Positions 1 to 38,875 of a DNA stretch of 38,875 nt are shown piece after piece. The first letter of the stretch is position 1. Each line of letters begins with the position of its first letter. The notes beneath the pieces are model-generated. The model was not told where the DNA came from and made no database searches. It worked only from the letters and a program-made list of their open reading frames with translations. Origin of the DNA: an archaeon (GTDB lineage Archaea > Nanobdellota > Nanobdellia > Woesearchaeales > ARS49); assembly GCA_020051845.1 (NCBI GenBank), contig JAGVQG010000061.1:1-38875 (forward strand), read 5' to 3'. A program made the position numbers and the translations under genes.

Positions 1-326
1 AAAAATTCAAGAGACAGCTGCTTGAGAACGGCAGTCTTGCGAGTGTCAGAAGCGTGCCACAGGAAGTGCGCCACGTGTTCGTCACATCGCATGACGTGCC
101 TGCCGAACAGCACGTCAGGATACAGGCAGCATTCCAGAAACACACAGACAATGCGGTAAGCAAGACAGTCAACATGCCGAACGGCGCGACCGTCAAAGAC
201 GTCGAACGCGTCTACATGCTCGCCTATGACCTCGGCTGCAAAGGCATATCGGTCTACAGGTACGGCAGCAAGAAAGGCCAGGTGTTGACGATAGGAAAGA
301 CAAAAGAAAGATGCCCTGTGTGCTGA
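1..326 (+). CDS. nrdJ: Adenosylcobalamin-dependent (class II) ribonucleotide reductase, C-terminal part; gene enters from the left edge
   Basis: Reading frame is open to the window edge (codons from nt 3: [95 protein letters not shown]...CPVC), typical of the class II RNR C-terminus. Confidence 0.85.
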
Positions 327-333
327 TCGAACA

Positions 334-1725
334 CTAAACCTTCTGATTCACAAGCCAGTCCTTGACAAGCGCCGTCGCGCGCACGTCATCCTCGTTATAG
401 TCGATGATCTTCTGCATCAGCTTCGCGTCCTTGGTCTTCTGGAATTCAGCGTACAGCACCATCGACTGCGCAGCGTTCATGCCTTCACGCCAGTCCGCGC
501 CCAATGCCTTGCCGAAGTCCTTCAGTTGGAAAGTGCTCGTCGAAGGAGCGACGCAACGCTTGCATACCTGCAGCAGGTCGGTCATTCTGGCAAGGAAAGG
601 TTTCGCGTCAAGCCGGTAGCGGTCTGCCAGGGCCTTGATCGCGGTCTTCTCGTAGGAAGCGTAATGGTAGATCGGGGCGTCAGGATGCTTTGCAAGGAAA
701 GCGAAGGCGTCCTTGATCATCTTGCCCTCTTCCTTGGTAGTCTTCGCGACGAAAGCGTGGAAAGACTCCTTGTCCTTGCATCGCTCCAGCACACCGAGCA
801 GGTACTCGCGCTTGACACCGTCGACATCGGCACCCTCGAAATCGATGAACAGCTCGGTCTCTGATGCCGGAAGCTTGACTTCCTGGATAAGCGAGGACTT
901 ACCGTCCTTGAACGCGATGGCGCACTTGCGGAGCTGCTCGAGTTTTGTATCGGCGATGCCTGGCACAGGGCCCTGGACTTTTGCGAGTTTGGCGACGGTG
1001 GTTATGCCTGCCGGTCTCAGGAATATCTGCTTGTCATTCCCTGCGTTCGCCACAAGGCTGACATCATCGGCTTCAATCGCCTTCTTCCGGCAGTAGCCGC
1101 TCCACGGCTCGTCGCATTCCTTGACATTGGGCGGTGGCACGAACTTCTCATCATCTATCTGCTGGATCATCACGAGCGCGTCCTTGATCCTGCGCTCGTA
1201 CCTCTCGAACTCGATCTTATGCGCCAGGGGCGAGCCGTCTTTCTCCATGGTGACCACGTAGAAATACAGCGGCGAATAGCCCTGCACCCGTCCTATGATC
1301 AGATGATAGAACGCCGCCTGCAATATGTACTCATCCTTTAGCTCGTTGCCTGACTTGACTTCTTGAACGACATAGTGGAAACGGCCGAAGACAGATTTGT
1401 GGGTGGACTTCTTGACAAGCACGTCGGCGATGCCCTGCAGACCGTGCGCTGAATCGATAAGAGGCATGCCGACTATGATATCAGCGCCCTGCTTCATCAA
1501 TTCCTTCGTCTTCTTGAAACCATCCTCCAAGTCATCGAAATCGATGTGCGAAACAGAAGGGAAAGACTTGTCATATAGCTGTTCGAAAGCAGTGCCGCGC
1601 TCCATCAGCGACCTTGTGAAAGCCGAATACTCCTCTTTCTCCTCCTTCGGAGCGAAAAGGTCGCACCAGACCATGAACGGCGATTTGGTGAGCCAATAGA
1701 CCATCGTAGCAGTTATGCGCGCCAT
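334..1725 (-). CDS. TM0106-like putative RecB-family nuclease: PD-(D/E)XK N-terminal domain plus RNase H-like (YprB-type) C-terminal domain
   Basis: MARITATMVYWLTKSPFMVW start (ORF extends to 1743); EVKSGNELKDEYILQAAFYHL (PD-(D/E)XK-like motif); ELFIDFEGADVDG...YHYASYEKTAIKAL...IDYNEDDVRATALV (DEDD exonuclease-like). Confidence 0.8.
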   Translation of the reverse strand: MARITATMVYWLTKSPFMVWCDLFAPKEEKEEYSAFTRSLMERGTAFEQLYDKSFPSVSHIDFDDLEDGFKKTKELMKQGADIIVGMPLIDSAHGLQGIADVLVKKSTHKSVFGRFHYVVQEVKSGNELKDEYILQAAFYHLIIGRVQGYSPLYFYVVTMEKDGSPLAHKIEFERYERRIKDALVMIQQIDDEKFVPPPNVKECDEPWSGYCRKKAIEADDVSLVANAGNDKQIFLRPAGITTVAKLAKVQGPVPGIADTKLEQLRKCAIAFKDGKSSLIQEVKLPASETELFIDFEGADVDGVKREYLLGVLERCKDKESFHAFVAKTTKEEGKMIKDAFAFLAKHPDAPIYHYASYEKTAIKALADRYRLDAKPFLARMTDLLQVCKRCVAPSTSTFQLKDFGKALGADWREGMNAAQSMVLYAEFQKTKDAKLMQKIIDYNEDDVRATALVKDWLVNQKV

Positions 1726-1756
1726 AGTGCATGGTTTAGGCACTTCGTTTAAAAAA

Positions 1757-3706
1757 CTAGGGGGAGTCGAACTCGTCGCCCTTCCTGGAGTTGAGTATGA
1801 GGAACACGGCAGCCACGCCGATGATGCCGAATATGACCAGCACGATGAAGATGTTCTCCTTCGTTATCTGTGCTTTACGGCTCGCGGCATCCTCAGGGGA
1901 GAGTGCTGCTGCAGGAGCGGTCTGCTGTGCCGGAGCCGGTTGTCCTGTCGTGGCGGGTTGCGTGGACGATGTGCCCTGCGTGGCTGGTTGCGCCGCCGGC
2001 TTCGCTGCGGATTGATTGGCCACAGGCGCCAGCGCCTTGATGGTGGCCTTGCCTGATTTCAACGTTATGAACTTCGTCGTCTCAAGCCGCTGGCCGAACT
2101 CGGTCTGGAAGTTGACTGTGAGGTTTATCTTGTATTCCGTGTCATTGGCAGGGGTGATTGATGCGCTGTAGACCTGAACCATCTCACCCGGTCTAAGATC
2201 GACAGGTTCAGAACCCTTGGGCAGATCAAGCAGCGGCGCGGAGACGTGCAATATGACGCTGCGCAGTCCCACAACGTCCTTGTTCTCAAGCTCGATATCG
2301 AGCTTTGTGGACTTTCCGTTCGAGACGTTCATCTGGCCGAAGTTCTTGACGACGAGGTTAGCGGACGGGACGATCACATTGGCGCTCGCGATGCCATCGA
2401 AGTCCTCGCCGTCATCGCTCCATTTGCCGTTCAGGATGACTGTGTTGTTGCCGATGTTCACGGCCCGCATCTTGAACGCAAGCTTGACGCTCTTGCCGTT
2501 CTGGACCAATTGGGAGAATGTGGTGGTTCCGTTGACCGGGACGTTGCCTATCGTACCCCTAAAGGTTATGGGGCGCGAGCCTGCGTTGTTGATCGTGAGA
2601 TTGCCGTCGACCCACTGGCCTAGTCTGGCGGTGGTGTTGGAAAGCGCGAATGAGAACGGGCTCGTCTTGAAGCTTATGCCGACTGAAGGACCTGTGACTG
2701 TGGTGATGCCTCTTGTGCTTGTGAAGTTCGCGCGTGTGAACAACGAGGTGGACTGTTGGGTCAATGGCCTTGCGTCGAATGTACACTGCTTTGAATCACC
2801 CATGAAGAGCGAGCCTTCGAACGTCATGCCGTTCCTCTTCCATGAACAAGGCCCTTGGACATTCTTCACGTCCGCGGAACTGAAATCAGAGATCAGACTC
2901 AGGTTTTCTATGGGAAGTTCGCCGGTGTTCTTGAAATCAATTGTGATGTGGACTGTCTGGCCATAGTAGATGCTTGTCTTGTCGGATTTGACCTTGAGCT
3001 CGAGTTGCGGCAGTATGGCTGAGACCGTGATCTTGTAGGTGTAAGGAGTGAAGCCCAGGTATGGGTCGAAGTTGCCCTTGAGCGAGCTGTTCACCAGGCA
3101 TATCCTGTAATCTTTCAAGTTGACGCACTCGCGCCTGGCGATGCCTTCTGTGAGTTCATCGAAACCAATGTAGACCAGATCGGGATCGTTCTGTTCACGT
3201 TTGATGATGCTCATCCTGTGGTTGTCGACTGTCCAGTTCTCGCCAGCGATCTTGTCGAAGGTGCCGATGGATTGAGAACCAGTGCTTCGGATGTCGATCG
3301 TGATCGAAGGTCCTGTGCCAGTCCCCGTGTCCGGACCTATGGTCATCCATGCTTTTGAGGTCAGTTTCACCGCGCTCGTGCTTGTGGGCTGCACGCCGAA
3401 GGTGCATTGGATGGTCTGGCCCTCGCCAAGCGCGCCGTGGTAGAACACGTTGTTCTCCTTGACAACGCAGGGGCTGCTCAGTTCTGAGATATATGCGTTA
3501 GGGACGTCGACAGTGAAGTTCAGCTCGTCCAAGCGCTCGTTGGCTTTCAAGAGCAAGGTGACGCTGACTATCTCGCTTGGATAGACTATGTCCTTGTTAG
3601 TGCTCAGTGTGGTTTCAAGTTGAGGGATGCTGCCTGTAGCGCTCGCAGCGTATGTCGCCGCAGCCAGCGCGCAGAATAGGACAAGTGCCAGCACACCTCT
3701 TTTCAT
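1757..3706 (-). CDS. Secreted, C-terminally membrane-anchored surface protein with CARDB/NEW3-like beta-sandwich repeats
   Basis: Signal peptide MKRGVLALVLFCALAAATYA (ORF extends to 3739); repeated 'N.G..pi.nl.l..d' beta-rich segments; Pro/Ala/Gln/Thr-rich linker; C-terminal TM IFIVLVIFGIIGVAAVFLILN. Confidence 0.7.
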   Translation of the reverse strand: MKRGVLALVLFCALAAATYAASATGSIPQLETTLSTNKDIVYPSEIVSVTLLLKANERLDELNFTVDVPNAYISELSSPCVVKENNVFYHGALGEGQTIQCTFGVQPTSTSAVKLTSKAWMTIGPDTGTGTGPSITIDIRSTGSQSIGTFDKIAGENWTVDNHRMSIIKREQNDPDLVYIGFDELTEGIARRECVNLKDYRICLVNSSLKGNFDPYLGFTPYTYKITVSAILPQLELKVKSDKTSIYYGQTVHITIDFKNTGELPIENLSLISDFSSADVKNVQGPCSWKRNGMTFEGSLFMGDSKQCTFDARPLTQQSTSLFTRANFTSTRGITTVTGPSVGISFKTSPFSFALSNTTARLGQWVDGNLTINNAGSRPITFRGTIGNVPVNGTTTFSQLVQNGKSVKLAFKMRAVNIGNNTVILNGKWSDDGEDFDGIASANVIVPSANLVVKNFGQMNVSNGKSTKLDIELENKDVVGLRSVILHVSAPLLDLPKGSEPVDLRPGEMVQVYSASITPANDTEYKINLTVNFQTEFGQRLETTKFITLKSGKATIKALAPVANQSAAKPAAQPATQGTSSTQPATTGQPAPAQQTAPAAALSPEDAASRKAQITKENIFIVLVIFGIIGVAAVFLILNSRKGDEFDSP

Positions 3707-3785
3707 GGATGTATCCACCGTCGATGAGTATAAAAACATTGTGCCGGCATAAGTTATTTATACCTGTACCACTCCGGGGTGGAGT

Positions 3786-4235
3786 ATGGATTCGGACGTT
3801 CGGCAAAAAGAGATCTCGCGCGACATCGACAGTTACATCTCATCGAAACGCAAGGGATCCGGCTTGTTCGGCATGTTCTCGAAGAAAGAAGACGAGGTTG
3901 TAATGACTCATCCACATGTAAAGCCGTACGACGACACGCCTGTCGACACCGCTCCAATCGCTGAAGAGATGCCTGTGCAGGCCGACGAGATGCCTGTGGA
4001 GGAAAAGGGAGACAAGAAAGGATGGTTCTCACGGTTCTTCAAGGACGAGGACCAGCCTGTCCAGGAGATGGTGGCTGAACAGGTGCCTTCGGATGACGCT
4101 GATCTTCGTGAAGTCGCGCGCATAACCCTCGGGTTCATGCGTATGACGGATGCGGCAGCGCTCGCGCAGATCAAGTCATCGCCGGATTTCGACAAATTCA
4201 AGGAAATCCTGCGCAGACGCAACATCATCAAGTGA
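3786..4235 (+). CDS. Hypothetical cytosolic protein, charged linker with GLFGMFSKKE / GWFSRFFKDE motifs
   Basis: 149-aa ORF with archaeal TATA (agttatttatacctg, ~3751-3765) upstream. Confidence 0.7.
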   Translation: MDSDVRQKEISRDIDSYISSKRKGSGLFGMFSKKEDEVVMTHPHVKPYDDTPVDTAPIAEEMPVQADEMPVEEKGDKKGWFSRFFKDEDQPVQEMVAEQVPSDDADLREVARITLGFMRMTDAAALAQIKSSPDFDKFKEILRRRNIIK

Positions 4236-4329
4236 TTCTTCGATGTTTTCGGTTATTGTGCCGCTTTGTTGACAGCGTCTTTTCGTCACCAAGTTATTAC
4301 TACTGTTGAGTGCTAAGAATTACGAAAGC

Positions 4330-4417
4330 TTTAAATAGGATTCATACTATCTTACAGTAACAACAAATCATAATCACCTCTTTTTCCCGCGCCGGCGTCT
4401 CGCAAGAGACGTCGGCG
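4330..4417 (+). ncRNA. Candidate antisense/3'-overlapping RNA: orphan promoter followed by a GNRA-capped hairpin
   Basis: BRE/TATA-like CGAAAGCTTTAAATA (TTTAAATA at 4330-4337) with no obvious plus-strand gene; hairpin CGCCGGCGTCTC-GCAA-GAGACGTCGGCG at 4390-4417 (12-bp stem with one G.U). Confidence 0.3.
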
Positions 4418-6191
4418 AGGGTTTGTTAACGCCAACAGACGAAGCGCTGTTGCGCCTTGAAAGCAATGCGGCCGCTGTGAGCGTGGCGCCGGCAGCCATG
4501 GACACTATGGCGACGATTATCAAGTCGAGATTGTCCATCTCGCGCCTTCGGTCGATGAACATGGCCAAAGGCGAACGCTCCTTCTTGAAGTACATGTCAA
4601 GGTTCGAAAGCTCGATCGCGTACTCCGAGAAAAGAAGCGCGCTGTAGTGGTCCTCGTCCTTCAGATCATTCGCGTACTGGTAGTAGTTATAGCCGACAAG
4701 CGGGAAGTCACCGTCCTGCTCAGCCTGCGCCAACTGCCGCTGCGCGATCGACAGCTTCAGGGCTATGAGTTGCTCCACCTGGTCCTCCTCAAAGCCTGTG
4801 GCGCTCAGGATGACATCAGCCTCGGCCTTGGCTCTCGCCGCCTCACCCAGACAAAGCGCGTAACTCTTGTTCTCGGCATTGCGACGCGCATGATCTATGG
4901 TCTTACCAGTGTCCTCCAAAGCGTCCGGGAAATAGGTGCGCACGTAGCTGAAACGCTCCTCTGCCTCCGATATCTTGTTCAGACAGGAACGCCTGAGCGA
5001 TTCCTGGTCAAGGACGAGCTTCTGTCCTGGAAGACCGAAGAAAGACGACCAACTTCTTGCGCTAACAAGACGCTCCTCTGCATATGCCAATGTCGCGCCT
5101 GCGCTGTCCAAGTCGGTGTCCAATAGGTCCGAGGCTTCAACCAAGGTGTCTGCTGTCTCTAGCAAACGCTCCTGCACACTCAAGTAAGTCTGCAGATCAG
5201 TTATCGTCTCGAGCTTGCGGGACTCTGTCTCGGTGTTCAGCTTCCCGATGGCGAAGAAAAGCTTTCTGATCCTTTCCGATAATCCTGTCCTTGTGAGGTT
5301 GATATTCCTCGTGTAAAGATCATTCAGTTCCACGTTGGCGCGGAAACAATAGGAAGCCGCGCTATAGGGACTGGTGTTGAGAAGCTCCTGGCTACGGCGC
5401 GAGTAATTGGCGGCAGAATCCCTGATGCTGATCGATATGTTGTCATCTGCAATGATGCTTTCTGTGGCGTGCTCCAATTTCCTCGTCCTGTCGCACATCT
5501 GTTGCGCCACTGTTGTGATGCGCGCCTCGTAGGCGGGATCTATCTTGAATTCGGGCAATTTTGTGGTGACATTCTTGCCTGTGAAATGGAAAATGGCCTC
5601 GTCAAGCGTAGCGACCTCCATGACGGTCACATTGTTCTTCCTGCCCCAATCATCCAGGTCCAAAGTCTTGTTGTTCTCCTGCGTGATCTTGGTGCCCTTT
5701 GGAAGAAGCACTGTCCTGATGCCTTGCGCTCCTGCCGCCTCGATCTTTTCCTTGATGCCGCCGACAGGACCTATCAATCCACCCGAATTAATCGTGCCTG
5801 TGATGGCCATATCCTCTCTCAGATTGAGATCGCTGATCAATGACGCAGTCAATACCGCGGCTGCGGCGCCTGCGGAAGGACCGCCGACAAGCCCTGGCGA
5901 GGACACGATGGTGTAGATGAAATCATCATTGGAGCAATCCTGCCTGAGTTCCTTGCAAGCCACCTGCTGCGCGAAACGCATGCTTATCTGCGTCTCCACC
6001 TTGGCCAAGGGCAAGGTCTCGAGGAAAACACGCTCATTGCCAGAACGCACCTCCAAGGAGAGCGAGGCAAGAGTGCCTGTGGCTGTTCCGTCAAGGTTCT
6101 CGGAAAGCGCCAAGAGTTTTATCGTGCCTGTCTGGGCGAGGACAACCGGACAGATAATTATGAAGAGGATTAGCGCGGTCAGATGTTTCAT
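4374..6191 (-). CDS. Membrane-associated Lon-like S16 serine protease without AAA+ domain (COG1750-type)
   Basis: Signal peptide MKHLTALILFIIICPVVLAQ (ORF extends to 6242); VSSPGLVGGPSAGAAAAVLTASLI (Ser motif) and AITGTINSGGLIGPVGGIKEKIEAA (Lys motif); C-terminal TM and basic tail. Confidence 0.85.
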   Translation of the reverse strand: MKHLTALILFIIICPVVLAQTGTIKLLALSENLDGTATGTLASLSLEVRSGNERVFLETLPLAKVETQISMRFAQQVACKELRQDCSNDDFIYTIVSSPGLVGGPSAGAAAAVLTASLISDLNLREDMAITGTINSGGLIGPVGGIKEKIEAAGAQGIRTVLLPKGTKITQENNKTLDLDDWGRKNNVTVMEVATLDEAIFHFTGKNVTTKLPEFKIDPAYEARITTVAQQMCDRTRKLEHATESIIADDNISISIRDSAANYSRRSQELLNTSPYSAASYCFRANVELNDLYTRNINLTRTGLSERIRKLFFAIGKLNTETESRKLETITDLQTYLSVQERLLETADTLVEASDLLDTDLDSAGATLAYAEERLVSARSWSSFFGLPGQKLVLDQESLRRSCLNKISEAEERFSYVRTYFPDALEDTGKTIDHARRNAENKSYALCLGEAARAKAEADVILSATGFEEDQVEQLIALKLSIAQRQLAQAEQDGDFPLVGYNYYQYANDLKDEDHYSALLFSEYAIELSNLDMYFKKERSPLAMFIDRRREMDNLDLIIVAIVSMAAGATLTAAALLSRRNSASSVGVNKPSPTSLARRRRGKKR

Positions 6192-6275
6192 GGTGATTTG
6201 ACCTTCGGACGGGCTTATAAGGATTATGCGCATGGAGAGCAAGAATGACAGGACTATCTCTTTTGGTTAAATAAT

Positions 6276-6311
6276 TACAATAAATTGTATGAAAACGTAC
6301 AAAATATTGTA
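6276..6311. promoter_or_regulatory. Two tandem operator-like dyads TACAA-N4-TTGTA
   Basis: TACAATAAATTGTA at 6276-6289 and TACAAAATATTGTA at 6298-6311, centres 22 bp apart, just upstream of a TATA-like acatttaaatag (~6322-6332) and the 6355 start. Confidence 0.65.
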
Positions 6312-6354
6312 TATCCTAAGAACATTTAAATAGTTGCCCTGATCACTTCCATCT

Positions 6355-6972
6355 ATGGTGACCAGCGCACAGCTCATGGAACTGCTCGACGCCATCGACC
6401 CCTATCTCCCACAACGTGTGCGTCTCATCGCTGTCGGAGGCACGGCCATGACCCTCCAGGGACTCAAGGACTCCACAATCGACGTGGACTTCGACATCGC
6501 CGACTTCGGCGAGTATGAGTCATTCCGTGCAACGCTCGCGACGCTTGGTTTCCAGAACATCAAGCCCGGCGCGACAAACCTCAAAGTCCTCTCCCCCAAC
6601 GGCATGATAATTGACATCTTCTCCGCCCACTACATCTTCTGTGTGCAACTCGTCGATCCTGTCGACACGACACAGGTACGGACATACCGGCGCATAGAAC
6701 TATCGGTGCTCAACCCCTACGACCTCATCATCACCAAGACAGCACGGTCGGACACGCGGGACTATGAAGACATCCTGACGATAGCCAGGACCGTTCCCCT
6801 CGACTACAACCGCCTGCTCAAACGGTACCAAGAGACTGCCATGCGCTCCGTCGTGGCCCACGCCCCACAATTCCTGCTCGATGTATTGACCTTCCTCAAG
6901 AAGAAGGGCATCGCGATACCAGCAACAACACTCAAACACGCACGCACATGGAACGAATCGAAGAACAACTAG
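6355..6972 (+). CDS. Nucleotidyltransferase-like protein (DUF6036/AbiEii-like superfamily)
   Basis: RVRLIAVGGTAMTLQGLKDSTIDVDFDIADFGEYESF: G-G-T-A ... S-x-D-V-D nucleotidyltransferase-type motif. Confidence 0.75.
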   Translation: MVTSAQLMELLDAIDPYLPQRVRLIAVGGTAMTLQGLKDSTIDVDFDIADFGEYESFRATLATLGFQNIKPGATNLKVLSPNGMIIDIFSAHYIFCVQLVDPVDTTQVRTYRRIELSVLNPYDLIITKTARSDTRDYEDILTIARTVPLDYNRLLKRYQETAMRSVVAHAPQFLLDVLTFLKKKGIAIPATTLKHARTWNESKNN

Positions 6973-7604
6973 AACACGCAGGCTATCCTTTACTAGAATT
7001 GGACGACCCTGGCCGCACGCTCATCGCCATCATCACGCAACGCGAACCACGGCTTGTCTACAGCATACCCTACCTCCTGACGACGATGGCCCACGATGCG
7101 CTCACCTTCCGTAGTCGTATCAAACGGACGCTGGCCGCACTGCAAGGCAAGCAACGCGCCATGCTCATAGAACTCCTTGTCATAACCAGCGAACTTTATG
7201 GCACCCTCCCTGACCATGATAGCGCCGCCATGCGGGAACTCCGCACGCTCGTGACGGTGATCGCCCCAAAGAACCTTAACAAGAAGATACGCGCGGCGCA
7301 CGGATCGAACCATACACTACCAAACGGCATCACCATCAACCTCGCCAGCGCGCAAACCACCCTCCTAAACTACACCGCCCGCTCTACCCTCAAGGCAGCA
7401 GGAAGACCGCTGCGTGATGAATTCAGGACACAATACGCGCTTTCCCAACTCTTCACGCAACGACAGAAACAGATAATCATCAAACGCCACGATGGAAGAG
7501 AACTCACAAAAACAGAGAAGGAATATTACAGCCGAGCGATCAAGAAACGAATCAACGCTTTGCTCGACCCTGACGTCAGGACGTTCCTTGAACGGACGCG
7601 GTGA
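6948..7604 (+). CDS. Hypothetical protein with probable C-terminal helix-turn-helix-like segment; overlaps and is probably co-translated with the nucleotidyltransferase
   Basis: 25-nt overlap with upstream CDS; C-terminus LSQLFTQRQKQIIIKRHDGRELTKTEKEYYSRAIKKRINALLDP resembles HTH tails of archaeal putative regulators. Confidence 0.7.
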   Translation: MERIEEQLEHAGYPLLELDDPGRTLIAIITQREPRLVYSIPYLLTTMAHDALTFRSRIKRTLAALQGKQRAMLIELLVITSELYGTLPDHDSAAMRELRTLVTVIAPKNLNKKIRAAHGSNHTLPNGITINLASAQTTLLNYTARSTLKAAGRPLRDEFRTQYALSQLFTQRQKQIIIKRHDGRELTKTEKEYYSRAIKKRINALLDPDVRTFLERTR

Positions 7605-7704
7605 ACCTAGTTCTAAGTGCCAAGCATTGCAAGAAGCTTGATGGTGCCAGTCTAGGCCAGCGCTGACAGCAAGACAAACAGAACAAGATAATAAAAAATC
7701 TCAT
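7605..7704 (-). pseudogene. Decayed 5' fragment of a second S16-protease (COG1750-like) gene: signal peptide + N-terminal strand
   Basis: Minus-strand frame reads YLVLFVLLSALA*TGTIKLLAMLGT*, matching VVLAQTGTIKLLALSENL of the intact gene at 4374-6191, with Gln replaced by TAG; an ATG (7704) would be in frame if the adjacent T6 run were T7. Confidence 0.5.
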
Positions 7705-7707
7705 GAA

Positions 7708-8073
7708 TCACTGCAATGATTCAGTATCGAGCAAGGTTTTTGACGTATCGGTCTTTGTCGTAGTCGCTTGCTTCGGGGCTGTCTGTTGAGCCTGCGGTGC
7801 GAGCTGTTGTTGAGCCGCTTGCTGTTGCGCCTGCTTCAAGCATTCGACAGACACGAGCTCCATCGACACATTGCCGTAGTGCACAGGCACTGCGTTGCAA
7901 GCCGCTGCCTGTTGCATCATATCATACACTGCCTGCTGGTAGCCTGCCTGACCGCCCTGCTGGAAGATAGCTGCTTGCGATCCCTTGTAATACGCGTAGC
8001 CGATGTAGCCGAGCGCGGCGATCAACAGAACCACCAAAACGACGATTGCGATACCTGCTTTTCCGAGTTTCAT
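7708..8073 (-). CDS. Small N-terminally membrane-anchored Gln/Ala-rich protein
   Basis: TM segment IAIVVLVVLLIAALGYIGYAYY; Q-rich tail; minus-strand TATA (ttattatatacc) upstream. Confidence 0.65.
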   Translation of the reverse strand: MKLGKAGIAIVVLVVLLIAALGYIGYAYYKGSQAAIFQQGGQAGYQQAVYDMMQQAAACNAVPVHYGNVSMELVSVECLKQAQQQAAQQQLAPQAQQTAPKQATTTKTDTSKTLLDTESLQ

Positions 8074-8200
8074 GATAATCCCCCTTGTATTATGCTGTTT
8101 TTCTGAAGAACAGGTATATAATAATTATCAACATCCGCTGCTATTGTCGTGCGACATTTTAATAAGGCTGACTCGCATTTAATAAGACAAAGAGGCCAGC

Positions 8201-9265
8201 ATGTTCCAAAGGAAGTTCCACCAAGGCAAGATACGCCGCATCCCGATACGCTGGAAAGTGGTCATAGCAATGGTGCTGGTATTGTTCCTGTTCTATTATC
8301 TCGTCCCCATAGCTTTCGACAACCCTGAACTGCACACCTTCGCTTCACATGTAAGGACAGGAGATGTGCCTGTCATATTCATACACGGACTCGGCTCTGC
8401 GCCTGATTCCTTCTTCGAGATGCAGGAGCGACTGGAGGCCGACAGACTTTATGTCAATGGCAAGGACCAGTTCCTGAATCCTGTCGTTTGCGACTACGCC
8501 AAGACACACAAGCAACCTCTGAGCTTCTCGGTGTCATTCTATCCCGAGGCAACCGGACGGGGAATAGACAGGCTCATAGGCGCGATCGGCGCCACAGTGC
8601 AGACCGCTTCAGCCACGAATATACTGTCGAAATACATATCCACATTGCAACAACAGATACGACAGGTCATATCTTGCACCGGTGCATCGCAAGTCGATAT
8701 CGTCGCTTACAGCATGGGGGGCATGGTGGCGAAGAACACCCTTCCGCCAGAAGCAAGACACGTCCTATTCCTGGGAACACCGCAAAAGCCCGGACTCTAC
8801 GGAAACAAGACACTCGATGTCGGATTGGGGGTTGAAGTGTCTTTGGGTGACATACAGAAGACGATGGACGACTGCAAACGCTCCTCTGGGAGGAACATAA
8901 TCTACAGCACACTGCTTTCACATGATTTGAACGCAGACTGCCAAGTGGCCGAATATGCGATGCTATTGCAATCAGACAAAGGGCTTTTGACAAACGCGAC
9001 GATATCCACGATCGCAGGCAACATCGATGGACGCGGGGACGGCTTGATAGACATGGCCGCAGTGCGCATCGAAGGCACGAACCTGACCCTTGTCAAATGC
9101 GAACACAACGCATTACGCTCACCGATCAAATGCTACACAGCCTACAAATCCATAAAGAAACTCCTCGCGCCGAAAGAAGAGGGAGAGCCTTCCACAGGTG
9201 ACAAGTTCTTCGAAGACCTGCTAGAATGGAAATTGTGGGTGAGAGTGGCCGTATTCGGGTACTAA
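8201..9265 (+). CDS. Membrane-anchored alpha/beta hydrolase (lipase-like)
   Basis: N-terminal TM; VPVIFIHGLGSAPDSFFEMQERL oxyanion-hole motif; VDIVAYSMGGMVAKN nucleophile elbow (G-x-S-x-G variant A-Y-S-M-G). Confidence 0.85.
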   Translation: MFQRKFHQGKIRRIPIRWKVVIAMVLVLFLFYYLVPIAFDNPELHTFASHVRTGDVPVIFIHGLGSAPDSFFEMQERLEADRLYVNGKDQFLNPVVCDYAKTHKQPLSFSVSFYPEATGRGIDRLIGAIGATVQTASATNILSKYISTLQQQIRQVISCTGASQVDIVAYSMGGMVAKNTLPPEARHVLFLGTPQKPGLYGNKTLDVGLGVEVSLGDIQKTMDDCKRSSGRNIIYSTLLSHDLNADCQVAEYAMLLQSDKGLLTNATISTIAGNIDGRGDGLIDMAAVRIEGTNLTLVKCEHNALRSPIKCYTAYKSIKKLLAPKEEGEPSTGDKFFEDLLEWKLWVRVAVFGY

Positions 9266-9423
9266 TTGATGCTTATCGTTATCCGAAAAGCAGGAGAAGT
9301 ACAAGTGCGACCAATGAAGTGATCATATTGAATGACGCCACCTATCAACGTGTCCGTCGTGTAGAAACGGGTTGCAATCAAAACGTTGATCAAAAGCCTC
9401 ACTTTTTCCTTGACCGGGCCTAG

Positions 9424-10881
9424 TTAGGAGCAGCAAATCGCTGTCGTGTATACTCCGTTGTCCTTTGCGACACTGCCGAAGCAGCAGCCCCAGCCTGCGC
9501 CAAGCGATGATTGAGTTCCCACATTTGCCCCGCCCGCGATAGCCGAATAATACAAATTTGGTGATGAATCGGAGGCATGACATCCTCCACCAGTAAGATA
9601 CATGTTTGCAGGACAATATTGACCTGCATAACACGCGTCTCCACCTGGGCTTGGATCTCTTTTAGTTATCTGGATGCAAGTAGGTCCACCAGTAAGGTCA
9701 GTCCACTGTGTAGTGATTGCAGAAAGACCATTGCGATTGAGAGTAAGTGTCTTTGTTGTTGTGCCAGTTACGCTCATAGATGTTGGATAATTGTTAGTGT
9801 CAGTATCCGTGTCTAAATCGTTGAATGTTGTGGAGATTGATGGAAGACTGCCAGTGCGCGTCAGAGTGACTGTCTTTGTGCCTGATCCTGATATGGAAAT
9901 TCCATTCACATAATTGTCCGTGTCAGTATCAGTGTCTATGTCGGTGAACGAAGCAGTCAAGTCAGCGAGACCGCCTGTGCGTTTAAGCGTGATAGTTTTG
10001 GTGTTGGTCCCACCAATCAATATTTGATTCACATAATTATCGGTGTCAATATCTGTACCACATTGAACATCTCCATTAACGTCAGTGTAGAGCTTTCCCG
10101 AGCAGCTGAGTTTGCCTCTAATCCTGACATTTCCATTGACATCAAGTTTGTTTAATGGCGCTATCCCTATTCCGACGTTGCCTGTATTGTCGATCCTGAC
10201 TTTCTCTGACGCGGCACCTGAACCTGTCATGAATATGAGGTTGCCTCCGCTTCCGCCTGCGGTGAACGAGCTTAATCTAAGATCGTAGTTGCCGCCGACG
10301 AGTTCAGTATAGAAAGGAACTGCATGATTGGAGTAGATCTGGAATCTTGTGTTGCCTGCAGGATCCTTCGCGCTCAGCCAGTTGCCTGTGGCTTTTTGTA
10401 TTGTTAAAGAAGCGTCAGGTAATGTGGTTCCTATGCCAACGCTGGCGCCATTGTCGTAGATTATTGAGTTCCCAAGGTGCGTTCCGTCAGGCGTCCATTT
10501 GGCGACGTAATTGAGAGTGCCGCTGCCGCCTGCAAAGAAGTTAGGGCCTAACCCGACTGTTCCTGCGTTATCGGCGTAATTGACAGCTGTCTCCTTCGCT
10601 CCGATGCCTGAGTAAGTGCTGTAGAGTCTGAAGCGTCCTGCTGCGTCGTAGGCAAGGTTCGCGTAGCCAACGCGGCTGCCTGCGTTCCATCCCCATACGT
10701 TGTCCGCAGAATCCGCGTTGTCGATGATGAGGTTGTTGTTAAAGTCGACGCTCACGCCATTGCCTTTGGTTGTCTCGACTTGTTGAAGAGGATGGTTGGG
10801 TTGGTTGGCATCAAAAGCCGCTTGCGCTGCCATGGCAAGGACAAGAATCGTTGTTATCGTTATCGCGACGCTTTTCATCAA
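9424..10881 (-). CDS. Secreted fibre-like/adhesin-like protein with 'NVGIGT' and D-T-D-rich repeats
   Basis: Signal peptide MKSVAITITTILVLAMAAQA; SVGIGTTLPDASLTIQ and NVGIGIAPLNKLDVNGNVRIRG motifs as in tail-fibre-like proteins; C-terminal Cys-containing domain. Confidence 0.75.
   Translation of the reverse strand: MMKSVAITITTILVLAMAAQAAFDANQPNHPLQQVETTKGNGVSVDFNNNLIIDNADSADNVWGWNAGSRVGYANLAYDAAGRFRLYSTYSGIGAKETAVNYADNAGTVGLGPNFFAGGSGTLNYVAKWTPDGTHLGNSIIYDNGASVGIGTTLPDASLTIQKATGNWLSAKDPAGNTRFQIYSNHAVPFYTELVGGNYDLRLSSFTAGGSGGNLIFMTGSGAASEKVRIDNTGNVGIGIAPLNKLDVNGNVRIRGKLSCSGKLYTDVNGDVQCGTDIDTDNYVNQILIGGTNTKTITLKRTGGLADLTASFTDIDTDTDTDNYVNGISISGSGTKTVTLTRTGSLPSISTTFNDLDTDTDTNNYPTSMSVTGTTTKTLTLNRNGLSAITTQWTDLTGGPTCIQITKRDPSPGGDACYAGQYCPANMYLTGGGCHASDSSPNLYYSAIAGGANVGTQSSLGAGWGCCFGSVAKDNGVYTTAICCS
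9694..10053 (-). repeat. Three tandem ~40-aa repeats inside the fibre-like protein
   Basis: DTDNYVNQILIGGTNTKTITLKRTGGLADLTASFTDID / DTDTDNYVNGISISGSGTKTVTLTRTGSLPSISTTFNDLD / DTDTNNYPTSMSVTGTTTKTLTLNRNGLSAITTQWTDL. Confidence 0.85.
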
Positions 10882-10957
10882 CTTCCCCTTTTTTCACTCT
10901 CAATGATTGTTTGTCCTATATAAATGTTAAGCTGGACTTTGTTTGAAATCCCTGTCT

Positions 10958-12052
10958 TCATTCACAAATCTCGTTCTCTGCTATGCCTATGCAGCCGGGT
11001 CCGTCCCATCTCTGCGGTCGCAATGCGCGGTTGCAGCTGCATTCGTTCTCAGGGACGGCATATTGCGTCATGTTGTACTTGGTCAGGTGGTAGTAGTCTA
11101 GCATGAATGCGTAGAAAGGCAATGATTGGTCGCGCGAGGTCATAACAGGCGCCACTGTCTCGAGCGTGTAGTATGTCTTAGCCACGCCGATCAGATCGCA
11201 GTTATGACTGTAGTAGCACCAGTCAATCATGCTGCTGCGCAACAACCTTGTCGGAGCGACGTTGCCGTTGAGAACGAGAACTGATTCTATGCCGCAGCAA
11301 TGGGACTTGCGCGTGTCGTTGTAGAATCGTTGCAGGAAGGAAGGCGCCTGTTCCTCATATGTATAGGTGCGGTTGTAAACCACATGGGGCAGAGTGGTGA
11401 TGTTGTATGGTCCGTCGAAGAAGAAGATGGTGGAGTTAGTTCCAGGCGCCTGCACCATCAGGTATGGATCAAGAAGGTTCTCTATCTCGACTGTGGTCGT
11501 CACGTTCTTGAGCAGACGGTTCCAGCTCGCGACACCGGCGTTCAGGTTGAGCTGGGCACGCATCATGGCCTTGATCTTCGTCGGGCCTGTGCTGTTGTCC
11601 TGCCAGATCGTCAGGTTCAGGGGGGTGATGGTCACGTCGATCCTTAATTGGTCATTGACCTGTTTCTGCAGATTGGCTATCTGATTAGGCAGCGTCGCGT
11701 TGCCGCGGTAAAGGGCGACATCGGCTGGAACAGTGCCGTTCATCACGGAATTATTCACGAGACGTATCAGTTCGGCCTCGTTCGTCAGGTATTCCTTGCT
11801 GTTGTTGACGTACATCGCGACAGCGTAGAGCGCCCTGCCGACGTCGGCTTCGAGAAGCCGCGGAAGGATCTGGGATTCAAGATCGTTCGCAAGACCGTTA
11901 GCTATGCGGAATCTAGTCTGGAACGCCTCTGCCTCGGTCGTCAGCGTTATCTTCTGCATGCCCATGAACTGCAGCGATATGAGAGCAAGGACAAGGATGG
12001 CGATCATCGAGAAGAGGATTGCCTTATTGCCAGACATCAATCTGCGCGACAT
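10958..12052 (-). CDS. N-terminally anchored surface protein, last gene of the six-gene operon
   Basis: KAILFSMIAILVLALISLQFMG TM near N-terminus, Cys-containing ectodomain; overlaps upstream gene. Confidence 0.7.
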   Translation of the reverse strand: MSRRLMSGNKAILFSMIAILVLALISLQFMGMQKITLTTEAEAFQTRFRIANGLANDLESQILPRLLEADVGRALYAVAMYVNNSKEYLTNEAELIRLVNNSVMNGTVPADVALYRGNATLPNQIANLQKQVNDQLRIDVTITPLNLTIWQDNSTGPTKIKAMMRAQLNLNAGVASWNRLLKNVTTTVEIENLLDPYLMVQAPGTNSTIFFFDGPYNITTLPHVVYNRTYTYEEQAPSFLQRFYNDTRKSHCCGIESVLVLNGNVAPTRLLRSSMIDWCYYSHNCDLIGVAKTYYTLETVAPVMTSRDQSLPFYAFMLDYYHLTKYNMTQYAVPENECSCNRALRPQRWDGPGCIGIAENEICE

Positions 12053-12551
12053 AGGGGCCCTCCAATGTGTGGTTTGATACGAAGAAAATGACGGACTTCT
12101 CAGTGATCAACTGTTCAGGTGTCGAAGTTATGTTCCTGTTGACTAGCACGGTGTCAGGATAACCATCACGTTTCATGGTCAGCGACCAGCTGAACTGCGG
12201 CTGAACAAGGCCCATACTGACGTTGTTCGCCATGAAAATCGCCAAAGGCGCGCGGTTATTCTTTATCAGTTGCGCGAAGGTCGAAAGCAATGTCTGTTCA
12301 GGACTTGTAAGGTTCCTTGTGGGCTTTGTGCATCTGGGACCTTGAGTGCACCAGAGGTTGATCATCCAGTCCTCCTGCACGTCCTTGACGCGCGTGTTGC
12401 GGAAGAAAGACATCAGGTCAGTGGAGTACAGCGCGGTCTGCTGCTGCACAGGCTCTCCTGTGAACGTGACGAAGATAAGGACAAGGCCGACAGCCAGCAG
12501 GAGAAGGGCGATTATCGCGTCCACTGTGAAGAACTGTCCTTTCCTTTTCAT
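12024..12551 (-). CDS. Pilin-like protein with class III-type signal segment
   Basis: MKRKGQFFTVDAIIALLLLAVGLVLIFVTF: basic n-region, GQ, hydrophobic helix; 4-nt overlap with upstream gene. Confidence 0.7.
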   Translation of the reverse strand: MKRKGQFFTVDAIIALLLLAVGLVLIFVTFTGEPVQQQTALYSTDLMSFFRNTRVKDVQEDWMINLWCTQGPRCTKPTRNLTSPEQTLLSTFAQLIKNNRAPLAIFMANNVSMGLVQPQFSWSLTMKRDGYPDTVLVNRNITSTPEQLITEKSVIFFVSNHTLEGPYVAQIDVWQ

Positions 12552-13081
12552 GGATGCTCACTGTCGTCGAATGGCGACTGGCAGTCAGGATCTCGCGCGT
12601 TTGTACCATTACCTGTGAAGTCGACCAGTTTGTCGCCATCGTTGTCAAGTGTGTCGCTGCACTGCGGTTTGATGCCGAGTATCGTGTTGTTGCAGGAATA
12701 GGTGAAGGTGCCCACTGTTATGTTGATGTCAGGCGATCCCAGGAAACGCACGCCGCCGATGTCGACAAGGTTGCCTCTCCTGTCAGTGAAGTATATGCAG
12801 AAGTCGGTCACAAGACCCAGCTCGTGCTTGAGCGTCTCATAGGGAAGCTTGCTCATCTGGACGACCCTGCGCTCATCAAGCCTGTCGCCGATGATCGAGA
12901 TGTTCGTGACGCTCGACTGCGCGCCCAAGGTGTTCGCGAGGATGTCACTCTCCTCGACAAGGTTAGCCGTCTTTCTTGGACTGCTCAAAGAAACGGAGAA
13001 TATTATGAAGCCTACCACTGCCACTATCACCATCACGACAGCCAATATGGCGTCGACCGACCAAACTTGCGCTTTTCTCAT
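12548..13081 (-). CDS. Pilin-like protein carrying a C-terminal DNDGD/Cys module
   Basis: MRKAQVWSVDAILAVVMVIVAVVGFIIF N-terminus; C-terminus CSDTLDNDGDKLVDFTGNGTNARDPDCQSPFDDSEHP; 4-nt overlap with upstream gene supports start at 13081 rather than 13222. Confidence 0.7.
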   Translation of the reverse strand: MRKAQVWSVDAILAVVMVIVAVVGFIIFSVSLSSPRKTANLVEESDILANTLGAQSSVTNISIIGDRLDERRVVQMSKLPYETLKHELGLVTDFCIYFTDRRGNLVDIGGVRFLGSPDINITVGTFTYSCNNTILGIKPQCSDTLDNDGDKLVDFTGNGTNARDPDCQSPFDDSEHP

Positions 13082-14685
13082 TTGAAGTTGTTGATGTTCA
13101 TTATGACAGTATCTCCCTGTTGCGTCTGCCTGATCCTTGTGGAGCGCAGGATGTCCTTGATGCCAGGGAATAGCAACGATGACGCCTGGATGTTGGGGAA
13201 GGTCTCGTTCGCGTAGCAGCAATAGCCATAGTGCGTGTCGTTCACAGGCACGCTGCTAGCGATAGGCCTGTTGTCGCAGGACGCGAAGACCGAACCAATC
13301 GAACAATTATTGATGCCCTCGCAGGACTTGCGGCAGATGCCTGTATCGACGTCATCGAGAGTCTCGGTACAATACGAAGTGCAGTTGATGACGTGCGGCA
13401 CGTGCGCGCCCTCGTCATTGTCAGTGGGATCAGTGCAGTCCATGTCGCGGGTCGAATACAGCGGCGAGCCAGGGAGCCGGTAGTCAATGCCTCCATCAGG
13501 AGGCACGTCATTGTCGATGCCATCGTCGCACGCGACCAAGATGTTGTTCTCGCTGTTGTCCCAGGGCGACGAGCAGCCAGTGTCCGGCTGCACATTCAGG
13601 ATACCATTGTTCGCAGGATCGAAATCGATGAAACCATCGCCGTCGTTGTCAGCACCATCGCTGCACTTGAAAGTCAGATTGCAGCAAAGGGTGTTGGAAT
13701 AGGTGCTGGTGGCGAAATGGGAATTGTTGAGGTCGCTCATGCGCAGCACGGTCGTCATCTTCAGACCGCAACCCACTCCTGAGGGCGCGACCTTGCACTT
13801 CAAGTCGCCGCAGTTGTCCGTGTTGCCGCTGACATCCGCGAACTTGCAGCAGTGCTTGAAATTACCCCAATTCTGATTCGGAATGGCACCGTGGGCGTTG
13901 GTGAAACCGATGCTGAACGGGAAATTTATCTGGTCTCCACCAAGCCTCAATACCAGCTCCTCGTCAGCGTTGCATGAATTGCTTGACAATATGTCCCTGC
14001 ATTGCACATTACAGTCAGGGACAGGGCTCGTGCATCGGACCGTCTTTGAAAAGGTGGTTGCGCCGCAACTCTGGGCATGGGCATTGCTATCGGAGTTTAG
14101 CTTGAGCATGCAGCTTGTCGTTGTCGTCGCGTTGAAACAAAGGTTGTTCTGGCAGAACTTGCCGACAGGACAGACGCCACAATCGACGCGCCTAGCGACG
14201 CCGCAATTGTCGGTCGCAGTTATGTTGTTGCAATAAGCGCCAGCAGGCCTGCCGAAGATACGTGAGCAGAACTGGGCGTTGGATTCAGGAGTGCAGGATT
14301 CTCCAGGAACGCATTGGTTAAGCGCGTTGCAGATCTCCCCTTCCCTGCAAACACCGCCACCAGGACCCTGGTCGCACTCGTATGCGCCATCGCAACCGTC
14401 CGAGATGTTGCCGCACTGCTTGCCGCCGCACTGAACATTCTTAGGAACAGGATTGCAGCAAGTGCCGTAGACCATGCACCTGCTAGGCAAGGTGCAAGCT
14501 CCGCAGTCCGCGTTCCTTGGAACTCCGCAATTATCAGTCCAGCTCACAGGACCGCAGGTCTTGCTGACGCGCGCGCAATACTGTGCGTCAGTCTCGGGAG
14601 TGCAGACCTGCGCAGAAACCATATTCGCGAGACCGATGATCATGACGACGAGAATCAAAGTCCGGGCAAGAGTCGACGTGTTCAT
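13078..14685 (-). CDS. Secreted Cys-rich protein with CTPxxxAQ modules and Ca-binding-like DNDGD repeats
   Basis: Signal peptide MNTSTLARTLILVVMIIGLANMVSA; CTPETDAQYCARVSKTCGPVSWTDNCGVPRNADCGAC repeats; CSDGADNDGDGFIDFDPANN. Confidence 0.75.
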   Translation of the reverse strand: MNTSTLARTLILVVMIIGLANMVSAQVCTPETDAQYCARVSKTCGPVSWTDNCGVPRNADCGACTLPSRCMVYGTCCNPVPKNVQCGGKQCGNISDGCDGAYECDQGPGGGVCREGEICNALNQCVPGESCTPESNAQFCSRIFGRPAGAYCNNITATDNCGVARRVDCGVCPVGKFCQNNLCFNATTTTSCMLKLNSDSNAHAQSCGATTFSKTVRCTSPVPDCNVQCRDILSSNSCNADEELVLRLGGDQINFPFSIGFTNAHGAIPNQNWGNFKHCCKFADVSGNTDNCGDLKCKVAPSGVGCGLKMTTVLRMSDLNNSHFATSTYSNTLCCNLTFKCSDGADNDGDGFIDFDPANNGILNVQPDTGCSSPWDNSENNILVACDDGIDNDVPPDGGIDYRLPGSPLYSTRDMDCTDPTDNDEGAHVPHVINCTSYCTETLDDVDTGICRKSCEGINNCSIGSVFASCDNRPIASSVPVNDTHYGYCCYANETFPNIQASSLLFPGIKDILRSTRIRQTQQGDTVIMNINNFK

Positions 14686-16994
14686 ACAACCTCGCATTGG
14701 AAGAAGGGATCGCCTGCCTGGCAGGCGCCGTTCTTGCAGATGTATCCCTGAGGGCAGGGTTTATCAATAGTGATCATGTCGGGGCCGCTGCACGCGGCCT
14801 CCCTTGAAGTGAATGTGTTAGGGCACGTGTCCCAAGTGGTTCCGTATATCCTTTGAGGATTCACCGAGTAATCTGATCTTGCTATGTACGAACTCGTCAA
14901 AGACGTCGGGTCGTTTGAGGCGTCATCGTCGGCACAGGTGAACGTGTAGGCGCATTTTCCATCCTGGCAAGTGTGGAACGGTGGGCAGGATATGGTCGTC
15001 GTGACAAGCTCCTGGTTAGGCACGTCGCACGAGTACTCGATGACAGAAGTGAGGCCTGAGCAAGAGTCGACGTTCGTCGAGACCCTCGCGCTTGTCGCGC
15101 GTAAGTCGAGAGTGGTCGTGCCTTTTGTAGCCAGATCGTTTCCACCGTCGCTGTCAGCGCATATGTATGTGAGCGCGCATTGTCCAGCAACACAACTCTG
15201 GTGCACAGGACAGGACTGCGTCGATGAAGCGATGTTATGGTTGGCGTCGCAGAGGTATTCGATCACCTGCGCTCCGGCGAGAAGAGATGTGCACGAATCA
15301 GTCTGGCTCGCGACAGGATTGTTGTTGTACCTGAGCACGGTGTTTGTCGTGCTCCTTTGGTTGATATTGTTGCCGTCGCTGTCGGTGCAGATGTTGGTGA
15401 AATCGCAATAAGCAGGACTGCCCATGCAAGACTTGTAAGAGCCACAGCCGACGGTACTTGGCGTGGCAGTGATTGGATAAGGAGCTATTGAAGACGCGGA
15501 ATAGATAGGTCCTGCCGCGCTGCAAGAATATTCATTGATGTTCGCCGATCCTAAAGACGGACAGGTGTCGGGTTGCGACACGACGGCAGTTCCTGAGCGG
15601 GAGATGGTGACTGTTCCTGGAGTTGAGATGACGTTCGAACCGTCGTTGTCCGAACAGGTGTAGCTGTACTGGCAGGTGTTGCCTTGGCAGGATTGGCCAG
15701 AACCGCAATAGTTTCCAGGACAGGCTATGGTCCCACCGCAACCATCTGGAGCAGAACTGCAACTGGTCGCGCTGCACTGCGCAGTGGTGGGGGTGCAGCC
15801 GCACAAGTTGGGAACGCTAGGAGTCCCTCCTCCACAAGTCTGTCCTGTTCCGCTGCAAGTCGCAGGTCCGCACGTCACTGTCTGACCGCAATTGCCGATC
15901 GCAGTTTCGCAGTTCTTTCCGATGCACACATTGCTGTTCGGAGTGCATCCGCAGACGTTGGCGACGCCACCGCCGCCACATGTATTGTAGCCGTTGCACC
16001 ATCCGCAATTGATATTGGACCTGCTGTTGTAGCAATTGTCAGTGACCGCATAAGGTAAAGTGTCGCAGTTCTTGCCGATATCCGCGCATAACTGCGCGTC
16101 GGACTTGGGTGTGCATGAAACGCATGTCCCACCATTACAATATCCACCCCATCCACAGTTGTATGTGGTATCACCTGAACAGATCCGTTCATATGCGTTC
16201 TTTGAGTCCACGCAATAATCGTACGTTTGACCCGAAGCCAAACCGTGGATAGGATCCCAGGTGTAACGGTAGCCATAGACCCAAGGGTTGTTGCCGCTGT
16301 CAGAGTCCTGACATGAATAGGGAATGGCATAACATACGCCACTAGAACAATAGTTGCCTGATCCGCAGGAGGCTGAATACGAACCGCCAGCGTTGCCGTA
16401 GGTGTTGCACGTAGCTATGCTCCTTGCGTCGATGTTCGCGCAACCTAGCCATGGGCCAGTGTACTCGCTGCCAGCGGCGTAGCTATTGCCACTGTTCCCA
16501 TCCATGCAGCGAGGATTGCCGCGGTAGAAATGGGCACGCGAGAAGCCGCCGCTCCAGTCAACAACACAGCAACCTTCCACAAGATGACTGTTGAAACAAG
16601 CCGATCCAGCCACTCCCTCCCAAGGCGCACTGTATCCGCACGCGATATATCCATAACCTCTGTTGGTTGCAGGAGGGTTTGCGAAAGAAATCGACTTCGT
16701 AATACCAGACCACCAAGAATCGGGGATTCTGGTCTCTTGAACATAGTAACTGCCTTGCCCGCCAGGACAATTATCATAGTCAGTCTCACCAATGCACTTC
16801 CAACCATCAGGACCAGTGCCGCAAGCGCCTGAGTGGGATATCTTTCTAAATTCGACACTGGACGCAAAATACTTGTCCCACCACATACCAAGGTACTGGT
16901 CATTGTCGTAACATTGGAAATTACAGGTGCAGGTAGCAGCATATGCCGCGGGCACGAGTAAAACAACCAGAATTATGGATATGACGAACCTCAT
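14682..16994 (-). CDS. Large secreted Cys-rich multidomain protein
   Basis: Signal peptide MRFVISIILVVLLVPAAYAA; CTPKSDAQLCADIGKNCDTLPYAVTDNC modules; four C-terminal Cys/Asp repeats. Confidence 0.75.
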   Translation of the reverse strand: MRFVISIILVVLLVPAAYAATCTCNFQCYDNDQYLGMWWDKYFASSVEFRKISHSGACGTGPDGWKCIGETDYDNCPGGQGSYYVQETRIPDSWWSGITKSISFANPPATNRGYGYIACGYSAPWEGVAGSACFNSHLVEGCCVVDWSGGFSRAHFYRGNPRCMDGNSGNSYAAGSEYTGPWLGCANIDARSIATCNTYGNAGGSYSASCGSGNYCSSGVCYAIPYSCQDSDSGNNPWVYGYRYTWDPIHGLASGQTYDYCVDSKNAYERICSGDTTYNCGWGGYCNGGTCVSCTPKSDAQLCADIGKNCDTLPYAVTDNCYNSRSNINCGWCNGYNTCGGGGVANVCGCTPNSNVCIGKNCETAIGNCGQTVTCGPATCSGTGQTCGGGTPSVPNLCGCTPTTAQCSATSCSSAPDGCGGTIACPGNYCGSGQSCQGNTCQYSYTCSDNDGSNVISTPGTVTISRSGTAVVSQPDTCPSLGSANINEYSCSAAGPIYSASSIAPYPITATPSTVGCGSYKSCMGSPAYCDFTNICTDSDGNNINQRSTTNTVLRYNNNPVASQTDSCTSLLAGAQVIEYLCDANHNIASSTQSCPVHQSCVAGQCALTYICADSDGGNDLATKGTTTLDLRATSARVSTNVDSCSGLTSVIEYSCDVPNQELVTTTISCPPFHTCQDGKCAYTFTCADDDASNDPTSLTSSYIARSDYSVNPQRIYGTTWDTCPNTFTSREAACSGPDMITIDKPCPQGYICKNGACQAGDPFFQCEVV
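14700..15660 (-). repeat. Four tandem ~75-aa C-x-D-x-D-G-x-N ... CP-x-C-x-x-G-x-C repeats in the 776-aa ORF
   Basis: YTCSDNDGSNVIS..., NICTDSDGNNINQ..., YICADSDGGNDLA..., FTCADDDASNDPT..., each ending in a Cys cluster (CP..x.C..G.C in the last three). Confidence 0.8.
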
Positions 16995-17800
16995 GACGCC
17001 CTCAATATACATTCAGGCTTCATGTCATCGGGCAATGACGCGCATAATCCCTTGTTCTTTGAGGTGATCGCCAAGCCAAGATAGCACTGGTTTCTCAAAG
17101 CGCCTGCGCTCTCGCACAATAACGGGTCCTTCCTTATGACTGCATATTGCGCGAGGCAGGGTTCTTTCACATACATGTCGTCATCATCGCAAAGCTTGAT
17201 GTCATTAGACGCGACTGCGGTGTTGACCTTGCAAGAAACAGCCATCGAGGCGTTGAGTGATTCGCAGACGCTGAGGTTTCTCTGATTGATTGCGGCATTA
17301 GTTATGCAATTCTCTAAGTGTTCAGGAGTTGAACTGGCGCAGGAAGCAGGATCGCCACTGGCGCCGGCGACAAGCACCAAACAAAGGTCTTTATTCGACG
17401 TATCATCGCAATATTTTATGTCCTTCTTCGCGATTGCAATGTCCATGAAACAAGCGCTTTTATCGGGAGCGGTAGTGCAGTAGTCGACATCTCCTTCCTT
17501 TAGATGTTGTTTCCTGATGCAGGTGTCTTTGAGTGACTGGTCTTTGTATAGATCACAGCCGATATTCTGTGCGACATACTCATAGCAGATTGCCTTCTGG
17601 AACCTGTCATCAATCTTGTCGCATAATTTTACATCGCTGGAATTGACAGCCAAGTCAGTAAGGCATAATTGAAGCAAAGGACCTTCCTTGCCTTGGCATT
17701 CAATGGGTTGTACAGAATACTGATTATAGAAAATCAAGGCAGTGATCAACAGCAATGCCACTATGATAATCGCTATTGAGACTTTCAACTTGGCTTTCAT
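16991..17800 (-). CDS. N-terminally anchored protein built of ~25-aa paired-Cys helical repeats; first gene of the six-gene operon
   Basis: TM VSIAIIIVALLLITALIFY; ~10 units of C-x(7-10)-C-x2..A..x-(D/N)-xx-L. Confidence 0.75.
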   Translation of the reverse strand: MKAKLKVSIAIIIVALLLITALIFYNQYSVQPIECQGKEGPLLQLCLTDLAVNSSDVKLCDKIDDRFQKAICYEYVAQNIGCDLYKDQSLKDTCIRKQHLKEGDVDYCTTAPDKSACFMDIAIAKKDIKYCDDTSNKDLCLVLVAGASGDPASCASSTPEHLENCITNAAINQRNLSVCESLNASMAVSCKVNTAVASNDIKLCDDDDMYVKEPCLAQYAVIRKDPLLCESAGALRNQCYLGLAITSKNKGLCASLPDDMKPECILRAS

Positions 17801-17833
17801 CCTTCCCCTTTTTCCTTCCTAGCCCTATCCTAT

Positions 17834-17902
17834 GGCATATATATACTTTGCTTCTTGAACCTGCTGGGTACCTGTCAGTCGCATCCACGCAATATTTATA
17901 TA
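17834..17902. promoter_or_regulatory. Divergent promoter region between the Cys-rich/pilin operon and the pilus core operon
   Basis: TATA-like catatatatac (~17834-17844, minus direction) and aatatttatatag (~17890-17902, plus direction) between starts at 17800 and 17957. Confidence 0.6.
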
Positions 17903-17956
17903 GACCTGTGGGCATCGACCAACTAACAATCATTCCTAAAACGAGGTGTAATACTT

Positions 17957-18451
17957 ATGGCAAAGAAACAACGTTCTGGCCAAGCAGCCATGGAATTCCT
18001 CATGACCTACGGCTGGGCAATACTGGTCGTGCTCGTCGTCATCGGCGCGCTCGCATATTTCGGAGTGCTCAATCCGCAGAGCTTCCTACCAAAGAGATGC
18101 ACGCTATCAGCAGGATTCAGCTGTCCTGACGTGCTGGTGAAGGCTAACGCGGGTAGTCCCACGATCCAGTTGCAGTTCATCAACGGACTTTCAAATCCGA
18201 TTGAATTGCTCACGTTCAAGGTCATAGATACACAACAGAGCGGCGCTCTTCTAAACTGTGGACCGACAGGTGCAGCTCTAGCTTTGACTGCTGGCCAGCA
18301 GACAGAACTTAAAGCTCCACTTTTGACTTGCTTGGGGAGTGCAGTGACCGTAGGTCAGCGTATCAAGGCAACGATATCCTTCCAGTACAAAGACATGGCC
18401 ACGGGCTACACGCATTCGTCAACTGGTGACCTGATAACGGACGTCGAGTGA
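17957..18451 (+). CDS. Type IV pilin with class III signal peptide; probable major pilin
   Basis: MAKKQRSGQAAMEFLMTYGWAILVVLVVIGALAYFGVLNPQSFLP, typical archaeal pilin N-terminus; own promoter and SD (gaggtg). Confidence 0.88.
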   Translation: MAKKQRSGQAAMEFLMTYGWAILVVLVVIGALAYFGVLNPQSFLPKRCTLSAGFSCPDVLVKANAGSPTIQLQFINGLSNPIELLTFKVIDTQQSGALLNCGPTGAALALTAGQQTELKAPLLTCLGSAVTVGQRIKATISFQYKDMATGYTHSSTGDLITDVE

Positions 18452-18474
18452 TTATTTTATTTTTTTCTTCTCTT

Positions 18475-18990
18475 ATGTCTAGGATGGCCAGGATGTCAGG
18501 TCTGTCTAGTCTGTCCCGTCGTGGGCAGAGTGGAACAGAGTACATCATCGTCACGGGCTTTGCGCTGTTAGTCCTGACTCCGTTCATCTACCTGCTCTTC
18601 ACCTATTCCCAAGGCTATGAAGCCGAGACGAGCGGCGCGCAAGTGAGCGGCATCGGAAGGGAATTGTTCGCGACAGTGGATAGGGTCTACCATTCAGGAC
18701 CACCAAGCAAACTGACTGTCCAGGTCAGGATGCCTGAAGGGATAACGAACATGACGATCAGGCGCAACTCCGGCGGCACGTGCACGAAGTGCACCGAGCT
18801 CCTGTTCGGAACGCGCATAGGCGGCGAGGTCGTCGTCTCGACAAACATAGACGTCCGCGGCTACAACCCGCCGACACATCCGACAGCGACAGACACGGTC
18901 TACTCATTCAATTCCACATACACCACCGCGGGAACGAAGCGGTTCACGTTGGAGGCCGTAAATGACTACGTCATGCTCGGCATGCAATAA
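18475..18990 (+). CDS. Type IV pilin-like protein
   Basis: SRRGQSGTEYIIVTGFALLVLTPFIYLLFTYSQGYEAETSGAQ class III signal peptide. Confidence 0.8.
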   Translation: MSRMARMSGLSSLSRRGQSGTEYIIVTGFALLVLTPFIYLLFTYSQGYEAETSGAQVSGIGRELFATVDRVYHSGPPSKLTVQVRMPEGITNMTIRRNSGGTCTKCTELLFGTRIGGEVVVSTNIDVRGYNPPTHPTATDTVYSFNSTYTTAGTKRFTLEAVNDYVMLGMQ

Positions 18991-19471
18991 AGACGCGCGG
19001 ACGGCACGACCGCGAGTGGGCAATCGCGCCCAGGTCTCTTTCGAGTTCCTGATGCTCTTCGGCTTCCTTTTCATCGTCTTCATCGCGCTCGTCGTCATAC
19101 TGCAGCAGCGCAGCAGCGAGGTCTTCGACCAGAACGTACAGAACTCACAGTTGGCTGTGGGTGATGTCATGGTGAGAGAGATACGTTACGCGTACATCGC
19201 GGGTGATGGCTACACTAGGGACTTCGAGCTGCCAATGAAAGTCAATTCCTGGAACTACACGATGAAAGTCGTGAAATCACTGACAGCGCCGGCAGCGGCT
19301 GTATTGATCGTGTCGGTGAACGCGTCGAGTAATGTGGTACCGAGCACATTCAGCCTGCCGCCGCAGCTGACGCAGACCTGGTGCCTGCCAGCTGCCACGA
19401 CCACGGCGACCATACAGAACATCGGTGGAAGCGTATTGCTATGCATACCCAGGACGCATCAAATGGGTTAA
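18962..19471 (+). CDS. Type IV pilin-like protein (alternative GTG start 19016)
   Basis: GNRAQVSFEFLMLFGFLFIVFIALVVILQQRSSEVFDQN. Confidence 0.75.
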   Translation: MTTSCSACNKDARTARPRVGNRAQVSFEFLMLFGFLFIVFIALVVILQQRSSEVFDQNVQNSQLAVGDVMVREIRYAYIAGDGYTRDFELPMKVNSWNYTMKVVKSLTAPAAAVLIVSVNASSNVVPSTFSLPPQLTQTWCLPAATTTATIQNIGGSVLLCIPRTHQMG

Positions 19472-19507
19472 TCCACCTAACAGGAACCGCGATAATATCA
19501 CCGATTC

Positions 19508-19603
19508 ACCATTCGTGAATGGTTTCAGCATAGGTCAGAGGCAGCACGACATATTTATATACGAACAAGGTCAGAGGATTATATAGTAAAAAAGGGTTAG
19601 AGG
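19508..19603. promoter_or_regulatory. Pilus motor operon control region: inverted repeat, direct repeats and TATA box
   Basis: ACCATTC-GT-GAATGGT at 19508-19523; AGGTCAGAGG at 19532-19541 and 19568-19577, degenerate GGGTTAGAGG at 19594-19603; TATA tatttatata at ~19552-19561. Confidence 0.55.
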
Positions 19604-19609
19604 AACATA

Positions 19610-22336
19610 ATGCCTGATTTGAGTGGACCGCTTACCACAGGGGTGGATGCGCTAGTCGACCTGGTCAACGAGCGCAGGACAATCTCCTTCCAGGACGCTG
19701 CCAAAAGGCTGCGCGTCCCGGTCTCCACAGTGGAGGCATGGGCGCAGTTCCTTGAGGAAGAAGGGCTTCTAAGCATAAAGTATTCCTTCACCACACCGTA
19801 CATTGTCGCGACAGGCGAGAAGAAGGGTGGAGTGAAAGGCGGTCTGAAGGTCACGATAAAGCAACCGCGAACAGTGGAAAGACCCGAGACAGGGCGACGG
19901 GCAGCGCCTGTCGAATTCGAGGAGCCGACGACAGGTACATCAGCCACAGACTCGCTCCTCGCGCAGGCAAGGGAAGCGCTAAGCCGCGGCGATGTCGCAG
20001 CAGCCAAGTCGATATACGACCGGCTCGAGCAGGATTACAAGGACTTCCCGCACAAGGTCAGGCAGGAACGTGAAGCCCTGATTACGACACTATCCTCATT
20101 GCACGGAGAATACCTGCATAGCGTAAGCAGTTCTGACAAGCAGTCAGAGGATCTCGCAGCCACGGTGCGCGAGCAATTGAGCATCGTCCAGACCAGTTCA
20201 TCAAAGGGCGAGATGGACGAGGCATTGAACGCGTTCACCAAGGCCAACGAAGCTTTCAACAAGATCAGGATCGACTCGGCAGAACTGCGTCTTAGCCTGA
20301 CGCCACTGCTTTCACAGGCGCAGCAGACCATACTCGACGCAGAGCTAGCGAACTCCAGCAAGAGCTGGGAAGGAAAGCTCGCAAGGCTCAATCAGCTGTT
20401 GGATGAGCTCGACAAGGCCATAACCAGCCAGCAGCTCGACCGCGCTTTTGTCCTATACGAGCAGATAGAAGCGGCAAAGAAAGACATACCACCGATCTTC
20501 GAGGAGCGCAAGGTGGAGCTCGAGAACAGGGTTTTGCCTGCATATGAAACGCTCATAAACATGCATGTCCAGATCGCGAGGCGCGAGATGGAACAGAAAC
20601 TCGCGCTGCTCAATAGCGTCGAAAAAAGGATAGACGGCGCTTTGAAGAAAGGCAATCAGAAAGAGGCGCAGCAATACTACGCGTTATCCAAGAAGATATA
20701 CCTCACAGTACCCAATGAATTCTTCGAGAAGAAGGTCGAGGCCCAGAAGAAACTGCTCTCCTACGCGAAGAGGATAAGCGAGATAGAACTGGACGCCACG
20801 CGCGGACAGATAGAATCGAAACTCGCCAAGCTTAGTAGGATGATAGACGACAGCCGCAGCCAGCTCGACCACGGCGACGTTGCCATGGCGCACGACATCT
20901 ACTCGATCGCGGTCGCCGAGTTCGCGGCCATGCCCAAAGGTTTCCTCGAACTAAAGGCGCCTGTGCAGAAGAAACTCATCGACATCTACGCCGCGCTCCT
21001 GCAAGTATCGGACAAGAAAGTCCCGCCAGTGACGGCAGCGCCTGATGGAAAATTCCTCGAGACGCTACGACGCTATCAAACGGCATTCGGCAGACAGGAC
21101 TGGGATGAAGCGGTCAAGGCGTACGACGACATGTCTGCTCTGGGATTCATACCGCAGCAGAACAAGCAGGATTTCCTGCTAGCGATCCAGCAAGTCGACC
21201 TGCTCAAGGACACGGTCTCATTGTCCACTGTCTCGGACAAAGAAAGCCTCAAAGCAATGCTCGTGCAAGTGTACCAGCGCTATTCAGAACTCCGCGCGGA
21301 ACACCCTGATGACAACGCGTTCTACGGACATGTCAAGCAAAGATACCTGGCAGCGCTTGAGACGTTGCAGAGGCCCAGGATCGTGTTGGCGCCGGTGCAG
21401 GAAAGACCCGCGAAGCAAAGAAAGCCGGATCATGCCAAGCGGATCGAGCCGAAAATCGTGCCTGTCGAACCGGTAGTGCCTGTCGAGGAGACGGTCGAAT
21501 ACGTGCCAGTGGGTGCCGAGGCGCAAACAGCCGACAATCATTATGCGGAAGCGATCGCCATCTGGCGCGAGGCGCTCAAGAACAAGCGCTACGATCTCTG
21601 CCTCAAGGCAGCGGAAGTGTTCGCGTCGCTCGGAGACATGCTGCCCGAGCAAGAGGTAGAGGTAGAGACCATCGGCGAGCAGGCAGCGCTGCTGCGCGAC
21701 GCCGAGGATCTTGCGACGTATACTGACTCCAATCTGCTCTCAAACGCGCTTTCCGACCTGTACTCCAATTTCACGCGCATCACCCAGGAACATCCTGGAG
21801 AGAAAGCACTATACCTGCACATCAAGGAACTCTATATCGACGCGAACAAACGCGTCAGCGCGTTACGTCTTGGACAGGAGCGCGTCTCTTTCGAAGACGC
21901 GTCTGAGCAGCAAGCGTCCGAGACCGTCGCGTCAGAAGCGCCTATCTATCGGCAGCCGGCAACCGAACCGCAAAAACTGCTTATGGCCCCAAAGCCTTCT
22001 GGAAGCGAGGACAATTGGGTCGAGGCGATATCGCTCTGGCACGATGCAATCAAGAACGGCAAGTTCGACCTCGCGATAGAGGCAGAGGACATGTTTGATG
22101 AGCTTGGAGAAGTCCCGGAACACCGTGCCTACGAAGTACGCACGATAGGAGAACAGGCAGAATTGCTGCGTGAAGCCCAGGAACTATCGGAGACAAGCGA
22201 CGCCGCGACTCTAAGACCTATGCTCAACAGATTCTACTCCAACTACAACGACATCGTAAGGCAATACCCGAACGAACAGGCGCTATACACATACATCAAA
22301 TCCTTATACTTGGAGGCACTCAAGCGATCAAGCTAA
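19610..22336 (+). CDS. Winged-helix/HTH N-terminal domain + long helical-repeat protein of the pilus operon
   Basis: TTGVDALVDLVNERRTISFQDAAKRLRVPVSTVEAWAQFLEEEGLLSIKYSFTTPYIV (wHTH-like); extended helical hairpins; three C-terminal ~110-aa repeats. Confidence 0.75.
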   Translation: MPDLSGPLTTGVDALVDLVNERRTISFQDAAKRLRVPVSTVEAWAQFLEEEGLLSIKYSFTTPYIVATGEKKGGVKGGLKVTIKQPRTVERPETGRRAAPVEFEEPTTGTSATDSLLAQAREALSRGDVAAAKSIYDRLEQDYKDFPHKVRQEREALITTLSSLHGEYLHSVSSSDKQSEDLAATVREQLSIVQTSSSKGEMDEALNAFTKANEAFNKIRIDSAELRLSLTPLLSQAQQTILDAELANSSKSWEGKLARLNQLLDELDKAITSQQLDRAFVLYEQIEAAKKDIPPIFEERKVELENRVLPAYETLINMHVQIARREMEQKLALLNSVEKRIDGALKKGNQKEAQQYYALSKKIYLTVPNEFFEKKVEAQKKLLSYAKRISEIELDATRGQIESKLAKLSRMIDDSRSQLDHGDVAMAHDIYSIAVAEFAAMPKGFLELKAPVQKKLIDIYAALLQVSDKKVPPVTAAPDGKFLETLRRYQTAFGRQDWDEAVKAYDDMSALGFIPQQNKQDFLLAIQQVDLLKDTVSLSTVSDKESLKAMLVQVYQRYSELRAEHPDDNAFYGHVKQRYLAALETLQRPRIVLAPVQERPAKQRKPDHAKRIEPKIVPVEPVVPVEETVEYVPVGAEAQTADNHYAEAIAIWREALKNKRYDLCLKAAEVFASLGDMLPEQEVEVETIGEQAALLRDAEDLATYTDSNLLSNALSDLYSNFTRITQEHPGEKALYLHIKELYIDANKRVSALRLGQERVSFEDASEQQASETVASEAPIYRQPATEPQKLLMAPKPSGSEDNWVEAISLWHDAIKNGKFDLAIEAEDMFDELGEVPEHRAYEVRTIGEQAELLREAQELSETSDAATLRPMLNRFYSNYNDIVRQYPNEQALYTYIKSLYLEALKRSS
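21040..22333 (+). repeat. Three ~110-aa protein repeats at the C-terminus of the 908-aa protein
   Basis: Repeats near 21040-21372, 21533-21878, 22005-22333; e.g. EAIAIWREALKNKRYDLCLKAAEVFASLG...IGEQAALLRDAEDL vs EAISLWHDAIKNGKFDLAIEAEDMFDELG...IGEQAELLREAQEL. Confidence 0.85.
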
Positions 22337-22345
22337 AGAGGTGAC

Positions 22346-23854
22346 ATGGCAGCAAACCAGCGTGTAATCGACACGTACAAAATCGAATCGACAGGAGTCA
22401 TGTTCACGGTCGACGTAGTCGAAGACAGCTCCGAGTTCGTCAAGATCTACAGACTAAGCGCGTTCTCTATAAGTCCGGCGACCAAGATAGTGCTCGACAA
22501 GATCAGGGAAGAGTTCATCGTGAACGTGGAAGTGGCAGGGGCGAGCGGCTTCGACGTAGAGAAGCTCGGCGGCATCTCGGAGAGCATCCGCAAAGGATTC
22601 GAACGCGAGATCGGCGGCATACTGCGCAAATACTTCCCATCAATCGACAAGAAGACCTATGACACGCTCCTCAATTACCTGCTCCAGCAGAACATCGGCT
22701 TCGGCGACCTTGAACCGATGCTCAAGGACAGCGGGCTTGAGGAAATCGTCATAAACAACGCGTCCGAGCCTGTATGGGTATACCACAGAAAGCACGGATG
22801 GCTCAAGACCAATGTCACGCTCCCGAAAGAATCAAGGATAAGGCACTACTCGACCGTCATCGGAAGAGATGTCGGCAAGGACATCACGCTATTGCAGCCG
22901 CTGATGGACGCGCACCTCAAGACAGGCGACCGAGTCAACGCAACGCTCAGCCCGATCTCCACGAAGGGCAACACGATCACGATCAGGAAGTTCGCCGAGA
23001 AACCCTGGACCATAGTCGACTTCCTGAACCAGAACACGATGTCGATAGAGGTCGCTGCCACGATCTGGCTCGCCGTAGAGAACGAGATGAGCGTCATCAT
23101 CACAGGAGGCACTGGTTCTGGCAAGACCAGCGCGCTGAACGTAGTCATGTCATTCTTCCCGCCCAACCAGCGCATCATCTCGATAGAGGACACGCGTGAA
23201 GTGCAGCTCCCCTCATTCATGCACTGGGTGCCGCTCGAGACACGACTGCCGAACCCTGAAGGAAAGGGCGAAGTGAGCATGCTCGACCTCGTGGTCAACA
23301 GCCTGCGTATGCGTCCTGACAGGATCGTCGTCGGAGAAATCCGTCGCAAGCAGGAAGCACTGGTCCTATTCGAAGCCATGCAGACAGGCCACTCGGTCTA
23401 CGCGACGCTGCACGCCAACAACGCAGAGGAAACGATATCACGTCTCACCAACGAACCGATCGACGTCCCGAAGGCAGTGCTGCCGACACTCGGATTGATC
23501 CTTGTCCAGACGCGCAACAGGCGCACCGGCACGCGCAAGACATTGCAGGTAGCGGAGATACTGCCATCGGGCGACGCGCACGTGGTCTACCAGTATGACG
23601 CGCAGAAGGACCAGATGAAGAAAATATCAGAGTTTGACGTGTTCTACAAGAAGATCGGCCTGTACACAGGCCTGACAAAAGCGCAGATCGAAGCCGACAT
23701 AAAGAACAAGATAGAGATACTGCGGAAGCTGCAGAAAATCGAAGGGCTCGACCTGCACAGCATCGGCTACGTCTTCGCCCACTACTACATAACCAAGGGC
23801 TTCAAGGCATCCGACGTGCCGGCCATCGTTGAACAGGCGCGGCGCGGAGGATAG
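22346..23854 (+). CDS. Type IV pilus/Tad-type secretion ATPase (PilB/TadA/VirB11-like)
   Basis: Walker A ITGGTGSGKTSALN; ISIEDTREVQLP; LRMRPDRIVVGEIRRKQEALVLFEAMQTGHSVYATLHANNAEETISRL. Confidence 0.93.
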   Translation: MAANQRVIDTYKIESTGVMFTVDVVEDSSEFVKIYRLSAFSISPATKIVLDKIREEFIVNVEVAGASGFDVEKLGGISESIRKGFEREIGGILRKYFPSIDKKTYDTLLNYLLQQNIGFGDLEPMLKDSGLEEIVINNASEPVWVYHRKHGWLKTNVTLPKESRIRHYSTVIGRDVGKDITLLQPLMDAHLKTGDRVNATLSPISTKGNTITIRKFAEKPWTIVDFLNQNTMSIEVAATIWLAVENEMSVIITGGTGSGKTSALNVVMSFFPPNQRIISIEDTREVQLPSFMHWVPLETRLPNPEGKGEVSMLDLVVNSLRMRPDRIVVGEIRRKQEALVLFEAMQTGHSVYATLHANNAEETISRLTNEPIDVPKAVLPTLGLILVQTRNRRTGTRKTLQVAEILPSGDAHVVYQYDAQKDQMKKISEFDVFYKKIGLYTGLTKAQIEADIKNKIEILRKLQKIEGLDLHSIGYVFAHYYITKGFKASDVPAIVEQARRGG

Positions 23855-23856
23855 GC

Positions 23857-24693
23857 GTGGCCAGCCCTGTAGTGAACATCCTGGTGCGCGCCAAGCCCGG
23901 ACTGCGCAGACGTCTGCGCATGGCCCGTCTCGGCGTGACGGCAGAGCAGTTCGTCGCGAAGAACTTCCGCAATTCACTCGTCGGAGCGGGATGTTTCGCG
24001 CTGCTTCTGATGATGTTGCTCGACAAGATGCGTGGCAGGGAGCTGTTGTCGCAGAACTTCCTATTGTCGTTCTTGTTCTTCCTGTTCACGTTCTTCATGA
24101 TATACAGTTTCCTCATGAACACCGTCGAGGTATACATACGGCGGCAACAAGGCCTGCTCAACAGGGACGTGCTTTTCACAGGAAGGTACATGCTCATCAA
24201 GCTCCAGTCAGGCGTGCCTTTCTACCAGGCGCTGATAGACGCGTCCAACGGTGGCTTCGGAATCGCGAGCAGATACGTACGTGAGATAGTCGATGACATC
24301 GAGCTAGGAACGCCCATAGAACAGGCGTTGAGCAACGCCGCAGACCTCAGCCCTTCGGCGGAGTTCAGGCAGATACTCTGGCAGATAAACGCGGCGCTGC
24401 GCTCGGGCGTGGATGTCACATCGACGTTGAAGGGTATACTCAGCGAGATATCGTCCCAGCAGGTGATCGAGGTCGAGCGCTACGGAAAGAAGCTCGCCAC
24501 GCTTGCGCTGCTATACATGCTCGGAGCGGTCATCATACCATCGCTCGGATTGACACTCTTCGTCTCGTTCTCAGGCTTCCTCGGCCTGAGCATCAAGTTC
24601 GGCCACTTGCTCCTTGTGCTCTTCGCGATAATGTTCATCCAGTTCATGTTCCTCTCGTTTTTCAGGACGATACGACCTAACATAAACCTTTGA
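23857..24693 (+). CDS. T2SSF/TadC-family pilus membrane platform protein (first)
   Basis: Multiple TM segments; YQALIDASNGGFGIASRYVREIVDDIELGTPIEQAL...; directly after ATPase. Confidence 0.85.
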   Translation: MASPVVNILVRAKPGLRRRLRMARLGVTAEQFVAKNFRNSLVGAGCFALLLMMLLDKMRGRELLSQNFLLSFLFFLFTFFMIYSFLMNTVEVYIRRQQGLLNRDVLFTGRYMLIKLQSGVPFYQALIDASNGGFGIASRYVREIVDDIELGTPIEQALSNAADLSPSAEFRQILWQINAALRSGVDVTSTLKGILSEISSQQVIEVERYGKKLATLALLYMLGAVIIPSLGLTLFVSFSGFLGLSIKFGHLLLVLFAIMFIQFMFLSFFRTIRPNINL

Positions 24694-25742
24694 CAATGGG
24701 ACTACTCCAAAGCTTCGGCAAAGCGTTCATCCCCCAGAGACTGCGGCCACGCATCCGCGGATACGTGCAGTTAGCAGGAATGGCGGAGATCCCATACGGG
24801 CTATTCGGCGCTATGTTCGCATTTGCCATCGTCATAACATTCATACTCTACGTGCTCTACGCATATCCATACATACGCGGTCTCACCGCAGGCTACACGG
24901 CGACCACAAGGTCATTGGTGTTCTTCGTGCTCACATTCGCGAGCTTCGCTGTCGTAGGCATAGTAATCAGCTACCTCGCGATGTCAGCCATCTATGTCTG
25001 GCTAGATATGCGCATCTTCAAAAGGACGCAGGAGATGGAATCGGTGCTAGTCGACTTCCTTCAGTTCGTAAGCGAGAACCTCAAGGCAGGGATGAGCTTC
25101 GACCGCGCGCTGTTCTTCGCGATCAAACCGCAATTCACGGTGCTCTCATCCGAGGTCAGGATAGCGGCCAAGCGCGCCATGACCGGCGAGGACGTGGAGG
25201 AAGCGCTCACAGAACTCGCCCGCAAATACGACAGCAACGTGCTCAGCAGGAGCTTCTCGCTCATCGTCGAAGGATTACGCGGCGGCGGAGAGATAGCAGG
25301 CATCATCGACCGAGTGGTGGAGAACCTCCGTGAGACCAAGAAACTCAAGGAAGAGATGGCAGCGACCACGCTCGGTTATGTCATATTCATCACATTCGTC
25401 GTCACTGTCATCGCGCCCGGTCTCTTCGCGCTCGCCAAACAACTACTCTTGATACTCGGCAAGTTCCTCGGCCAGATCGCGCTCGCGCTCAACCAGGCGC
25501 AGAACGTTCCATTGAAGATAAGCACGACAGGCATCACACCCGAGGACTTCACCACGTTCAGCTACCTCGCTTTGATCGTCGTCAGCCTGTTCTCATCGAT
25601 GATAATCAGCATCATACAGAGAGGAGATGTCAAGAGCGGCCTCAAGTACGTGCCTGTCTTCATAATCGTCTCCATGGTGCTGTTCTTCGTATTCCAGCAA
25701 GCCATCGGAACAGTGATGAGCGCGTTCTTCACAGGCGTTTAG
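24690..25742 (+). CDS. T2SSF/TadC-family pilus membrane platform protein (second)
   Basis: FLQFVSENLKAGMSFDRALFFA...TGEDVEEALTELARKYDSNVLSRSFSLIVEGLRGGGEIAGIIDRVVENLRETKKLKEEMAATTLGYVIFITFV; 4-nt overlap. Confidence 0.9.
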   Translation: MTMGLLQSFGKAFIPQRLRPRIRGYVQLAGMAEIPYGLFGAMFAFAIVITFILYVLYAYPYIRGLTAGYTATTRSLVFFVLTFASFAVVGIVISYLAMSAIYVWLDMRIFKRTQEMESVLVDFLQFVSENLKAGMSFDRALFFAIKPQFTVLSSEVRIAAKRAMTGEDVEEALTELARKYDSNVLSRSFSLIVEGLRGGGEIAGIIDRVVENLRETKKLKEEMAATTLGYVIFITFVVTVIAPGLFALAKQLLLILGKFLGQIALALNQAQNVPLKISTTGITPEDFTTFSYLALIVVSLFSSMIISIIQRGDVKSGLKYVPVFIIVSMVLFFVFQQAIGTVMSAFFTGV

Positions 25743-25764
25743 GAAGATATTATCGATCAATGAT

Positions 25765-26139
25765 TCAGACAGCTATCTGGACGTCGATCCTGTCGAACTC
25801 AACACGAGGTCGGACTCTATTTCGTTCATCATTGCTGTGTTTCAAGGAAACGAGCCCCAGGTCATGCAGTGCCTTGATGTCGGTGTTCACGCTTTTGAGG
25901 TCTCTATCAACTATTTTGGCCAGAGCATATATCGAATCAGGTTCGTTGACCTTTATGGCATGCAGAAGTTCCATCCTTTTGCGGGTCAGCGTCCTGCGCA
26001 GCGCATCCATCGTCTCGAAGGAGATGCCTTGTTCAGGCGTTACAGTTTCTCCTCGTTTCACTTTTCCGTAGGCTATTGCGAAGCGAGTGAGTACGTCCCT
26101 CAATGGTTCTATTGTTATCTTGATGTTCCTAACTTTCAT
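25765..26139 (-). CDS. HVO_A0114-type HTH DNA-binding protein (antitoxin-like)
   Basis: IKITIEPLRDVLTRFAIAYGKVKRGETVTPEQGISFETMDALRRTLTRKRMELLHAIKVNEPDSIYALAKIVDRDLKSVNTDIKALHDLGLVSL (ORF extends to 26169). Confidence 0.75.
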   Translation of the reverse strand: MKVRNIKITIEPLRDVLTRFAIAYGKVKRGETVTPEQGISFETMDALRRTLTRKRMELLHAIKVNEPDSIYALAKIVDRDLKSVNTDIKALHDLGLVSLKHSNDERNRVRPRVEFDRIDVQIAV

Positions 26140-26284
26140 GGAATTCACCCTCGTATTTCTCGACCTCATTAAGGAAGTCCTCGATCAAATATATGGTATA
26201 CTCTACCCTATATAAAACCTTGCGAGGAGATGTCTTGTGGAAAGTGCTGATGCTGGGCGGAAATCTTACAGATTTTTCAATCAC
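26129..26284 (-). pseudogene. Short ORF resembling the C-terminal half of a TumE-like toxin, overlapping the HVO_A0114-type gene
   Basis: GTG...TAG ORF MIEKSVRFPPSISTFHKTSPRKVLYRVEYTIYLIEDFLNEVEKYEGEFHES; stop overlaps the 26139 ATG by 11 nt; too short for the supplied ORF track. Confidence 0.4.
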
Positions 26285-28563
26285 TTCGCTTTCTTGACCC
26301 GCGGTTTCCTCGCGGGTTTGGATGGTTTAGATGGCGGGGCTGCTGCGACCTGTTCAGCCACTTTCTCAGCAGACGAGAGCTTCGGAGCGGGCTTGCCGAT
26401 CCTCTCCAGATACCTGCATTTCGGGAACTTGTTGCACGCGCCGAAAGCGCCGTATATCGAACGTCTGAGAATGACGGTCCCCTCTCCGCACTTCGGGCAG
26501 GGATGCTCCTTGAACAATGCGGAATCGCCGACCTTGCTAGGGCAACCAGGATTGATGCAGACCTCCTGGGGACGCTTGCCCTTGCGGATGATCCTGACGA
26601 CAGGGAAGCCGCAATGCTCGCAGACAGAAGTGGTCACTTCGACGAGGCCGTTTGACGGCAGCTTGTAGGTGGTGTTGCACGCAGGATAGGTGTCGCACGC
26701 AATGAAGCGGCCGAACTTGCCCTTTCGTAGCACGAGATGTCCATCCTTGCAGTTAGGGCACTTGCCGACCAGAGTCATGATCATGCGCGTCTCTTTGAAG
26801 GTGGACTGCAGACCCTGGCCGATCTCCACCTCCTTCTTCTTGAAGTCAGCGAGAAGTTCAGTGAGAATGGTCTTCGCCTCGGCGAGGATGACATCGCCCT
26901 TCTTCTTATGCTCGCGGATCTCCTCCATCTCAAGCTCGAAGTGACGCGTCAACTCCTCATCGACGATTTTCGGAGCGTGTTCCTCGAGCACGGCGATAAG
27001 ATGAATGCCTAGCTCGGTTGCCTCGATAGCCTTTCCCTTGACGTAATTGCGCTGGTAGAGCGTGTCGATTATCTGGGCGCGGGTGGATTTTGTGCCGAGT
27101 TCGCGTTTCTCCAGTTCCTTGATTATGCTCGCCTCGGTGTATCTTCTGGGAGGTTGCGTCTCCTTGGTGTGCAATAGGATCTCCTTGACAGGCAAAGTCA
27201 TCCCCTTGTCCATCTTGGGCAATTCTTCTTCTTCGAAAGGAACATAGGGAACATAGTACGTGTGCCAGCCGGTCTTGATGGTGGTGGTTCCCTTGGCGAT
27301 GAAAAGCTCCTGGTTAGCGTTGAGCGTCACTGTGACGGTCTCACGTATCGCAGATTCGGCGAACGTCGCCATGAACCTCTTGACTATCAAGTCATAGACC
27401 TTGCCTGTGCGGTCCTCCAGTTTGCGCGGAGCGATTCCCGTCGGGTAGATGGCTGGGTGAGCAGGATCGGTCTTCTTGCCGTTGTGCGGCGCGAGATCCT
27501 TCTTCTTCGCGAGTGAACCAGCGAGTTCCGAATATTTCGGCTGCTTCGCGAGTTGCTTGAGCAGATTGTGGAAGCCGAGCGAAGGAGGCAATTGCTGGCT
27601 CGATGTACGCGGGTAGGAGATGTAACCGTTGGTGTAAAGCTCCTGCGCGATCTCGAGCGTCGTCTTCGGAGCGATGCCGAAGCAACGGTAGGATTCGGTC
27701 TGAAGCGTGGTCAGGTCGAAGGGCGAGGGAGCGTGCTGCTCGAACTGCGCATTCTCGGTGTTCTCCACTATGGTCGTCTTGCAGTCCTTGACCTTTGCGA
27801 AAACCTGATCCGCCTTGAGCTTGTCCCAGAACTTGTTCTCGATGTGCAAAGCGCTGACGATGACCTGCTGCGCCAATGCCTTGAGCTCGATCTGCCAAAA
27901 AGGCACTGGCTGGAAAGCCCGGATCTCCTTCTCGCGCTCGACAATAGTCTTAAGAGCAGGACCCTGGACACGACCGGTGCTGAGGATCTTGAACATGCCG
28001 CTCGCCTTCATCGCGGTCGTCAAGGCGCGTGAGAGATTGATGCCGTAGTAGTAATCAAGGACGTGGCGCGTCTCGCCAGCCTCTGCCTGACCCCAATCAA
28101 GCGTGGGCGATGCGTTCTCATAGGCTTTCACAAGATCCTCTTTGGTGAGAGTGCTGAACTTCATCCTGCGCGCGTCCTTGCGCTTGCATGCGAAACGGAC
28201 CACATTGAGGCCTATGACCTCGCCCTCGACATCGTAGTCGGTCGCGACGGTGATGATGTCCGCTGTCTTTGCGAGACGCTTCAATAATTCGAGATACTTC
28301 TTGCTGAAAGCCGATTCCTTGTTGACATCGCTGGTGGGGACCCACTCGATGTCGAAGACAGGGTAATGGAAACCCTTCTTCTCCTTCTCGGCAAGACCAT
28401 AGAGATGGCCGACGGCGCTCGCGACGATTATGTCCTTGTTGCCGTGCGTCACTTCATAGTAAGGCACGCCCTTGTCGCCCTTCTTTATCGGTCTGCTGTT
28501 GTCGAGCGCATCAGCCACTTTCTTGGCAGCGCTCGGCTTCTCAGTGATGATCAGTTCGACCAT
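26281..28563 (-). CDS. topA: DNA topoisomerase I (type IA) with C-terminal zinc-finger modules
   Basis: MVELIITEKPSAAKKVADAL; TDYDVEGEVIGLNV (toprim); ELYTNGYISYPRTSSQQLPPSLGF active-site Tyr region; CPNCKDGHLVLRKGKFGRFIACDTYPACNTTY. Confidence 0.95.
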   Translation of the reverse strand: MVELIITEKPSAAKKVADALDNSRPIKKGDKGVPYYEVTHGNKDIIVASAVGHLYGLAEKEKKGFHYPVFDIEWVPTSDVNKESAFSKKYLELLKRLAKTADIITVATDYDVEGEVIGLNVVRFACKRKDARRMKFSTLTKEDLVKAYENASPTLDWGQAEAGETRHVLDYYYGINLSRALTTAMKASGMFKILSTGRVQGPALKTIVEREKEIRAFQPVPFWQIELKALAQQVIVSALHIENKFWDKLKADQVFAKVKDCKTTIVENTENAQFEQHAPSPFDLTTLQTESYRCFGIAPKTTLEIAQELYTNGYISYPRTSSQQLPPSLGFHNLLKQLAKQPKYSELAGSLAKKKDLAPHNGKKTDPAHPAIYPTGIAPRKLEDRTGKVYDLIVKRFMATFAESAIRETVTVTLNANQELFIAKGTTTIKTGWHTYYVPYVPFEEEELPKMDKGMTLPVKEILLHTKETQPPRRYTEASIIKELEKRELGTKSTRAQIIDTLYQRNYVKGKAIEATELGIHLIAVLEEHAPKIVDEELTRHFELEMEEIREHKKKGDVILAEAKTILTELLADFKKKEVEIGQGLQSTFKETRMIMTLVGKCPNCKDGHLVLRKGKFGRFIACDTYPACNTTYKLPSNGLVEVTTSVCEHCGFPVVRIIRKGKRPQEVCINPGCPSKVGDSALFKEHPCPKCGEGTVILRRSIYGAFGACNKFPKCRYLERIGKPAPKLSSAEKVAEQVAAAPPSKPSKPARKPRVKKAK

Positions 28564-28706
28564 GCGATGCCGCTACCGACGCTCATTTATATAGATTTTG
28601 GCCTATATTATAGTAGAGTGCTTGTTCTTCGCATCTATTTTCCGTCGACAACAGCAGAAACATATATAAACAAAGTTTGCTGGTGGCATCTGATAAAGAG
28701 GTGGTC

Positions 28707-30350
28707 ATGCCAACGTTACTTTCCGACGCGAAGCGACTGACAGAAGTCTCGCGCGTCCTTGTCAAATCAGGCCTGGGCTATGTCGCGCTTCACGCAGGGC
28801 TCAAGGAACACCTGCCATTCTGGCAGCGCTTCATCGCACCGGCAGAACCTGACGCTGTCCACCTGCCGGCGAACACACGCACGGCACTCGAAGAACTCGG
28901 CGGAGCCTATGTCAAACTTGGACAATTGCTGAGCATAAGGCCTGATCTTGTCCCGTACGAATTCTGCGAGGAGTTCAAGAAACTCCAGGACAAAGTGCCG
29001 CCATTCAGTCCTGATGAGGCGAAGAAGGCGGTCGAAACCAGCCTTGGCAAGCCCATCGGCAAGATATTCTCACAATTCAACGACGAGCCGATCGGCTCGG
29101 CCTCGATAGCCCAATGCCACGAAGCGGTACTGGTCGACGGACAGCGGGTCGTCGTAAAAGTCCAGCGTCCGGGTGTCGACGAGATATTCAAGCAAGACAT
29201 CGACATAATGAAGCGCATCGCAGGACAGCTCGAGAAAAGACGCCTGCTTGATTCGTATTCCCCAGCGATGATCGTCGGTGAGTTCGAGCGCTACACGCGC
29301 AATGAGCTCGACTTCAACCACGAAGCAAGGGCCATGCAGCGCTTCGAGCGCATGTTCAGGGGATCGCATTCCATAATGGTGCCCCATGTACACGAGGCGG
29401 CCGAAAAAGTGCTCGTGATGTCCGATCTCCACGGCACCAAGCTCTCGGAGATAAGCCATACTAACATCGACAGGCACAAGATAGTGTCGATACTCGTCGA
29501 CAGCATGCTTGAGCAGATATTCACGCACTGCTACTTCCACGCGGACATGCACCCGGGAAACCTGCTGCTGATGCCGGGCAACCGTGTGGGGTTGTTGGAC
29601 TATGGGATAACGGGCACGCTGACACCTGAATTGCGCAAGCGCGGCGTCGAGATGTACGCCGCAATAATCAACAACGACAGCAACGCGGCCGTCGCCGCGC
29701 TCCAACACGCCTCGACATCACAGGACATCAAGGTCGAGGCGTTGCGACGCGACATAGCTGAATTGTTCATGGAATGGCAGGACGAGCACAGAAGGCTTCC
29801 TACGGGCATGTTCCACCTGATGTTCACGGCGTCATACAAGCGAGGCGTGCGCCTGCCGCCTGATTTGATACTCGTCGGCAAGGCGCTCGTCACCCTTGAA
29901 GCCACGTGCAAGACGCTTGACACCGACTTCGACCTACCTGGCCACGCGATAAGGTATTTCGCAAGGATGAAACAGAAAGAGCTCCGTGACGCTTTCTCGG
30001 TCAGGAGATTGAGCGAGACCGTGACAGGGGCAAGACGGTCGCTCGCTGAGTTCTCGGAGAACACGCTCGCTGTCATGGAACGTCTCAAGCGCGGCGAGGT
30101 TAAGATAGACATCGACGACACCGACATCAGGCACCTTGGCCAGGACCTCAACACGTCGAGCAACAGGCTTTCCTTCGCGCTCGTCATCAGCGCGCTGCTC
30201 GTATTCTCGGCCCTGACGATCAACCTGACGCCGCAGCTAGGATCCATATCCTGGTATTCTGTGCTTGGGCTATTGGCTGCTGCCGTCGCCTTCATGGTGC
30301 TTTTGATATCCATCTGGAGAGAAGGAAGAGCGGGCGTGGATGAGCATTAG
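28707..30350 (+). CDS. ABC1/UbiB/AarF-family atypical kinase with C-terminal TM helices
   Basis: ALEELGGAYVKLGQLLSIRPDLVP; PIGSASIAQCHEAVLVDGQRVVVKVQRPGVDE; FHADMHPGNLLLMPGNRVGLLDYG (ORF begins at 28677; ATG 28707 follows SD aaagaggtgg). Confidence 0.92.
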   Translation: MPTLLSDAKRLTEVSRVLVKSGLGYVALHAGLKEHLPFWQRFIAPAEPDAVHLPANTRTALEELGGAYVKLGQLLSIRPDLVPYEFCEEFKKLQDKVPPFSPDEAKKAVETSLGKPIGKIFSQFNDEPIGSASIAQCHEAVLVDGQRVVVKVQRPGVDEIFKQDIDIMKRIAGQLEKRRLLDSYSPAMIVGEFERYTRNELDFNHEARAMQRFERMFRGSHSIMVPHVHEAAEKVLVMSDLHGTKLSEISHTNIDRHKIVSILVDSMLEQIFTHCYFHADMHPGNLLLMPGNRVGLLDYGITGTLTPELRKRGVEMYAAIINNDSNAAVAALQHASTSQDIKVEALRRDIAELFMEWQDEHRRLPTGMFHLMFTASYKRGVRLPPDLILVGKALVTLEATCKTLDTDFDLPGHAIRYFARMKQKELRDAFSVRRLSETVTGARRSLAEFSENTLAVMERLKRGEVKIDIDDTDIRHLGQDLNTSSNRLSFALVISALLVFSALTINLTPQLGSISWYSVLGLLAAAVAFMVLLISIWREGRAGVDEH

Positions 30351-30356
30351 GCGATC

Positions 30357-30845
30357 CTAAAGTCCGAAGTGCTCTTCGAGCAAGAACAAAAGCTCGGGAT
30401 GGAACGTCTCGCCCTCGCGGATCATGTCATGCATGTCATCCAAGGAGAAGAAGTCAACACGCTCGACAGCGTCAGTGTCGATGTCGAACGGCCCGCCATA
30501 GGTCGCCTTGAAAGTGCTGATGAACTTCTTCGCGCCGTTCTGTGCCTTGTACTCATCCTTGAACGCGAAAGAGATAGGAACGGTGAGCCCGAGCTCCTCA
30601 TCGAATTCGCGGAGGGCGGCCTGATGGTAGGACTCGCCCGACATCACGTGCCCACCCACAGCGGTGCTCCAATGCGACGGGCAGAACGAGACCGTGGCGC
30701 TGCGCTTCTGCAAAGCCATCTCGCCACGCTCATTGAAGATCAGCACGTGGACGATGCGGTGAGGCAGCTTTCTCTCATAGATATCATTCCTTTCGGCCTT
30801 GCCCACGACCTTGTCCTCTTCATCAACGACATCAAGGAACTCCAT
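30357..30845 (-). CDS. Nudix hydrolase (IPP isomerase/YfcD-like)
   Basis: MEFLDVVDEEDKVVGKAERNDIYERKLPHRIVHVLIFNERGEMALQKRS...GGHVMSGESYHQAALREFDEELGL. Confidence 0.88.
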   Translation of the reverse strand: MEFLDVVDEEDKVVGKAERNDIYERKLPHRIVHVLIFNERGEMALQKRSATVSFCPSHWSTAVGGHVMSGESYHQAALREFDEELGLTVPISFAFKDEYKAQNGAKKFISTFKATYGGPFDIDTDAVERVDFFSLDDMHDMIREGETFHPELLFLLEEHFGL

Positions 30846-30942
30846 GGTTGTGAGGGTCTATTGCAGGTACATATTCCTTTGGGTTCGAGGGGTGTCGTTT
30901 TTCCGGCTCGTCCGTCGACACATTTATTAAGCAACCCTATCG

Positions 30943-31980
30943 ATGTCATATGCCATGATAATCGACCAATTGCGAAAAGCCATAAAATCGCCCGACTCGT
31001 TCAACAACATCCGCGGACAGATGCGAACAAAGAAGCAGCTCGCCAGCGCCCTGATAATGGGCCGCCACGTCATAATAATAGGACCGCCGGGCGTGGGAAA
31101 GACGACGCTCGCGAAGAACGTCGCGGAATTGCTGCCGACGATCACATTGAACGACTGCGACTATCACTGCAGCCCTTCAAAGCCCATCTGCCCCTCATGC
31201 AAGGTCAAGGCAGCGAAGATACGCCAGGTGAAAGGCGACGAGCGATTCGTACGCATCCAGGGAAGCCCTGACCTGACCGTCGAAGACCTCATAGGCGACA
31301 TCGACCCTGAGAAAGCGCTCAAGCACGGACCAAGCTCGGTGCTAGCGTTCACGCCAGGCAAGATATTCCGCGCCAACGAAGGCGTGCTATTCTTCGACGA
31401 ACTGAACAGATGCCCTGAGAAGCTGCAGAACGCGCTGTTGCAGGTGCTGGAAGAAGGGGTGGCGACCATTGGAAGCTACCACGTCGACCTGCCTGCAAAT
31501 TTCGTCTTCATCGGCACGATGAACCCCGAGGAAAGCGCGGCCACGGAAAGGCTCGGTGACGTCTTCCTGGACCGTTTCGACACGATCCACATGACCTATC
31601 CTGAAGCTCTTGAAATCGAGAAAGATATCGTGCTCGACAAAGGGGAGAAGCTACCAGTATCATTCCCTGAAAAGCTGTTGGAAGCCACGCTGTCATTCGT
31701 CCGCGACCTTCGCGACAACAAGGACATCGCACGCAAGCCAAGCGTGCGCGCATCGCTCGGGTTATATGAGCGAGCGCAGGCCAACGCCCATCTTGGAGGC
31801 CGCACAGCGGTCACATCCCAGGATGTCTTGGACGCCATCATCTCAGTCCTCAGCCACCGAATCGAACTCCGACCAGCGGTGAAGTACCTGCAGACGCCCG
31901 AGAAGTTCTTAGGCGAGCGCTGGAAGCGCTTCACCGAGACCAACGAAGCGTTCGAAGATGCCGGTGGTGGTGACCTTTGA
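30943..31980 (+). CDS. MoxR/ChlI-type AAA+ ATPase with Cys insert
   Basis: IIGPPGVGKTTLAKN; VLFFDELNRCPEKLQNALLQVLEEG; insert CDYHCSPSKPICPSC between Walker A and B. Confidence 0.88.
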   Translation: MSYAMIIDQLRKAIKSPDSFNNIRGQMRTKKQLASALIMGRHVIIIGPPGVGKTTLAKNVAELLPTITLNDCDYHCSPSKPICPSCKVKAAKIRQVKGDERFVRIQGSPDLTVEDLIGDIDPEKALKHGPSSVLAFTPGKIFRANEGVLFFDELNRCPEKLQNALLQVLEEGVATIGSYHVDLPANFVFIGTMNPEESAATERLGDVFLDRFDTIHMTYPEALEIEKDIVLDKGEKLPVSFPEKLLEATLSFVRDLRDNKDIARKPSVRASLGLYERAQANAHLGGRTAVTSQDVLDAIISVLSHRIELRPAVKYLQTPEKFLGERWKRFTETNEAFEDAGGGDL

Positions 31981-33160
31981 CCTCGACGCAGAGCTTCACG
32001 ACCTTGAGGATATAGACGAGATAGAAGGCACGATGTCTTCCCAGATGCAGGAAGACAAGCTGATGCACTCCGTCCTCGAAGGCGACAAGAAGACCATAGA
32101 GGACGGTAAACTCATCCAGGACGCCGTCAACCGCGGGCTTGGAGGTTTCACGCCTGATCTGATGTTCAAGAACCTCGTGCAGAACTACTCGGTCGCCAAG
32201 CAATTGTACGGCGAAAGGATATTGCGCCTCGCGACAGGATATGATCCCAATTATCTTGAGAAGAACCTCCGCATCCCCGAGTTCCGCAAGGAACTACGGG
32301 CAGCGCTCGGGCGCAACATCGAGCATCTGAAGGATGCCGGTTTTCTCGATTCGAACGAGAACATCAGCGAGAAAGGCATCGCTTTGGCGACGCTGGTGAT
32401 GTACACCGAAGAGCTCGACAGGATCGAGCCGCGAGGCGTGCAAGGCGAACGCGTCCACAAGAAACGCGCGGCATACGGCGAAAGCGGAGAGGTGCGCGGA
32501 TGGAAAAGCGGAGACAGCTTCAGGGACTTCTCGCTAAGGTCGACGCTGCACACCGCATTGAGGCGCGGGCACGCCACGGTGGAGGTCAACGACCTGCGCT
32601 CCCGTCCCCGCATATCACGCGGCAGCATATCGATAATCTATGGACTCGACGCATCAGGTAGCATGCGCGGCGACAAGCTCGAGGTCGCGAAAAAATCAGG
32701 CATCGCTTTGGCCTACAAGGCAGTGCAGAAGAAAGACAAGGTCGGACTGATAGTCTTCGGTGGAGAGGTCCGCGACACTGTCGAGCCGACGAACGACTTC
32801 CGCGAATTGCTGCGCAACATAGCCAAGGTCAAGGCGTCGCGGGAGACCGATTTCGTAGGCACGATCGAACGGGCCATACAATCGTTTCCAAGAAGTTCAA
32901 CGACAAAACATCTCGTGTTGTTGACCGACGCCCTTCCCACCGTAGGCAAGGAACCTGAACAGCGGACATTGCAGGCAGTGTCCGAAGCGCGCAGCGCAGG
33001 CATAACGGTATCAGTCATAGGCATACAGCTTGACAAGGAAGGCAAGAAGCTCGCAGAAGAGATGGCTCGTCTAGGTGAAGGAAGACTGTATTTGGCAAAA
33101 CAGCTCGATGAAGTCGACAAACTGGTGCTGCAGGACTACGCAGCAATGGACGCGCAGTGA
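31958..33160 (+). CDS. vWA-domain protein (ChlD/CoxE-like), partner of the MoxR-type ATPase
   Basis: IIYGLDASGSMRGDKLEVAKKSGIALAYKAV (MIDAS DxSxS); VLLTDALPTVGKEPEQ; 23-nt overlap with upstream ATPase gene. Confidence 0.87.
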   Translation: MPVVVTFDLDAELHDLEDIDEIEGTMSSQMQEDKLMHSVLEGDKKTIEDGKLIQDAVNRGLGGFTPDLMFKNLVQNYSVAKQLYGERILRLATGYDPNYLEKNLRIPEFRKELRAALGRNIEHLKDAGFLDSNENISEKGIALATLVMYTEELDRIEPRGVQGERVHKKRAAYGESGEVRGWKSGDSFRDFSLRSTLHTALRRGHATVEVNDLRSRPRISRGSISIIYGLDASGSMRGDKLEVAKKSGIALAYKAVQKKDKVGLIVFGGEVRDTVEPTNDFRELLRNIAKVKASRETDFVGTIERAIQSFPRSSTTKHLVLLTDALPTVGKEPEQRTLQAVSEARSAGITVSVIGIQLDKEGKKLAEEMARLGEGRLYLAKQLDEVDKLVLQDYAAMDAQ

Positions 33161-33205
33161 CCTTTATATAGGTAGATTCGCTGTGTTTTCTCGAAGAGGT
33201 GAACA

Positions 33206-34066
33206 ATGGTCTTTGAACAGCTATACCATGCTGACTTGCTAAAGAGAAGGCCGCTGTTCGCGCTTCTATTGGGGATAGGATACGCGGTGATCGGCATCGC
33301 CATCGCCCTTTTCACATTCCCCGACGACCCTGCGCTCATAGCAGTCGCGATAACGGCGATATTGTTCATACCTTCATTGTCCCAAATCACCGACAAGGAA
33401 GCCAGCGCGGCACGCAAGAAAGAAGGCCACGATGTCATCGGGCTCGTGAAATGCACCTTCGGTCTGACAAAGCCCGCGATACTTGTCTATCTATACTCCT
33501 TCCTGGGCGTATTCCTCGTCTTCGCGTTCTTCTCGATGGCATTGCCGCAGCTCGCGACCAACATATTGTTCGAGAAACAGCTTGCGGTGATGACCGGCGG
33601 AGCGATGTCGTTCGACACGGGACTCACGATGGACTTGATCAAGAACAACTTCCTCGTGCTGATGCTTTGCTTCACGATATCGATTGTGGCAGGCAACGGC
33701 AGCATACTGTTCATCGCGTGGAACGCATCAGTCTGGGGAACCATCTTCGGCACGATAGCCAGCACCGCCGCGAACAACATACAAGGCTCGTCGGCCATAC
33801 TATTCCTTCTCATACTGCTGAGCGTGGTGCCGCACATGGTGCTCGAGATATTGTCGTACATACTCTCGGCGATATCGGGCACATTCCTTTCTGACGGGAT
33901 TGCCAACGAGAACCTCGCATCAGCAGGATTCGCCAGATTGCTGCGACATGTCATGGTGTTGTTCTTGGCCGCGATAGTGGTGCTTGTGGTGGCCGGAGTG
34001 GTCGAGAGCTTCGTCCTTGACAACTTCGAGACGTACTCTACCATCGTCTCCTTATCGTTCGGCTAG
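33206..34066 (+). CDS. SpoIIM/DUF95-like integral membrane protein
   Basis: Multiple TM helices; NNFLVLMLCFTISIVAGNGSILFIAWNASVWGTIFG, VVPHMVLEILSYILSAISGTFLS; upstream TATA ctttatatag. Confidence 0.75.
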   Translation: MVFEQLYHADLLKRRPLFALLLGIGYAVIGIAIALFTFPDDPALIAVAITAILFIPSLSQITDKEASAARKKEGHDVIGLVKCTFGLTKPAILVYLYSFLGVFLVFAFFSMALPQLATNILFEKQLAVMTGGAMSFDTGLTMDLIKNNFLVLMLCFTISIVAGNGSILFIAWNASVWGTIFGTIASTAANNIQGSSAILFLLILLSVVPHMVLEILSYILSAISGTFLSDGIANENLASAGFARLLRHVMVLFLAAIVVLVVAGVVESFVLDNFETYSTIVSLSFG

Positions 34067-34108
34067 AGCCACCAAAAGCTTATATTGTCTTATCCTGAAA
34101 AACAGCGC

Positions 34109-34612
34109 ATGAAACACAAGACAGTGGAAACTGCCGTCACTGAAACCGAAACAAAGACAGAACCCGCGACCCAAGACAGAAGCGTCGGGGTCTGGGTGTA
34201 CTTCGTCGCTGTCGCGTTGTTCTCTATCGTATATTTGGTGATCGCTTTCAGCGCGCCTTCAGCAATCACATTGGCATTCAGGGGTGAAAGCTACGCATCG
34301 TTCCTTGACAAATGGGGGACGATGGTGTCGCTCAGCGGAATACTCTGGGCAGGAATATCACTCATACTGATGCTGGCGATCGGTGGAGTATTATCCATGT
34401 TCGGCAGCCGATCCAAATGGACGCGCAGCATTGTTATGGTGTTGGGAGTGCTGCCCTGGTTGATAATCGGCATCGGATTGGTGTTCTTCTCAGGCACGAC
34501 AGCCGACATCGGCAAGCTCGTCGTCTCACGCATCGGAAAGCCGTTGTTCTGGTCATCGTCGGTGGTCACGCTGATGGCCATCGCTTTCCCGTTGATATGG
34601 AGGAAAAGATGA
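34109..34612 (+). CDS. Four-TM membrane protein
   Basis: Hydrophobic segments VWVYFVAVALFSIVYLVIAF, ILWAGISLILMLAIGGVLSMF, etc.; ORF begins 34085, ATG 34109. Confidence 0.65.
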   Translation: MKHKTVETAVTETETKTEPATQDRSVGVWVYFVAVALFSIVYLVIAFSAPSAITLAFRGESYASFLDKWGTMVSLSGILWAGISLILMLAIGGVLSMFGSRSKWTRSIVMVLGVLPWLIIGIGLVFFSGTTADIGKLVVSRIGKPLFWSSSVVTLMAIAFPLIWRKR

Positions 34613-36006
34613 GACGCCAGACGATAATCATGATCTCACTCGTGCTTATACTCCTACCATTCATGACAGGATGCGACTTCCTCGCAGGTCTCATGTCTTT
34701 GGCCTGCTTCATCAACCCTGACAGCGATCATTGCTTCCAGGCAGCGGGCATCCAGGGCAACGACCCCAGCGAGTGCGAAAAGATCCAGGGCGAGAAGTTC
34801 AAGGACCTGGGCTCGAACCCGCCACGAGACAAGTGCTATCTGGAAATAGCGCAGAACACGGGCGATTTCGACATATGTTCGAACATACGTGGCGGACCGA
34901 TGTCATACACCAAGGAAGAATGCATCCTCGGAACCGCGATACAGAACGAGAACCCGTCGGGATGCAAGATGCTGTCCGGACAATCCAGAACAGAATGCCG
35001 GCAGACGCTCGGCACCAAGATCGGTGCAGAGAAAGTCGTAGAAGTCGACGACCAGATAGACATCATAAAAGACGCGCTAAAAGACGATCCTGACGATGCC
35101 GAACTCAAGAAACAACTCCAAGGCCTTGAGACCAAACGCAAGGACATGATAGACGTATTGACGCCTGTCAACCAGAAAGAGTATGAACTGATGTCCGACA
35201 AGACAGGCCGCATGATCGCGGCAGACTACAAAAGCGGCGAGATCGACGCAGACACCAAAGCGGATCTCATCGCCATGAACGAGCAGCTCAAAAAGAACGG
35301 AGGCAAGCTCGATGCAGAAGCATACGCGAAGGTGAAGGAATACTACACGTTCCTCAACGACCCCGCGAACGACATAGAGCAGATGGATGACGCTAAATTG
35401 GCAAAGGACCGCTGGGATGACAAACTCGGTAACGCCGTCGACTACATGAAGTTCTGGAAGACAAAAGACAGCAAGACAGAACAGGCGTATGATGAACAAC
35501 TGAGATTCTACGAACGCATGCTGGCCCGCCAGGAAGCGATAGCCAAGATGCAAAGCGAACTGATGCAGGACATAGACCGCAACGCAGGGATAGTCGTGGA
35601 CACCGCCGGCAACTACGTCGCTGACAAAGCGCAGGAAGCGATAATAAAAGCCGTGTTCGGAGAGGCGACAGAGAAGACCGTCGGCATAACCACAGCGGTC
35701 ATCGGAGAAGCGCTGGATTCTGTCCAGGGCTACGCGAAGAGCGCAGAGTTCCGTGGTTTAGTGCGCGCGTACAACAAAGGAATGGAAGAGGAACTTGCGA
35801 AGAGCAAGGGAGACGTGGAGAAAGCGCACGCAGCAGTCGTCAAACAACTCTACACAAACTCATACGAGTACGAAGACCAGAACACTTTCGCGAAGTACGG
35901 CAACGTCCTTGAGAACAAGGACTGCGATGGAAGCAACCCTCACTGCATCAAGCATGACGTGTTCTGGAAAGCCATGAAGAAATCGTACCAGTACCAGCAC
36001 CCGTAA
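34609..36006 (+). CDS. Lipoprotein-like secreted protein with N-terminal paired-Cys repeats and long helical domain
   Basis: MRRQTIIMISLVLILLPFMTGCDF lipobox-like; C-x-n-C repeats; 4-nt ATGA overlap with upstream gene supports start 34609 over 34312. Confidence 0.75.
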   Translation: MRRQTIIMISLVLILLPFMTGCDFLAGLMSLACFINPDSDHCFQAAGIQGNDPSECEKIQGEKFKDLGSNPPRDKCYLEIAQNTGDFDICSNIRGGPMSYTKEECILGTAIQNENPSGCKMLSGQSRTECRQTLGTKIGAEKVVEVDDQIDIIKDALKDDPDDAELKKQLQGLETKRKDMIDVLTPVNQKEYELMSDKTGRMIAADYKSGEIDADTKADLIAMNEQLKKNGGKLDAEAYAKVKEYYTFLNDPANDIEQMDDAKLAKDRWDDKLGNAVDYMKFWKTKDSKTEQAYDEQLRFYERMLARQEAIAKMQSELMQDIDRNAGIVVDTAGNYVADKAQEAIIKAVFGEATEKTVGITTAVIGEALDSVQGYAKSAEFRGLVRAYNKGMEEELAKSKGDVEKAHAAVVKQLYTNSYEYEDQNTFAKYGNVLENKDCDGSNPHCIKHDVFWKAMKKSYQYQHP

Positions 36007-36069
36007 TGTTATGTCTGCCTGGATATGCCTGCGCTACCTTTATAAACGGCTTTGACGTGGTGTGGTTCT

Positions 36070-36669
36070 ATGAAAATCCTGGCCTTCACAGACATCCATG
36101 AGAGCCTCTCTTGCAGGAAGAAGGTCGAAGCGTTGATAAAGAAGGAACGGCCCGAGGTCGCGGTCTGCGCAGGTGATTTCACCGTCTTCGAACAACATCT
36201 TGACCAGATGATGGACTGGATGCAGAAGCTTCCAGTGCCTGTGTTGCTGATCCACGGCAACCATGAGGAGGAGGCAGTGATAAGGAAGATGTGCACGCAT
36301 AGAAGCAATGTCACCTTCATCCACAAGAAGCCGACGACGATAAACGGCGTCACCTTCATCGGTTGGGGCGGCGGCGGTTTCGATGTCAAGGACATCAACT
36401 TCGATTATTACTCAAGGGAGATAGAGCCGCTGGCGAAGAAAGCGCAGAAGATAGTCTTTGTCACCCACGGCCCGCCCAACCATTCCAAACTCGATTACCT
36501 TTACAAGGAGCACGTCGGCAACAGGTCATACGAGAACTTCATCAGGAAGCATGATAATGTCGTGCTGGCAATATCAGGGCATTTGCACGAGAACTTCGAA
36601 AAAGAGGACCATCTTCACCGAACCAAGCTCATAAATCCAGGGCCTAACGGGAAGATAATCAACATATGA
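36070..36669 (+). CDS. Metallophosphoesterase (calcineurin-like)
   Basis: MKILAFTDIHESLSC; VAVCAGDFTVFE; VLLIHGNHEEE; VTHGPPNHSKLD; LAISGHLHENFE. Confidence 0.9.
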   Translation: MKILAFTDIHESLSCRKKVEALIKKERPEVAVCAGDFTVFEQHLDQMMDWMQKLPVPVLLIHGNHEEEAVIRKMCTHRSNVTFIHKKPTTINGVTFIGWGGGGFDVKDINFDYYSREIEPLAKKAQKIVFVTHGPPNHSKLDYLYKEHVGNRSYENFIRKHDNVVLAISGHLHENFEKEDHLHRTKLINPGPNGKIINI

Positions 36670-37964
36670 AGGACAACCAGACAAGGTACGTCCGCACACA
36701 AGGACTGTGGGCGGTGTACGAGAACATGACCGCGGCCTATCTGGTCGCCTTCGCCCTATTGCTGGGTGCGTCAAACACCGTTGTCGGGCTTCTCGCAAGC
36801 ATACCCTACATCGCGCTCCTCCTATCAGAATTCCTTGGTGCAAAGTTGACTGAGTACTGGGCACGCAGGCCGATAATATTATTGACCTACGCTATGGATA
36901 AGCTGATGTGGGTCTTCATCGCGCTCCTGCCCTGGTTCGGGATCGAACAACCTCTTGTGATGGTGGTAGTGTTCTATTTCACAGCAAGATTCCTAGAAGG
37001 ACTGCGCGACCCGTCCACAGTCACCCTTGTCGCAGAGATGGCCACTGACAAGACTCGCGGACAGTTCGTGGGCCGCATCAATCGTAGCATAGGGATAGCG
37101 GGCATGGTGGCCACATTGTTCGCAGGATGGTTCATCGGCGCGGTCGGAAGCCAATCGCAGTTCACGTACGCGCTGCTTTTCGGAATAGGCGCACTGTTCG
37201 GATACGCCGCATTATGGTCGTTCTACACAGTGGAAGACAAAGACAAGTGCAGACACAAGCATTACTCGCTGCGCGACGTGCTTCGCGTCGACGGCAGCTT
37301 CAGGAGGTTCTGCTTCCGTTCATCGGCATTCTGGTTCGCCGCATTCATAGCAAGCCCGTTGGTATCAGCTTACATGCTGCGCGATCTGGGAATGAGCACG
37401 CTCGCTTACGGCATGGCGTCAGCGCTGCAGATATTCATCCAAAGCATAATGTACCCGCGTTTCGGCCGCATGGCTGACAAGTATGGCGATCGTCCTGTCG
37501 CAATCATGGGGATAATGGGCACATCGCTCGTCACACTGCTCTGGTTCACCATAACCCCTGAAACACTATGGCTTGTCTGGCCTGCGCAGATAGTCGCAGG
37601 TATATCCTGGGCGGCTGTAGAACCCGCACTCTTCAACATACTGATAGACAAGACCAACAAGGAATGGCGCGCTTTGCAGACAGCGCAATTCAGGATATTC
37701 ACGGCGACAGCACAAGCAGTGGGCCCTGTCGTCGGAGGAATGATCGCCGACGCACCAGCATTCATGGCTGTTTCAGGAATCCCACTAGTGCTTCTGTTAA
37801 GCACGCTCCTGCGCGCAGGAAGCGGACTGCTGTTCGTCCAGATGCACGAGCCGCGTTTGAAGAAGCAGTATTCAGTGCCATATGTGTTCCGCCAAATGGC
37901 GCCGCACTTCAATCTTAGCGGGCCGATCTATTGGATAAGGTCGTTCCGGCATCACAAGAATTGA
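36666..37964 (+). CDS. Major facilitator superfamily transporter
   Basis: ~12 hydrophobic segments; FVGRINRSIGIAGMVATLFAGWFIG; PRFGRMADKYGDRPVAIMGIMGTSL. Confidence 0.85.
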   Translation: MKDNQTRYVRTQGLWAVYENMTAAYLVAFALLLGASNTVVGLLASIPYIALLLSEFLGAKLTEYWARRPIILLTYAMDKLMWVFIALLPWFGIEQPLVMVVVFYFTARFLEGLRDPSTVTLVAEMATDKTRGQFVGRINRSIGIAGMVATLFAGWFIGAVGSQSQFTYALLFGIGALFGYAALWSFYTVEDKDKCRHKHYSLRDVLRVDGSFRRFCFRSSAFWFAAFIASPLVSAYMLRDLGMSTLAYGMASALQIFIQSIMYPRFGRMADKYGDRPVAIMGIMGTSLVTLLWFTITPETLWLVWPAQIVAGISWAAVEPALFNILIDKTNKEWRALQTAQFRIFTATAQAVGPVVGGMIADAPAFMAVSGIPLVLLLSTLLRAGSGLLFVQMHEPRLKKQYSVPYVFRQMAPHFNLSGPIYWIRSFRHHKN

Positions 37965-38020
37965 CCGGCAGTATCGAATCGACCAAAATCCTTAAGTAGT
38001 CCTTTGATGATTTCTGGGTC

Positions 38021-38536
38021 ATGGATTTCCATTCAGCAATCGAACAGCTGCACAAGAGCAAGACGCACAAGGAGTTCGTGAAGAAAAACGCGAAAAACTG
38101 CTTCCTCGCGCACGCTTTCGTGATGCTTGACAATGGCAAGGAGGAATGGCAGATAGGGTACTTCTGCCCGAAAGAAGACCTCATGTCATCGTTCATCATA
38201 GACAAGGAGATAACCGAACTCCCTCCAGCAGAGGTCCTCAAGAGCCACATAGCGATCAAGGCGCTCGATCCAAAGGAAGTCAAGATAGACAGCCAGGAAG
38301 CGATGGACATCGCCGACAAGACGCGCAAGCAGCATTATCCTTCTGACGTGCCGATAAAGACGTTCTACATCATACAGCACCTCTCCGAAGGAGCGGTCTA
38401 CAACATCACTTTCGTCACGCAGCGTTTCTCGACGATAAACATCAAGATCCTCGCGAAGGACGGCACTGTCTTCAAGCACAGCAACGAGACCCTGATGCAG
38501 TTCGACAAAGGCGAGAGCAGCGACAAAGGCAAGTGA
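38021..38536 (+). CDS. Hypothetical soluble protein (possible chaperone-like/DUF)
   Basis: 171-aa ORF with TATA-like ccttaagtag upstream. Confidence 0.65.
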   Translation: MDFHSAIEQLHKSKTHKEFVKKNAKNCFLAHAFVMLDNGKEEWQIGYFCPKEDLMSSFIIDKEITELPPAEVLKSHIAIKALDPKEVKIDSQEAMDIADKTRKQHYPSDVPIKTFYIIQHLSEGAVYNITFVTQRFSTINIKILAKDGTVFKHSNETLMQFDKGESSDKGK

Positions 38537-38678
38537 AACCATCTCGTCGATTTCTTCGATAAAAACTCGTCAAAAGTTACAGATGTGGTGCTGGAGTGTA
38601 TATGATGGAAGAACACATTGCTTAAAAGGGAGAAGAACAGTGTCTTCATTGGTGTCTAGCCAAAAAAGAGGTGGGGAA

Positions 38679-38762
38679 TTGAGAAAGAGCTTAGTGAGTT
38701 ACGATGCCATCAAGCGTAACACCACATTGGAATCATTCGAAGAAGAGACCATTGAGAACTAA
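38679..38762 (+). CDS. Candidate 27-aa small protein (TTG start)
   Basis: SD aagaggtgggg at 38666-38676, ORF (M)RKSLVSYDAIKRNTTLESFEEETIEN*, promoter-like attgcttaaaaggg ~38616-38629, T7 run downstream. Confidence 0.35.
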   Translation: MRKSLVSYDAIKRNTTLESFEEETIEN

Positions 38763-38772
38763 GGACTTGTTG

Positions 38773-38779
38773 TTTTTTT
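38773..38779 (+). terminator. Poly-T terminator-like tract
   Basis: ttgTTTTTTTgta directly after the small ORF. Confidence 0.4.
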
Positions 38780-38787
38780 GTATTTGT

Positions 38788-38875
38788 TTAGCAGAGTTGT
38801 TCTGTGAGCATTCGGCGTAATTCTTGTCGGACGTCTTTCTGTTGTGATTGCCACGTTGCCAGGAGCGATGCGAGT
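38788..38875 (-). CDS. C-terminal fragment of a minus-strand gene entering from the right edge
   Basis: Open minus frame ...LASLLATWQSQQKDVRQELRRMLTEQLC* ending at TAA (38790-38788). Confidence 0.4.
   Translation of the reverse strand, partial: LASLLATWQSQQKDVRQELRRMLTEQLC

Follow-up and report, generated by a model that had tools for sequence, protein, structure and literature searches.

In this study, we have analysed a stretch of archaeal DNA of 38,875 nucleotides (the window), in which two overlapping genes probably constitute an autoregulated toxin-antitoxin-like module, with an enzyme as the toxin and its partner as an antitoxin acting on two tandem dyads. This reading draws on the pairing of the genes, the conservation of their operator, its covariation with a helix of the partner, the asymmetric decay of the pair and the integrity of the catalytic residues, all of which were computed. 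Both genes lie on the forward strand: gene 1 (6355-6972, 205 aa), a DUF6036 nucleotidyltransferase and predicted toxin, and gene 2 (6948-7604, 218 aa), the predicted antitoxin and operator-binding protein, overlap by 25 nt and form a small, patchily distributed two-gene unit, as is general for toxin-antitoxin systems. Upstream, two exact matches to TACAA-N4-TTGTA, dyad 1 (TACAATAAATTGTA, 6276-6289) and dyad 2 (TACAAAATATTGTA, 6298-6311), are separated by N8, with centres 22 bp apart, and together form a tandem 36-mer scoring 20/20. They are followed on the forward strand by a TATA-like element (TTTAAATA, 6325-6332), which by sequence and position would serve the gene 1-gene 2 unit. The positions, the 22-bp spacing and the TATA-like element downstream are exactly as the earlier note had described them. 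The divergent neighbouring gene (4374-6242, reverse strand) encodes a protein that is probably anchored in the membrane and has a protease domain of Lon type (S16; Pfam Lon_C, E=5.6e-13).

The nucleotidyltransferase motif noticed in gene 1 withstood every comparison, since catalytic residues, Pfam match, structural model and solved folds agree. Gene 1 scores 35.7 bits against Pfam DUF6036 (PF19502; cut-off 23.6, E=9.5e-9), its sole match in the Pfam search, DUF1814/AbiEii (PF08843) included, and all 17 aligned members match DUF6036 as well. The AlphaFold model is confident (pLDDT 91), and its nearest solved folds, with E about 1e-5, are JHP933, the MenT1 toxin (E=1.9e-5) and TM1012; antibiotic nucleotidyltransferases are also found among the matches, lower in the list. 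The catalytic motif G28-G29 ... D43-x-D45 (6436-6489, forward strand) and residues D87, K128, R131, D136 and D139 are each retained by at least 59 of the 60 intact homologues from bacteria, and gene 1 therefore seems to be under selection for activity. Judged by its residues and predicted fold, it is a catalytically intact nucleotidyltransferase. DUF6036/PF19502 goes unmentioned in the open-access literature that we searched, a scope outside which most subscription journals fall.

Gene 2 matched no family in the Pfam, NCBIfam and PADLOC models, and a fold search against the PDB returned no solved structure. Its model, of moderate confidence (pLDDT 77), is helical but for one short hairpin and ends in helices 154-168, 171-181 and 188-206, so that the last helices and their turn stand where the earlier note had placed a helix-turn-helix-like segment. 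The segment LTKTEKEYYSRAIKKRINAL corresponds to the recognition-helix region of this predicted helix-turn-helix, which spans residues 187-206 (TKTEKEYYSRAIKKRINALL, 7506-7565, forward strand) and includes S195, the putative specificity residue; this assignment is based on the arrangement of the helices together with the covariation with the operator described below. T189, E190, Y193, R196 and K200 are invariant in 55 Omnitrophota homologues found with a profile. Conservation was recounted on these profile-found sequences, as the invariance of TKTEKEYY in a first bacterial set was partly an artefact of using that peptide as the search pattern. Overall identity between the window's gene 2 and its bacterial counterparts is just 22-30%. 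By profile comparison, the helix-turn-helix segment also forms the N-terminus of a fusion family with a different nucleotidyltransferase (97%, E=6.5e-11) and occurs in archaeal pairs of swapped order (90%, E=1.6e-6).

The search for homologous pairs suggested in the earlier note found pairs of the same order in bacteria and archaea, and the gene 1-gene 2 pair is thus a conserved unit across both domains. In Omnitrophota, Desulfobacterota, Elusimicrobiota, Firestonebacteria and Desantisbacteria, most relatives of gene 2 stand immediately 3' of a DUF6036 gene, with which they often overlap, and the enzyme-then-partner arrangement is found in other archaea too. Among Omnitrophota genomes gene 2 is present in 59/286 and gene 1 in 50/286; this share for gene 2, about a fifth of those sampled, is far above the shares for Desulfobacterota and for the phylum of the window. 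Gene 1 was found in 4/297 Desulfobacterota genomes, all four with gene 2, and four further genomes carry gene 2 or a fragment of it alone. In the window's own phylum 20/379 genomes have a gene 2 match, about half of these being other arrangements, mainly the fusion family. In the enzyme tree the bacterial gene 1 sequences form one clade (100/100), with which the window's gene 1 and four archaeal enzyme-first genes group (82/88). Plasmids searched for homologues of both genes and phages searched for homologues of gene 1 yielded none; plasmids are home to many toxin-antitoxin pairs.

The window holds no other exact TACAA-N4-TTGTA, 0.31 matches being expected even with one mismatch; over the 1.33 Mb of the genome the two dyads are two of four exact matches, and a control pattern written backwards has two. 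One of the remaining matches, at C18:23936-23949, is a single extended palindrome (GATTACAACAAGTTGTAATC) shortly 5' of an ATG; it is single rather than tandem and probably unrelated. Taken alone, two dyads could be luck in AT-rich DNA; on sequence grounds, their recurrence 5' of homologous pairs is not. The tandem operator with its 22-bp period was recovered at 17/20 or better in 52/65 bacterial upstream regions, as against 0/1,792 control windows, which answers positively the earlier question of whether TACAA-N4-TTGTA is conserved upstream of such pairs. Sites matching it at 9/10 or better number 31 in 3,562 upstream positions and only 4 in the 182,341 positions elsewhere in these loci. Among bacterial tandem sites, N4/N8 is the sole geometry that stands out, and half-sites recur at 22 and 44 bp. 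The operator is conserved 5' of the gene pair across phyla and in both domains.

The placement of the operator relative to the promoter was also compared. In most bacteria a promoter of TTGACA/TATAAT-like type has its -10 box adjoining or overlapping the array, and this position at the -10 box and transcription start suggests repression by occlusion. In the window and in archaeal loci L047, L050, L057 and L045, the dyads end 5' of the TATA box, with an inner spacer of N3 in some. The distance of 30 bp from TTTAAATA to the gene 1 ATG at 6355 is identical in L047, L050 and L052. The 1.33 Mb genome of the archaeal host contains two TFIIB matches.

An indication that gene 2 recognises this operator comes from residue 195, which covaries with operator base 5 among the bacterial loci. 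Where it is serine, TACAA fits better in 50 loci and TACAT in 4; where it is tyrosine, TACAT fits in 7/7, and the half-site base is T in 27/28. The association is strong (Fisher 7.6e-7, relatedness ignored), and because that test disregards relatedness, the safer argument is the tree: built without the helix, it has branches of good support that require the Tyr label to have changed at least four times, and sister loci differ accordingly (L170 with Tyr and TACAT, L135 with Ser and TACAA). Without supervision, the operator TACAT-N4 was recovered for the Tyr group at 69/70, where shuffles reached 61 at most. Exceptions to the pattern are L031, L126, L179 and L184. Other helices go with other sites: an archaeal subgroup with a YYFK helix (L043, L048, L052) has, by eye, sites like CAAGTTTACTTG about 22 bp apart, and one with a YYYRAIRP helix has a palindrome, TTCATA-N8-TATGAA, lying across the start codon (55/60, at most 49 in shuffles), an operator predicted beforehand for the held-out locus L200 and matched there at 12/12. 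The ATAACCT-N6-AGGTTAT palindromes of class-B relatives, in which the helix-turn-helix gene comes first, did no better than shuffles and were discarded. Given this covariation between helix and operator, we regard gene 2 as almost certain to bind the dyads, as the earlier note had supposed for gene 2 or a complex containing it.

The toxin-antitoxin logic of the earlier proposal gains further support from the way in which the pair decays. Gene 1 is lost or damaged beside an intact gene 2 in 15 loci and the reverse was seen in none (two-sided binomial 6e-5), although two of the 15 are single frameshifts in metagenome bins, which carry errors. Nine of these loci, in which gene 1 is absent, gutted or disrupted by a frameshift, are from Omnitrophota (L114, L116, L133, L136, L170, L172, L173, L181, L186), where the corrected count covered only loci lying clear of contig ends and the same genomes were searched with both genes. 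The others, two from Desulfobacterota (L034, L035) and four from archaea (L044, L045, L050, L052), were found via gene 2, a search that favours gene 2 survivors. Four genes that seemed broken by stop codons were left out of the count, L122 and L183 because the stops are natural ends and L117 and L130 because their N-termini are ambiguous. The lesions differ from one another and are therefore mostly separate events, and several of these loci retain the operator together with the first or last part of gene 1, such as MVANKEEINPLNKEIIKKVKKWE in L045. Away from contig ends, each intact gene 1 that we found was accompanied by gene 2. The asymmetry is in keeping with a toxin role for gene 1 and with gene 2 being its antitoxin and an autoregulator; it also fits a surviving regulator that is useful independently. 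Two solitary, divergent gene 2 relatives in Desulfobacterota (L104, L105) have no nucleotidyltransferase nearby, and L105 carries one TTGTA-N8-TACAA half-array upstream.

The latter thought leads to the alternative that deserves most attention, namely that the enzyme is not a toxin but a beneficial, self-regulated nucleotidyltransferase, serving for example in a stress response or in small-molecule modification, gene 2 being a simple repressor that can be of use alone. The chromosomal setting with no phage or plasmid matches, the solitary relatives just mentioned and the resemblance of the fold to antibiotic nucleotidyltransferases speak for it, but the MenT1 toxin is among the close fold matches, gene 1 was not met intact and unpartnered away from contig ends, and repeated deletions of gene 1 that spare both operator and gene 2 are typical of a gene that is costly. 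We therefore consider this explanation unlikely, while giving it more weight than any other competitor. A still less probable one, which we hold to be a long shot, is that chance palindromes in AT-rich intergenic DNA, or elements belonging to the divergent Lon-like gene, account for the dyads; the two other single matches in the genome and the start of that gene within about 100 bp would suit it, yet the probability is negligible for a geometry that recurs 5' of the same pair across phyla and both domains and covaries with gene 2.

The roles might also be reversed, as in MNT-HEPN systems (HepT-MntA), where a small nucleotidyltransferase stands beside a helical partner, an arrangement common in archaea (PMC2701414), and where the nucleotidyltransferase is the antitoxin (PMC7641770). 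Gene 2 would then be a HEPN-like helical toxin with a DNA-binding domain, and gene 1 the modifying enzyme that silences it. HEPN_Swt1 is matched weakly by 2/20 gene 2 members (best E=2e-4) and some members contain RNxLxH; this form is, however, absent from most, including the window's, and no conserved HEPN Rx4-6H motif was found among gene 2 members. Moreover, it is gene 1 that is lost while gene 2 persists, whereas loss of an antitoxin with its toxin kept should be intolerable. The pair resembles MNT-HEPN in its small nucleotidyltransferase adjoining a helical partner gene, and differs in that its partner has a predicted operator-binding helix-turn-helix in place of a conserved HEPN motif and in that the nucleotidyltransferase is the gene lost. 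We thus rejected gene 2 as a HEPN toxin, a reversal of roles being quite improbable.

The toxin-antitoxin reading with gene 1 as toxin finds its nearest working analogues in AbiE and MenAT, although by the tests run (toxin family, antitoxin family and gene order) the pair is a member of neither. AbiE combines a nucleotidyltransferase toxin with a two-domain antitoxin, the DNA-binding part of which autoregulates the operon via paired inverted repeats (PMC3985639, PMC7319586), and the window likewise has a nucleotidyltransferase, a predicted DNA-binding partner and paired inverted repeats at the promoter. The AbiE toxin, however, belongs to DUF1814/PF08843 and gene 1 to DUF6036; the antitoxin AbiEi (COG5340) has an N-terminal winged helix-turn-helix, whereas gene 2 is unrelated to it in sequence, has its predicted helix-turn-helix at the C-terminus and gave no match to AbiEi models; and the repeats are of 23 bp in AbiE but of 14 bp with a 22-bp period here. 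MenAT1 of Mycobacterium tuberculosis is also a two-gene module, and MenT1 is near gene 1 in fold; the likeness is at fold level only, as gene 1 belongs to another sequence family and no relation between gene 2 and MenA could be detected. Of the likeness to AbiEii and MenT suggested earlier, the fold and the logic stand, and family membership does not. The enzyme-first order, which had been contrasted with the antitoxin-first order of AbiE, proves to be the rule in this subfamily, and related archaeal families have the opposite order.

Several of these relatives rearrange the same parts. Archaeal pairs of a winged helix-turn-helix gene and a DUF6036-like gene (L007, L082, L092, L096; L013, L015) share the enzyme superfamily and the two-gene overlapping unit, but have the helix-turn-helix gene first, another DNA-binding partner and a separate clade in the enzyme tree (100/100); two of them, L013 (G000:C28) and L015 (G000:C68), are further pairs in the window's own genome, with the AbiEi-like, winged-type gene first. 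In archaeal loci L061, L077, L078, L081, L083, L084 and L086 the partner gene is first and its helix-turn-helix is N-terminal in most, so that the order of the genes and that of the domains have changed in step and the middle domain always adjoins the nucleotidyltransferase gene. The fusion family of about 290 aa (L053-L056, L058-L060, L062) joins a gene 2-type helix-turn-helix to a different, MNT-like nucleotidyltransferase; in most cases an overlapping gene of unassigned family, about 108 aa long, comes next, and this may be a further toxin-antitoxin type.

As regards the mechanism, we infer the toxicity of gene 1, its neutralisation, the binding of the two proteins to each other, the target and the sign of regulation. 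The free enzyme would harm the cell by attaching a nucleotide to one of its molecules, perhaps tRNA, the acceptor stems of which receive nucleotides from MenT. Gene 2 would be a two-part antitoxin, its N-terminal and middle helical region keeping the enzyme inactive and its C-terminal helix-turn-helix binding the tandem dyads, where, given the 22-bp spacing, two dimers would lie on about the same DNA face and probably bind cooperatively. At the bacterial operator this would block RNA polymerase; in the archaeal window, where the operator lies just 5' of the TATA box, control may act via the TBP/TFB region. Archaeal activators also bind in that region, and for the window's operon repression is no more than the likelier of the two signs of regulation. 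With 25 nt shared between the genes, their translation is probably coupled. The moderate model of gene 2, the 22-30% identity, the operator 5' of the TATA box and the absence from plasmids were counted against the module.

All together, our results lead us to favour, with less assurance than the module itself, an undescribed toxin-antitoxin family of archaea and bacteria with a new antitoxin and helix-turn-helix family, whose tandem-dyad geometry of 22-bp period and recognition code would be conserved across domains of differing transcription machinery, whose specificity would have been rewired repeatedly (for example from Ser195 to Tyr), and whose relatives swap gene order and antitoxin-domain order together. 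One operator design would thereby serve both bacterial sigma-70-type and archaeal TATA promoters. Recognition-helix residues can be set against the bases read and the gene discarded by the cell, which makes the relatives a natural mutagenesis experiment; an archaeal toxin-antitoxin pair thereby becomes directly testable in laboratory bacteria, and the gene 2 helix-turn-helix family may be a source of orthogonal repressors.
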